Below, one piece after another: positions 1 to 64,000 of a stretch of 64,000 nucleotides of DNA (positions are counted from its first letter, which is position 1; every line of letters starts with the position of its first letter). Both the position numbers and the translations under genes were made by a program. Source of the stretch: Styela clava (Eukaryota; Chordata; Ascidiacea; Stolidobranchia; Styelidae); assembly GCF_964204865.1 (NCBI RefSeq), contig NC_135261.1:8308001-8372000 (forward strand), given 5' to 3'. The notes under the pieces were generated by a model. It was not told where the DNA came from. It made no database searches and was given only the letters and a program-made list of their open reading frames with translations.

Positions 1-417
1 AAATACAACAACGTATGTACCGGTACCGCTTCACGTATTTAAATACGGTAGTCTACTATGCCGATGGTACCAAACCTGTGAACAGTTACCGTACCGGTAC
101 CGTAGACTGTTCTCCACTTCTTGTCTGCTCGTGGTTATTTTCCCCATATGAACTTCAGCACTGTAATACCTGAAATGGTGAATAACAATATGCAAGCCTG
201 AAATAACATCATGGCTTGTTATATCTATCTTTCAGTATTTCCTATTAGGTACCGGTATAGGCTAGACGTCTATTACCGGTACCAAGTTTTCAACGAAAAA
301 CGCGCATTCCCAAAGTAGAAACTCAGTTACACCCAAATTTGGCAATGGCGCCGCACTGCCTTTTAGTGGATGGATATAGAATTTCTCATTCCCATAAGCC
401 ATAAGCCGACTTCCACC
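1..417. other. Gene-free flank with GGTACCGGTACC-type palindromes
   Basis: I see no gene here. The stretch is marked by palindromic ACCGGTACC cores near 24-32, 98-106, 247-255 and 275-285. The pair at about 246-288 forms an inverted repeat around a short centre containing GACGTC. Similar cores recur near 10,983-11,075. Function unknown. Confidence 0.5.
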
Positions 418-2834
418 TAGGGTTGGGATTCCGGAACCAGTTTTTTAAATCCCGGTATCGGGATTTTTTTGGATTAAGTAAAAGATTGAAACAACTTGCA
501 TGACAATAAAATCACGTATTTATTTCATGTAATTGTGGATCATATATTAATATTCTAGTTCCAAGTATGCATAAATACTTATAAATGATAGTAGCCCATT
601 TGTTAATTAATTTAATAACCTTTATATATTGTGAAAAAGTGATTAACTGCAATAATAATTGCATATTTAATTGTTCATATTCAACTGTGGGTCATATATT
701 AACTACTATTCTATTTCAAAAGTATGTATTAATACTTAAGAATGTTGGTAGCCACTTTTAATTCAATAACCTTTTTATATCGTGAACTAATTAAGGTGTC
801 AAACGAGAGTATCGGTCGGAGACCAAAGACTTATCGATCAAAACTGTGGTTTCGATTCATGACTCTATAGTGACACCGTGTGTCCAAACACCAATTAATT
901 AATAACTCCCTAATTATACGACATAACTCTACCAAAATCAATAGCCATCTGGTCCTTGAAATGATGAACGCACAAGCAAAATTGGATTGGGTGGAGATTA
1001 AACCCCGCTTTCTTGAGATATCGCTTGCATCTAACAGACAGACAAACAGACAAAGATCGATAAACAAGATCGACAAGTAATGATATTTTTTACATCATGC
1101 ACTCGGTCTATTACTGAATCTGTGATAATATTATTTTTCGTCCTTGGTATTCATTTTTGATCCCGGTCTGTGTCCAATAACAAAAAATATGCTTTTCGTG
1201 AAAATTTTTCCATTGGACATGTCCGGCTTCAACCAACACATGACCTCTCTAAATCCTAAATTGCCCTTAGTAACTTCCATAATACCATTAAATTGCCGAC
1301 TCGTTTCCTTTCTCCTCGTATTTATTTTTTATATATTTATATTTAATCTCATTTGTATCCACCTATGATGAACTTATATATAGCACACACACAAGGGTCG
1401 GGAGCCTAGATGACTTTAATCGGTCTTGCACATCGACCCGCACAAAGCAATAATCAATTACTGTGGAATATTTTCGTTATTGTATTATGTTTATATTAGC
1501 ACACCTATCATAAAACACGACTATTTTCTACCCATAAAGAGTGCGATAGTCGAACACGAATAAATGGATTAATAGTTACCGATATTAGAACTGTTTTTTT
1601 TACATTGTAAACGAGAGCTTCTTCGAAGCACCTCTCATTATTGTAAATGTTGCGCGGCCGCACGGGTAATACGTGGTCTTCAAACCGACGCTGATCACGC
1701 GCTTCGGTTTTACTCGCACTTCCACGTTACGCTTACGCCCTTATTATTCTCACATTAATTAATTCTCACTTTATCAAACAACTTAATTCATTTTTGTTAC
1801 AATTCAATATGTTTCTCCCATTGCCAAAATCATTCAATAGTGTTATTGTCGGCGGTTGCGAGAGAAATGAAAGTGGAAACAAACTGTATTTCATTACAAC
1901 AATTACCGTAATTATTATCCATAAAAAACACTAAATAGGTTTAAAGTAGTTATAAACAATTTTCACAGCTGGACGTATCTTTTCACGTTATGAATTTCGT
2001 GCAAGGCCCGAGCATAATTTGGCAAAGATCATAGCATTTACTATGTCGAAACGCTTCGAGCTTTCCGACCGCCGAAACTTTCCGAAAATGATAACCGTTT
2101 TGTGTTCGAGATATGGAATAATCGTCGATTCCACCACGCTTTCGTGAAGTAATGCAGTTTACTAAATATAAGGTTTTATTAAATTTCATTGCATCAGTGT
2201 TTGGACTACCACGCGTTTCGCCAGATTACTGACGTGATTACAGATCGCAAGGGTGGTCAAAAATCACAATAGTATATTTTCATCGAATCTAATCATTTTA
2301 ACGAATTGTGGTTGAATTCGGGATTTTATTCCGATTTTGAAATTTTGGGTCGGCTTTGATCTTTCTTGTCATCGTTCATAAATTACCTGTCCCAATTTTA
2401 AGCTAAAAACCCTATCATTTCTGACGCCGGAATGCAGATATTCATAAAGACGATATAGTTGACCTTTTTTATTTTACTTTGTGTGGCTGTCCTATTTTCG
2501 TATTAAATAGTGAATAAAAACTCTGCAAAGTCAATGCGTGAATCCTGAATGCTAATTTGAGTTCAAATTATGATTAAATACGTCGGCAATAATGACAATT
2601 CTACTAGTCAAATAATAATTCCTAATAAATTTCGCACAATAATTCCACTTCCACTCAAACTGTAAGCGTGGATGGCTTTTTTTTAAATAAGTATTTAAAT
2701 AAAATGGTATAACCTACCATTTGCGAGAATATCTATATGTGGATAACAAAGCCTTAAAATTCCGGGATTTTTAGGAAATAAATGCGGGATCGGGATTGAA
2801 AAAAAACAGTCCAAATCCCGGGGTCCCAACCCTA
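418..2834. mobile_element. hAT-like DNA transposon, non-autonomous
   Basis: The left end reads TAGGGTTGGGATTCCGG. The reverse complement of the right end reads TAGGGTTGGGACCCCGG, so the terminal inverted repeats match over about 17 bp. Subterminal copies of ATCCCGG and CGGGAT occur at both ends. Flanking octamers CTTCCACC (410-417) and CTCCCCCC (2,835-2,842) agree at 6 of 8 positions, as a decayed hAT duplication would. I find no transposase frame inside. A family A dispersed repeat is nested at 803-1,075. Confidence 0.65.
803..1075 (-). repeat. Dispersed repeat family A, copy 1
   Basis: Read on the minus strand, this matches 25,640-25,893 on the plus strand. Shared marks are the TGTCTGTTTGTCTGTCTGTT run, the GATATCTC block, GTGTCACTATAGAGTCATGA and the GGTCTCCGACCGATA end. 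The family has no coding capacity that I can see. It probably represents a short interspersed element of unknown class. Short frames across it are not genes. Confidence 0.7.
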
Positions 2835-3924
2835 CTCCCCCCCTCACTGGTTGGAAAAGGTAAACTACTGACTGACTAGGCTATCTGAACTTTTCCCCTG
2901 ATCTACTGCGGTATTTTGTTTTAGATGAATAAACTGATTGATCATCAATTATGTGAAATTAAATGTGGCTATGAATCATATTTTCACGTTATCATGCCAG
3001 ACTTTCCTATTAGAAAAAGAAGTTCGATTATTCTTATTATTTCTTTATTTAAATTAAATTTTAAATAGGTTTCATTTATTGAAAGAGAAATGATACTTAT
3101 GTATTGTGTTCTGGTATAGCCTACAAGTGACTTGACAAATCAACAAATTCTGCCTCCGTATCTCTCTCTATTACTGACAGATAACGCATCGAGCTGGGGC
3201 TTAAGAATACGACGTCATTCACTCCGATGATTATCCTGTGTAGGTAAAAGGGTTTGAAACCCATAGCCTATGGATGATTATGTTCGAAAGGATCAATCCA
3301 CGAGATAAATATGAAAATCATCATAACAAATGATACATATTATTTTACTGTGCTAACAATGCGAAGAAAGAAGCCTGTATATTTTGAAAAAAGCAATGCT
3401 CAAATGCATGGCCACGGAAACCAAAATGAAGTGATAAGGGTATGCAATTTGTCACAGTGAACAATCGGTGCCGTAACCTTCACGACTTCGCCTTGGTTAT
3501 ATGTACGATTTGACCAGAGCACCAAAACCGGCACAAAGTGCGCAATTTTTAATTTGATGACGTCATTGAACACAGTAATGAATATTTTCCAGCATCGACC
3601 TGTTAGTATGGTTATAAACATTGGCTCGAAAATTTCAAATCAATGGCTACTGCAGTTTATGGGAAAAGCGATTTTTGCGCAACATGAAGAAACACTAACA
3701 AGATGAACAACAATAACATAACAACAAAACGATTGGATTTCGTGTTTCAACCATGAGAATCGAACTTGAAACAAACTATAACGAAAATTATATATACTTC
3801 CACAAAAAATAGCCAAGACTCGTCTCCCAATTATCCGGAGCATGGACCGGAATATGTATCTGGAACTTAAATATTAGCATCAAATATTTAGCGTACATGT
3901 TTGGTTCTGGCTTTTGATATAATA
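2835..3924. other. AT-rich intergenic stretch, nothing recognised
   Basis: There are only short frames without recognisable domains, and I see no RNA gene or inverted-repeat ends. It separates the hAT ending at 2,834 from the MITE starting at 3,925. Confidence 0.5.
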
Positions 3925-4447
3925 CAGGTGTCCAAAAAGTTTCGCCCGATTGTAGGATAGGATTTACATATTTATCCCGGGGGAGAGGAAAGCCGATAAG
4001 ACGGCTTATCCATATGGCGAACAACAGCCTCTCGTCCGGTTACCATTCCAAGTCGGGTATGGGATTAGTTTTTACTGTATTGTTTGTTTTCGGAAGCATG
4101 GACTTGGTGGTGGAGGAAGCGAGGAGTCCAGCAATCCTCTCGCACATAACCATCCCTGCGTGGGATTCGAACCTGCGAACCCACGCAGAGTAATTAGAGG
4201 TGCGGTGGCGAGCGTATTCCTAACGCTTAGCCCGTTGAGCCACACCTGTTGTAAAGTCTTTATTATTGTAAAGTCTTTATTATCAAATATATATTTTTTT
4301 ATTTTAAAAAAGATTTATAGTCGACCGGTTTCTTATTGGATGTTATAGATGTTGAATGTTGTAGTCCTAATTAGTCATACAAAAAAAATTATTCAAATTT
4401 GCAATTGGTAATGCTATGAAATCGGGCAAAACTTTTTGGACACCCTG
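3925..4447. mobile_element. Mariner/Tc1-like MITE with TA target duplication
   Basis: The left end CAGGTGTCCAAAAAGTTTCG and the right end, reverse-complemented CAGGGTGTCCAAAAAGTTTT, form inverted repeats of about 28 bp. TA dinucleotides flank the element at 3,923-3,924 and 4,448-4,449, the normal Tc1/mariner duplication. No transposase is present. Most of the interior is a SINE on the minus strand. A 16-17 bp direct repeat built on TTGTAAAGTCTTTATT lies at about 4,249-4,283. Confidence 0.75.
3958..4247 (-). mobile_element. tRNA-derived SINE nested in the MITE
   Basis: On the minus strand the head carries a Pol III A box (GTGGCTCAACGGGC, about 4,228-4,246) and a B box (GGTTCGAATCC, about 4,163-4,175). 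Downstream are CCACCACCAAGTCCATGC and a tail containing CCGGACGAGAGGCTG, TAGCCGTCT-like and CCCCCGGG blocks. The same central and tail blocks recur in order at 26,860-27,088, so this is a dispersed family. It lies wholly between the two MITE ends and so inserted after the MITE. Confidence 0.75.
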
Positions 4448-4449
4448 TA

Positions 4450-6023
4450 TATCAATCTTGATGAATGGTTCTCAGAATTTCGTGAACAGTCGAAATAACT
4501 CCAGTAATTTCGTTTTCACTTCAGTGACGGGCACCTTTTGTGGCCAGACAGATAGATAATTTATTTCCAAACTGCGCCACGACACAAAAATGACAATACA
4601 AGTCATAAAAAGAAAGATAAAGTCACACATGAAAGACCTTTTTCTAGGTATTCTGTTATGTTTGCTGCGAATCACGCAGTAAAATAAATTATCTTGATGA
4701 TTTTCGGATAAAAATCTCAAAAAAAAAAAGAGTTATATATTGAATAAATTTCTGGGCCTCGAAATTGACGCAAAAACAGACAGTATGTAAGTAGATAGTT
4801 TCTTAAGAGTGAAAAGCACAGTTTCTAATCTAAATTGGTCGCTTCACGTTTGTTCTATTTTTCGCGCAGCATCACGTAAATGTCACGAACGCTGTATTGC
4901 CAAATCACTACCTATAACTGTATTACGATATTTTATTTCCAAATGTGAAGTGAAGGATCAATCGATATTGAAACGTTGTTTTGCTTATATCAGAGGTAGA
5001 TACTGTACTCATATTATTGTCTCGTTTTATTCTTTCAATATTGCATTATCGTATTCAAACATTGTGTCTTCTGCAATAGCCATTTATATGTAATACAATA
5101 TGGAATGCGTAATAATTCATTGAATTGTTGATAGTGATGACGAAATACAAAAAGATACCCAAGCTATAATTAAATTATCTTTTTACCTAGATATTAGAAG
5201 TGAACTTTGGGTGTCTTTGCTAGATATCAAGATTTGGCTCCCGGTGGTTCCCTTCCAAAGTAAAAAAGTATAATTACCTCTTTTTTGAATATTGTTTGTG
5301 TTTATTTTTTACTGGTTTGATAAAATAAACTTGACTTGGGCAACAATTATATCCATTTTGGCATACTTTCCGAATAAAATTAAGCTATTGGTGTAAGGAA
5401 TTTGTTCAAAAATTATACATGCAATGACAAAATTGGAAATTTTCTATTTCACTAAAGATAAAATGAAATGCTGAAGAAATATAGTACTATGAATGTCAAC
5501 TGCACTGATATTCTACGGCTATACGCAGTGAAAAATCCCACTTGAGAAGCAAGCAATACTTGGAACAATAACAGCAGTAAAGCATGTGTGCTATGATTTC
5601 ATGTTTTTTAGTCAAAGAATCAATGTAGCGATTTCCTGGTAATATATTGTAATTTTCATTAACCTAAAATAATCTAGAAATTTGAAAAAACGATACTATA
5701 GTTCATTAAAAATGTATCAATTTGAATTGCAAAATCAGAATAAAGAAGTCATCCATTTTGATATTATTCTATAATTGATACCCCTAAAAATTTAAGAATC
5801 CCTCCGTCAATTATGACAGTTCACTTGACATATTTTCTGGAAACATTGAACAAAATCTTCGCATAATGAAGGGTAAAGAATTCCATGATTGAGAGATTAG
5901 GCAATAACAAATTGGAGAAACCCTCTTTGAAACAATACATGAAAAAGATAATATTATCAAATATACATAATTGACTAAACCCAGTGATAACATGCTCAAA
6001 TATTTCTTACTAACAGCAATAAG
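4450..6023. other. AT-rich intergenic stretch, nothing recognised
   Basis: A few short frames (for example at 4,809-5,093 on the plus strand) have no recognisable domain, no supporting splice pattern and no neighbour logic. I do not call them genes. Confidence 0.5.
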
Positions 6024-6029
6024 TTTATT
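6024..6029 (-). terminator. Candidate poly(A) signal of TRAPPC3
   Basis: AATAAA on the minus strand lies about 240 nt beyond the TRAPPC3 stop codon. The placement is reasonable, but in AT-rich DNA the hexamer is common. Confidence 0.35.
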
Positions 6030-6267
6030 GGTTTTCTTTAATCATGAAATCATGCTTTAATAATTATGCATTGAAATTGCTTTGGTTCACAAAAAATATA
6101 GTCAATCCGTTTGATTCATCGCAAAAACTAATTTCATCTGCAATCAGATGACACATGGAATCAACCTTAATCTGGAATTTTTTTTTGTGTGATGCATCCA
6201 ACATTTACCGGTAATAGAATATTAAATATTTTAAACAAAATGTAAAACTACATTTAAACCATAAAAA

Positions 6268-7323
<1,056 letters not shown>

Positions 7324-8693
7324 CTATTGTTAGTAAAAATTATATACTATATTGAATCTTGAAAAATAAAAAGAATGATATCATATATCATCTCTGTCTT
7401 GACAAAGTAAATATAACATAAATCACCAGTATCATGATATATAAAAAAATAAAACCAATGAAACTAATTGAGTTTTGCCTGCACTTACTGAATAGACTCA
7501 AATATTGTAGTCATAAATCTTATTCATGTTTTCAGAGATATGCATTTAAATAAGACAAATAAAATGAAAATACATTTTGAATCTTTCTTTATCACAGAAA
7601 AATATTGCATACCGTGTTATAAATATGTTGTAAGAGAATATAAATAACTGAAATGTCAGAATAATATATCAATTAATTATTTAATAGGTTCTTTTTATTG
7701 CACTTGTCTACAAAATGAGCCCACCACCTCATTTATTCATAATAATACTTGAAAAAAAAAATTGATATAGAAATATTTATAGCAAGATATGCGGTGATCG
7801 TAAGACCCATTCGGGAAAGAAGTGTTACCTCAATCAGCGGGTGACAATCCAATATACATATTTCTCTACAGAGTGACAAGCATTGGGAACATATTCCAGC
7901 GGAAACATAACTTTTGTGCAAAGCATCCTCGATTACTGAGACTTTTGGGTATAAGCAAACACGAACATAAGTTCAAGCAGTAAAGAATTTTTTTTCATTT
8001 TTATGAAAGCAATTAAGAAATTTTTGTTTTCTTGGAGTCACCCTGTACATCCTCATAAAAATCCTATTAACAGTTCATTTTTATTAGAAAACATTTAATC
8101 CTTACTTGTAGTTGATGATTTCCATCAAAATTAAGATATGGTCCTTCTATAACATTTCTATATGAAATGAATTAACCCATTTACTACCCCAAGATATGTT
8201 ATGTGGAAAATTCATTAAACAGCTTCTTATACAAGTTAATTCCTGAGTCAAAAACCACCACATAGTTACTCAATCTCACAATGATGGTAGAAATGGATAG
8301 TATAAGAATTAAAAAAATAATTAAAATGATAATATATTATAAAAATAAAAAACAACTGACATGATTGTTATACTAATTCCACTCTTTTTTTCTTACTTCT
8401 TACTTAATTATACATTATTACCGAAGTGGATGCAAATAAACAACAATGATGAAGTAAAATGAATTCGATAATGTTCATTGAGCTTAACCTAGGTTTTTTT
8501 TCTATTATCGTTTTGAGGAATGTGAAAAATGATGCTCCTTACATTTGCATATAGACCCACATTTTAAAGTATCCATAATATGGATAAAATTCAACTTATT
8601 AATACATGAAAAATATTGAAACTTGTGAGGTGGTGAGTATCCTACTGTACTATCGAGTCTTCAAATTCTGAATTTGCACGCAGTGTAAAACCA
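7324..8693. other. Intergenic, nothing recognised
   Basis: This AT-rich stretch between TRAPPC3 and the MADF-BESS gene holds the TRAPPC3 promoter side. A lone GTCACCCTGTACATC at about 8,038-8,052 resembles a Tc1/mariner end, but I find no partner. Confidence 0.45.
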
Positions 8694-9500
8694 TCATTTT
8701 GATGGTATTACAATATTAGAAGTTCCTGGAGATTCATCATGTTCAAGTTCAGTCTTATACATCAATTTCATTATACCCATTTTTATCTCAAATTTTTGTT
8801 TTGGTTCCATTCGTTTTAAGGCTGTAGTCATACTTGACATGAATAAATCATCTTCATCTTGAGGGCATGTTGATGAATCTGAGGCAGCAGATGTTGGCGC
8901 CGACTGCTTTTCCTCCAATAGTCTCAGTATCTCAGGTATACAAGCAAGATTTTCTGTGTTACTATTCTTCGTCATTTTGTACTGAAAAACGTGTTTTCTA
9001 GGACGTTTTGGCAATGGTGGCATACCTTCAGAACATTCTGAAGAATCAGATAAATATACGCTTCCATTTGTTGTCATTGCAAATCCACCATTTCTATGCC
9101 TAATGATCTGTGGAACTGGCAATTTCAGATCATTTTCTGCAATTTCTTGAGTGTCTTGAATAACTGCACCTGACGAAGCTGAGTGATGTAATTTTGGTCG
9201 TAAGTGAGGCTGTATAAAATTCATAGCGTTGAAGAGATACCAATCCTGTTCAATGCCAGGGTTTGTCAACGACCTCCTCCATGTTCTGCAGTATTTATCC
9301 CGCAGCGATCTCCATCTGTCGGTAGCTTCTTTCGGGCGACATTGCAGCGTATTAGCGATATCCTGCCATATAGATTCTCGCAGCTCCTTTTGACGATACC
9401 CAACATGGCTATGATCAAATAACATCGGGTGTGATTTTACTAGAGAAATAAGTATTTCATCTTTGTTTATTAAATTTGACGAATCTGCCGACATCGACAT
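8694..9500 (-). CDS. MADF-BESS domain transcriptional regulator (Adf-1-like)
   Basis: This is an intronless frame of 268 residues. Residues of about 15-100 form a MADF domain, a Myb-related DNA-binding fold: it opens ILISLVKSHPMLFD, continues with IWQDIANTL and RWRSLRDKYCRTWRR, and closes near WYLFNAMNFI. Residues of about 217-252 match the BESS motif, the C-terminal protein-interaction segment: acidic DEDDLFMSSM followed by a basic, hydrophobic helix ending IMKLMY. The middle is Ser/Pro-rich with a PLPKRPRKH basic patch that may be a nuclear signal. The MADF-then-BESS order is that of Drosophila Adf-1 and relatives, which bind DNA and regulate transcription. The first ATG gives MSMSADSS, and a second Met at residue 3 is an alternative start. 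The target genes cannot be read from sequence. It could also be a domesticated transposon-derived regulator, since MADF families expand that way. Confidence 0.9.
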   Translation of the reverse strand: MSMSADSSNLINKDEILISLVKSHPMLFDHSHVGYRQKELRESIWQDIANTLQCRPKEATDRWRSLRDKYCRTWRRSLTNPGIEQDWYLFNAMNFIQPHLRPKLHHSASSGAVIQDTQEIAENDLKLPVPQIIRHRNGGFAMTTNGSVYLSDSSECSEGMPPLPKRPRKHVFQYKMTKNSNTENLACIPEILRLLEEKQSAPTSAASDSSTCPQDEDDLFMSSMTTALKRMEPKQKFEIKMGIMKLMYKTELEHDESPGTSNIVIPSK

Positions 9501-9813
9501 GTTTGTTTGTATGCAAAAATGAAGCGAAATACGCGCAGAACGGCTGTTCTCACCAGCTGCTCAGCTCATAATATTCATTATCCAGACTGTTCTGGCATTT
9601 TCGCAAGCACCACTAATGACAGGTTAAAGGCAAAGTTTTTTTTTTTTTTTTTTTAAGGCAAAACTTTTCACACATACGATAAAAATTTGGTCAGACACTC
9701 TGTCCTAATGCGACCACGCAGTCGCTATTCCCTCTTTGGTTTGGCCGGCTGCGGCCATACAAACGCCCACGCGGACTTTTCGGCGCTCCGCGGCGTCGTA
9801 GTAGGGGCTAGGG
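9501..9813. other. Upstream flank of the MADF-BESS gene
   Basis: This holds the presumed promoter of the minus-strand gene. A 19-nt T run (about 9,636-9,654) is flanked by AAGGCAAA on both sides. The stretch 9,700-9,813 is unusually GC-rich for this window and ends with GGCTAGGG, the duplicated target of the next element. Confidence 0.5.
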
Positions 9814-11060
9814 CAGACATGGGCAAACTACGGCCCGCGGGCCAAATTCGGCCCGTTGGGTAATTCTCGATCTGGCCCGCCTGATGCTGCCACTATAGCA
9901 AACAACCCCCAAATGTACCCCATTTCATGTTGAAATCATCAAAACAAAGTTAATTTTTCCCAAAATTTGAACAAAGACTTTCGTAGGAATCAAATTACAC
10001 CAGTTTTAAGAACATAACATGTTCCACCCAGTCATTATCAAATTAAAATTTATATTCTCAAGATCTTTGGCACTCATTGAAATAATTATATCTAAGTTCC
10101 CATCCGTACGATGTACATAATTACCCTTATTGAGATAATAGGAGTTTCTGTTTATAACAATAGACAATAGACAATAAGTTTATTTCGTCGTGCAAGAAAT
10201 CACAATACAAATTCAGTATTACAGTACATATCAAATACAGTAACGGATTTCATCGCAATTGACAGGAAGTCGCGAAGGACCAGGAATGGTCATCAGAAGT
10301 CTGCGACACCAAGATTAAAAACGAGTCAATAATAAAAAATTGAAATAAGTGAAAGCAATATGCACGAAGAAAAGCTTATCCATTCATAAATTAACCAACA
10401 AGGTTGATATGAATCATTATATATGATTTGGGAGAGAAAGTAAAAATAAAAGTCGGGAAAATTCAATTGATATACAGTAATTATAAAAATAAATCACCAT
10501 ATCATTCAGCTGTGTTTTTGTACAATTGCAGCGATTAAATTTTTATATATTGTCATATGCAACATTAAATTGAGCGATCATTTTTATTTGATGAGAAAAA
10601 TTAAATTAAGCAACCTCTATGTACGAATTATAAGGCACAATTCATACTCAATGTACAACCATCCACATAAAACTTTTAGGGTAGAAAATAAAATTTGGCA
10701 CCAGGCCGATGTTAGGCGCATATATCCAGATCGGAGGCGACTCCAGCCACATCTTAGTTACAGTTGGTTAGCTACGGAGGGCAATCATTTGTCAACGAAC
10801 TGGAAAATTGTTCAGGTTGCTGAGCGACCGCACGCGCTTCAGAATCTGATTTATAGAGACAGAAAATTTGAAAATATGTGAGTAAGTAAGATAATACCAT
10901 ATTAGATAACTCGGAAGCTATATCACGGTACACAGTGAAGCGAACTAATGAACCGCTATCGTTTATATGACACAGAAGACAGTACCGGTAGGTTACCACG
11001 GTACCGGTATGGTGCTGTATGACACTGTCCAGCTGTCAGCAAAACCACAGTTTATGAAGA

Positions 11061-14000
11061 CTAACGGTACCGGTAGTTTTTGATTAAATATTTTTTATAT
11101 GTATTCTTGAAAGTCGTGTAGCCATGTGATTTTACTTCATGTGGAATATTGTTCCATATTTTAATGCCCATATACTTGATTGAGTTTTGTGTTCTTGCAG
11201 TGGAATATCTGGGCACAAAATAATTTTCACGCGCAGAAGATCGGGTGTAGTGTGTGTGTGTTTTAGACTGCTTAGTGAAATATTTATCGAATGCTTCGGG
11301 TAGGGATTTATTTTGGTGTTGATGCATTAGTTTTGCAATTTCAAAATTGAATAAGTCTGTTAATTTTAGAATGTTGAGTGACGAATAAAGATGATTAATA
11401 TTAGTTCTAGGTGCTGCATTGCAAAGAGATCTAGCAATTCGGTTTTGTAAAACATTAATTTGTCTTAAATATTTTTGTGCAGCAGCTCCCCATGCTGCGA
11501 TTCCATACTGGACATAAGATTGAAAAAGTGAAAAATACACAGAGCGCAGGGTAGATGTAGGCATGTATTGTTTGAGCTTGTAGGTGATACCAACTGCTCT
11601 GGTTATTTTTTTTACCACATGCTCAATATGTTTGTCCCATTTAAGACCAGAATCAATAAAAATTCCCAGGTATTTGTATGATAACACATTTTCTAATTTG
11701 GTACCATCAATTTTTATTGACAAGTCATGGTTTATCTGATGCTTTTGAGGAGTGATTATCATGGATTTCGATTTTTCAATATTAACTGTCAGTTTGTTTG
11801 ATACCATCCAATCATGCACCTTCATCATTTCATAGTTCACATTATTCTCTAAAGTTGGAATTGAATTATGACTGGAGAGAAGGCCGGTGTCGTCGGCGAA
11901 TAATTTCGTTAATAAGTTTGAGCAGTTGGTGAGATCATTGATATATGTTAAGAAAAGGATTGGACCTAAACATGATCCTTGTGGGACGCCACAAACTATT
12001 GGTAAAGTCTCAGATGTTACTTCACCAATTTTTACAAATTGTACTCGGTTTGTTAGGTAGCTCTTTAAAAGTGATTGGGCGGGTCCACGAAATCCATAAT
12101 TAAATAGTTTATGAAGCAAAATTTTGTGGTCAACTGTATCAAACGCTTTCTTTAAATCAATGAAAACAGAACAAACAATCTCATTATTTTCTAATTTGTC
12201 ATAGATGTATGACATCATGTCTAAAATAGCATGGTTAGTTGAGTGGTTGTCCCTAAATCCAAATTGAGACTTATTAATTATATTATGTTTAGTAATAAAT
12301 TTTACCATTCTTTCGTATATTAGTTTTTCAAAAAGCATGTTTAAACAAGAAAGGATAGAAATCGGTCTGTAGTTAGGTATTAATTTATTATCACCAGATT
12401 TGAAGGTGTTCGGTGTTACTCGAGCAATTTTGAAAACTGAAGGGTACATACCCAACTGTATTGACGCATTGAACAAAATCATAAGGGCCGGCGATATTAT
12501 GTCCACAATATGCTGAAGGAAACATGATGGAATGTTATCAGGACCAACAGCTTTGCCCTTTTTCAGGCTTAAAATACCACATATAATTTCAGAGAGTGAA
12601 ACAGGCTGAAGAAATATGGTTTGTGAGATCTTCAGATGTAAATATTTTTTGTAATCCGAAACATCATTAAATTCACTGGCTAATTTTGGACCGATGTTAG
12701 TGAAATAGCTGTTGAACTCATTTGCTATCAGCAATTTGTCAGAAGAAATAATTTTATTTTGTAACATAATTTCTGTAATAGTATTCTGTTTGTCATTCTT
12801 AACATTTACTATTTCTTTGATTGTTCTCCATGTTTGCTTTATATTGTTTCGGTTTTGCTTTAGTGTATTATGATAATAAAGTTGTTTAGCTTTGTTTATT
12901 ATTCCTTTCAGTTTGTTGCAATACCTCTTGTACAAATGCTGCTGTGACATGTTACCTTTCAAATAGTACTTATTGCGCATTTTATTTTTATTTTTGATTG
13001 ACACTCGAATACCCTTGCTTAACCATGGTTTTTTCTTAATTTTCAGGTCTTTTCTAGATAGCATTTTCATAGGGGCATGTTTGTCAATAAGATTTTTGAT
13101 TTTGAAGATAAAATCATCACATAATGCATCAAAGTTTTCCCTATTGGGTACTATTGTAGAAGACCAGCTGGTGAAGATTGAATCAGCATCCTCTCGGAAA
13201 TTGTCGATGCGAAACTGTTTCATGTCTCGTTTGTATCGAGGTTCGTTACGACTGTTGAGAGATATGTCGGAAATAGAACACAAAACTGGAAAGTGGTCGG
13301 TTATCGAGCAGGATATGACATAAGCATGGATTTTTTTATGTATGATGTTGGTGTATACATGATCAATTAATGTGCAAGATGAACTTGAGACTCTGGTAGG
13401 TTTTGTGATGATCTGCACCGTGCAATATGAAGATATCATATCCATGTATTCAGATATGGATTTGTTCAAGGAATGTTTCAAGAGGTTTATGTTGAAATCT
13501 CCAAGCAAAATGAATTGTTTGTTCGATATTCTTTCAAGAACAGCAGAAAGAGCACTTGTGAAGGTTGGAATATCATTTCGTGGATGTTTGTATAGAATGC
13601 AAATAATGAGTGTTTTGACTGTTTTATGGTTATCCGAGTTATTTAACTCTATCCAGAGGTCTTCGCAATCTGGATGATTCAATTTTATATCATGGATAAT
13701 CTTGAATTTTAAGTTGCTTCGGATATAGCATCCTACCCCTCCAGCATTTGTATCAGAGGGTTGATGAATGAAGTTATAACCAGGAATGTTGATTTTTGCC
13801 AAGGGGTTGTGTTTCAACTTGGTCTCACTGATTCCAATGATATGAGGTGGGTGTTGGAATTCAGACAGAAGATTTATCAAATAATCGAAATTTCTCTGGA
13901 TTGACCGAATATTCATATGGAAAATAGAGAGATTACTAGGATTGGAAATAGTCGATATTTCTTCTATTTCAAGAGTATCACATGAGAAGTTTGTCATGGA

Positions 14001-14261
14001 GTTGAAATTAAATAATATGGGGTCATTTTCTAGACATGGTTGTTGAGAGCCAATTGAATTGGAAAACAAAGCCTCATTTGAATGTTGCATTGACAATTGA
14101 GTTCGAGTACAAGATGGACAGGTATTCGAGATGCAATATATATTCCCTTCAGAGGTTGCACAATCATTATGAAAAGGTTTCAAACAGAAGGCACAACAAA
14201 AATAAGATTCATTTGCTCTACAAAGTCTATTACATATGGTACATTGGTTGCCCAATGACAT
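11061..14261 (-). CDS. LINE ORF2: zinc finger, endonuclease, reverse transcriptase
   Basis: This is an uninterrupted frame of 1,066 residues. Residues of about 8-55 form a PHD-like zinc finger (CTIC, then FCCAFC, H-x2-C and CPSC). An apurinic/apyrimidinic-type endonuclease follows at about 110-330: FHMNIRS, the metal-binding Glu in GISETKL, GDFNIN, and the catalytic His in TDHFPV. The reverse transcriptase occupies about 530-820, with GPDNIPSCFL, FKSGDN, NYRPISILS, KAFDTVDH, GVPQGSCLGPILFL and the active site LFADDTG. A C-terminal domain typical of the CR1/L2/Jockey superfamily follows. All catalytic residues that I can check are present, so the element may be capable of target-primed reverse transcription. 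The stop codon lies within a CCGGTACCG palindrome. Confidence 0.93.
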   Translation of the reverse strand: MSLGNQCTICNRLCRANESYFCCAFCLKPFHNDCATSEGNIYCISNTCPSCTRTQLSMQHSNEALFSNSIGSQQPCLENDPILFNFNSMTNFSCDTLEIEEISTISNPSNLSIFHMNIRSIQRNFDYLINLLSEFQHPPHIIGISETKLKHNPLAKINIPGYNFIHQPSDTNAGGVGCYIRSNLKFKIIHDIKLNHPDCEDLWIELNNSDNHKTVKTLIICILYKHPRNDIPTFTSALSAVLERISNKQFILLGDFNINLLKHSLNKSISEYMDMISSYCTVQIITKPTRVSSSSCTLIDHVYTNIIHKKIHAYVISCSITDHFPVLCSISDISLNSRNEPRYKRDMKQFRIDNFREDADSIFTSWSSTIVPNRENFDALCDDFIFKIKNLIDKHAPMKMLSRKDLKIKKKPWLSKGIRVSIKNKNKMRNKYYLKGNMSQQHLYKRYCNKLKGIINKAKQLYYHNTLKQNRNNIKQTWRTIKEIVNVKNDKQNTITEIMLQNKIISSDKLLIANEFNSYFTNIGPKLASEFNDVSDYKKYLHLKISQTIFLQPVSLSEIICGILSLKKGKAVGPDNIPSCFLQHIVDIISPALMILFNASIQLGMYPSVFKIARVTPNTFKSGDNKLIPNYRPISILSCLNMLFEKLIYERMVKFITKHNIINKSQFGFRDNHSTNHAILDMMSYIYDKLENNEIVCSVFIDLKKAFDTVDHKILLHKLFNYGFRGPAQSLLKSYLTNRVQFVKIGEVTSETLPIVCGVPQGSCLGPILFLTYINDLTNCSNLLTKLFADDTGLLSSHNSIPTLENNVNYEMMKVHDWMVSNKLTVNIEKSKSMIITPQKHQINHDLSIKIDGTKLENVLSYKYLGIFIDSGLKWDKHIEHVVKKITRAVGITYKLKQYMPTSTLRSVYFSLFQSYVQYGIAAWGAAAQKYLRQINVLQNRIARSLCNAAPRTNINHLYSSLNILKLTDLFNFEIAKLMHQHQNKSLPEAFDKYFTKQSKTHTHYTRSSARENYFVPRYSTARTQNSIKYMGIKIWNNIPHEVKSHGYTTFKNTYKKYLIKNYRYR

Positions 14262-14300
14262 TATAATAAGAGTTTCAATAAAAAAAAATTAGGTGTGACT

Positions 14301-15323
14301 CTATTTAATTAAATTCAGGTCACCTTCATTCTTGATGAGTATTGGTCTGAAAAAGTCATTTTTCTTGACTAGGATCCTCCCACTTGATGTCCAAATGCTT
14401 GAGTAGCCACATTCGTTTTTCTTTTCTCTCGCTTGATAAAATAGATCTCTTGTGTAATCCGTTAAATTTTCTACTATAAACATGTTGGTAGGGTATCCAG
14501 AGTCTTTTGGAATAAGCTTCAAGTTTCTTCTATTTTTCATTATTTGGCTGATAACCCTTCTGTTAGAAAATTTGATTATTAAAGGGGGTGGTCTTTCAGT
14601 TTTTATGTTTGGCTGAGTCGATTGGTTTTTGTATCTTGTGTTGAGCCTGTGTGAATTAACTATATCTGTTTCTTTAATGTCAACTTGAATAAAAGAGCAA
14701 ATTCTTGTGATTACTGCATCAGTGTTTTCTTTTGTTGTAACAGGGACTCCATGGAATTCCAGGTTTTGGAGTCTAGAGCGCCTTTCTTGATCATGCTGGC
14801 GTTCCGCATAATACTGCAGGTCGTCCTCAAGCTCATCAATACGCTCTTCCAGGCTTTTTATCCGTTTTTGATTAGAGGATGTAGAATCTTTTAATTTATC
14901 AAGACTTTCTAAAATTGAGTCAAATTTGTTTGACTGGAATTCCTGAATTTTTTTGATTTCAGATATGTCATTCTGTATTTCAGCAACAGATTCAAGTTTT
15001 CCAAAGATTTTTTGGAGAGAAGCCTCGACTGACATAAGTGACTCCTGTATATAGGAAATATTACCATCACCAGGTGTTGATTGGTTTGAGAGATCAAATT
15101 TGTCATTAAGGAATTGCTCTATCATAGTAGGCAGCTGCACTTTGATTGCATTGAATATTGAGGAATGGAGTACAGGTAGCAGTGAGCTTGAGTCGATTAA
15201 CCCCTTGGATGTCGATGGTGACGAATCTGACATGCTTACAATTGCCGTTTTTGCTTGTTCAGTTGGACTATTCCTCTTTGAAGATTGCTTCTTTTCATGA
15301 TTTCCTTTTTTGTTTTCACTCAT
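14301..15323 (-). CDS. LINE ORF1: coiled-coil RNA-binding protein
   Basis: This frame of 340 residues lies directly upstream of ORF2. The N-terminal 40 residues are basic and Ser-rich. A heptad-rich coiled coil runs at about 90-180 (KRIKSLEERIDELEDDLQYY lies within it). It is followed by an RRM-like segment starting near LQNLEFHGVP and ending with IWTSSGRILVKK. This layout matches the nucleic-acid chaperone ORF1 proteins of L1 and CR1/L2 elements, which trimerise on element RNA; that function is family knowledge. No disabling changes seen. Confidence 0.85.
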   Translation of the reverse strand: MSENKKGNHEKKQSSKRNSPTEQAKTAIVSMSDSSPSTSKGLIDSSSLLPVLHSSIFNAIKVQLPTMIEQFLNDKFDLSNQSTPGDGNISYIQESLMSVEASLQKIFGKLESVAEIQNDISEIKKIQEFQSNKFDSILESLDKLKDSTSSNQKRIKSLEERIDELEDDLQYYAERQHDQERRSRLQNLEFHGVPVTTKENTDAVITRICSFIQVDIKETDIVNSHRLNTRYKNQSTQPNIKTERPPPLIIKFSNRRVISQIMKNRRNLKLIPKDSGYPTNMFIVENLTDYTRDLFYQAREKKNECGYSSIWTSSGRILVKKNDFFRPILIKNEGDLNLIK

Positions 15324-15930
15324 GGTGTTGTTAGAGCAGGATGTATTATATTATCTATATTAGATTAACTCTAGTTTTAAATCTTAATCAAATAGCGAAT
15401 AATTCTTTCTTAACGTGAATCACGAGCTCACGTTACAGTATTTAATTAGATTTATGATCGACGTATAAATACGACTTGGTATCTTTCAATAAAAACTAGT
15501 GTGGATAAATGTTTTAAGATTTGTATTCTGTGTGTTGTGGAAATTTACGAATAAAAACATATAGAGATTTTTAACGCATCTTCATTCACGTGGGCGTTGA
15601 AGCTGAAGGGTGAACGGGTGACTTACAAGTCAGAGACAATCTACAAATTAGCAATATACGGTGACATCACATTCATTTACCAATCATATATGCTATACGA
15701 CAACTAAACTAAAACCAAATTTCGATGTTTAAGCTAAAAATAGCTTAAAGAATTTGTTGAGATCGCGATTAAATTTAGTTTTGGCATGAGGCCTATTGCT
15801 TTCCACTTTTGCTTTTGTAAATATTGTTCATGAAATGTAACTTTTACATCACACTTACATGGCCCGCCAGACTCGATGAGCAAAATCGTCGGACCGAGGT
15901 TCAAAAACCTTGCCCACCCATGGGCTAGGG

Positions 15931-17479
15931 CAGAGGTGTGCAACCTTTTTTACAGACGGGCCAAATACAAATAACTGGCTGAAGCCGCGGGACGCACTTG
16001 GAAACTCTACCTATGAAAGTCTCTGAATACAAAAAATTTGTACTTTTTATTTGGTATTTCTCTGTTCTTTCTTTTTACCATGTGTACCTTAAAGAATTTT
16101 CTACTTGCGAAAAGGTTTCCGTAATTGGAACGAAATTAATTTGTTCCAAGCCCCATCAGAGGGAGAAAATTCCGTAAATACGGACGCTTTTACCAAACAA
16201 TGCAATAATTCGTTCCAAGCTCCCACATAATATTTGGTGGGGCTAAGCAAAGACCGTGGAGATTAGGAGGACGGCGGTCGGAGGATGCTAAAAAGGTAAA
16301 ACCTAAGAGAGAACGTAATGTACGAAAGTGAGCACATAAAATTCCAAATTAGAATTTACTCTCTTTATTTTGCAGTTTTAATTATTATTTTTTTTTTACT
16401 TTTAACTGTTACTCTCAACTGAAATTGAGTGAGACTTATTGTACGCACCCGTGGGAAACAAACCAGCCAATGTGATAGCAGATAGTTGATTGGCGTGTGG
16501 CAGCGCAGGTACCGCGGACTTGAATTTTTATATTGCTCACGAGACCGTTTGTTGATTCAGAAAAACGCAAATGTAGTTATGCGATCATCGTCATTATTAA
16601 ATGAATGAATTTAATTCCTAAATTCCCATTTGCCAATGAAAGAGGATTGAGACCGGAAATATTTTATTTTGGCGCTGATTTAAATATTTCATGTCGGCTG
16701 TTATGATTTTATTTTTTATTATAAATTAACACCGTCAACATCAACTGAACGATATTGTCATAAACGACGCCGCGATAGATACTAAAATTTTATACAATCC
16801 AAATTGCAAGAAATGAAAAAACTTGCCTTTATGTTCGATCACTATCGAAATGAAAGGATGAAAACAGTCAATTACAACACAATTTGCTTTTAGATTTATT
16901 GCCGAGACCGCACAAACTATCTCGACTAAATTAAAATATACGATATATAGTAAAATATACGATAGAATATACGATATAGTAAAATAGATTGGAATGGCAT
17001 AGATTTCATGGGAATATCGATGATATCATTGTCTTTAGGAATATGAGTTGCAGGTGGAAAAATACCTGTGTTTCTCCAAGGATTGAAGTACACAGTCAAA
17101 AATCAATTCAGTGTATATTCGATAATTTTGCAACGTAACAATTGAAAATTGTTACAAATTGTAAAATATTTTCAATCAAAAACATCCACTGGTGCAGTTT
17201 AAGTCAGCCCAAATTGAAACCCTTTCATGCCGACTGTAATTTACTACGCGCTGCATACAACTGGTTTCGATTACGATAAAAAGTGATATATTTGTAAAAT
17301 ATATAACAAATATAACAGTGGCCCGGGTCTGGTATAGACTTCGCGACACAGGGAGATTGAAATTGATCGCACGTTTCAGATTATTTAAACTAAAAGCTTG
17401 TTTCTTGAGCACATCCTTTAAAATTGGCACTTCTCTGCGGGCTGCATTTGGCCCTCGGGTCGCACTTTGCACGCCCCTG
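15931..17479. mobile_element. Second hAT-like element, adjacent in tandem
   Basis: The left end CAGAGGTGTGCAACCTTTTT directly follows GGCTAGGG. The right end, reverse-complemented CAGGGGCGTGCAAAGTGCGA, shares CAGNGGNGTGCAA and an inner GGGCCAAAT. The right flank GGCTATGGG (17,479-17,487) is the same octamer with one extra T. There is no transposase, and the interior is AT-rich without genes. A short minisatellite built on ATATACGATATAGTAAA lies inside. Confidence 0.7.
16931..16987. repeat. Minisatellite, ATATACGATA-based
   Basis: Three imperfect copies of a unit containing AAATATACGATA and TATAGTAAAAT occur within the second hAT. Confidence 0.75.
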
Positions 17480-17487
17480 GCTATGGG

Positions 17488-17560
17488 GTCGCTTTCTCCA
17501 CCACCAAGTGAGAGAGAGTCCATGCATCTGAAACAAATTGTGAACGATTGGACATGAAAT
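17488..17560 (+). repeat. SINE fragment
   Basis: CTTTCTCCACCACCAAGTGA followed by GTCCATGCATCTGAAACAAA matches the central block of the SINE copies at 3,958-4,247 and 26,860-27,088. Head and tail are missing or unrecognisable. The second hAT ends just upstream, so the hATs may have split an older SINE. Confidence 0.5.
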
Positions 17561-17888
17561 GTACATACACGCCGTGGGCCCAAAATCTGCAAAGAGCTTG
17601 AAAAAAGTTCGTGGTGACTGTTGAGGGGGAGGGAACCTAAATCTTGGTGGATCTGGAAAGAACAATTTAAAGAATATTCAAAGTTTAGCTAACCTTCTAT
17701 AAAAATGAATGGACAAATTCTTTTAGAAATTTCAGCACTTAGAAATGGATGAAGCCGCGAAAAAGTTATTACTTCTTTTTTATTTTGTTTCAAATTCCCT
17801 TTGAATCCCACGGGGCACGATATGTCGCCACCTGTTTTGCTTATTTATTTTTTATAATATTATTGAATATTATTTTTGTGGAAACATA

Positions 17889-18110
17889 GTTCGAGTGTTT
17901 TCACGTCGAATATCAAAGTTATCGAATCCCTTTTTCGATTTCATAATCGGCATAACAGACGATAAAATATTTGATGAAAGAAAACAAATGAATAAAAACT
18001 GATTATAGAATCAGGAGAGCAAACAAAACTTTAGGTATGGTTTATAGCGTACGGAATTTAAGTTGGAAGGTTTTGCCAAAAAAAGTGGTACGTGTTCACT
18101 CGTCTAAAAG
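17889..18110 (+). mobile_element. Family B MITE, diverged copy
   Basis: Aligns by eye with 27,086-27,307. Shared blocks are GCATAACA, AATAAAAACTGATTAT, AATCAGGAGAGCAAACAAAA, GGAAG.TTTTGCCAA and the end AGTGGTACGTGTTCACTC. The left inverted repeat is decayed to about CGAGTGTTTTCACG. Confidence 0.65.
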
Positions 18111-18612
18111 TATTAAATTAATACGAGAAAGTAAGAATCTTGCGAGAAACGTTAGATAAATTACATTGTAAATAACTAAAAAAAATGAAAAAAGTTACAA
18201 AAAAAAAAATTACGTACATACAAGGCTCAATTCAGAGATGCGGGAAGAATTGAGTTTTCTGCTGAAGATCGTCGGTTTGAATGTGAAATAAAGTATTTGA
18301 AAGTCATTACTATTAGAAGTTATTGAACCACGGATAATAGAAAAGAGAGAGAATTTGTCAAACCAAGAAAAGAATATATGCATACAATATACATATACAA
18401 ATATTAAATGAACAGATGTTTTCGGTACATGAATAAGTCAAGCGTCGGTTATATGAGTACGAGTAGCATTTCTCGGTGTCTCCTATAGTGCACCGTGTGT
18501 ATCGTGTAGGCCTACTATGATTTGGCTACTGTTTTCACCAATCTCACCACGCCCATTCTTTATGCAACTCGCGAGTACAGCAAATATCACTTGCAAAGCA
18601 TTATAATATGTC
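18111..18612. other. Intergenic, nothing recognised
   Basis: There are short frames only and no domains. It separates the family B copy from the nested transposon block. Confidence 0.45.
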
Positions 18613-19400
18613 TGGGGATGAGCAATATAGAATACCGAATCCGAGGGATCCAATACCAGGATTCGGTTCCCGCCGTGCGTCAATATTTGTATTTCGGATT
18701 TCTAATTATATTAGCGACGAGAGTTTTCTCTCACAATGAAATCTTTCTCGTTTGATTGTACTTGCGTTTTCTGTGAAAGGAACGGCAAAAGAGGCAGACA
18801 TCATACACCGTATTCCCAGCTTGCATAATCAGAACGCAAGGACGGCGTTATTGCACCTTTTTGCGTTTTACAATTCCACTATCTAGTTTGCTTATAATAA
18901 TAGTTATAATTGATGCCGACTTAGGGTCGATTTTCCGATTACTCGTTTGCAACAATCTTATTTTTTGGAATACGTGAAACATTCTTTAATTAAAATAAAT
19001 GGCTTTTTGTGGCCTTCGAGTTGTACCAGACGTTAGGGTTAGATGATAAAACATTATTTGCGATTAATTCAGATTAAATTTTACTTTCCACGGCACCCCG
19101 TTTCCGAAAATACTAAGTTATATCGCAAAACAAGTCGTTTTGTTCCATTTATTTTGCACTCCCAATAGAATACTTATTTTTCGGAATTCAAGTCACCGAT
19201 GAATCCGTTCCTATCGCCCAAGCTCGACACACGTCTGGTCGAGTATCGGGCGGTATTTTAGTCGACGATAAATTAAAAAAATTGTTACAACGATAATAAC
19301 TGAAAATTGAGAATTTGCAATAGAAATGAATTTGTCCCAAGATAATATTTTACGAGTCGTGCTCGCAAAAAATAAACACGCTAACATACTTGATTATAAT

Positions 19401-21220
19401 TAGAGCTCGACCCAACCAATATCACTTTTTGACGCCGATACCGATATATCGGTCAACTGGTGGCCGATAACCGATATCGCAATGCCGATATTATTGAAAA
19501 TCATATTTTGAGCCACGCTTTCATGGTGCACCTTGTGAGTCTGTAGTTTCATTTTGATATTTGTAATCATGGCAGTAAGACTTTTATTTAACTAACTTTA
19601 GCTAATGCTCAACAAATGTTATTCTGTAACTTTTCCTGCTACTTCAATATCAGTCTAGCTATTTCCAGGAAAAAGAATTGTTAATCAGACGTTTTTAAAT
19701 ATAACTATGGACATATGTTAAGGGTAATAAACAATTATAAATTGATATATTTTGAAGTGAATCGTGATAATGATCTTTTGATATTGTGATAGCATATGTG
19801 CAGTTACATGTGAAATTTTTATTAACTTTGTTTCCAGAGACTCCCAATACTTTATCAATATATAGTCAATAATAATGGATTAAGTTTTTATTTTGTAATT
19901 TTCAGCAAAATGATAAACAACCATCAATATTATAGACAAATCTGTTAGGGGAAGGTGGGGCACGTTGGGACATGGGGCACAGTGGAAAATCAGCTCTCAC
20001 ATTAATACTATATTCGGAATCCGGTCCGCGGTTTGATGTTTCAATCCGCCCTTCGATGAGTTACAACGTCCCTGCAAACGGACAGCGGACGGGTAGAGCG
20101 ACGCAAGCTATGAGGTGAAATTGGTTTTGGGGGGTTGAAACTAAAATTTCACCGTACCAGTTTTTTCTTTTTTCTAACTTAGCCTTAGTCACCCTTTAAC
20201 GTGACAAACCACCGTCTGATATCTTTCAGCTATAGTCCACTGTGAAATATTTATAACGTTGGCGAGTGGATGGGCCTTCCGAATTTCGCCGTTGGATGAT
20301 CTGAAGATATTTGTTGATTATGGGGAACAATGGACCGGGGTTCAGTGGGACATGCCCTACATGGCACAATCCGACAGTGTTTGATACAACAAGTGCTTAG
20401 AGACCTAGAGATGCGTTATATTTTTATGTAACATTATGGTATCTTTCAACTCATGGTCCAATATGAAATATATTCGAGAATCAAAAATATTTCCAGATTT
20501 AGATTCGGATAAGAAAATAATTTAATTTGTAAGCGAATTTTTTGGTGAAATATCTGAAATATTTCGGTTGAACATTGATTTTAAAAATCTTAAATCTTTA
20601 AATTTGAAGTCTCCCTGTCCTTTAGACGATTATGCTGATTGATTGCTTATTTTTAAGGGCATACTTCGTTGAATTTTAACAGAATGACCCATTGTGCCCC
20701 AGGGTCTGTCCGAATGTGCCCCACAAGTGGGGTACAGTGGGACACTTGACAAATGTTTTTCAAAGCATTTTGGTGGTAAGATGTGTGTCGAAAGGGAATT
20801 TCTTAGTCGGTGAATAAAAACTACATTTACCCCTCTCTGCATTTATCCCGCAAAGTCATATGAATGTGCAGAATAAAGGGCTCGAAATATGAAAAAGAAA
20901 AAAAGTGTCCCAACCTTCCCCACTTTCCCCTACCTCAGAAATTCAAAATTGAATTTGTGAACTGACATTATTGCTTTGAGCTACCTGTACCATGTTTTTA
21001 TGACTACCAACTCACCAGCTTCCAATCGGTTCTATATATAGAACCACCGTTTAATGCTATTACTAAATTTGCCTTTTTCTCATTGTGTACTCTCTCAAAA
21101 ACGTCACTTTATAAAACGTCATTGTTACTCCAGATAATAACTTTTCAGTTATGACCATGCATGAAATGGCTAATCATAAGACACCGGGAATTAGGAGAGA
21201 CACCTTTATAACGAGCTCTA
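19401..21220. mobile_element. Middle element of the nest, hAT with perfect 8-bp duplication
   Basis: The ends are TAGAGCTCG on the left and CGAGCTCTA on the right. The octamer ATTATAAT flanks both sides exactly (19,393-19,400 and 21,221-21,228). The left subterminal region has repeated ATATCGGT/ACCGATA words. There is no transposase frame, and it carries another element at 19,946-20,932. Confidence 0.75.
19946..20932. mobile_element. Innermost TA-flanked element with GGGGAAGGTGGGG ends
   Basis: Left TAGGGGAAGGTGGGGCACG and right, reverse-complemented TAGGGGAAAGTGGGGAAGG, form an inverted repeat of about 25 bp with three mismatches, both followed by TTGGGACA. The terminal TA could be the target duplication. 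Variants of the end motif (TGGGGCACAGTGG, TTCAGTGGGACATGCCC, TTGTGCCCCAGGG, GTGGGGTACAGTGGGACA) recur inside on both strands. Not coding. Confidence 0.65.
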
Positions 21221-21740
21221 ATTATAATTGATAGTCGTTAAATTTATTATACACTATTAATTAACGCGCCCTACCAAGTGCGCACCCGTTGCGGCTGCAT
21301 AAATTGCAGTGACCTTGGGCTGGACTGTGTGTTTTCTGCCGCTCTCACCTTAATATTAATTTAATGTTTATTCGTTGTATTTCACAATTTAGTACTAAAG
21401 TGTATAATGCGCTGTTTATTTTAAGATATAAGTATTTTGGGATCACATAGAATTTGAACAATTCAAAGCAAAAAGTAATTTGTTGAAATTTCTATATTTC
21501 ATTGTCCTGTTTTGTAACGAATAAAATCCAATGCTCATGATATTTTCAATTAAATACAAAGGTAGTAGGTGGTATATTCACAATTTTGCTTTTTAAAAAT
21601 TGTAATCCATCAATGTGGTGGGAGAATTCCCACATTTGAATAATAACAATAAAAATAGGATAGGATTCGGTATTCTGGATTCGATTTAGGTATTCTAGAA
21701 CATTCTAGAATAGTAAATTATTCTTTATTGCCCATCCCTA

Positions 21741-22143
21741 TGTAGTACCATTTACTTACTGCATGTGTACCAGATGCATTTACTATCACGAATTTTACCA
21801 CCAGCAATGTACTTTCGCCAAATTGGTCACATGATCGTCACATGATCTAGCCGTTTGTATGATCTTATATGCCGTAGTAAATATGAAAAAAATATTGCCT
21901 GTTCATTCTTATACCCAAGGAGAGTAGCCTACATGTTATAACGGCTTACATACCGGAACATTCGAATCACGTCACGCCTCTGTCACACCCATCATATGAC
22001 AACTATTCTATTGGCAGCTGGTTGTGAGTTTTTTGCCGGTTTTCTGATTTTCATTCTCATAGGCAGTCGCACATATCTGCAGGTGTTACCATTGTTTGTT
22101 TTTGTTGGTTTGTCAGTTCTGTAATTAGAGAATTTCTGTTACA
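21741..22143. other. Upstream flank of the DPP7-like gene
   Basis: This is presumably the promoter and 5' untranslated region of the plus-strand peptidase gene. I see no clear TATA box or other site that I would assign. Confidence 0.4.
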
Positions 22144-25100
22144 ATGGATATTTTTTTTTATTTGTTGGTTCTATCGGTTCTTGGAGTGAATTCCCAAGTG
22201 ATTCAATTCACCAAGGACATAGCTCAGGATGAAGCTCCCAAATTCACTGAAATGTATTTTGATCAATTCGTTGATCATTTCAACTTCAAATCGCATGGAA
22301 GCGCAACATACAAACAAAGATTTTTGATAACAGGTTGGTCATTTTTTCAATCTGATCATCAGTATACATGTATGTTGATACTGTAATGGTAATTCATATT
22401 TGACATGCAGATAGGGTGGACCACTGCATTTCAGCATTTGGTTAATAATTTCATCCAATTTTAAAAACCCTTGAAACTGATAAACATTCTATCATTCTTA
22501 AATGGCTGTCAAGATTCAGTTTGATGTTTTTGCTGGTACCTATTCCAGTATTCAAGTCTGTATTTTGAAGCCGCAAGCCGTTTCATCATTCATCCTGTAT
22601 TTTCAACTAGTCTGGAGCAGAAATTATGGGGTCTGGTATGTTATCACAACTAATGAGGGCCGCTTAAATATAAGGATGGTTGCCCAAATTGCTGAAATGT
22701 GCAGATGTTCATCTGATATTGGGCATGCTACTTCGTTGAAAATAAATTTACCAATCCAGTATATCAGTATATGGGGCTTTATATGTTATTGACAAACAAA
22801 TATTCCCAATACAATATATCTTATTCGATTTGCAAAATCATGATTCATAATTGTATATGGCCTCCTATCTCTCAGTGGCGGTTACATTTGGTGCAAACAT
22901 AACTACTAAACTTACCATTCCAATATGAATATTCCCAATTCAATGCACTAGATTCAAATTGTCAAAATTATCATTTCTCACTATACAGAACAATACATGA
23001 AGGAAGGTGGACCAATATTCTTTTATGCTGGAAATGAAGGACCAATTGAAGGATTTCAAAAAGCTTCAGGATTTTTGACAGAGCATGCTCCAAAGTTTGG
23101 GGCATTAGTTGTTTTTGCTGAACATGTATGGTGTTATTTTAAATATTTTTTCTTTCCAAGATGACTTCAATTACATTTTCTTTATCTTTTTGTTGTGAAT
23201 ATCTGAAGTGAAGTTTATGGTTTACTCTCAACTTATAAATTCAAATATTTAGTTACACTGTTCTCCACAGTTAGACTGTGGGTGTTGAATCATTCCTATA
23301 AAAAGTTTTATCAATTTCATTTTGCAGAGATATTATGGAAAATCGCTTCCTTTAGGAGACAAGTCTTTTATGGTTGACAACCTTGGATTGCTGACTATTG
23401 AACAAGCACTTGCAGATTATGCGTACTTATTAAAATATCTCAGATCAAAATATTGCAGTAAGCCTTGTCCTGTCATTGCTTTTGGAGGAAGGTCAGTAAT
23501 AAATTATATGGTACATGTCCATAATATAAAATAATAATTTCTTTTTACCCATTTATTTCTGCAGTGATACAGATTTTAAAGAATAATAAAGTTCCATATA
23601 TTTCAGCTATGGCGGTCAACTCGCTGCTTATCTGAGATTCAAATATCCTGATTTGATAGCAGGATCACTCTCTGCCAGTGCTCCCATTTATTGGATATCT
23701 GGACTTGGGGATCCACATGGATTTTTTAGGTCTGTTACAGATCAATTTGCAAAGTCAAGCCAAATGTGTGTGAATTTAATAAAACAGGCATTTTCAGAAA
23801 CACAAAAGTAAGTTTTTTGTATGTCAGTCTCATTACCTATTCACACTTTTTATATCCATAGTATTGATTACAATAAATTGTTTTTTCGATTATATCCTAC
23901 TCTTGATAAATAGATGAATTATCAAAAACTGGTCACATGCTTTTAGTCAATATTTGCTTTACATTAACCGGTTGAAAAATTGTTACACTAAAAATTTGCG
24001 AACAAAGAATTTACTGCAAGTCATATGACTTTTTCCAATGATGTCATTCATGTATGTTATGTACATAAATTTTATTTTTGTTATCAGGATGGCTGATCAA
24101 GGAAAATATGCTGATATTTCATCAAGTTTTCACACATGCAAACAAGTCAATTCATCTACATTAGATCATTTATATAAATGGGTCCGAAATGCATTTACAT
24201 CAATTGCAATGGTGAATTATCCTTACCCTTCTGATCTACTGGGTCCAATGCCTGGTCATCCTGTAGACGTAAGTTACATCTTATGATAGACAATGGTTAT
24301 GCAACATATTGCAGAGCTGCCTCCTTTTACCCGCTAAAAGTATGTATGATGTTTATAGCTTTCATTTTTTATATTTTCTGTTTCATATACATATCTTAAT
24401 ACTTGCTATTCAGGTCGCATGCTCGAAAATGACATCAGCTTCAAATGTAGTAACAGGTCTGGCCAATGCTGCTGGTGTGTTTTATAATGCTACTGCAGTT
24501 ACTTGTTATAATATTTTCGAAGATTTTGTTGATTGCGCTGATCCAACAGGTTGTGGTCTGGGAGACACATCCACTGCTTGGGATTATCAGGTCTGTATTT
24601 ATCGATGGATGGTTTCATGCTTTTATTTCTTAACATAATGAATCTGTTATTGACCAATGGGTAAAACATTTTTCAATATTTACAGGCTTGCACAGAAATA
24701 AATCTCCCACAGGGAAGTACTGGAAAAACGGATATGTTTCCTCTTCTCCCACTCACTCCTGAAATGAGAGCTGAATATTGTCAAAAGAAATATGGAGTAA
24801 CACCGAGAGTGGATTGGCTTGATGTTCAGGTCGAAATTTCATATAATTTCCAAGTTTTACTTATTTAACTTTTTTAAACACAAACACACTCAAATTGCTA
24901 CCTTAGTCATATAATCTGATCAGGCACTAAATGGACTTATGGATTGTTTGCATAATCGGTTTCACATTTTCTGTTTTGAAAATACTAGAAGACTACAATA
25001 ATTACTTTTTTGTACTAGCCCTATTGTACTTGATATTTCACCCAATTTTTGATGTTTTTCATAATTCAGAGGCACATTTTTATATGACAGTTGATACAAT

Positions 25101-26341
25101 TCGTTGAACATTTGACTGGAATTTTGTTGACAATATGGTCATATTATTCATGTATTTGAAATTTGCTTTCTTTTGTTATCTTATCTTAGGTTCAGGTGCT
25201 TGTGGCATAGTGTGATCCCAAATTGGTTATCAGACTTTGTAGCTCCGGTTTGTTTAGTGGAGGTTTGGAGAGCAGTTCACTGTTTTGTGTTAAACATTTA
25301 TAACTTAATTGTGAATAATTACCAGCTATGCATATTGCTATTCTCTCTATAGTTTTGGGGAGCTAATATTTCGTCAGCGAGCAACATAATTTTTTCAAAT
25401 GGGGATCTTGATCCTTGGGGACCAGGAGGAGTTCATACAAGTCCTGCACCTAGCCTTGTTGCTCTCGAAGTTATAGGGGGTGCACATCATCTTGATCTGA
25501 GGTAAGATTATTTGTGGTATATCCTTCGGATGAATTTTGTTTCTTCCATCCTGCATTCTTTGCACTTTTGGGTCTTTATGTTGTCTGGATTACAGGATTT
25601 ATTACTTATCGATCTTTAAAATCGGTAAGTATGTTGATAGGTATTTGTCTGTTTGTCTGTCTGTTAGATGCACGCGATATCTCGCGAAGGCGTGGTTGAA
25701 TCTGTCCAAATTTAGCATGTGCATTTATCATATCTCGGACCAGAAGCCTATTGATTTTGGATGAATTAGGTTGTATAATTAGCAAGTTATTAATTAATTA
25801 GTGATGGGACACGCGGTGTCACTATAGAGTCATGAAACGAAACCACAGTTTCGATCGATAAGTCTTCGGTCTCCGACCGATATTCTCGTTTATAAGTTGC
25901 AACCAAAGTTTACATCACGAAAGCTGACAAAGTGGGATAAAATTGAAATTTTAGTAATTATAGAAGTATATTGTGTGTGATACAGAATTTTATCACTGTG
26001 TCTGAGCATATTTAATATTAATAATTGAGAAAGTATTTGGTATATTTTAATACGGTGACCGTCCATTTGAACCTATACATTCGCACAGGTTCAATCTATA
26101 TGAGGGTGCTAACATCCATGGGTTAGGGTTAGTATGGGTTCAAATATCCGCAAAAAAAAATTCCATTGGTGCAATAGTGTGCAGGTGCAATTGTCATGGG
26201 TTCAAATGTAATGGAACCATTTTAATACTGTATAATTATTTTAGGAGTTCCAATCCCAAAGATCCACAATCTGTCATTGATGTACGTAACCAGGAAGCTA
26301 ACATTATTATGCAATGGATAACTGATTTTTACGAAAGATAA
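22144..26341 (+). CDS. DPP7: Dipeptidyl peptidase 2 (DPP7)-like S28 serine peptidase, nine exons
   Basis: The family removes N-terminal dipeptides with Pro or Ala in second place, inside lysosomes or secretory vesicles. My exon model is 22,144-22,333; 22,989-23,125; 23,328-23,491; 23,607-23,807; 24,088-24,268; 24,414-24,590; 24,686-24,829; 25,353-25,501; 26,245-26,341. All introns are GT-AG and the frame stays open for 479 residues, close to human DPP7 (about 490). Residues 1-17 are a signal peptide. [16 protein letters not shown] and the RYYGKSLP segment are S28 hallmarks. The nucleophile is Ser164 in GGSYGG, whose codon is split by intron 3. Asp418 lies in NGDLDPW and His443 in GGAHHLD, so the triad is complete. 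[13 protein letters not shown] and CADPTGCG favour DPP7 over lysosomal Pro-X carboxypeptidase (PRCP). Intron 8 carries a family A repeat. Confidence 0.93.
25640..25893 (+). repeat. Dispersed repeat family A, copy 2 (in intron 8)
   Basis: This is the plus-strand counterpart of 803-1,075, with the same ordered blocks ending GGTCTCCGACCGATATTCTC. It sits within the last intron of the peptidase gene, well away from the splice sites. Confidence 0.7.
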
Positions 26342-26587
26342 GATGATGATGAACTGCCACACAAAACAGATATTGAATTATTTACTTGAATCTTTTGTGA
26401 TTTTCCACCTTTTCATATTATATTTAAATTAATCATTTATACCAGTGTTTCATCGCACTGTCAATATCCATATCTGAATAGCCGGATCGATCTCGATTTC
26501 AAATACCTCAGATTAATCTATTTTGCAGCAATTTTATGGTGAAAATAGCAACAGAGCAGTAAAAAATGATTGTGATTATGTGAAAAC

Positions 26588-26593
26588 AATAAA
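26588..26593 (+). terminator. Candidate poly(A) signal of the DPP7-like gene
   Basis: AATAAA lies 247 nt after the stop codon, the first good hexamer downstream. Confidence 0.5.
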
Positions 26594-26859
26594 AATCCAT
26601 TTTTAAGTAATTACTAATTTCCCAGCTCGCATCAAATATGAATTTGTACCCTACAAGCATCAGTATATCCATTTCATGTTAATTATTTTCCAATGCTTTT
26701 TCTGAAGCTTTATAAAATCTTGTGCATGCTGGTGAAATAATTTTTTTTGCAGTCGAATGTACCTTATTCTGATTTTTCATAATAAATGCAATAAACTAAG
26801 TGCAATTTACATTTTATGACATGTTGAGTGTTGACTATGATTTGAGATGCCATCAAGTC

Positions 26860-27088
26860 TGAATGCGGGCTCGGCGGTGTGGAGCATATGTGAGCGGATT
26901 GCTGGACTTTGGCCACCGTAGGGTGGTCGGATTCTTCGTTCACCATCAAGTCCATGCATCTTGAACAAATAGCTGGATAACTAATCTCTTACCTGACATG
27001 GACTGTAAACCGGACATGAGGCTGCGTTTCGCCATGTGATTTAGCCGTCTCATCGGTTTTATCCCCTCCCGGGGTAAACGTGTAAATT
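26860..27088 (+). mobile_element. tRNA-derived SINE, copy 2
   Basis: Same family as 3,958-4,247. Blocks in order are GCGGATTGCTGGACT, CACCATCAAGTCCATGC, TTACCTGACATGGACTG, AACCGGACATGAGGCTG, TAGCCGTCTCATCGG and CCCTCCCGGGG. The tRNA-like head is poorly preserved. Its 3' end runs directly into a family B MITE. Confidence 0.65.
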
Positions 27089-27307
27089 TAGGTGAGTGAA
27101 CACGTACCACTTAATATATAATAATATAAGTTTATTTCGACTCCATAATCAGCATAACAATAAAACGATTGATAAAAAAAATAAATAAAAACTGATTATG
27201 AAATCAGGAGAGCAAACAAAACCTTAGATAAGATTTAAAACGTACATAATGTATACAGGATGGAAGATTTTGCCAAGAAGAAGTGGTACGTGTTCACTCA
27301 CCTAAAA
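27086..27307 (+). mobile_element. Family B MITE with 26-bp perfect inverted repeats
   Basis: Left TTTAGGTGAGTGAACACGTA (continuing to CCACTT) is the exact inverse of the right end, which starts AAGTGGTACGTG and closes CACCTAAA. TAA occurs just outside each end (27,083-27,085 and 27,308-27,310), compatible with the 3-bp duplication of PIF/Harbinger elements. About 222 bp, not coding. Diverged copies lie at 17,889-18,110 and 28,095-28,260. Confidence 0.75.
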
Positions 27308-27478
27308 TAATGGAAATATTTCACACGTACCCACACGCACAACCATACAGAAGTTATAAATTACATACGGGTAGTTGAAAAAAAATAAATAAATAAAAAT
27401 TACTTGCCACACCACATTAATAAATTTATAACCGTTACCACTGCTGAATTGATAGATTTTATAAATGGGAGTGAACAG

Positions 27479-27700
27479 TAGAGAGAGAGAGAGAGAGATT
27501 TATTTCGTCAACCAGAAAAAAAAACAGTCATAATAATAAATAAATAATGGCTATAAAAAAATACGCTTTTTTCGGTATAGACTGGAAGGAGCGATACGAC
27601 CATGCGGTCATCGAAGTCAGCCCCCTCCAAGTTTACGCTGATAAATTCACAGTAAAATATGATTATTAGAAATGGTTGAAGTTCACGACACAAAATTTAA
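27479..27700 (-). mobile_element. LINE 3'-end fragment with (TC)n tail
   Basis: On the minus strand it ends GACGAAATAAA followed by a TC repeat, like the LINE 3' end at 10,157-10,190 (GACGAAATAAACTTATTGTC). A block resembling GACTTC.GATGACC is shared upstream. It is probably a 5'-truncated copy of a related LINE, with a different tail. Confidence 0.45.
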
Positions 27701-28021
27701 AAAAACAAACAAAAAAAATGAAGTGAATAAAAGTAATTAATTTTTTTTTCCGTGAAATCAATTTTCAAATGATGAGATTTGTGAAATGAAACAGTTTGGG
27801 CAGATTTTCAACTATTACACTATTATTTAAAAGTGAGGAGTAAGCCCCACAAATAAAAAACAATTTTGGCTATTGGACTACTATACTCAAATGTAAATTT
27901 GAACACATAACAATTGTTCGAATAAGCAAGGAGCCAGCCTTACATGTACGAATAAATTTCAGTAGATAAAACAACATGGTACTCATGTAAAACAATTGTT
28001 TCAAGAGAGGAATCAACCTTA

Positions 28022-28063
28022 CAATGAGAATATCGGTCAGAGACCGAGGACTTATCGATCAAA
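28022..28063 (-). repeat. Dispersed repeat family A, end fragment
   Basis: GAGAATATCGGTCAGAGACC and GACTTATCGATCAAAA match one end of family A. The match stops where the family B-like sequence begins. A second family A-like end (AACAGACAGACAGGCAGG) appears near 28,965-28,985. Confidence 0.5.
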
Positions 28064-28094
28064 AGTTAGGGGTCCCCAAAAAAGAGATAAACTT

Positions 28095-28260
28095 TAAACT
28101 TCTTTTGGCAATACCTTCCATCTTATATTCTGTACGTTTTAAACCTTATCCAAGGTTTTGTTTACTCTCCCAATTACATAATCAGTTTTTATGTATTTGT
28201 TTTTATCAATCATTTTATCGCCCTTTATGCTGATTATGGAGTCGGGATAAACTTATCCTA
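28095..28260 (-). mobile_element. Family B MITE, truncated inverted copy
   Basis: Reverse-complement match to 27,150-27,300: CTTCCATC, AAGGTTTTGTTTACTCTCC, ATAATCAGTTTTTAT, GCTGATTATGGAGTCG. The terminal repeats are not preserved. Confidence 0.6.
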
Positions 28261-28289
28261 TACTGTGACAGTCTTATAAAATGACATCA

Positions 28290-29040
28290 GCCGAATTTTG
28301 GAACATTTGATGTGCCTTTATTTCTCCTTGATTTTGTATAAAAGGCCGAATAGCGAATGAACTCTTCTTGGTTCGATTCCGAAGCTTAGTAATATATGAA
28401 ACACTGGTCATACCATTGCAGGTATATACCGGACATCAAAACGAAGGAAGTTTTATAATAAGTACAACCCGGTAGGCGCCCAGGATCACCGCTGATAATT
28501 GAGGCCCCCACTTAAGCAACCGGTTGTCAACCATAGAGACTTGAGAATCTTCATCGGCGGCGCGATTAAGTAAGTGGGCGGGTTGACAAAAAGGCCAGTT
28601 AATTTGGTAGCTGCACGTTTTGTAGACATACTCGCGTGACTGATATATGATGGATAAAAATTAAAAAAAATAATGATTACTAAAATCCCTAAGGCTTCTC
28701 CAGTTTATGTAGTATCGAGATCAAGGACGGACGACTTGTTGGAAAGAGTATTTTTTCGTAAGGAAGGTAGCGTTCTTGGAATTTCAATTGGTTGGCAAGA
28801 AAACGGCGAAAAAAATGGAAACTTCACAACGATCGGCGCGTTATTCCTTGCTACCGTGGAATGGAAACCTCCATTTGGACTTTCTATAAAACGCACATTA
28901 CTAGGGTGACAGGATCACCCATCTGTGGAATTTCATCCAGATTGCTGCAGCCGTTTAGACACTACATCTAAACAGACAGACAGGCAGGTTGTCTGATCAT
29001 GTATTTTGTTTTTTTTCATGTTACATCTCAATTTATGAAC
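28290..29040. other. Intergenic, nothing recognised
   Basis: Left border of the tRNA array. Short overlapping frames at 28,673-28,909 have no recognisable domain and occur on both strands, so I do not call a gene. Confidence 0.45.
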
Positions 29041-29075
29041 TTCAATTCAGGCGCAACGCCTTCACAGACGTGTGT

Positions 29076-29148
29076 CTTTCGATAGCTCAGTTGGTAGAGC
29101 GGTGGACTGTGGTGATAGAAAGCTGATATCATAAGGTCGCTGATCGAT
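29076..29148 (+). pseudogene. tRNA-Tyr pseudogene
   Basis: The 5' acceptor, D arm and intron are recognisable. The anticodon position reads GTG instead of GTA, and the T arm breaks off after GCTGATCGATTT. Confidence 0.8.
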
Positions 29149-29235
29149 TTCTTTTTAATAACGAAATCTTAATAAATTTATTATGTCTGCAAAGACTTTT
29201 ATTATATTGAATATGTCGTTGTGAACATCGCCTTT

Positions 29236-29290
29236 GGTTCAAATCAGGGACGAGTTGTCAATATTGTATAACTGCCTTCATAGAAGTGTG
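29236..29290 (+). pseudogene. Relic tRNA-Pro 3' half and flank (representative)
   Basis: GGTTCAAATCAGGGACGAG resembles the T arm and 3' acceptor of tRNA-Pro, and the following ATTGTATAACTGCC resembles the usual Pro flank. More decayed versions (GTTCAAATCCGGG.A.GATTCCTCAC) follow the variant Tyr copies near 35,098, 35,772, 36,748, 38,028, 39,592, 40,975, 42,586, 44,145, 45,707, 46,689, 57,317, 58,880, 60,948, 61,549, 62,688 and 63,232. Confidence 0.6.
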
Positions 29291-29291
29291 T

Positions 29292-29331
29292 CCTTCGATA
29301 GCTCAGTTGGTAGAGCGGTGGACTGTAGTGA
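29292..29331 (+). pseudogene. tRNA-Tyr 5' half, cut by an insertion
   Basis: The sequence is perfect from the acceptor to CTGTAGTGA, then stops in the intron where unrelated sequence begins. Array sequence resumes only at about 31,974. Confidence 0.85.
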
Positions 29332-29715
29332 GTGAAGACTGCACAGAGTGGAAGTTGTGAGCATCGAAAGCGTGTCGGGGGGCCATGGTGGGAGTTTTCA
29401 ACTTCTTGCCCCCGGCAGTGCTGTGCAACTCATCGCCTTGGGTGAACATCGAGGGAGCTTCGTAGGCCGAGTTTCTGCGCCTGCTGGCGCTCAACTTTAA
29501 TAGGAATCTAAAGATCGCTAAATACACCGATTAGCTAATCAGCAGGCAAGGTATTCGGGCATTCGAGGTTCCCTCAGAGCTCTGTACAGCTCTGGACTGA
29601 TTTGCCGTTTGACAATTGTTATTATTAGGTAAATTAGGGCAGTTGAGATTAGTTACTTGTTCGTGTTGCTCTATTCTCGTTTGTTTACATTATTCTACTA
29701 GTACCCCGATCAAGC

Positions 29716-29949
29716 ATGGCAAGTGGTTTAACTTCTGATCTCCCCTTGTATGCTACTGTTCTCGTAGGTGAGCGATCCGTGGGCATATATTCTTGCCCCT
29801 TTAAATCTTGTAATCTTGATCTTGCATCCCCGTCCCTTTTACTAAAGCACTGGAACGTTATGCACTGGCGTTCCGGAATAATAAACTTTTCTTGCACTCG
29901 TTGCAAGAATTATAATTCAACCTCCTCGCAAAATTTGACTTGTCATTGA
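29716..29949 (+). pseudogene. Zinc-finger coding fragment
   Basis: The frame gives 77 residues. One C2H2 finger is clear at about residues 27-50, starting CPFKSC and ending H-x4-H. A second one starts FSCTRC and is cut by a stop after CH. Just downstream (29,977 on) a short frame reads VCPIC, perhaps a third finger in another frame. The breaks suggest decay. The parent gene is not identified. Confidence 0.45.
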
Positions 29950-30896
29950 TAGTTGATACCGGTGCAAGGGGAAAGGATGTCTCGTCCACGAATCGTGTGT
30001 CCCATTTGCTCACTCGGTTTTTAATTCTCTCGTTCAAGGTAAGTCCATTTAAGACGTGTAAAAAAGGGAAAAACTGTTCCCCCTGATGGCGATTTCGGAG
30101 TGGAGATTTCTATTACTACGACTAAAATCTCCGTTCCCTTCATTTACAATGGCATAATAACCCCATTTCTTTGCCCACTGCCCGTGTGTCGTAAAAGAGC
30201 TCACCGGTACAGCAAATTAAGATCTCGCTGTATAGACATTTCCTGAATGTACACCGGCTTCCGCGAGCAAAACTTTCGCTGGATCCGGTGTGCGGCAGGT
30301 GTTCTAGGTGGAAATGCAGGGATCAAAAAACCTCATACCTGTAAAATTCCACTGGATAGCCTGCCGCCCGGGGTGCTCTCTCTCGCCACACAATCCATCG
30401 GCACCTGTTCCAATCATAGAGTTCTCGTCGACCGAGTCGGGCTTTTCAGCTCGATCATTGAGTTCTCTTGTTTTTCCCATATCAGAGCAATCTGCATCCA
30501 ATATTTTCTTATCTTCTGCAGCAACTTCTTTTTTAGGCTCTCTTCCTCCTATTTCTCCTGCTTCCTCATCTTTACTTAAACCAATTATTTCCATTTCTCA
30601 CATTCTAAAAAACCACCCCACCTTTATCCTCCCTGGATTCAAAAACTTATTCTACCTTCAAATTAAAACCGTAAGAAAAAATCTGTAACTTTTTATGCTT
30701 CCTCTTCATCCTCGCCCGGTTCGCCCCGACAAACCCCATTGACGCTGGCTACACCAGAACCTCATCCCCGTAAAGTAAAACCCTCATACCCTTCCTATGC
30801 ACTTAAAGACTCCTCCCCTCGGTCAAATCCGACCTACAATAAAGGAATTTCCCACTAAATGCGCCTCCAGGCCCGTGCGCCGATATGTCAATAAAG

Positions 30897-31131
30897 GGTG
30901 CTCCCGAAGTATGCGAACCAAGATGGCGGACATCGGAACGTAACATGGGTAACAGGTTAGGGTTAGGCGATAATTTTTTCCAATTTTCCTTAATTTAGTC
31001 CTATTATCAGTTCGAAGACTAGCCAAGAGCCTCCCGTAGTATTCATACCTAAAATTATGGCCTTACCCTAACCTAGTACACATATTACATTCCGATGTCC
31101 GCCATCTTGGTTCGCATACTTCGGGAGCCCC
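30897..31131. mobile_element. 235-bp MITE with long inverted repeats and CAATAAAG duplication
   Basis: Left GGTGCTCCCGAAGTATGCGA and right, reverse-complemented GGGGCTCCCGAAGTATGCGA, continue matching through AACCAAGATGGCGGACATCG into a TTAGGGTTAGG-like stretch. The octamer CAATAAAG flanks both sides (30,889-30,896 and 31,132-31,139). It is nested in the 2.6-kb insertion and not coding. Confidence 0.85.
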
Positions 31132-31156
31132 CAATAAAGACTCCGAAAGGCAGTCG

Positions 31157-31840
31157 TTGTTGTCTTGGCTGCGTACGGCATGGGACGAAGCTTTTCTCCG
31201 AGCCGAACCTGATCCACACTTATTCACTGTAGATAACCCGCCGCCCCAAAGCCCTGAGCGAGTAATTGAGATCGGGGAGTCTTCAAAAAATTCCGGTTCT
31301 TGTTGTCGGGATTTTAACGGACCATGTCACTCAAGATATGATGTTGTCGTATCTGCGGTCTCTGGTCCGACCTCACCTAGTCTCGTGGTTGAGCCCGAGC
31401 CCGTGGTCACCCATATTCCGGACCCTCCTGTGGTTGCAAAAATTATTAATGAGCCACTCTTACCCCCACGCTAACCATGACAAATCAGAGCTTAATTTCT
31501 GCGCCGGATGATCGCCAGAGTTCATCTCCTCAGGAGGGTGTGGTTTTTTGGTGTTTTAAACCAGAAGGAACTGCGTCAAAAACTGTCTCGCTTGGTGGAT
31601 GAATCCGTCTTGATGTCCTCACCAGACGAAGCGTTCGTCCATCTTGAGGGGCAATTTGAACTTTCATCTACCCTTGCCTCTGTTTTTCAAAATACCGGAC
31701 GCCGACCCCCAAATTGTTATTCACGTTCAGCCCAGAAACGGGCCAAATCAAACCAATTGAACGGCGAACGTGGTTATCGGCCGGGGTTCGGTCTTCAATT
31801 GAAGGCGGCTTTCTTGCGAAATCAGAAAAGCACGGTTTAG
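31157..31840 (+). pseudogene. Unrecognised coding-like fragments
   Basis: Frames at 31,157-31,474 (105 residues, Pro-rich, with EPEPVVTHIPDPPVV) and 31,508-31,840 (110 residues, with NQKELRQKLSRLVDES) lie one after the other in different frames and have protein-like composition. I recognise no domain. They may be pieces of the same broken gene as the zinc-finger fragment. Confidence 0.3.
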
Positions 31841-32013
31841 GTCGATCATCGAGGAAAAACTTGGTGGTCTGCAGTGCTCATTTCATCCTCGATACTAGAG
31901 GAGAAATATCGCACTGGTTGAGGCGGTGGGGCGAGTTTCGAGACACGGGGAAGACACTTTCCTGTCATCTGAAAATGACTGAAAATGTTGTTGTAAACCT
32001 CAAGCGATCGATT

Positions 32014-32085
32014 GGATCCTTGGTCTAGTGGTATGGTTCTCGCTTTGGGTGCGAGAGGTCCCACGTTCAAATCCCAAACGGGCCC
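32014..32085 (+). pseudogene. tRNA-Pro pseudogene
   Basis: The anticodon loop TTTGGGT (UGG) is kept. The acceptor has mismatches at pairs 3-70 and 6-67, and the T stem (CCACG with CCCAA) does not pair. Confidence 0.8.
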
Positions 32086-32266
32086 TTGCTTTTTTATCAC
32101 TACCCAGTCTGAACCAATGTCCCATTTAATGACTTCTCATAATTCAGACAGAATGTCTGATCATGTGTTTTTTTTTTTTGTATCAAACATCATGCGTTTT
32201 GTTTTTTCATGTTACATCTCAATTTATAAACTTCAACTCAGGCGCAATGCCTTCATAGACGCGTGT

Positions 32267-32356
32267 CCTTCGATAGCTCAGTTGGTAGAGCGGTGGACGG
32301 TAGTGATGAAAACCTAATATCCATAGGTCGCTGGATGCTGGTTCGGCTCCGAGGAG
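32267..32356 (+). pseudogene. tRNA-Tyr pseudogene
   Basis: The 5' half is good. The intron is altered, and the T arm is disrupted by a small duplication (GCTGGATGCTGGTTCGG). Confidence 0.8.
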
Positions 32357-32552
32357 CTTTTATAATAATTAAAATTTTCATTTTAAAACAATATATGATT
32401 TGAGTTTCACCCTTCCTCTGTCTTACGTAATATATCGCAATGTTTCTATTTCTCCATTTCAATACTATCTTATGTGTCAGTCCAAAATACCTCAATGTCT
32501 GCATAGAGTTTAAATATTTTAAATTGTCGTTGTAAACTTCGAGCTTTTAATT

Positions 32553-32624
32553 GGCTCGTTGGTCTAGGGGTATGATTCTCGCTTTGGGTGCAAGAGGTCT
32601 CGGGTTAAAATCCCGGACGAGCCC
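32553..32624 (+). pseudogene. tRNA-Pro(UGG), decayed
   Basis: The acceptor is perfect. The anticodon stem has a mismatch (GCAAG), and the T loop reads TTAAAAT, losing the B-box C56. Confidence 0.75.
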
Positions 32625-32777
32625 TCGCTTTTGTATCACTACCCAGTCTGAACCAATGTCTCATGTGCGAACTTCTCATAATTCAGACAGAATGTCTGAT
32701 CATGTGTTTTGGTTGTTTCATGTTAGATCTTAATTTAGGAACTTCAACTCAGGCGTAATGCCTTTATAGACGTGTGT

Positions 32778-32865
32778 TCTTCAATAGCTCAGTTTGTAGA
32801 GCGGTGGGCTGTAGTGATAGAAATCTGATATCCATACGTCGCTGGCTCGAATCCGGCTCGTAGGA
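32778..32865 (+). pseudogene. tRNA-Tyr pseudogene
   Basis: The acceptor strands TCTTCAA and TCGTAGG no longer pair fully, the D loop reads AGTTTGTA, and the anticodon stem reads GTGGG. Confidence 0.75.
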
Positions 32866-33232
32866 CCTTTTATAATAAATAACATTTTTAATTTTTAAAA
32901 CCAATATATGATTTGAGTTTCACCCTTCCTCTCTCCGGTTTTCTTTTTTTCGTATTATATATCAATGTTTCTATTCTCCATGTCAATACTATCCTAAACG
33001 CTGAGATAAATTTTATAATAGATAAAATTTGTAATTTTTAAAACAATATATGATTTGAGTTTCACCCTTCCTCTTTCCGGTTCTCTCTCTTTCGTATTAA
33101 ATTTCAATTTTTTTATTTATCCATGTCAATACTATCTTAACCTCTCAGTCCAAAATACCCCAATTTCTGTATAGAGTTTGAATATTTTAAAACCAAGGCT
33201 GAAAATGTCGTTGTAAACTCTGGCTTTCGATT

Positions 33233-33304
33233 GGCTAGTTGGTCTAGGGGTGTGATTCTCGGTTTGGGTGCGAGATGTCACGGGTTTAAATCCCGGACGA
33301 GTAC
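33233..33304 (+). pseudogene. tRNA-Pro pseudogene
   Basis: Acceptor GGCTAGT faces ACGAGTA, the anticodon stem is broken (CTCGG), and the T loop reads TTTAAAT. Confidence 0.75.
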
Positions 33305-33457
33305 TCGCTTTTGTATCACTACCAAGTCTGAACCAATGGCTCATTTAATAATTCCTCATAGTTCAGACAGAATTTCTGATCATGTTTTTTGGTTTTTTCA
33401 TGTTAGATCTCAATTTAGGAACTCCAACTCAGGAGTAATGCTTCCGTAGACGTGTGT

Positions 33458-33545
33458 CCTTCGATAGCTCAGTCGGTAGAGCGTTGGACTGTAGTGACAA
33501 AAAGCTGATATCCGTAGGTCGCTCGTTCGAATCCGGCTCGAGGGA
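33458..33545 (+). pseudogene. tRNA-Tyr(GUA), decayed
   Basis: The anticodon is retained. The T stem GCTCG is mismatched, the acceptor ends TCGAGGG, and the D loop reads AGTCGGTA. Confidence 0.7.
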
Positions 33546-33911
33546 CCTTTTATATTAAATACCATATTTAACTTTTAAAACAATATATGATTTGAGTTTC
33601 ACCCTTCCTTTCTACGGTTTTCTCTTTTCCGTATTATATATCAATGTTTCTATTTCTGCATATCAATACTTTCCTAACCTCTCAGATAAATTTCATCATA
33701 GATAAAATTAGTAATTTTTAAAACAATATATGATTTAAGTTTCACCCTTCCTCTCTCTGGTTCTCTCCTTTTTGTATTATATATCGATGTTTCTATTTTT
33801 CTATGTCAATACTATCTCAACCGTTCAGTCAAAATACCCCAATGTCTGCATAGAGTTTGATTATTTTGAAATCAAGGCTGAAAATGTTGTTGTAAACTCC
33901 GGCTTTCGATT

Positions 33912-33983
33912 GGCTAGTTGGTCTAGGGGTATGATCCTCGCTTTTAGTGCTAGAGGTCTCGCGTTCAAATTCCTAACGAGCCC
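33912..33983 (+). pseudogene. tRNA-Pro pseudogene with UUA in the anticodon place
   Basis: The loop reads TTTTAGT. The anticodon stem (CTCGC with GCTAG) and the T stem (CTCGC with TCCTA) are both broken, so this is decay rather than a suppressor tRNA. Confidence 0.8.
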
Positions 33984-34136
33984 TCGCTTTTGTATCACTA
34001 CCCAGTCTGAACCAATGTCTGATGTGAGAACTTCTCAAAATTCAGAAAGAATGTCTGATCATGTGTTTTGGTTTTTTCATGTTAGATCTCAATTTAGAAA
34101 TTTCAACTCAGGCGTAATGCCTTTATAGACGTGTGT

Positions 34137-34225
34137 CTTTCGATAGCTCCGTTTGATAGAGCGGTGGACTGTAGTGATAGAAATCTGATATCCATAGGTC
34201 GCTCGTTCGAATCCGGCTCGTAGGA
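34137..34225 (+). pseudogene. tRNA-Tyr pseudogene (89 nt)
   Basis: One extra base sits in the D arm (GCTCCGTTTGATAGAGC), the acceptor is mismatched, and the T stem reads GCTCG. Confidence 0.75.
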
Positions 34226-34702
34226 CCTTTTTTAATAAATAACATTTTTAATTTTTAAAACAATATATGATTTAAATTTCACCCTTCCTATCTCCGGTTT
34301 TCTCTTTTTCGTATTATATATCAATGTTTCTAATTCTCCATGTCAATACTAACTCAACTTCTCAGATAAATTTCATATTAGATAAAATTTATAATTTTTG
34401 AAACAATATATGATTTGAGTTTCTCCCTTTCTCTCTCCGGTTTTCTCTCTTTCGTATTATATATCAATGTTCCAGATAAATTTTATAATAGATGAAATTT
34501 GTAATTTTTAAAACAATATATGACTTGAGTTTCACCTTTCCTCTCTCCGGTTCTCTTTCTTCCGTATTATATGTCAAGGTTTCTATTTATCCATGTCAAT
34601 ACTATCTTAACCTCTGAGTCCAAAATACCCCAATGTTTGCATAGAGTTTGATTATTTTGAAATCAAGGCTCAAAATGTCGTTGTAAACTTCGGCTATTGA
34701 TG

Positions 34703-34774
34703 GGCTCGTTGGTCTAGGGGTATGATTCTCGCTTTGGGTGCGAGAGGTCCCGGGTTCAAATTCCGGACGAGCCC
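34703..34774 (+). tRNA. tRNA-Pro(UGG)
   Basis: The acceptor GGCTCGT/ACGAGCC and anticodon stem CTCGC/GCGAG are perfect, and the loop is TTTGGGT. The T stem has one G-U pair (TCCGG). TTTT follows 6 nt downstream. This is the first good Pro copy from the left. Confidence 0.88.
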
Positions 34775-34922
34775 TTGCTTTTGTATTACTACCCAGTCTG
34801 AACCAATGACTCATTTAATAACTTCTCATAATTCAGACAGAATGTCTGATCCTGTGTTTTGGTTTTTGTATTAAACATTTCAATTCATGAATTTTAAATC
34901 AGGCGTCATGCCGAAGATATGC

Positions 34923-35010
34923 ACTTCGATAGCTCAGTTGAGAGACCGGTGGACTGTAGGGGTAGAATGCTGAGATCTATAGGTCCCTGGTTCAAATCCG
35001 GCTCTAAGGA
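34923..35010 (+). pseudogene. Variant tRNA-Tyr pseudogene
   Basis: The D stem ends GACC instead of GAGC (C-C clash at 11-24). The intron is GGGTAGAATGCTGAG. The acceptor pairs ACTTCGA with TCTAAGG poorly. Confidence 0.75.
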
Positions 35011-35273
35011 ATATTTTTAATAGGAAGATCTAAGTAAATTTGTTATGTCTGCATAGACTTTCATTATATTGAATATGTCGTTGTGAACATCGCTTTTTGT
35101 TCAAATCCGGGAAGATTCCTCACTATTGTATAACTGCCCATTCAAGATCAAATTTTTACTTAATAATAACAATTTCTCATCAATCTGACAGATTGTCCGA
35201 TCATGTTTTTTTTTCATGTCATATCTCAATTTATGAACTCCAACTCAGGAGTAATGCTTCTATAGACGTGTGT

Positions 35274-35361
35274 CCTTCGATAGCTCAGTTGGTAGAGCGG
35301 TGGACTGTAGTGATACAAAGCTGATATCCATAGGTCGCTGGTTCGAATCCGGCTCGCAGGA
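35274..35361 (+). tRNA. tRNA-Tyr(GUA), intron-containing
   Basis: 15-nt intron TGATACAAAGCTGAT after G37. All stems pair except one acceptor mismatch (TCGCAGG). Only 16 nt separate it from the next Pro gene, where the usual 200-300 bp spacer is missing. Confidence 0.8.
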
Positions 35362-35377
35362 GCTTCGACTTTCGATG

Positions 35378-35449
35378 GGCTCGTTGGTCTAGGGGTATGA
35401 TTCTCGCTTTGGGTGCGAGAGGTCCCGGGTTCAAATCCCGGACGAGCCC
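35378..35449 (+). tRNA. tRNA-Pro(UGG), intact
   Basis: Every stem is perfect, including T stem CCGGG/CCCGG. The sequence looks the same as the vertebrate tRNA-Pro(UGG) as I remember it. TTTT lies 6 nt downstream. Confidence 0.93.
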
Positions 35450-35596
35450 TTGCTTTTGTATCACTACCTAGTCTGAACCAATGACTCATTTAATAACTTC
35501 TCATAATTTAGACAGAATGTCTGATCATGTGTTTTGGTTTTTGTATTAAACATTTCAATTCATGAATTTTAAATCGACGTCATGCCGGAGATATGC

Positions 35597-35684
35597 ACTT
35601 CGATAGCTCAGTTGAGAGACCAGTGGACTGTAGAGGTAGAATGCTGAGATCTATAGGTCCCTGGTTCAAATCCGGCTCTAAGGA
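35597..35684 (+). pseudogene. Variant tRNA-Tyr pseudogene
   Basis: Like 34,923, with further changes (GACCAGTGG, GTAGAGGTAG). Confidence 0.75.
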
Positions 35685-35949
35685 ATATTTTTAATAGGAA
35701 GATCTATGTAAATTTATTATGTCTGTATAGACTTTCATTATATTGAATATGTCGTTTTGAACGTCGCTTTTTGTTCAAATCCGGGAAGATTCCTCACTAT
35801 TGTATAACTGCCCATTCAAGATCAAATTTTTACTTAATAATAACAATTTCTCATCAATCTGACAGATTGTCCGATCATGTGTTTTTTTTTCATGTTATAT
35901 CTCAATTTATGAACTCCAACTCAGGAGTAATGCTTCCATAGACGTGTGT

Positions 35950-36037
35950 CCTTCGATAGCTCAGTTGGTAGAGCGGTGGACAGTAGTGATACAAAGCTGA
36001 TATCCATAGGTCGCTGGTTCGAATACGGCTCGAAGGA
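35950..36037 (+). pseudogene. tRNA-Tyr, defective
   Basis: The acceptor is perfect, but U33 is changed (loop CAGTAG) and the T stem has ATACGGC. Confidence 0.75.
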
Positions 36038-36398
36038 GCTTTTGAAACAGATGAAATTTGTAATTTTTAAACAATATATGACTTGAGTTTCACCCTTCCT
36101 CTCTCCGGTTCTCTGTCTTACGTAATATATCGCAATATTTCTATTTCTCCATTTCAATACTATCTTAACCTTCCAGATAAATTTTATAATAGATGAAATT
36201 TGTAATTTTTAAAACAATATATGACTTGAGTTTCACCTTTCCTCTCTCCGGTTCTCTTTCTGCCGTATTATATGTCAAGGTTTCTCTTTATCCGTGTCAA
36301 TACTATCTTAACCTCTTAGTCCAAAATACCCCAATGTTTGCAGAGTGTTTGATTATTTTAAAATCAAGGCTCAAAATGTCGTTTTGTAGTTAATCAGT

Positions 36399-36420
36399 CG
36401 TTCAAATCCCGGACGAGCCC
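36399..36420 (+). pseudogene. tRNA-Pro 3' fragment
   Basis: Only the T loop, the 3' T strand and the acceptor strand remain (GTTCAAATCCCGGACGAGC). The 5' two thirds are deleted. Confidence 0.85.
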
Positions 36421-36568
36421 TTGCTTTTGTATCACTACCCAGTCTGAACCAATGACTCATTTAATAACTTCTCATATTTCAGACAGAATGTCTGATCATG
36501 TGTTTTGGTTTTTGTATTAAACATTTCAATTCATGAATTTTAAATCAGGCGTCATGCCGGAGATATGC

Positions 36569-36656
36569 CCTTCGATAGCTCAGTTGATAGACCGGTGGAC
36601 TGTAGGGGTAGAATGCTGAGATCTATAGGTCGCTGATTCGAATCCGGCTCGAAGGA
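36569..36656 (+). pseudogene. Variant tRNA-Tyr pseudogene
   Basis: The acceptor is perfect (CCTTCGA/TCGAAGG). The D-stem clash is present, and the T stem reads GCTGA. Confidence 0.7.
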
Positions 36657-37035
36657 ATTTTTTTAATAGGGAGATCTAAGTAAATTTGTTATGTCTGCAT
36701 AGACTTTCATTATATTAAATATTTTGTTGTGAACATAGCCTTTTGTTCAAATCCGTGACGATTACTCACTATTGTATAACTGCCCAGTCGAGATCAAATT
36801 TTTACCTTATAATAGCAATTTCTCATCAATCTGACAGATTGTCCCATCATGTGTTTTTTTCATGTTTTATCTCAATTTATGAACTCCAACTCAGGAGCCC
36901 ATTCAAGATCAAATATATACTTAATATTAACAATTTCTCATCATTCTGACAGATTGTCCGATCATGTTTTTTTTTTCATGTTATATCTCAATTTATGAAC
37001 TCCAACTCAGGAGTAATGCTTCCGTAGACGTGTGT

Positions 37036-37123
37036 CCTTCGATAGCTCACTTGGTAGAGCGGTGGACTGTAGTGATACAAAGCTGATATCCATAGGTCGC
37101 TGGTTCGAATCCGGCTCGAAGGA
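37036..37123 (+). tRNA. tRNA-Tyr(GUA), intron-containing
   Basis: All stems are perfect. The D loop reads ACTTGGTA (G15 to C). TTTT lies 4 nt after the end. Confidence 0.85.
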
Positions 37124-37427
37124 GCTTTTAAAACAGAGAAAATTTGTAATTTTTAAACAATATATGAATTGAGTTTCACCCTTCCTCTCTCCGGTTCTCT
37201 GTCTTACGTAATATATCGCAATATTTCTATTTCTCCATATCAATACTATCTTATCCTGTCAGTCCAAAATACCCCAATGTCTGCATAGAGTTTAGGTATT
37301 TCAAAAATGAACGCTGAAAATGTCGTTGTAAACCTCAAGCTATCATGTGATCCAATCATGTTTTTTTTCATGTTTTATCTCAATTTATGAACTCCAACTC
37401 AGGAGTAATGCTTCCATAGACGTGTGT

Positions 37428-37456
37428 CCTTCGATAGCTCAATTGGTAAAGCGGTG
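37428..37456 (+). pseudogene. tRNA-Tyr 5' fragment
   Basis: Acceptor and D arm only, ending at AAAGCGGTGTT, where spacer sequence resumes. Confidence 0.8.
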
Positions 37457-37560
37457 TTGGTAAACCTCCAGATATCATGTGATCCGATCATGTTTTTTTT
37501 TCATGTTTTATCTCAATTTATGAACTCCAACTCAGGAGTACTGCTTCCATAGACGTGTGT

Positions 37561-37612
37561 TCTTCGATAGCTCAGTTGGTAGAGCGGTGGACTGTAGTGA
37601 TATAAAGGTGAT
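37561..37612 (+). pseudogene. tRNA-Tyr 5' fragment with intron start
   Basis: Runs from the acceptor through CTGTAG into an altered intron, then jumps to the spacer in front of the Pro gene at 37,634. Confidence 0.8.
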
Positions 37613-37633
37613 CAGAAACTTAGGCTTTCGATG

Positions 37634-37705
37634 GGCTCGTTGGTCTAGGGGTATGATTCTCGCTTTGGGTGCGAGAGGTCCCGGGTTCAAATCCCGGACG
37701 AGCCC
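37634..37705 (+). tRNA. tRNA-Pro(UGG), intact
   Basis: All stems are perfect. The downstream flank reads CTTGCTTCTG, so the usual TTTT is lost here and termination may be weaker. Confidence 0.9.
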
Positions 37706-37853
37706 TTGCTTCTGTATCACTACCCAGTCTGAACCAATGACTCATTTAATAACTTCTCATAATTCAGACAGAATGTCTGATCATGTGTTTTGGTTTTTGT
37801 AATAAACATTTCAATTCATGAATTTTAAATCAGGCGTCATGCCGGAGATATGC

Positions 37854-37941
37854 ACTTCGATAGCTCAGTTGAAAGACCGGTATACTGTAGGGGTAGAATG
37901 CTGAGATCTATAGGTCCCTGGTTCAAATCTGGCTCTAAGGA
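37854..37941 (+). pseudogene. Variant tRNA-Tyr pseudogene
   Basis: The anticodon stem is broken (GTATA), the acceptor 3' strand reads TCTAAGG, and the D arm reads TTGAAAGACC. Confidence 0.75.
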
Positions 37942-38204
37942 TAATTTTTAATAGGAAGATCTAAGTAAATTTGTTATGTCTGCATAGACTTTCATTATAT
38001 TGAATATGTCGTTGTGAACATTGCTTTTTGTTCAAATCCGGGAAGATTCCTCACTATTGTATAACTGCCCATTCAAGATCAAATTTTTACTTAATAATAA
38101 CAATTTCTCATCAATCTGACAGATTGTCCGATCATGTGTTTTTTTCATGTTATATCTCAATTTATGAACTCCAACTCAGGAATAATGCTCCCATAGACGT
38201 GTGT

Positions 38205-38292
38205 CCTTCGATGTCTCAGTTCGCAGAGCGGTGGACTGTAGTGACACAAAGCTGATATCCATAGGTCGCTGGTTCGAATCCGGCTCGAAGGA
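38205..38292 (+). pseudogene. tRNA-Tyr with damaged A box
   Basis: The acceptor, anticodon and T arm are intact, but the D arm reads TGTCTCAGTTCGCAGAGC, losing G19 and the first A-box bases. Confidence 0.65.
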
Positions 38293-38517
38293 GCTTTTGA
38301 AACAGATGAAATTTGTAATTTTTAAACAATATATGATTTGAGTTTCACCCTTCCTCTCTCCGGTTCTCTGTCTTACGTAATATATCGCAATATTCCTATT
38401 TCTCCATTTCAATACTATTTTATCCTGTCAGTCCAAAATACCCCAATGTCTGCATAAAGTTTAAGTATTTCAAAAATGAACGCTGAAAATGTCGTTGTAT
38501 ACCTCAAGCTATCGATT

Positions 38518-38589
38518 GGCTCGTTGGTCTATGTGTATGATTCTCGCTTTCGGTGCGAGAGGTCCCGTATTCAAATCACGGACGAGACT
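38518..38589 (+). tRNA. Pro-derived tRNA with UCG anticodon (Arg CGA)
   Basis: The anticodon loop reads TTTCGGT between perfect CTCGC/GCGAG strands. The D loop reads ATGTGTA. In the T stem G52 is T and the partner 62 is A, but this copy also has A at 53. The acceptor has one clash at 2-71. Confidence 0.65.
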
Positions 38590-38742
38590 TCGCTTTTGTA
38601 TCACTTCCCAGTCTGAACCAATATCTCATTTATCAACTTCTCAATATTAGGACAGAATATCTGATCATGTTTTTTGGTTTTTGTATTAAACATCTACATT
38701 TATGAACGTCAACTCAGGCGTAATGCATTCCTTGTCGTATGA

Positions 38743-38830
38743 CCTTCGATAGCTCAGTTGGTAGAGCGGTGGACTGTAGTGATAGAAAGCTGATATCCAT
38801 AGGTCGCTGGTTCGAATCCGGCTCGAAGGA
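38743..38830 (+). tRNA. tRNA-Tyr(GUA), intact, intron class TGATAGAAAG
   Basis: All stems are perfect, with A box TAGCTCAGTTGG and B box GGTTCGAATCC. It ends CGAAGGA with TTTT 4 nt later. Confidence 0.92.
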
Positions 38831-39196
38831 TCTTTTGAAATAGATTAAATTTGTAAGTTTGGAACAATTTATGATTTGAGTTTCACCCTTTTTCTCTCCG
38901 GTTGTCTGTCTTTCGTAATATATCGCAATGTTTCTATTTCCCCATGTCAATACTATCTTAACCTTCCAGATAAATTTTATAATAGATGAAATTTGTAATT
39001 TTTAAAACAATATATGACTTGAGTTTCACCTTTCCTCTCTCCGGTTCTCTATCTTCCGTATTATATGTCAAGGTTTCTATTTATCCATGTCAATACTATC
39101 TTAACCTCTCAGTCCAAAATACCCCAATGTTTGCAGAGAGTTTGATTATTTTAAAATCAAGGCTCAAAATGTCGTTGTAAACTTCGGCTATTGATG

Positions 39197-39268
39197 GGCT
39201 CGTTGGTCTAGGGGTATGATTCTCGCTTTGGGTGCGAGAGGTCCCCGGTTCAAATCCCGGACGAGCCC
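39197..39268 (+). tRNA. tRNA-Pro(UGG)
   Basis: Acceptor and anticodon arms are perfect. The T stem reads CCCGG/CCCGG, giving one C-C clash. Confidence 0.8.
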
Positions 39269-39416
39269 TTGCTTTTGTATCACTACCCAGTCTGAACCAA
39301 TGACTCATTTAATAACTTCTCATATTTCAGACAGAATGTCTGATCATGTGCTTTGGTTTTTGTATTAAACATTTCAATTAATGAATTTTAAATCAGGGTT
39401 CATGCCGGAGATATGC

Positions 39417-39505
39417 CCTTCGATAGCTCAGTTGTTAGACCCGGTGCACTGTAGGGGTAGAATGCTGAGATCTACAGGTCGCTGGTTCGAATCCGGCTCG
39501 AAGGA
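39417..39505 (+). pseudogene. Variant tRNA-Tyr pseudogene (89 nt)
   Basis: One extra C follows the D stem (AGACCCGG), and the anticodon stem reads GTGCA. Confidence 0.75.
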
Positions 39506-39884
39506 ATTTTTTTAATAGGGAGGTCTAAGTAAATTTGTTATGTCTGCATAGACTTTCATTATATTGAATATTTCGTTGTGAACATCGCCTTTTGTTCAAA
39601 TTCCGGACGATTCCTCAATATTGTATAACTGCCCAGTCGAGATCAAATTTTTACCTTATAATAACAATTCCTCATCAATCTGACAGATTGTCCCATCATG
39701 TGTTTTTTTTATGTTTTATCTCAATTTATGAACTCCAACTCAGGAGCCCATTCAAGATCAAATCTTTACTTAATAATAACAATTTCTCATCAATCTGACA
39801 GACTGTCCGATCATGTGTTTTTTTTCATGTTATATCTCAATTTATGAACTCCAACACAGGAGTAATGCTTCCATAGACGTGTAT

Positions 39885-39972
39885 CCTTCGATAGCTCAGT
39901 TGATAGAGCGGTGGACTGTAGTGATACAAAGCTGATATCCATAGGTCGCTGGTTCGAATCCCGCTCGCAGGA
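39885..39972 (+). tRNA. tRNA-Tyr(GUA), minor defects
   Basis: The D loop reads AGTTGATA. The acceptor has TCGCAGG and the T stem 3' strand CCCGC. Confidence 0.65.
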
Positions 39973-40278
39973 GCTTTTGAAACAGATGAAATTTGTAATT
40001 TTTAAACAATATATGATTTGAGTTTCACCCTCGTCTCTCCGATTCTCTGTCTTACGTAATATATCGCAATGTTTCTATTTCTCCATTTCAATACTATCTT
40101 ATCCTGTCAGTCCAAAATACCCCAATGTCTGAATAGAGTTTAAGCATTTCAAAAATGAACGCTGAAAATGTCGTTGTAAACCTCAAGCTATCATGTGATC
40201 CGATCAGGTTTTTTTTTTTCATTTTTTATCTCAATTTATGAACTCCAACTCAGGAGTAATGCTTCCATAATCGTGTGT

Positions 40279-40366
40279 CCTTCGATAGCTCACTTGGTAG
40301 AGCGGTTGACCGTAGTGATACAAAGCTGATATCCATAGGTCGCTGGTTCGAATCCGGCTCAGAGGA
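40279..40366 (+). pseudogene. tRNA-Tyr, defective
   Basis: U33 is changed to C (loop CCGTAG), the stem reads GTTGA, and the acceptor 3' strand is TCAGAGG. Confidence 0.75.
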
Positions 40367-40577
40367 GATTTTGAAACAGATGAAATTTGTAATTTTTAAA
40401 CAATATATGATTTGAGTTTCACCCTTCCTCTCTCAGGTTCTCTGTCTTAGTAATATATCGCAATGTTTCTATTTCTCCATTTCAATACTATCTTATCCTG
40501 TCAGTCCAAAATACCCCAATGTCTGCATAGAGTTTGATTATTTTAAAATCAATGCTGAAAAAGTCGTTGTTTCGGTG

Positions 40578-40649
40578 GGCTCGTTGGTCTAGGGATATGA
40601 TTCTCGCTTTGGGTGCGAGAGGTTCCGGGTTCAAATCCCGGACGAGCCC
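40578..40649 (+). tRNA. tRNA-Pro(UGG)
   Basis: All stems are perfect. It has one D-loop change (AGGGATA) and one change in the variable loop. Confidence 0.87.
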
Positions 40650-40797
40650 TTGCTTTTGTATCACTACCCAGTCTGAACCAATGACTCATTTAATAACTTC
40701 TCATAATTCAGACAGAATGTCTGATCATGTGTTTTGGTTTTTGTATTAAACATTTCAATTCATGAATTTTGAATCAGGCGTCATGCCGGAGATATGC

Positions 40798-40885
40798 ACT
40801 TCGATAGCTCAGTTGATAGACCGGTGGACTGTAGGGGTAGAATGCTGAGATCTATAGGTCGCTGGTTCAAATCAGGCTCGAAGGA
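40798..40885 (+). pseudogene. Variant tRNA-Tyr pseudogene
   Basis: Starts ACTTCGA; the T arm reads GGTTCAAATCAGGC. Confidence 0.72.
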
Positions 40886-41150
40886 GTATTTTTAATAGGG
40901 AGATCTAAGTAAATTTGTTATGTCTGCATAGACTTTCATTATATTGAATATGTCGTCGTGAACATCGCCTTTTGTTCAAATCCGGGAAAATTCCTCACTA
41001 TTGTATAACTGCCCATTCAAGATCAAATTTTTACTTAATAATAACAATTTCTCATCAATCTGACAGATTGTCCGATCATGTGTTTTTTTTTCATGTTATA
41101 TCTCAATTTATGAACTCCAACTCAGGAGTAATGCTTCCATAGACGTGTGT

Positions 41151-41238
41151 CCTTCGATAGCTCAGTTGGTAGAGCGGTGGACTATAGTGATACGAAGCTG
41201 ATATCCATAGGTCGCTGGTTCGAATCCGGCTCGAAGGA
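41151..41238 (+). tRNA. tRNA-Tyr-like with AUA anticodon
   Basis: Otherwise perfect stems and boxes, but the loop reads CTATAG: G34 is replaced by A. The intron is TGATACGAAGCTGAT. Confidence 0.75.
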
Positions 41239-41604
41239 GCTTTTGAAACAGATGAAATTTGTAATTTTTAAACAATATATGACTTGAGTTTCACCCTTCC
41301 TCTCTCCGGTTCTCTGTCTTACGTAATATATCGCAATATTTCTATTTCTCCATTTCAATATTATCTTTACCTTCCAGATAAATTTTATAATAGATGAAAT
41401 TTGTAATTTTTAAAACAATATATGACTTGAGTTTCACCTTTCCTCTCTCCGGTTCTCTATCTTCCGTATTATATGTCAAGGTTTCTATTTATCCATGTCA
41501 ATACTATCTTAACCTCTCAGTCCAAAATACCCCAATGTTTGCAGAGAGTTTGATTATTTTAAAATCAAGGCTCAAAATGTCGTTGTAAACTTCGGCTATT
41601 GATG

Positions 41605-41676
41605 GGCTCGTTGGTCTAGGGGTATGATTCTCGCTTTGGGTGCGAGAGGTCCCGGGTTCAAATCCCGGACGAGCCC
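41605..41676 (+). tRNA. tRNA-Pro(UGG), intact
   Basis: Same 72-nt sequence as 35,378, with TTTT 6 nt downstream. Confidence 0.93.
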
Positions 41677-41824
41677 TTGCTTTTGTATCACTACCCAGTC
41701 TGAACCAATGACTCATTTAATAACTTCTCATATTTCAGACAGAATGTCTGATCATGTGCTTTGGTTTTTGTATTAAACATTTCAATTCATGAATTTTAAA
41801 TCAGGGTTCATGCCGGAGATATGC

Positions 41825-41913
41825 CCTTCGATAGCTCAGTTGATAGACCCGGTGGACTGTAGGGGTAGAATGCTGAGATCTACAGGTCGCTGGTTCGAAT
41901 CCGGCTCGAAGGA
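41825..41913 (+). pseudogene. Variant tRNA-Tyr pseudogene (89 nt)
   Basis: Extra C as in 39,417, but with the anticodon stem restored (GTGGA). The acceptor is perfect. Confidence 0.72.
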
Positions 41914-42186
41914 ATTTTTTTAATAGGGAGGTCTAAGTAAATTTGTTATGTCTGCATAGACTTTCATTATATTGAATATTAAAACAGATGAAATTTATAA
42001 TTTTTAAACAATATATGATTCGAGTTTCACCCTTCCTCTCTCAGGTTCTCTGTCTTACGTAATATATCGCAATGTTTCTATTTCTCCATTTCAATACTAT
42101 CTTATCCTGTCAGTCCAAAATACCCCAATGTCTGCATAGAGTTTGATTATTTTAAAATCAATGCTGAAAAAGTCGGTGTTTCGATG

Positions 42187-42258
42187 GGCTCGTTGGTCTA
42201 GGGGTATGATTCTCGCTTTGGGTGCGAGAGGTCCCGGGTTCAAATCCCGGACGAGCCC
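42187..42258 (+). tRNA. tRNA-Pro(UGG), intact
   Basis: Perfect copy. It starts the first clean 1.56-kb higher-order unit, the next Pro being at 43,751. Confidence 0.93.
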
Positions 42259-42406
42259 TTGCTTTTGTATCACTACCCAGTCTGAACCAATGACTCATTT
42301 AATAACTTCTCATAATTCAGACAGAATGTCTGATCATGTGTTTTGGTTTTTGTATTAAACATTTCAATTCATGAATTTTAAATCAGGCGTCATGCCGGAG
42401 ATATGC

Positions 42407-42494
42407 ACTTCGATAGCTCAGTTGATAGACCGGTGGACTGTAGGGGTAGAATGCTGAGATCTATAGGTCGCTGGTTCAAATCGGGCTCGAAGGA
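42407..42494 (+). pseudogene. Variant tRNA-Tyr pseudogene
   Basis: Starts ACTTCGA; the T arm reads GGTTCAAATCGGGC. Confidence 0.72.
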
Positions 42495-42758
42495 GTATTT
42501 TCAATAGGGAGATCTAAGTAAATTTGTTATGTCTGCATAGACTTTCATTATATTGAATATGTCGTCGTGAACATCGCCTTTTGTTCAAATCCGGGAAAAT
42601 TCCTCACTATTGTATAACTGCCCATTCAAGATCAAATTTTTACTTAATAATAACAATTTCTCATCAATCTGACAGATTGTCCGATCATGTTTTTTTTTTC
42701 ATGTTATATCTCAATTTATGAACTCCAACACAGGAGTAATGCTTCCATAGATGTGTGT

Positions 42759-42846
42759 CCTTCGATAGCTCAGTTGGTAGAGCGGTGGACTGTAGTGATA
42801 CAAAGCTGATATCCATAGGTCGCTGGTTCGAATCCGACTCGAAGGA
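42759..42846 (+). tRNA. tRNA-Tyr(GUA), intron-containing
   Basis: Single T-stem mismatch (CCGAC). Acceptor, D and anticodon arms are perfect. Confidence 0.82.
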
Positions 42847-43071
42847 GCTTTTGAAACAGATGAAATTTGTAATTTTTACACAATATATGATTTGAGTTTC
42901 ACCCTTCCTCTCTCCGGTTCTCTGTCTTACGTAATATATCGCAATATTTCTATTTCTCCATTTCAATACTATCTTATCCTGTCAGTCCAAAATACCCCAA
43001 TATCTGCATCGAGTTTAAGTATTTCAAAAATGAACGCTGAAAATGTCGTTGTAAACCTCAAGCTATCGATT

Positions 43072-43143
43072 GGCTCGTTGGTCTATGTGTATGATTCTCG
43101 CTTTCGGTGCGAGAGGCCCCGTGTTCAAATCACGGACGAGACT
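43072..43143 (+). tRNA. Pro-derived tRNA with UCG anticodon (Arg CGA)
   Basis: T stem CCGTG/CACGG pairs perfectly, so the 52-62 pair changed on both sides. The loop is TTTCGGT and the D loop ATGTGTA. Acceptor pair 2-71 is G-A. TTTT follows 6 nt downstream. Confidence 0.75.
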
Positions 43144-43296
43144 TCGCTTTTGTATCACTTCCCAGTCTGAACCAATATCTCATTTATTAACTTCTCGATA
43201 TTAGGACAGAATATCTGATCATGTTTTTTTGTTTTTGTATTAAACATCTCCATTTATGAACGTCAACTCAGGCGTAATGCACTCCTGGTCGTGTGA

Positions 43297-43384
43297 CCTT
43301 CGATAGCTCAGTTGGTAGAGCGGTGGACTGTAGTGATAGAAAGCTGATATCCATAGGTTGCTGGTTCGAATCCGGCTCGAAGGA
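43297..43384 (+). tRNA. tRNA-Tyr(GUA), intact
   Basis: All stems pair. The variable region reads AGGTT. Intron class TGATAGAAAG. Confidence 0.9.
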
Positions 43385-43750
43385 TCTTTTGAAATAGATT
43401 AAATTTGTAATTTTTGAACAATATATGATTAGAGTTTCACCCTTCCTCTCTCCGGTTCTATGTCTCTCGTAATATATCGCAATGTTTCTATTTCTCCATG
43501 TCAATACTATCTTAACCCTCCAGATACATTTTATAATAGATGAAATTTGTAATTTTTAAAACAATATATGACTTGAGTTTCACCTTTCCTCTCTCCGGTT
43601 CTCTTTCTTCCGTATTATATGTCAAGGTTTCTATTTATCCATGTCAATACTATCTTAACCTCTGAGTCCAAAATACCCCAATGTTTGCATAGAAGTTGAT
43701 TATTTTAAAATCAAGGCTCAAAATGTCGTTGTAAACTTCGGCTATTTATG

Positions 43751-43822
43751 GGCTCGTTGGTCTAGGGGTATGATTTTCGCTTTGGGTGCGAGATGTCCCG
43801 GGTTCAAATCCTGGACGAGCCC
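43751..43822 (+). tRNA. tRNA-Pro(UGG), wobble variant
   Basis: The anticodon stem is TTCGC/GCGAG and the T stem CCGGG/CCTGG, each with one G-U pair. The variable region reads ATGTC. Confidence 0.82.
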
Positions 43823-43969
43823 TTGCTTTTGTATCACTACCCAGTCTGAACCAATGACTCATTTAATAACTTCTCATAATTCAGACAGAATGTCTGATCA
43901 TGTGTTTTGGTTTTGTATTAAACATTTCAATTCATGAATTTTAAATCAAGCGTCATGCCGGAGATATGC

Positions 43970-44057
43970 CCTTCGATAGCTCAGTTGATAGACCGGTGGA
44001 CTGTAAGGGTAGAATGCTGAGATCTATAAGTCGTTGGTTCGAATCCGGCTCGAAGGA
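43970..44057 (+). pseudogene. Variant tRNA-Tyr pseudogene
   Basis: The acceptor is perfect. The 3' side of the core reads CTATAAGTCGTTGG. Confidence 0.72.
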
Positions 44058-44321
44058 ATTTTTTTTAATAGGGAGATCTAAGTAAATTTGTTATGTCTGC
44101 ATAGACTTTCATTATATTGAATAGGTCGTTGTGAACATCGCCTTTTGTTCAAATCCGGAAAGATTCCTCACTATTGTATAAATGCCCATTCAAGATCAAA
44201 TTTTTACTTAATAATAACAATTTCTCGTCAATCTGACAGATTGTCCGATCATGTGTTTTTTTCAGGGTATATCTCAATTTATGAACTCCAACTCAGGAGT
44301 AATGCTTCCATAGACGTGTGT

Positions 44322-44409
44322 CCTTCGATAGCTCAGTTGGTAGAGCGGTGGACTGTAGTGATACAAAGCTGATATCCATAGGTCGCTGGTTCGAATCCGG
44401 CTCGAAGGA
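44322..44409 (+). tRNA. tRNA-Tyr(GUA), intact
   Basis: Reference copy: CCTTCGA/TCGAAGG, GCTC/GAGC, GTGGA/TCCAT and GCTGG/CCGGC all pair. The intron TGATACAAAGCTGAT contains TAC, able to pair with the GUA anticodon. TTTT lies 4 nt downstream. Confidence 0.94.
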
Positions 44410-44634
44410 GCTTTTGAAACAGATGAAATTTGTAATTTTTACACAATATATGATTTGAGTTTCACCCTTCCTTTCTCCGGTTCTCTGTCTTACGTAATAT
44501 ATCGCAATATTTCTATTTCTCCATTTCAATACTATCTTATCCTGTCAGTCCAAAATACCCCAATATCTGCATAGAGTTTAAGTATTTCAAATAAGAAAGC
44601 TGAAAATGTCGTTGTAAACCTCAAGCTATCGATT

Positions 44635-44706
44635 GGCTCGTTGGTCTATGTGTATGATTCTCGCTTTCGGTGCGAGAGGTCCCGTGTTCAAATCACGTAC
44701 GAGACT
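44635..44706 (+). tRNA. Pro-derived tRNA with UCG anticodon
   Basis: As 43,072 but the T stem ends CACGT, losing pair 49-65. The flank reads CTTCACTTCTG, so no TTTT is present. Confidence 0.65.
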
Positions 44707-44859
44707 TCACTTCTGTATCACTTCCCAGTCTGAACCAATATCTCATTTATTAACTTCTCGATATTAGGACAGAATATCTGATCATGTTTTTTGGTTTTTG
44801 TATTAAACATCTCCATTTATGAACGTCAACTCAGGCGTAATGCATTCCTAGTCGTGTGA

Positions 44860-44947
44860 CCTTCGATAGCTCAGTTGGTAGAGCGGTGGACTGTAGTGAT
44901 AGAAAGCTGATATCCATAGGTCGCTGGTTCGAATCCGACTCGAAGGA
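44860..44947 (+). tRNA. tRNA-Tyr(GUA)
   Basis: One T-stem mismatch (CCGAC). Intron class TGATAGAAAG. Confidence 0.82.
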
Positions 44948-45312
44948 TCTTTTGAAATAGATTAAATTTGTAAGTTTGGAACAATTTATGATTTGAGTTT
45001 CACCCTTCCTCTCTCCGGTTCTCTGTCTTTCGTAATATATCGCAATGTTTCTATTTCTCCATGTCAATACTATCTTAACCTTCCAGATAAATTTTATAAT
45101 AGATGAAATTTGTAATTTTTAAAACAATATATGACTTGAGTTTCACCTTTCCTCTCTCCGGTTCTCTTTCTTCCGTATTATATGTCAAGGTTTCTATTTA
45201 TCCATGTCAATACTATCTTAACCTCTGAGTCCAAAATACCCCAATGTCTGATTGAGTTTGATTATTTTAAAATCAAGGCTCAAAATGTCGTTGTAAATTT
45301 CGGCTATTGATG

Positions 45313-45384
45313 GGCTCGTTGATCTAGGGGTATGATTCTCGCTTTGGGTGCGAGAGGTCCCGGGTTCAAATCCCGGACGAGCCC
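45313..45384 (+). tRNA. tRNA-Pro(UGG), A-box variant
   Basis: G10 is A (TTGATCTAGG), and everything else is perfect. The flank has CTTCTG rather than TTTT. Confidence 0.8.
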
Positions 45385-45532
45385 TTGCTTCTGTATCACT
45401 ACCCAGTCTGAACCAATGACTCATTTAATAACTTCTCTTAATTCAGACAGAATGTCTGATCATGTGTTTTGGTTTTTGTATTAAACATTTCAATTCATGA
45501 ATTTTAAATCAGGCGTCATGCCGGAGATATGC

Positions 45533-45620
45533 CCTTCTATAGCTCAGTTGATAAACCGGTGGACTGTAGGGGTAGAATGCTGAGATCTATAGGTCGCTGA
45601 TTCGAATCCGGCTCGAAGGA
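45533..45620 (+). pseudogene. Variant tRNA-Tyr pseudogene
   Basis: The acceptor begins CCTTCTA, the D arm reads GATAAACC, and the T stem reads GCTGA. Confidence 0.75.
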
Positions 45621-45923
45621 ATTTTTTTAATAGGGAGATCTAAGTAAATTTGTTATGTCTGCATAGACTTTCATTATATTGAATATTTTGTTGTGAACAT
45701 AGCCTTTTGTTCAAATCCGGGACGATTCCTCACTATTGTATAACTGCCCAGTCGATATCAAATTTTTACCTTATAATAACAATTTCTCATCAATCTGACA
45801 GATTGTCCCATCATGTGTTTTTTTCATGTTTTATCTCAATTTATGAACTCCAACTCAGGAGCCCATTCAAGATCAAATTTTTACTTAATAATAACAATTT
45901 CTCATCAGTCTGACAGATTGTCC

Positions 45924-46374
45924 GGCTCGTTGGTCTAGGGGTAGGGGTATATATCTCCCACTTAGCGGATGTGATGAATCGGAAGCTTCGCGGTGGATGG
46001 CATGCTGTGTGCAATTTTACGCAGTATGTACGGAAGCCGGGAGTGGTGGAAGTTGTGTTGTGCTCTGCGTGGCATAGACAGAAGCCCCGGAATAAAGCAA
46101 TGCTGTGACAAACAGCATTTGACGAACCCCGGGGTGGAAGTTTGTGTCTAGCAGTGGCGCAGCAAATACTGAAGCCTCCATAAGTATATGACTGCTGCTC
46201 ACGCAGTGGCATGCTTATGAAGCGTTATACCGATATGACTCGGATATGACGTGTCTTCAAGACACTGATCCGTGCTACTGAAAAAATTCTGATTCGTAAT
46301 AAAAAAAAAAAAAAAAAAAAAAAAATTCTCGCTTTGGGTGCAAGAGGTCCCGGGTTCAAATCCCGGACGAGCCC
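45924..46374 (+). pseudogene. tRNA-Pro gene split by a retroposon
   Basis: The 5' part (45,924-45,943) stops in the D loop. The 3' part resumes at TTCTCGC (46,326) with the UGG anticodon and a perfect T arm and acceptor. The base run TGA of the normal D arm is missing at the junction. Confidence 0.9.
45944..46325 (+). mobile_element. Poly(A)-tailed retroposon of a structured RNA
   Basis: The insert is about 380 bp and ends with AATAAA running into 25 A residues (46,301-46,325). The middle folds strongly: AATGCTGT (46,099-46,106) pairs with ACAGCATT (46,112-46,119), enclosed by CCCCGG (46,085-46,090) and CCGGGG (46,129-46,134). Further out is a weaker match of GCATAGACAGAAG with a TTTGTGTCTAGCAGTG-type strand. 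No target duplication was found after the A tail; AGGGGTA is repeated at the left junction. I do not recognise the source RNA. Confidence 0.7.
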
Positions 46375-46510
46375 TTGCTTTTGTATCACTACCCAGTCTG
46401 AACCAATGACTCATTTATTAACTTCTCATAATTCAGACAGAATGTTTTGGTTTTTGTATTAAACATTTCAATTCTTGAATTTTAAATCAGGGTTCATGCC
46501 GGAGATATGC

Positions 46511-46598
46511 CCTTCGATAGCTCAGTTGATATACCGGAGGACTGTAGGGGTAAAATGCTGAGATCTACAGGTCGCTGGTTCGATTCCGACTCGAAGGA
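46511..46598 (+). pseudogene. Variant tRNA-Tyr pseudogene
   Basis: The D arm reads GATATACC, the anticodon stem GAGGA/TCTAC, and the T arm CGATTCCGAC. Confidence 0.75.
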
Positions 46599-46973
46599 AT
46601 TTTTTTAATAGGGAGATCTAATAAATTTGTTATGTCTGCATAGACTTCCATTATATTAAATATTTCGTTTTGAACATTGCCTTTTGTTCAAATCCGGGAC
46701 GATTCCTCACTATTGTATAACTGCCCAGTCGAGATCAAATTTTTACCTTATAATAACAATTTCTCATCAATCTGACAGATTGTCCCATCATGTGTTTTTT
46801 ATGTTTTATCTCAATTTATGAACTCCAACTCAGGAGCCCATACAAGATCAAATCTTTACTTAATAATAACAATTTCCATCAATCTGACAGATTGTCCGAT
46901 CATGTGTTTTTTTTCATGTTATATCTTAATTTAGGAACTCCACCTCAGGAGTAATGCTTCCATGGACGTGTGT

Positions 46974-47061
46974 CCTTCGATAGCTCAGTTGGTAGAGCGG
47001 TGGACTGTAGTGATACAAAGCTGATATCCATAGGTCGCTGGTTCGAATCCAGCTCGCAGGA
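46974..47061 (+). tRNA. tRNA-Tyr(GUA), minor defects
   Basis: The acceptor has TCGCAGG and the T stem CCAGC, one mismatch in each. Confidence 0.65.
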
Positions 47062-47310
47062 GCTTTTGAAACAGATGAAATTTGTAATTTTTAAGCAATA
47101 TATGATTTGAGTTTCACCCTTCCTCTCTCCGATTCTCTGTCTTACGTAATATATCGCAATGTTTCTATTTCTCCATTTCAATACTATCTTATCCTGTCAG
47201 TCCAAAATACCCCAATGTCTGAATAGAGTTTAAGCATTTCAAAAATGAACGCTGAAAATGTCGTTGTAAACCTCAAGCTATCATGTGATCCGATCATGTT
47301 TTTTTTTCAT

Positions 47311-47318
47311 GTTTTATC
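47311..47318. repeat. Left target-site duplication GTTTTATC
   Basis: Identical to 55,887-55,894. Together they reconstitute the normal spacer word GTTTTATCTCAATT of the array. The preceding T also matches, so 9 bp is possible. Confidence 0.88.
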
Positions 47319-47559
47319 ACCTCTGTGAAGCTAGCAGCAAAACACGAAATTGTGACTGACAGAATCGCAGAAAATACCCACGCGTAAAATTAAAAGTTCC
47401 CAATGATTTTTATAAGAAAGTGTATATTTAGATTAGTTTCACAATAGCAATTAAAGCAAAACAATCATTAACTACACTCCTCGTATTGTTAATATATGGT
47501 AAACAAGCTAAAGCGACAGTTACAGTGCACAAAATTTTTTTATAATTCTTTGAGAGATG

Positions 47560-50500
47560 TTTAAAAATGACTGAATTTTCGTCGTGTAACATGGTCGTTT
47601 CATGAAAACCTCCAATAAAGGCAGCATTGCAACACCATTGGTGAAAAGTAGAAACCTCAAAGATTCGATTTCAATATGTCAGAACAGTCTCAGCACGTTT
47701 TGACTTGACCATATATAATACTAAACATAGCGTATATTCTTCAATTTTTAAAACAATGTATATACAACAAATTTGAAACTGATTTTGTATTTCAATTAAA
47801 ATTACTGGATAGTTCATCAAAGAAGATATTTTTCTCTTTGTCACACAACAATAATGCACTTCATTAAACTTAGAATAAGTTGATTAAAGTCTGAAATACT
47901 AAAAAAAAATTTACGCCCTCTTGTGGATTCTTTGATAAATTTCACAAAATTATCGTTTTCGAAAGGGCGATTTCTCAAAAACCGCCAATAAAGGCAGCAC
48001 TACGACACATTCGAAGAAAAGCAGATACCCTATAGATTCGATTTTAATATGTCAGAACAGTAGCAGCACGTTTTGACTTGGCCAAATATAATTCCAAACA
48101 TAGCGTATATTTTTAATTTCATTAAAAAAATGTAGATGTGACATATTTAAAAACGGTTTGGTATTTCAACTAAATTTACTGGAAAATTCATCAAATACTT
48201 TCTTCTCTTGGGTATACAACAAAACTGTACGTTCATTAAACTTGGAATTAGTGTGCAAATGTTAAAATGCCAAAAAATGATTTGACACCCTCTTGTGGAT
48301 CCTTTTCGGAATTTCGAAAAATTATCGTTTTTGAAAAGGGCGATTTCTCAAAAACCGCCAATAAAGGCAGCACTACGACACATTCGGAGTAAAGCAGATA
48401 CCTTATAGATTTGATTTCATTATGTCAGAACAGTAGCAGCACGTTTTGACTTGGTCATATATAATACCAAACATAGCGTGTATTTAAACTGTTATAAACA
48501 ATGCAGACGTAACATATTTAAAACGGTTTGATATTTCAACTAAATTTTCTAGATAATTTATCAAACATCTTTTTCTCTTGGACATACATATATACTATTC
48601 GTTCAATAAACTTGGAATAAGTTACGGAAAGTATAAAATACCAAAAAGCATTTTACGTCCTCTTGTGGATTATTTTCAAAATTTCAAAAAATTATCGTTT
48701 TTGAAAAGGCGATTTCTCAAAAACCGCCAATAAAGGCATCACTACGACACATTCGGAGTAAAGCAGATACCTTATAGATTTGATTTCATTATGTCAGAAC
48801 AGTAGCAGCACGTTTTGACTTGGTCATATATAATACCAAACATAGCGTGTATTTAAACTTTTATACAAAATGCAGACGTAACATATTTAAAAACGGTTTG
48901 ATATTTCAACTAAATTTTCTAGATAATTTATCAAACATCTTTTTCTCTTGGACATATATATATACTATTCGTTCATTAAACTTGGAAAAAGGTTGCGGAA
49001 AGTATAAAATACCAAAAAGCATTTTACGTCCTCTTGTGGATTACTTTCAAAATTCCAAAAAAAATTATGGTATTTGAAATAGCGATTTCTCGAAAACCGC
49101 CAATAAAGGCAGCACTACGACACATTCGGAGTAAAGCAGATACCTAATAGATTTTATTTTATTATGTCAGAACAGTAGCAGCACGTTTTGACTCGGCCAT
49201 ATATAATACCAAACATAGCGTGTATTCAAACTTTTATAAACAATGCAGTCGTAACATATTTAAAAACGGTTTGGTATTTCAAATAAATTTCCTAGATAAT
49301 TTATCAAACATCTTTTTCTCTTGGACATACATATATACTATACGTTCATTAAACTTGGAATAAGTTGCGGAAAGTATAAAATACCAAAAAGCATTTTACG
49401 TCCTTTTGTGGATTATTTTCAAAATTTCAAAAAATTATCGTTATTGAAATAGCGATTCTCGAAAACCGCCAATAAAGGCAGCATTACGACACATTTGGAG
49501 AAAAGCAGATACCTTATAGATTCGATTTTAATATGTCAGAACAGTAGCAGCACGTTTTGACTTGGCCATATATAATTCCAAACATAGCGTATATTTTCAA
49601 TTTTGTTAAAAAATGTAGATGTGACATATTTAAAAACGGTTTGGTATTTCAACTAAATTTACTGGAAAATTCATCAAATACTTTCTTCTCTTGGGTATAC
49701 AACAAAACTGTACGTTCATTAAACTTGGAATTAGTGTGCAAATCTTAAAATGTCAAAAAATGATTTGACGCTCCTTGTGGATTCTTTTCGGAATTTCGGA
49801 AAAGCATCGTTTTTGAAAGGGCGATTTCTCAAAAACCGCCAATAAAGGCAGCACTACGACACATTCGGAGTGAAGCAGATACCTTATAGATTTGATTTCA
49901 TTATGTCAGAACAGTAGCAGCACGTTTTGACTTGGCCATATATAATTTTATCAACTATGTAGATGTAACATATTTAAAAACGGTTAGGTATTTCAACTTA
50001 ATTTACTGGATAATTCACCAAACACTTTTCTCTCTTGGTCATACATCAAAACTGTATGTTCATTAAACTTGGAATAAGACGGCAAATCCTAAAATAACAA
50101 AAAATGATTTGACGCTCTCTTGTGGTGTTTTTTTGAAGTTTTGAAAAAATATCGTTTTTAAAAGGGCGATTTCTCAAAAACCGCCAATAAAGGCAGCACA
50201 GCACATACGGAGAAAGGAAATACCATATAGATTCCATTTCATTATGTCAGAACAACAGCAGCACGTTTTTACTTGGCCATATATAATACCAAATATAACG
50301 TGTATTTACAATTTTATAAACAATGTACACGTAACATATTGTAAAAAGATTTTGTATTTTAACTAAATTTACTGGATAATTCATCAAACATCTTTTTTTT
50401 TGGGCGTACACCAATAATGAACGTTCATTAAACTTGGAATAAGTTGCAAATTGTATAAAACAACAAAAAAATGACTTACGCCCCATAGTAATTTTGTTTA

Positions 50501-50600
50501 ATATCTCGAACATACCGTTTTTGGAGTGGCGATTTCCACAAAACCGCCAATAAAGGCAGCACTACGACACATTCGAAGAAAAGCAGATACTCCATAGATT
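47560..50600 (+). repeat. Foldback arm 1: nine 370-bp repeats
   Basis: The core CCAATAAAGGCAGC recurs at 47,612, 47,984, 48,358, 48,727, 49,100, 49,469, 49,839, 50,182 and 50,547. Each unit also holds GTCAGAACAGTAGCAGCACG, TTGACTTGG and CATATATAAT. Two subtypes are interspersed: one with CATATATATACTATTCG, the other with ACAAAACTGTACGTTC. Confidence 0.9.
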
Positions 50601-53600
50601 TTGTTGAAATACCTAACCGTTTTTAAATATGTTACGTCTGCATTGTTTATAAAAGTTTGAATACACGCTATGTTTGGTATTATATATGGCCAAGTCAAAA
50701 CGTGCTGCTACTGTTCTGACATAATGAAACCAAATCTATAAGGTATCTGCTTTACTCCGAATGTGTCGTAGTGATGCCTTTATTGGCGGTTTTTGAGAAA
50801 TCGCCCTTTCAAAAACGATAATTTTTCGAAATTCTGAAAAGCATCCACAAGAGGGCGTCAAATCATTTTTGGCATTTTAAGATTTGCACACTAATTCCAA
50901 GTTTAATGAACGTACAGTTTTGTTGTATACCCCAGTAAAGAAAGTATTTGATGAATTTTCCAGTAAAATTTAGTTGAAATACCAAACCGTTTTTAAATAT
51001 GTCACATCTACATTTTTTAATAAAATTGAAAATATACGCTATGTTTGGAATTATATATGGCCTAGTCAAAACGTGCTGCTCCTGTTCTGACATATTAAAA
51101 TCGAATCTATAAGGTATCTGCTTCTCTCCAAATGTGTCGCAATGCTGCCTTTATTGGCGGTTTTCGAGAAATCGCTATTTCAATAACGATAATTTTTTGA
51201 AATTTTGAAAATAATCCACAAAAGGACGTAAAATGCTTTTTGGTATTTTATACTTTCCGCAACTTATTCCAAGTTTAATGAACGAATAGTATATATGTAT
51301 GTCCAAGAGAAAAAGATGTTTGACAAATTATCTAGAAAATTTAGTTGAAATACCAAACCGTTTTTAAATATCTTACGTCTGCATTGTTTATAAAAGTTTA
51401 AATACACGCTACGTTTGGTATTATGTATGACCAAGTCAAAACGTGCTGCTACTGTTCTGACATAATGAAATCATATCTATAAGGTATCTGCTTTACTCCG
51501 AATGTGTCGTAGTGATGCCTTTGTTGGCGGTTTTTGAGAAATCACCCTTTCAAAAACGATAATTTTTCGAAATTCCGAAAATAATCCACAAGAGGGCGTC
51601 AACTCATTTTTGGCATTTTAGGATTTGCACAATAATTCCAAGTTTAATGAACATACAGTTTTGATGTATGACCAAGAGAGAAAAGTGTTTGATGAATTAT
51701 CCAGTAAATTAAGTTGAAACACCTAACCGTTTTTAAATATGTTACATCTAAATAGTTGATAAAATTGAAAATTATACGCTATGTTTGGTATTATATATGG
51801 CCAAGTCAAAACGTGCTGCTACTGTTCTGACATAATAAAATCGAATCTATAAGGTATCTGCTTTTCTCCGAATGTGTCGTAGTGCTGCCTTTATTGGCGG
51901 TTTTTGAGAAATCGCTATTTCAAAAACGATAATTTTTCGAAAATTTGAAAATAATCAACAAGAAGGCGAAACATGATTTTCCGTTATTTCATACTTTCCG
52001 CAACTCATTCCAAGTTCAATGGACGTACAGTATATATGTATGTCCAAAAGAAAAAGATGTTTGATAAATTATCTAGGAAATTTAGTTGAAATACCAAACC
52101 GTTTTCAAATATGTTACGTCTGCATTGTTTATAAAAGTTTGAAAACACGTTATGTTTGGTATTATATATGGCCAAGTCAAAACGTGCTGCTACTGTTGTG
52201 ACACAATGAAATCAAATCTATAAGGTATCTGCTTTACTCCGAATGTGTCGTAGTGCTGCCTTTATTGGCGGTTTTTGAGAAATCGCCCTTTCAAAAACGA
52301 TAATTTTTCGAAATTCCGAAAAGGATCCACAAGAGCGCGTCAAATCATTTTTTGGCATTTTAAGATTTGCACACTAATTCCAAGTTTAATGAACGTACAG
52401 TTTTGTTGTATACCCAAGAGAAGAAAGTATTTGATGAATTTTCCAGTAAATTTAGTTGAAATACCAAACCGATTTTAAATATGTCACATCTACATTTTTC
52501 AATGAAATTGAAAATATACGCTATGTTTGGAATTATATATGGCCAAGTCAAAACAAGCTGCTACTGTTCTGACTTATTAAAATCGAATCTATAAGGTATC
52601 TGCTTCTCTCCAAATGTGTCGCAATGCTGCCTTTATTGGCGGTTTTCGAGAAATCGCTATTTCAATAACGATAATTTTTTGAAATTTTGAAAATAATTCA
52701 CAAAAGGACGTAAAATGCTTTTTGGTATTTTATACTTTCCGCAACTTATTCCAAGTTTAATGAACGTATAGTATATATGTATGTCAAAGAGAAAAAGATG
52801 TTTGATAAATCATCTAGGAAATTTTGTTGAAATACCAAACGTTTTTTGAATATGTTACGTCTGCATTGTTTATAACAGTTTAAATACACGCTATGTTTGG
52901 TATTATATATGACCAAGTCAAAACGTGCTGCTACTGTTCTGACATAATGAAATCAAATCTATAAGGTATCTGCTTTACTCCGAATGTGTCGTAGTGCTGC
53001 CTTTATTGGCAATTTTTGAGAAATCGCCCTTTCAAAAACGATATTATTTTGAAATTCCAAAAAAATCCACAAGAGGGCGTAAAATGATTTTTTCGGTATT
53101 TCCTACTTTATGCAACTCCTTCCAAGTTTAATGGACGTACAGTATGTATGTATACCAAAAGAAAATGATGTTTGATAAATTATCTAGTAAATTTAGTTGA
53201 AATACCAAACGGTTTTTAAATATGTTACGTCTGCATTGTTTATAACATTTTGAATACACACTATGTTTGGTATCATATATGACCAAGTCAAAACGTGCTG
53301 CTACTGTTCTGACATAATGAAATCAAATCTATAAGGTATCTGCTTTACTCCGAATGTGTCGTAGTGCTGCCTTTATTGGCGGTTTTTGAGAAATCGCCCT
53401 TTCAATAACGATAATTTTTCGAAATTCCGAAAAGGATCCACTAGAGGGCAAATCATTTTTTGGCATTTTAAGATTTGCACACTAATTTCAAGTTTAATGA
53501 ACGTACAGTTTTGATGTATGACCAAGAGAGAAAAGTGTTTGATGAAATTTAGTTGAAATAATTAACCGTTTTTAAATATGTTACATATACATAGTTGATA

Positions 53601-55640
53601 AAATTGAAAATGATATGCTATGTTTAGTATTAAATATGGCCAGATCAAAACGTGCTGTTACTGTTCTGGTTTGGTGAAATCGAATCTTTAACGTATCTGC
53701 TATTCTCCAAAAGTGTCGTATTGCTGCCTTTATTGGCCATTGTCCGAGAAATCGTCACTTCAAAAACGGCATGCTTGGGAAATTGAAAAATTATATATAG
53801 GTTGTAAGACATTTTTCACTTTTTCATACAATTTGCATCTTATTCCAAGTTTAATTAACACACAGTATCGGTGTTTGAAAAAGTAAGAAAACGGAATATT
53901 ACGATATTAGGTGAGTTTATTCGAAATACCAAACCTTTTCAAAATATGTGAACATCTACGCTATTCAAATATTTGAGATATACGCTATGTTTGGTATTAT
54001 AAATGGCCAAGTCAAAACGTGCTGCTACTGTTATGGTATAGTCAAGTCGAATCTAAAAGGTATTTGCTTTTTTCCGAATGTGTCGTAGTGCTGCCTTTAT
54101 TGGCGGTTTTCGAGAAATCGCCCTTTCAAAAACGATTATTTTTCGGAATTCAGAAAAGAACCCATTATAGAGAGCGTAAATTATTTTTTTATATATTTTA
54201 AACTTTCCCAATTAATTCTTAGTTTAATAAACGTACAGTATTCATTTTTGACAAAGAGAAAAATATATTTGATCAACTTTCCAGCAGCTTCAGTTGAAAT
54301 ACAAATCCCTATTAAATTTGTTACGTCGACAATGTTTATAAAACTGAGAATACACGCTATTTTGGTATTATATGTAGCCGAGTCAAAACATGCTGCCACT
54401 GTTTTGTTATAGTTAAATCAAATCTATAGGGTATATACTTTTTTTCCGAATGTGTCGTAGTGCTCCCTTTATTGGCGGTTTTCAAGAAATTCCCCTTCCA
54501 AAATCGATAATTTTTCGAAATTTTGAAAAGAATCCACGAGAGGGCGTAAAATATTTTTTTGGTATTTTATACTTTTCTTCTGCAACTCATTCTAAGTTTA
54601 ATAGACGTACAGTATTAATGTGTGACAAAGAGAAAAATATATATTTTATCAATTGTTCAGCAAATTTAGTTGACATACAATTCCTTTTTAAATTTTGTTT
54701 CGTCCACATTGTTCATAAAATTGAAGAGTATACGCTATGTTTGGTATTATATATTGCAAAGTCAAAACGTTCTGCTACCGTTCTGACATAATAAAATTGA
54801 ATCTATAAGGTATGTGCTTTTCTCTGAATGTGTCGTAATGCTGCCTTTATTGGCGGTTTTTGAGAAATCACTAATCCAAAAACGATAATTTTCGAAATTC
54901 TCAAACTAATTCAAGGGGGTGCGCAAAATTTTTATTATTACTTTATACTTTCTGAAACTTATTCTAACTTTAATAGACGTACAGTATTGATGTGCGACAA
55001 AGAGAAAAAGATATTTGATCAATTATCCTGCAACCATAGTTGAAATACAAACCCTTTTTTAATATGTTACGAACCTTTGTTTTAAAAATCGAGGAATATA
55101 CGCTATTTTTGGTATTATATATGGCCAAGTCAAAACGTGCTGCTACTGTTCTGGCATAATAAAATCGAATCTATAATGTATGTGCTTTTATCCGAATATG
55201 TCGTAGTGCTGCCTTTATTGGCGGTTTTCGAAAAATCGCCATTTTAAAAACGATAATTTTTTGTAATCCAGGACAGAATCCACTAGGAGTCGCAAATGAT
55301 TTTTTGCTGTTTTATACTTCCCGCAACGTATTCCGAGTTTAAAAGATGTACAGTATTAATGTGTGACAAAAAGAAAATGATATTTTATCCATTATCTAGC
55401 AAATTTAGTTGAAATACAAAATCAATTTTAAATTTGTTACGTCCATGCCGTTATTAAAATTTAGATTACACGATATGTTTGGTAATATATATGGTCAAGC
55501 CAAAACGTACTGCTACTGTTCTGTTATAGAAAAATTGAATTAATATGGTATCTGCTTTTCTCCAAATGTGTCGTGGTGCTGCCTTTATTGGCGGTTTTCG
55601 AGGAATCGAGGTTCCGAAAAGGATAATTTTCCGAAACTTT
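50601..55640 (-). repeat. Foldback arm 2: fourteen 370-bp repeats, inverted
   Basis: The inverse core GCTGCCTTTATTGG recurs at about 50,775, 51,147, 51,517, 51,887, 52,258, 52,629, 52,999, 53,369, 53,725, 54,092, 54,464, 54,842, 55,211 and 55,580. Units left of about 53.5 kb are well matched to arm 1. Those from 53.7 to 55.6 kb are clearly more diverged. Confidence 0.9.
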
Positions 55641-55886
55641 GTATTTGCGGAATACCTGAAAATTCATTTTTCGCTTAGTTAGTCTTTTTTTGAACACTAT
55701 TTTCTTGTTAAATTTAATGTATTCATTCAGTTTAAAGATTTTTCATCTATTTTCGTGACAATATTATATTTTGATCAGCATTTTCAATTTTCATATTTAC
55801 CTGTAAGTGAACACTATATGCGCGTTGAACCTATATTCAATGTGTAAAAATATTCTGGCTGAAAGTGCTGCTAGCTTCACAGTGGT

Positions 55887-55894
55887 GTTTTATC
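55887..55894. repeat. Right target-site duplication GTTTTATC
   Basis: Directly followed by TCAATTCATGAACTCCAACT, the normal continuation of the array spacer, so the empty site can be rebuilt exactly. Confidence 0.88.
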
Positions 55895-55942
55895 TCAATT
55901 CATGAACTCCAACTCAGGAGTAATGCTTCCATAGACGTGTGT

Positions 55943-56030
55943 CCTTCGATAGCTCACTTGGTAGAGCGGTGGACTGTAGTGATACAAAGCTGATATCCAT
56001 AGGTCGCTGGTTCGAATCCGGCTCGAAGGA
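55943..56030 (+). tRNA. tRNA-Tyr(GUA)
   Basis: All stems are perfect. The D loop ACTTGGTA is as at 37,036. First tRNA after the foldback. Confidence 0.86.
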
Positions 56031-56242
56031 GCTTTTGAAACAGATGAAATTTGTAATTTTTGCACAATATATGATTTGAGTTTCACCCTTCCTCTCTCAG
56101 GTTCTCTGTCTTGCGTAATATATCGCAATGTTTCTATTTCTCCATTTCAATACTATCTTATCATGTCAGTCCAAAATACCCCAATGTCTACATAGAGTTT
56201 GATTATTTTAAAATCAAGGCTGAAAATGTCGCTGTTTCGATG

Positions 56243-56314
56243 GGCTCGTTGGTCTAGGGGTATGATTTTTGCTTTCGGTGCGAGAGGTCCCGTGTTTAAA
56301 TCACGGACGAGACT
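56243..56314 (+). tRNA. Hybrid Pro / UCG-type tRNA
   Basis: The 5' part (acceptor through GTCTAGGGGTATGATT) is Pro-type. From the anticodon loop TTTCGGT on it is UCG-type, including CCGTG/CACGG and the GAGAC end. The anticodon stem TTTGC/GCGAG pairs with wobbles. The T loop has C56 to T. Confidence 0.75.
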
Positions 56315-56467
56315 TCGCTTTTGTATCACTTCCCAGTCTGAACCAATATCTCATCTATTAACTTCTCAATATTAGGACAGAATATCTGATCATGTTTTTT
56401 GGTTTTTGTATTAAACATCTCCATTTATGAACGTCAACTCAGGCGTAATGCATTCCTTGTCGTATGA

Positions 56468-56555
56468 CCTTCGATAGCTCAGTTGGTAGAGCGGTGGACT
56501 GTAGTGATAGAAAGCTGATATTCATAGGTCGCTGGTTCGAATCCGACTCGAAGGA
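56468..56555 (+). tRNA. tRNA-Tyr(GUA), minor defects
   Basis: The anticodon stem has one G-U pair (TTCAT) and the T stem one mismatch (CCGAC). The flank ATCGTTTGAAA has only three T. Confidence 0.7.
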
Positions 56556-56921
56556 TCGTTTGAAATAGGTTAAATTTGTAATTTTTGAACAATATATGAT
56601 TTGAGTTTCACCCTTCCTCTCTCCGGTTCTCTGTCTTTCGTAATATATCGCAATGTTTCTATTTCTCCATGTCAATACTGTCTTAACCTTCTAGATAAAT
56701 TTTATAATAGATGAAATTTGTAATTTTTGTAACAATATATGACTTGAGTTTCACCTTTCCTCACTCCGGTTCTCTTTCTTCCGTATTATATGTCAAGGTT
56801 TCTATTTATCCATGTCAATACTATCTTAACCTCTCAGTCCAAAATACCCCAATGTTTGCAAAGAGTTTGATTATTTTAAAATCAAGGCTCAAAATGTCGT
56901 TGTAAACTTCGGCTATTGATG

Positions 56922-56993
56922 GGCTCATTGGTCTAGGGGTATGATTCTCGCTTTGGGTGCGAGAGGTCCCGGGTTCAAATCCCGGACGAGCCC
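56922..56993 (+). tRNA. tRNA-Pro(UGG), acceptor variant
   Basis: The acceptor reads GGCTCAT, one mismatch at 6-67. The rest is perfect. Confidence 0.82.
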
Positions 56994-57141
56994 TTGCTTT
57001 TGTATCACTACCCAGTCTGAAACAATGACTCATTTAATAACTTCTCATAATTCAGACAGAATGTCTGATCATGTGTTTTGGTTTTTGTATTAAACATTTC
57101 TATTCATGAATTTTAAATCAGGCGTCATGCTGGAGATATGC

Positions 57142-57229
57142 CCTTCGATAGCTCAGTTGATAGACCGGTGGACTGTAGGGGTAGAATGCTGAGATCTGTA
57201 GGTCGCTGGTTCGAATCCGGCTCGAAGGA
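57142..57229 (+). pseudogene. Variant tRNA-Tyr pseudogene
   Basis: The acceptor and T arm are perfect. The D-stem clash is the main defect, with TCTGT in the anticodon stem. Confidence 0.65.
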
Positions 57230-57492
57230 ATTTTTTTAATAGGGAGATCTAAGTAAATTTGTTATGTCTGCAAAGACTTTCATTATATTGAATAGGTCGT
57301 TGTGAACATTGCCTTTTGTTCAAATCCGGAAAGATTCCTCACTATTGTATAACTGCCCATTCAAGATCAAATTTTTACTTAATAATAACAATTTCTCATC
57401 AATCTGACAGATTGTCCGACCATGTGTTTTTTTCATGTTATATCTCAATTTATGAACTCCAACTCAGGAGTAGTGCTTCCATAGACGTGTGT

Positions 57493-57580
57493 CCTTCGAT
57501 AGCTCAGTTGGTGGAGCGGTGGACTTTAGTGATACAAAGCTGATATCCATAGGTCGCTGGTTCGAATCCGATTCGAAGGA
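57493..57580 (+). tRNA. tRNA-Tyr-like with UUA (ochre) anticodon
   Basis: The loop reads CTTTAG, so anticodon 34-36 is TTA. Acceptor and anticodon stems are perfect. A21 is G, and the T stem (CCGAT) has one mismatch and one wobble. Confidence 0.65.
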
Positions 57581-57805
57581 GCTTTTGAAACAGATGAAAT
57601 TTGTAATTTTTACACAATATATGATTTGAGTTTCACCCTTCCTCTCTCCGGTTCTCTGTCTTACGTAATATATCGCAATATTTCTATTTCTCCATTTCAA
57701 TACTATCTTATCCTGTCAGTCCAAAATACCCCAATATCTGCATAGAGTTTAAGTATTTCAAAAAAGAAAGCTGAAAATGTCGTTGTAAACCTCAAGCTAT
57801 CGATT

Positions 57806-57877
57806 GGCTCGTTGGTCTATGTGTATGATTCTCGCTTTCGGTGCGAGAGGTCCCGTGTTCAAATCACGGACGAGACT
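57806..57877 (+). tRNA. Pro-derived tRNA with UCG anticodon
   Basis: T stem CCGTG/CACGG is perfect, and TTTT is present downstream (CTTCACTTTTG). Confidence 0.75.
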
Positions 57878-58030
57878 TCACTTTTGTATCACTTCCCAGT
57901 CTGAACCAATATCTCATTTATTAACTTCTCGATATTAGGACAGAATATCTGATCATGTTTTTTGGTTTTTGTATTAAACATCTCCATTTATGAACGTCAA
58001 CTCAGGCGTAATGCATTCCTAGTCGGGTGA

Positions 58031-58118
58031 CCGTCGATAGCTCAGTTGGTAGAGCGGTGGACCGTAGTGATAGGAAGCTGATATCCATAGGTCGCTGGTT
58101 CGAATCCTGCTCGAAGGA
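58031..58118 (+). pseudogene. tRNA-Tyr, defective
   Basis: U33 is changed to C, the acceptor starts CCGTCGA, and the T stem reads CCTGC. Confidence 0.75.
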
Positions 58119-58484
58119 TCTTTTGAAATAGATTAAATTTGTAATTTTTGAACAATATATGATTTGAGTTTCACCCTTCCTCTCTCCGGTTCTCTGTCTC
58201 TCGTAATATATCGCAATGTTTCTATTTCTCCATGTCAATACTATCTTAACCCTCCAGATAAATTTTATAATGGATGAAATTTGTAATTTTTAAAACAATA
58301 TATGACTTGAGTTTCACCTTTCCTCTCTTCGGTTATCTTTCTTCCGTATTATATGTCAAGGTTTCTATTTATCCATGTCAATACTATCTTAACCTCTGAG
58401 TCCAAAATACCCCAATGTTTGCAGAGAGTTTGATTATTTTAAAATCAAGGCTCAAAATGTCGTTGTAAACTTCGGCTATTGATG

Positions 58485-58556
58485 GGCTCGTTGGTCTAGG
58501 GGTATGATTCTCGCTTTGGGTGCGAGAGGTCCCGGGTTCAAATCCCGGGCGAGCCC
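58485..58556 (+). tRNA. tRNA-Pro(UGG)
   Basis: Perfect except for a G-U closing pair at 7-66 (GCGAGCC). Confidence 0.9.
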
Positions 58557-58705
58557 TTGCTTTTGTATCACTACCCAGTCTGAACCAATGACTCATTTAA
58601 TAACTTCTCATAATTCAGACAGAATGTTTTGATCAAGTGTTTTGGTTTTTGTATTAAACATTTCAATTCATGAATTTTAAATCAGGGTTCATGCCGGAGA
58701 TATGC

Positions 58706-58793
58706 CCTTCGGTAGCTCAGTTGATATACCGGAGGACTGTAGGGGTAAAATGCTGAGATCTACAGGTCGCTGGTCCGAATCCAACTCGAAGGA
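58706..58793 (+). pseudogene. Variant tRNA-Tyr pseudogene
   Basis: The acceptor starts CCTTCGG, the T loop has lost its second T (GGTCCGAATCC), and the D arm reads GATATACC. Confidence 0.77.
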
Positions 58794-59167
58794 ATTTTTT
58801 TATTAGGGAGATCTAATAAATTTGTTATGTCTGCATAGACTTTCATTATATTAAATATTTCGTTGTGAACATCGCCTTTTGTTCAAATCCGGGACGATTC
58901 CTCACTATTGTATAACTGCCCAGTCGAGATCAAATTTTTACCTTATAATAACAATTTCTCATCAATCTGACAGATCGTCCCATCATGTGTTTTTTATGTT
59001 TTATCTCAATTTATGAACTCCAACTCAGGAGCCCATACAAGATCAAATCTTTACTTAATTATAACAATTTCCATCAATCTGACTGATTGTCCGATCATGT
59101 GTTTTTTTCATGTTAAATCTTAATTTAGGAACTCCACCTCAGGAGTAATGCTTCCATGGACGTGTGT

Positions 59168-59255
59168 CCTTCGATAGCTCAGTTGTTAGAGCGGTGGACT
59201 GTAGTAATACAAAGCTGATATCCATAGGTCGCTGGTTCGAATCCGGCTCGCAGGA
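59168..59255 (+). tRNA. tRNA-Tyr(GUA), minor defects
   Basis: The D loop reads AGTTGTTA (G19 lost), the acceptor is TCGCAGG, and the intron TAATACAAAGCTGAT. Confidence 0.62.
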
Positions 59256-59559
59256 GCTTTTGAAACAGATGAAATTTGTAATTTTTAAGCAATATATGAT
59301 TTGAGTTTCACCTTTACTCTCTCCGATTCTCTGTCTTACGTAATATATCGCAATGTTTCTATTTCTCCATTTCAATACTATCTTATCCTGTCAGTCCAAA
59401 ATACCCCAATGTCTGAATAGAGTTTAAGCATTTCAAAAATGAACGCTGAAAATGTCGTTGTAAACCTCAAGCTATCATGTGATCCGATCATGTTTTTTTT
59501 CATGTTTTATCTCAATTTATGAACTCCAACTCAGGAGTAATGCTTCCATAGACGTGTGT

Positions 59560-59647
59560 CCTTCGATAGCTCAGTTGGTAGAGCGGTGGACTGTAGTGAT
59601 ACAAAGCTGATATCCATAGGTCGCTGGTTCGAATCCGACTCGAAGGA
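59560..59647 (+). tRNA. tRNA-Tyr(GUA)
   Basis: One T-stem mismatch (CCGAC). Otherwise the same as 44,322. Confidence 0.82.
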
Positions 59648-59872
59648 GCTTTTGAAACAGATGAAATTTGTAATTTTTACACAATATATGATTTGAGTTT
59701 CACCCTTCCTCTCTCCGGTTCTCTGTCTTACGTAATATATCGCAATATTTCTATTTCTCCATTTCAATACTATCTTATCCTGTCAGTCCAAAATACCCCA
59801 ATATCTGCATAGAGTTTAAGTATTTCAAAAAAGAAAGCTGAAAATGTCGTTGTAAACCTCAAGCTATCGATT

Positions 59873-59944
59873 GGCTCGTTGGTCTATGTGTATGATTCTC
59901 GCTTTCGGTGCGAGAGGTCCCGTGTTCAAATCACGTACGAGACT
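59873..59944 (+). tRNA. Pro-derived tRNA with UCG anticodon
   Basis: Same changes as 44,635, including CACGT and the missing TTTT. Confidence 0.65.
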
Positions 59945-60097
59945 TCACTTCTGTATCACTTCCCAGTCTGAACCAATATCTCATTTATTAACTTCTCGAT
60001 ATTAGGACAGAATAACTGATCATGTTTTTTGGTTATTGTATTAAACATCTCCATTTATGAATGTCAACTCAGGCGTAATGCATTCCTAGTCGTGTGA

Positions 60098-60185
60098 CCT
60101 TCGATAGCTCAGTTGGTAGAGCGGTGGACTGTAGTGATAGAAAGCTGATATCCATAGGTCGCTGGTTCGAATCCGGCTCGAAGGA
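60098..60185 (+). tRNA. tRNA-Tyr(GUA), intact
   Basis: All stems and boxes are perfect. Intron class TGATAGAAAG, with TTTT downstream. Confidence 0.92.
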
Positions 60186-60550
60186 TCTTTTGAAATAGAT
60201 TAAATTTGTAATTTTTGAACAATATATGATTTGAGTTTCACCCTTCCTCTCTCCGGTTCTCTGTCTTTCGTAATATATCGCAATGTTTCTATTTCTCCAT
60301 GTCAATACTATCTTAACCTTCCAGATAAATTTTATAATAGATGAAATTTGTAATTTTTAAAACAATATATGGCTTGAGTTTCACCTTTCCTCTCTCCGGT
60401 TTTCTTTCTTCCGTATTATATGTCAAGGTTTCTATTTATCCATGTCAATACTATCTTAACCTCTGAGTCCAAAACACGCCAATGTTTGCTTGAGTTTGAT
60501 TATTTTAAAATCAAGGCTCAAAATGTCGTTGTAAACTTCGGCTATTGATG

Positions 60551-60622
60551 GGCTCGTTGGTCTAGGGGTATGATTCTCGCTTTGGGTGCGAGAGGTCCCG
60601 GGTTCAAATCCCGGACGAGCCC
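60551..60622 (+). tRNA. tRNA-Pro(UGG), intact
   Basis: Perfect copy with TTTT downstream. Confidence 0.93.
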
Positions 60623-60770
60623 TTGCTTTTGTATCACTACCCAGTCTGAACCAATGACTCATTTAATAACTTCTCTTAATTCAGACAGAATGTCTGATCA
60701 TGTGTTTTGGTTTTTGTATTAAACATTTCAAATCATGAATTTTAAATCAGGCGTCATGCCGGAGATATGC

Positions 60771-60858
60771 CCTTCGATAGCTCAGTTGATAGACCGGTGG
60801 ACTGTAGGGGTAGAATGCTGAGATCTATAGGTTGCTGATTCGAATCCGGCTCGAAAGA
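60771..60858 (+). pseudogene. Variant tRNA-Tyr pseudogene
   Basis: The acceptor 3' strand is TCGAAAG, and the T stem reads GCTGA. Confidence 0.73.
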
Positions 60859-61161
60859 ATTTTTTTAATAGGGAGATCTAAGTAAATTTGTTATGTCTGC
60901 ATAGACTTTCATTATATTGAATATTTTGTTGTGAACATAGCCTTTTTTTCAAATCCGGGACGATTCCTCACTATTGTATAACTGCCCAGTCGAGATCAAA
61001 TTTTTACCTTATAATAACAATTTCTCATCAATCTGACAGATTGTCCCATCATGTGTTTTTTTCATGTTTTATCTCAATTTATGAACTCCAACTCAGGAGC
61101 CCATTCAAGATCAAATTTTAACTTAATAATAACAATTTCTCTTCAATCTGACAGATTGTCC

Positions 61162-61233
61162 GGCTCGTTGGTCTAGGGGTATGATTCTCGTTTTGGGTGC
61201 GAGAGGTCCCGGGTTCAAATCCCGGACGAGCCC
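61162..61233 (+). tRNA. tRNA-Pro(UGG)
   Basis: Perfect except for a U-G pair closing the anticodon stem (CTCGT). The upstream spacer is the short kind, ending ACAGATTGTCC. Confidence 0.88.
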
Positions 61234-61379
61234 TTGCTTTTGTATCACTACCCAGTCTGAACCAATGACTCATTTAATAACTTCTCATAATTCAGACAGA
61301 ATGTTTTGATCATGTGTTTTGGTTTTTGTATTAAACATTTCAATTCATGAATTTTAAATCAGGGTTCATGCCGGAGATT

Positions 61380-61460
61380 TAGCTCAGTTGATATACCGGA
61401 GGACTGTAGGGGTAAAATGCTGAGATCTACAGGTCGCTGGTTCGAATCCGACTCGAAGGA
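61380..61460 (+). pseudogene. Variant tRNA-Tyr, 5' acceptor deleted
   Basis: The acceptor strand is missing between GGAGAT and TTAGCTCAG. The remainder matches 58,706. Confidence 0.8.
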
Positions 61461-61834
61461 ATTTTTTTAATAGGGAGATCTAATGAATGTGTTATGTCTG
61501 CATAGACTTTCATTATATTAAATATTTCGTTGTGAACATCGCCTTTTGTTCAAATCCGGGACGATTCCTCACTATTGTATAACTGCCCAGTCGAGATCAA
61601 ATTTTTACCTTATAATAACAATTTCTCATCAATCTGACAGATTGTCCCATCATGTGTTTTTTATGTTTTATCTCAATTTATGAACTCCAACTCAGGAGCC
61701 CATACAAGATCAAATCTTTACTTAATAATAACAATTTCCATCAATCTGACTGATTGTCCGATCATGTTTTTTTTTCATGTTTAATCTTAATTTAGGAACT
61801 CCACCTCAGGAGTATTGCTTCCATGGACGTGTGT

Positions 61835-61922
61835 CCTTCGATAGCTCAGTTGGTAGAGCGGTGGACTGTAGTTATACAAAGCTGGTATCCATAGGTCGCT
61901 GGTTCGAATCCGGCTCGCAGGA
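61835..61922 (+). tRNA. tRNA-Tyr(GUA), minor defects
   Basis: The intron is TTATACAAAGCTGGT and the acceptor TCGCAGG. The anticodon arm and T arm are good. Confidence 0.68.
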
Positions 61923-62287
61923 GCTTTTGAAACAGATGAAATTTGTAATTTTTAAGCAATATATGATTTGAGTTTCACCCTTCCGCTCTCCGATTCTCTG
62001 TCTTACGTAATATATCGCAATGTTTCTATTTCTCCATATCAATACTATCTTAACCTTCCAGATAAATTTTATAATAGATGAAATTTGTAATTTTTAAAAC
62101 AATATATGACTTGAGTTTCACCTTTCCTCTCTCCGGTTCTCTTTCTTCCGTAATATATGTCAAGGTTTCTATTTATCCATGTCAATACTATCTTAACCTC
62201 CGAGTCCAAAATACGCCAATGTTTGCTTGAGTTTGATTATTTTAAAATCAAGGCTCAAAATGTCGTTGTAAACTTCGGCTGTTGATG

Positions 62288-62359
62288 GGCTCGTTGGTCT
62301 AGGGGTATGATTCTCGCTTTGGGTGCGAGAGGTCCCGGTTTCAAATCCTGGACGAGCCC
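62288..62359 (+). tRNA. tRNA-Pro(UGG), T-stem variant
   Basis: The T stem reads CCGGT/CCTGG, losing the G53-C61 pair. Other arms are perfect. Confidence 0.75.
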
Positions 62360-62507
62360 TTGCTTTTGTATCACTACCCAGTCTGAACCAATGACTCATT
62401 TAATAACTTCTCTTAATTCAGACAGAATGTCTGATCATGTGTTTTGGTTTTTGTATTAAACATTTCAAATCATGAATTTTAAATCAGGCGTCATGCCGGA
62501 GATATGC

Positions 62508-62595
62508 CCTTCGATAGCTCAGTTGATAGACCGGTGGACTGTAGGGGTAGAATGCTGAGATCTATAGGTTGCTGATTCGAATCCGGCTCGAAGGA
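62508..62595 (+). pseudogene. Variant tRNA-Tyr pseudogene
   Basis: The acceptor is perfect. It has the D-stem clash, and the T stem reads GCTGA. Confidence 0.7.
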
Positions 62596-62898
62596 ATTTT
62601 TTTAATAGGGAGATCTAAGTAAATTTGTTATGTCTGCATAGACTTTCATTATATTGAATATTTTGTTGTGAACATAGCCTTTTGTTCAAATCCGGGACGA
62701 TTCCTCACTATTGTATAACTGCCCAGTCGAGATCAAATTTTTACCTTATAATAACAATTTCTCATCAATCTGACAGATTGTCCCATCATGTGTTTTTTTC
62801 ATGTTTTATCTCAATTTATGAACTCCAACTCAGGAGCCCATTCAAGATCAAATTTTAACTTAATAATAACAATTTCTCATCAATCTGACAGATTGTCC

Positions 62899-62970
62899 GG
62901 CTCGTTGGTCTAGGGGTATGATTCTCGCTTTGGGTGCGAGAGGTCCCGGGTTCAAATCCCGGACGAGCCC
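62899..62970 (+). tRNA. tRNA-Pro(UGG), intact
   Basis: Perfect copy in the short-spacer context, as at 61,162. Confidence 0.93.
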
Positions 62971-63116
62971 TTGCTTTTGTATCACTACCCAGTCTGAACC
63001 AATGACTCATTTAATAACTTCTCATAATTCAGACAGAATGTTTTGATCATGTGTTTTGGTTTTAGTATTAAACATTTCAATTCATGAATTTTAAATCAGG
63101 GTTCATGCCGGAGATT

Positions 63117-63182
63117 TAGCTCAGTTGATATACCGGAGGACTGTAGGGGTAAAATGCTGAGATCTACAGGTCGCTGGTTCGC
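63117..63182 (+). pseudogene. Variant tRNA-Tyr, both ends missing
   Basis: It lacks the 5' acceptor and stops at GGTTCGCTTGG, jumping to spacer 50 bp further on. Confidence 0.8.
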
Positions 63183-63519
63183 TTGGTAGACTTTCATTAT
63201 ATTAAATATTTCGTTGTGAACATCGCCTTTTGTTCAAATCCGGGACGATTCCTCACTATTGTATAACTGCCCAGTCGAGATCAAATTTTTACCTTATAAT
63301 AACAATTTCTCATCAATCTGACAGATTGTCCCATCATGTGTTTTTTATGTTTTATCTCAATTTATGAACTCCAACTCAGGAGCCCATACAAGATCAAATC
63401 TTTACTTAATAATAACAATTTCCATCAATCTGACTGATTGTCCGATCATGTTTTTTTTTTCATGTTTAATCTTAATTTAGGAACTCCACCTCAGGAGTAT
63501 TGCTTCCATGGACATGTGT

Positions 63520-63607
63520 CCTTCGATAGCTCAGTTGGTAGAGCGGTAGACTGTAGTGATACAAAGCTGATATCCATAGGTCGCTGGTTCGAATCCGGCT
63601 CGCAGGA
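63520..63607 (+). tRNA. tRNA-Tyr(GUA), minor defects
   Basis: The anticodon stem reads GTAGA, one clash with TCCAT. The acceptor is TCGCAGG. Confidence 0.62.
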
Positions 63608-63972
63608 GCTTTTGAAACAGATGAAATTTGTAATTTTTAAGCAATATATGATTTGAGTTTCACCCTTCCGCTCTCCGATTCTCTGTCTTACGTAATATAT
63701 CGCAATGTTTCTATTTCTCCATGTCAATACTATCTTAACCTTCCAGATAAATTTTATAATAGATGAAATTTGTAATTTTTAAAACAATATATGACTTGAG
63801 TTTCACCTTTCCTCTCTCCGGTTCTCTTTCTTCCGTATTATATGTCAAGGTTTCTATTTATCCATGTCAATACTATCTTAACCTCTGAGTCCAAAATACG
63901 CCAATGTTTGCTTGAGTTTGATTATTTTAAAATCAAGGCTCAAAATGTCGTTGTAAACTTTGGCTATTGATG

Positions 63973-64000
63973 GGCTCGTTGGTCTAGGGGTATGATTCTC
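63973..64000 (+). tRNA. tRNA-Pro, cut by the window edge
   Basis: The first 28 nt match the intact Pro gene exactly, showing that the array continues to the right. Confidence 0.85.

Follow-up and report, generated by a model that had tools for sequence, protein, structure and literature searches.

The locus raises the question what kind of insertion can consist of little else than inverted satellite DNA and how it came to its place. It occupies positions 47319-55886 (8,568 bp) of the window, the 64,000-nucleotide stretch of Styela clava DNA that was analysed, and the observation of a satellite-bodied insertion at this position is confirmed. We regard it, with a probability of roughly 0.8, as a non-autonomous, internally deleted copy from a giant cut-and-paste DNA transposon family, probably moved in trans by the protein of a 28-kb copy. 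The locus contains the following features:

46973-47063, plus strand: upstream tRNA-Tyr gene of the interrupted array, 255 bp from the insertion
47311-47318, no strand: left copy of the target duplication GTTTTATC, same as 55887-55894 and single in the paralogous empty site
47319-47608, plus strand: left end (LE), 21-bp terminal inverted repeat (TIR, 47319-47339) and about 250 bp of end-specific sequence
47609-50601, plus strand: left arm, eight full monomers and one partial of the ~370-bp satellite, reading inward
50590-50612, no strand: head-to-head arm junction, common to L063, L060, L044 and, at 91.6%, L071
50602-55594, minus strand: right arm, one partial and 13 full monomers in inverted orientation
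55595-55886, minus strand: right end (RE), TIR (55866-55886) and about 244 bp of end-specific sequence
55887-55894, no strand: right copy of the target duplication, same as 47311-47318
55942-56032, plus strand: downstream tRNA-Tyr gene, 47 bp from the duplication
59353-59711, plus strand: paralogous empty site, a tRNA-array unit with one GTTTTATC and no insert

The exact 8-bp target duplication described by the sequence-only reading is indeed present on both sides of the element. The inverted termini have the single mismatch that was noted, and their length is 21 bp (ACCTCTGTGAAGCTAGCAGCA versus ACCACTGTGAAGCTAGCAGCA) instead of 20 bp. When the ends were searched as a 22-mer with up to three mismatches, only two places in the window matched and none of 100 window shuffles did. 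The inversion at the tips comprises only these 21 bp and the following ~250 bp of the two ends are unrelated, thus the mirrored arms are subterminal. Comparison of the LE with 14 fetched LE loci gave identities of 85.5-98.6%, with two of the 14 matching in part only. The empty-site unit is 98.6% identical to the joined flanks over 360 columns. The paralogous flanks differ by 1.4% near the site and by 4.8% over 2.6 kb, values from which an insertion age is not derivable since homogenisation of the array confounds the divergence.

The body has the foldback shape and the inverted-satellite content that were proposed: the predicted ~23 copies of a ~370-bp unit, arranged as opposed arms, correspond to 23 repeat anchors, nine in the left arm (plus) and 14 in the right arm (minus), and the TRF copy numbers of the arms are 8.2 and 13.6. 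The 21 full monomers (8 + 13) are 345-378 bp long and share pairwise identities of 67-96%. The description of the satellite as private holds within this window; 230 exact 370-bp repeat cores were found within the 20 elements read in the genome. The monomer core has eight matches in prokaryote genomes, which are presumably due to chance, and two monomer patterns gave zero matches in viral contigs. No SINE or known RNA family was accepted within the element, for which an Rfam search (E up to 1) returned two matches, both below the gathering scores; MIR869 (E 1.8e-8, below its gathering score), lying over the arm junction, was taken as the long hairpin itself.

The segment belongs to a multi-copy mobile family. 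All family counts refer to one assembly of 376.6 Mb, in which an exact 17-mer of the ends has 150 matches and its reversed control none, and in which the exact 21-mer ends occur 63 times as LE and 79 times as RE. Further copies with the same termini and a duplication, on which the sequence-only reading depended, were found genome-wide: 52 inward-facing pairs have their two ends within 35 kb, all 52 consist of one LE and one RE, and their median span is 7.9 kb, compared to four cases of neighbouring ends in other arrangements. No partner was found for 38 of the 142 exact ends. Duplications are present in most of the 20 elements read, with exactly 9 bp in 16 of them and exactly 8 bp in two (the window element and L062); L067 has 9 bp with one mismatch and L069 none that is clear. 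An inner 17-mer of the ends gave five isolated matches in viral contigs, presumably by chance.

Long inverted repeats are prone to misassembly, so that the locus might be suspected to be an assembly artefact. However, the two arms diverge from each other (their longest exact inverted match measures 162 bp, and the best long register has 89.9% identity over 2,343 columns), which makes an artificial mirror copy unlikely, and the empty site and the duplication are exact to the base. Together with end pairs that are spread over many contigs and repeat arms that run inward from both ends in 19 of the 20 elements read (in the exception, L070, the left arm has no repeats), this leaves an artefact with a negligible chance. 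The head-to-head junction itself recurs at other loci: it is 99% identical in L063, 98% in L060 and L044 (inverted) and 91.6% in L071. All four have their own 9-bp duplications, which differ from each other and from that of the window, showing that the fused gene-less form itself has moved. A second junction is common to L047, L049, L053, L062 and L069 at 84-96%.

That the insertion lacks a transposase, as was stated at first, is correct for the window copy, since its longest open frame of 124 codons is within the range of 100 shuffles (mean 96, maximum 140). It is not correct for the family: a sibling element of 28,240 bp has kept its arms around a 13.6-kb middle, and this middle contains an intact 1,875-codon frame encoding a protein of 1,817 aa, thus providing a candidate for the transposase gene with the same ends that had been sought. 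The left border of the middle recurs in L058, the right border, inverted, in L067 and L046. The protein combines a PHD domain, a D-D-CxxH-E set, a Ulp1-like domain and a ubiquitin-hydrolase (USP-like) domain (Pfam: UCH 5e-16, PHD 1e-6). D523, D597, C643xxH646 and E858 are invariant in four proteins and may form a catalytic DDE core with CxxH between the second D and E, in which case the protein would act by DDE chemistry. The core region has no Pfam match at E up to 10 and none in the PDB beyond E 0.88, hence its putative role is based on the invariant residues. In the genome protein search, 26 of 255 first-look candidates were scored and protein loci were merged from the scored matches, so the locus list is incomplete; an exact end lies within 20 kb of eight of the 26 listed loci (chance about 8e-9 with an even spread of ends), whereas the other 18 have none at this distance. 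Only a single further copy among the scored matches is close to the protein of the 28-kb element (88%, 14 stops), and a protein scan of viral contigs gave no match. The link between gene and ends is statistical, and the intact gene sits inside one complete element; the 1,817-aa protein probably moves the family members.

We propose that gene-bearing members have the layout LE, inward satellite array, genes, inverted satellite array and RE. In the window lineage the gene block would have disappeared and the arrays would have joined head to head, possibly by recombination between the arms, which could flip and delete the middle, and the fused form would then have moved to several sites. This movement would most likely have occurred in trans by the protein of the 28-kb copy, which presumably recognises the 21-bp ends and makes 9-bp, sometimes 8-bp, duplications. 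The arrays form long arms with many inward-facing copies of a GCAGCA-containing motif that is also present in the ends; this motif may be a binding site and the arms may serve as extra transposase contacts.

It might also be that the arms of the same transposon family have no role in movement and are tolerated cargo grown by unequal exchange, a view that falls a little short of even odds. Arm size varies: the left arm of L070 has no anchors whereas other arms have up to 24, and the longest arms reach 7.9 kb; one end pair, outside the 20 elements read, spans 541 bp. The outermost monomers are alike by position across elements and the inner ones vary more, which is the pattern that passive arrays with fixed edges would show. 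The statistical evidence on the motif is weak as well: TIR 6-mers in the 370-bp monomer gave p values of 0.038 (most frequent) and 0.063 (total) and the TIR alignment 0.11, and beyond TAGCAGCA the ends and the monomer have no significant sequence in common, except for the truncated last monomer at the right end. Passive arms do not readily account, however, for a second subfamily that has the same inverted layout with a 196-bp satellite lacking detectable similarity to the 370-bp unit. In both satellites the end motif GCAGCA is present and points inward, with weak statistics (for the 196-bp unit, p 0.053 for GCAGCA and 0.019 for AGCAGCA) and orientations of 19 versus 1 and 0 versus 16 in two fetched arm parts. 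In addition, the conservation of two monomer boxes exceeds chance, and the second of these boxes contains the motif (p 0.0055). Tentatively, and as something more doubtful than probable, we suggest a distinct giant eukaryotic DNA transposon lineage with obligatory inverted-satellite arms, in which the unrelated satellite of each subfamily is built around a short oriented motif, the recognition site of a single PHD-DDE-Ulp1-USP protein, and new satellites arise repeatedly as transposon parts. If so, the transposase itself would carry SUMO- and ubiquitin-protease-like domains. The second subfamily also raises the question whether satellites arise through selection for oriented binding sites.

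The inverted satellite could alternatively be kept because its transcript, a long hairpin, feeds small-RNA silencing. In agreement with this, 961 nt at the junction fold as DNA at -222, compared to -93 on average (sd 5) in 20 shuffles, and RNA folding of a central 4-kb piece predicts 1,678 pairs, of which 1,495 join the two arms. We consider such a function improbable, since the end-defined insertion spreads the family and needs no such role.

The original assignment to the hAT superfamily is mostly refuted, and a hAT foldback element is now very improbable. Exact 8-bp duplications in the window element and L062 and short inverted ends of hAT-like length agree with it, but hAT makes 8-bp duplications whereas 16 of the 20 elements read have exactly 9 bp. 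hAT elements start with (C/T)A(A/G)NG, which the termini ACC.../CACC... do not fit. Neither the 1,817-aa protein (E up to 1) nor the core of this protein (E up to 10) gave a hAT match in Pfam, and the window copy encodes no transposase. The target rule nTnnnnAn is given for Hermes and hobo in PMC10368747, PMC8961557 and PMC3276498, whereas GTTTTATC has T, not A, at position 7. A Mutator-like element (MULE) fits better, an assignment that is unproven; duplications of 8-10 bp, mostly 9 bp, are described for MULEs (PMC5225508), in line with the prevailing 9 bp here. A place outside Mutator, either in one of the other CxxH-bearing DDE groups (P, Kolobok, Merlin) or in a separate superfamily, is rather unlikely. 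The core has no MULE profile match in Pfam at E up to 10, the D-D-CxxH-E set is common to several transposase groups, and a protein of this length with PHD, Ulp1-like and USP-like domains is unusual. On the other hand, Muta1 makes 8- or 9-bp duplications in yeast (PMC5225508), most foldbacks are placed in Mutator (PMC4079207) and Ulp1 domains are reported in Mutator elements (PMC2836005). Like foldbacks, the family has long inverted arms with internal tandem repeats and gene-less copies; it lacks the foldback-type long terminal inverted repeat in which the inversion extends to the tips.

The nearest known systems are compared here. Tetris, a Drosophila virilis foldback, similarly has no coding capacity, long terminal inverted arms and 8-10-bp duplications; its arms contain ~220-bp internal tandem repeats, which also build satellite-like arrays, and Mutator membership was proposed (PMC4079207). 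Its arms measure up to 1,735 bp, and those of the allelic pair that was described contain three or four repeats, in contrast to the far longer arms, the ends unlike beyond 21 bp and the gene-bearing sibling found here. Galileo, a P-superfamily foldback, also has long arms that recombination changes, and in one subfamily these contain ~210-bp tandem repeats discussed as secondary transposase sites; however, it makes 7-bp duplications, its arms reach 1.26 kb (PMC3573991) and its transposase includes a THAP domain (PMC3688188), for which Pfam gave no match in the 1,817-aa protein. Tm1 (Mutator/Foldback) of root-knot nematodes shares 9-bp duplications, asymmetric tips, tandem-repeat arms and one copy with a Phantom-like Mutator transposase beside gene-less derivatives, but has ~14-bp repeats and a putative transposase of 496 aa (PMC3169594). 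Muta1 of Aedes aegypti, which is Mutator-like, also has subterminal tandem repeats and many gene-less derivatives, but these repeats are 12 bp long and lie within a true long terminal inverted repeat, and no satellite-length unit appears in the description consulted (PMC5225508). Foldbacks with internal repeats are already known, whereas arms of this scale together with this protein look new; literature of partial coverage yielded neither a satellite-armed element of this size nor a PHD-DDE-Ulp1-USP protein, which does not prove their absence. If the family has an existing name, it is most likely to be found within Rehavkus / FB4, a Repbase lineage of the Mutator clan with 9-bp duplications and repeat-filled arms. 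The lineage name Rehavkus occurs in PMC4298943.

Dada elements are DNA transposons located at multicopy RNA genes, similar to the window copy in its tRNA array, but they lack terminal inverted repeats, lie inside the RNA gene and make a 6-7-bp duplication (PMC3706591). Dada was rejected since the element has 21-bp inverted ends and lies 47 bp outside the nearest tRNA gene. No tRNA was found by ARAGORN at the 30 other end loci that were fetched; the choice of the tRNA array as a target was therefore probably incidental.

The combination of Ulp1-like and USP-like domains in one protein is relevant to the older idea that the ubiquitin pathway is involved in transposition (PMC2836005). Multi-kilobase satellite arrays move here as fixed transposon parts; the precedents found, in foldbacks and Helitrons, involve shorter arrays. 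Each of the 21 full monomers in the window element finds its best match in another element (97.0-99.7%, compared to 75-96% within the element), and for 281 of the 363 monomers in the 20 elements read the closest monomer likewise lies in another element, which points to a direct route for the birth and spread of satellites.

The gene-less element of the window and L051, its gene-bearing sibling on contig C1, are built as follows:

47319-55886 (window): giant element with 21-bp inverted ends (one mismatch), flanked on both sides by GTTTTATC
C1, 28,240 bp: L051, with a left arm of 7.9 kb, a middle of 13.6 kb, a right arm of 6.1 kb and a 9-bp duplication

The window element has two arms, placed face to face, with 9 and 14 anchors (repeat markers) of the ~370-bp repeat. 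The single mismatch in its ends had already been noticed in the sequence-only reading, which gave their length as 20 instead of 21 bp. The 8-bp target duplication proposed there was confirmed: the sequence flanking both sides occurs once in a paralogous array unit (59353-59711) that is without the insert and 98.6% identical to the two flanks put together. Taken by itself, the window leaves a small ambiguity in the duplication length, as a C and a G adjoining the ends can be assigned to either side. The element sits among arrayed tRNA genes, which ARAGORN assigns mostly to Tyr, Pro and Arg; 50 tRNA matches were found in the window by Rfam and 35 by ARAGORN, all on the + strand. The array is long (~29000-64000), and its tRNA-Tyr genes are intron-bearing.

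Searching the 376.6-Mb genome for the terminus, a check suggested earlier, revealed many copies: the inner 17 bp occur 150 times, the reversed control not once. The full 21-mers are of two types, a left end (LE, ACCT...) with 63 and a right end (RE, ACCA...) with 79 exact occurrences genome-wide. Neighbouring ends facing inward within 35 kb formed 52 pairs, each consisting of one LE and one RE (52/52), and 4 neighbours were arranged otherwise; thus, the mismatch is a standing difference between the end types. The paired spans, 541 bp at the shortest and 28,240 bp at the longest, have a median of 7.9 kb and sum to 440 kb (0.117% of the genome), and 38 ends have no partner.

Twenty elements were read, the window copy and 19 of the 51 other pairs, from contigs C1 and C2 and, among the pairs listed there, from C8 and C9. 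Other copies do carry target duplications; these are exactly 9 bp long in 16 of the 20, and 8 bp were found in the window copy and L062, 9 bp with one mismatch in L067 and no clear duplication in L069. The repeat runs inward from RE in all 20 elements and from LE in 19; L070 has no left arm, and L069 contains 3.6 kb of non-repeat sequence close to LE. The nearest relative of a first left monomer was another element's first left monomer in 16/17 cases, that of a first right monomer another first right monomer in 16/19, and this position-specificity drops inward (fourth left 3/15, sixth right 8/15). All 21 full monomers of the window, and 281 of the 363 in all elements read, have their closest counterpart in another element rather than in their own. 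Satellites homogenised in place show the opposite, with monomers of the same array being closest; here, the arrays seem to have travelled whole.

The transposase gene with the same ends that the sequence-only reading had proposed to look for has a candidate in L051, the middle of which carries an intact 1,875-codon frame, with 1,817 codons counted from its first ATG onwards, and also a stretch at about 10.0-10.3 kb that weakly resembles the monomer. The 1,817-aa putative transposase was matched in Pfam to ubiquitin hydrolase at 5e-16 and, at 1e-6, to a PHD finger. Four related proteins of this genome (28.5-51.2% identity) have D523, D597, C643xxH646 and E858 in common, which we take to be a putative DDE core of the CxxH kind; this core has no match in Pfam and nothing better than E 0.88 in PDB. 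The region that follows matches SENP2 as a profile (1.8e-5), with H1204, D1221 and C1269 invariant in the four-protein alignment, and has no match in Pfam or PDB as a single sequence. The C-terminal region as a profile matches USP46 (3e-16). Among the other three proteins, Pfam detects the hydrolase in two; it picks up the PHD finger in each of them, though in two it scores below the curated cut-off.

The part upstream of the big frame (L051 1-3700, C1:30744901 on) has stretches that look like exons of a second gene; they have no Pfam match, and their GDE, IGKNN and DNLGH pieces are reminiscent of an SGNH-type hydrolase.

With 26 of 255 first-look candidates scored, 64 scored matches merged into at least 26 protein loci. 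An exact end lies within 20 kb of 8 of 26 (chance ~8e-9, if ends are evenly spread). The L051 gene has a second copy at C19:17736569-17742016 (-), 3.7 kb from an LE; this copy shows 88% identity and is broken by 14 in-frame stops.

The window arm junction (120 bp around it) recurs in L063 (99%), in L060 and L044 (98%), where it is inverted relative to the ends, and with lower similarity in L071 (91.6%). The 9-bp duplications of these four differ from each other and from that of the window, which argues that the gene-less giant form itself moved; a single fusion followed by several insertions would explain this pattern. A second junction is common to L047, L049, L053, L062 and L069 (84-96%), and those of L057, L064, L065 and L066 are shared with no other element tested. 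The inverted junctions, the inverted borders of the 28-kb element's middle in L046 and L067, and the C1 and C19 copies, in which the gene faces opposite ways with respect to LE (provided that the LE at C19 is part of that element), point to recombination between the arms, flipping the interior.

A second subfamily, known from its RE side into its inverted array, is represented at C8:8390317, where a 196-bp array comes after RE, with 20 copies within the 5.8 kb fetched; next are a protein gene interrupted by a single in-frame stop and, from 8404542, the array in inverted orientation. Directly before this gene lies a 126-bp tandem array (L076 4967-5590, C8:8396666 on). The 196-bp and 370-bp units have no detectable similarity. 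GCAGCA points inward in both fetched 196-bp arm parts (19 vs 1 and 0 vs 16) and likewise in the window arms (16 to 0 and 0 to 22), and is also present in the element ends. Since a unit of the 196-bp type would hold GCAGCA by chance with ~0.05 and AGCAGCA with 0.02, a motif common to both satellites and the ends is suggestive, not proven.

Probably, the L051-type protein binds the ends, excises the element and reinserts it at a target cut with a stagger of 9 bp, and gene-less copies are probably mobilised by the same protein. Tetris (PMC4079207), Galileo (PMC3573991) and Tm1 (PMC3169594) are known foldbacks with internal repeats, and for the first two a loading of extra transposase by the repeats has been discussed; by analogy, oriented, motif-bearing arms may load more protein. 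The main rival explanation is that the satellite arms are passive cargo. Duplications of 8 or 9 bp are reported for the Mutator-like Muta1 (PMC5225508) and Ulp1 domains for Mutator elements (PMC2836005). The large size, the dissimilarity of the two ends, the recurrence of unrelated satellites and the four-part protein were not found described in the incompletely covered literature. Rehavkus may already cover this family.

Elsewhere in the window, a ~381-bp insert ending in 25 A (45944-46325) is located inside an apparently split tRNA-Pro gene, as judged by eye, and looks like a SINE-type insertion. An apparently intact LINE (11064-15350, -) has two long open frames, one of 1,075 codons for an endonuclease-reverse transcriptase and one of 349 codons for a first protein of Baculo_FP type. 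Host-type genes are represented at 6271-9560 (-) by the frame of a MADF/BESS protein, which suggests an arthropod-like animal, and by that of a TRAPP component.
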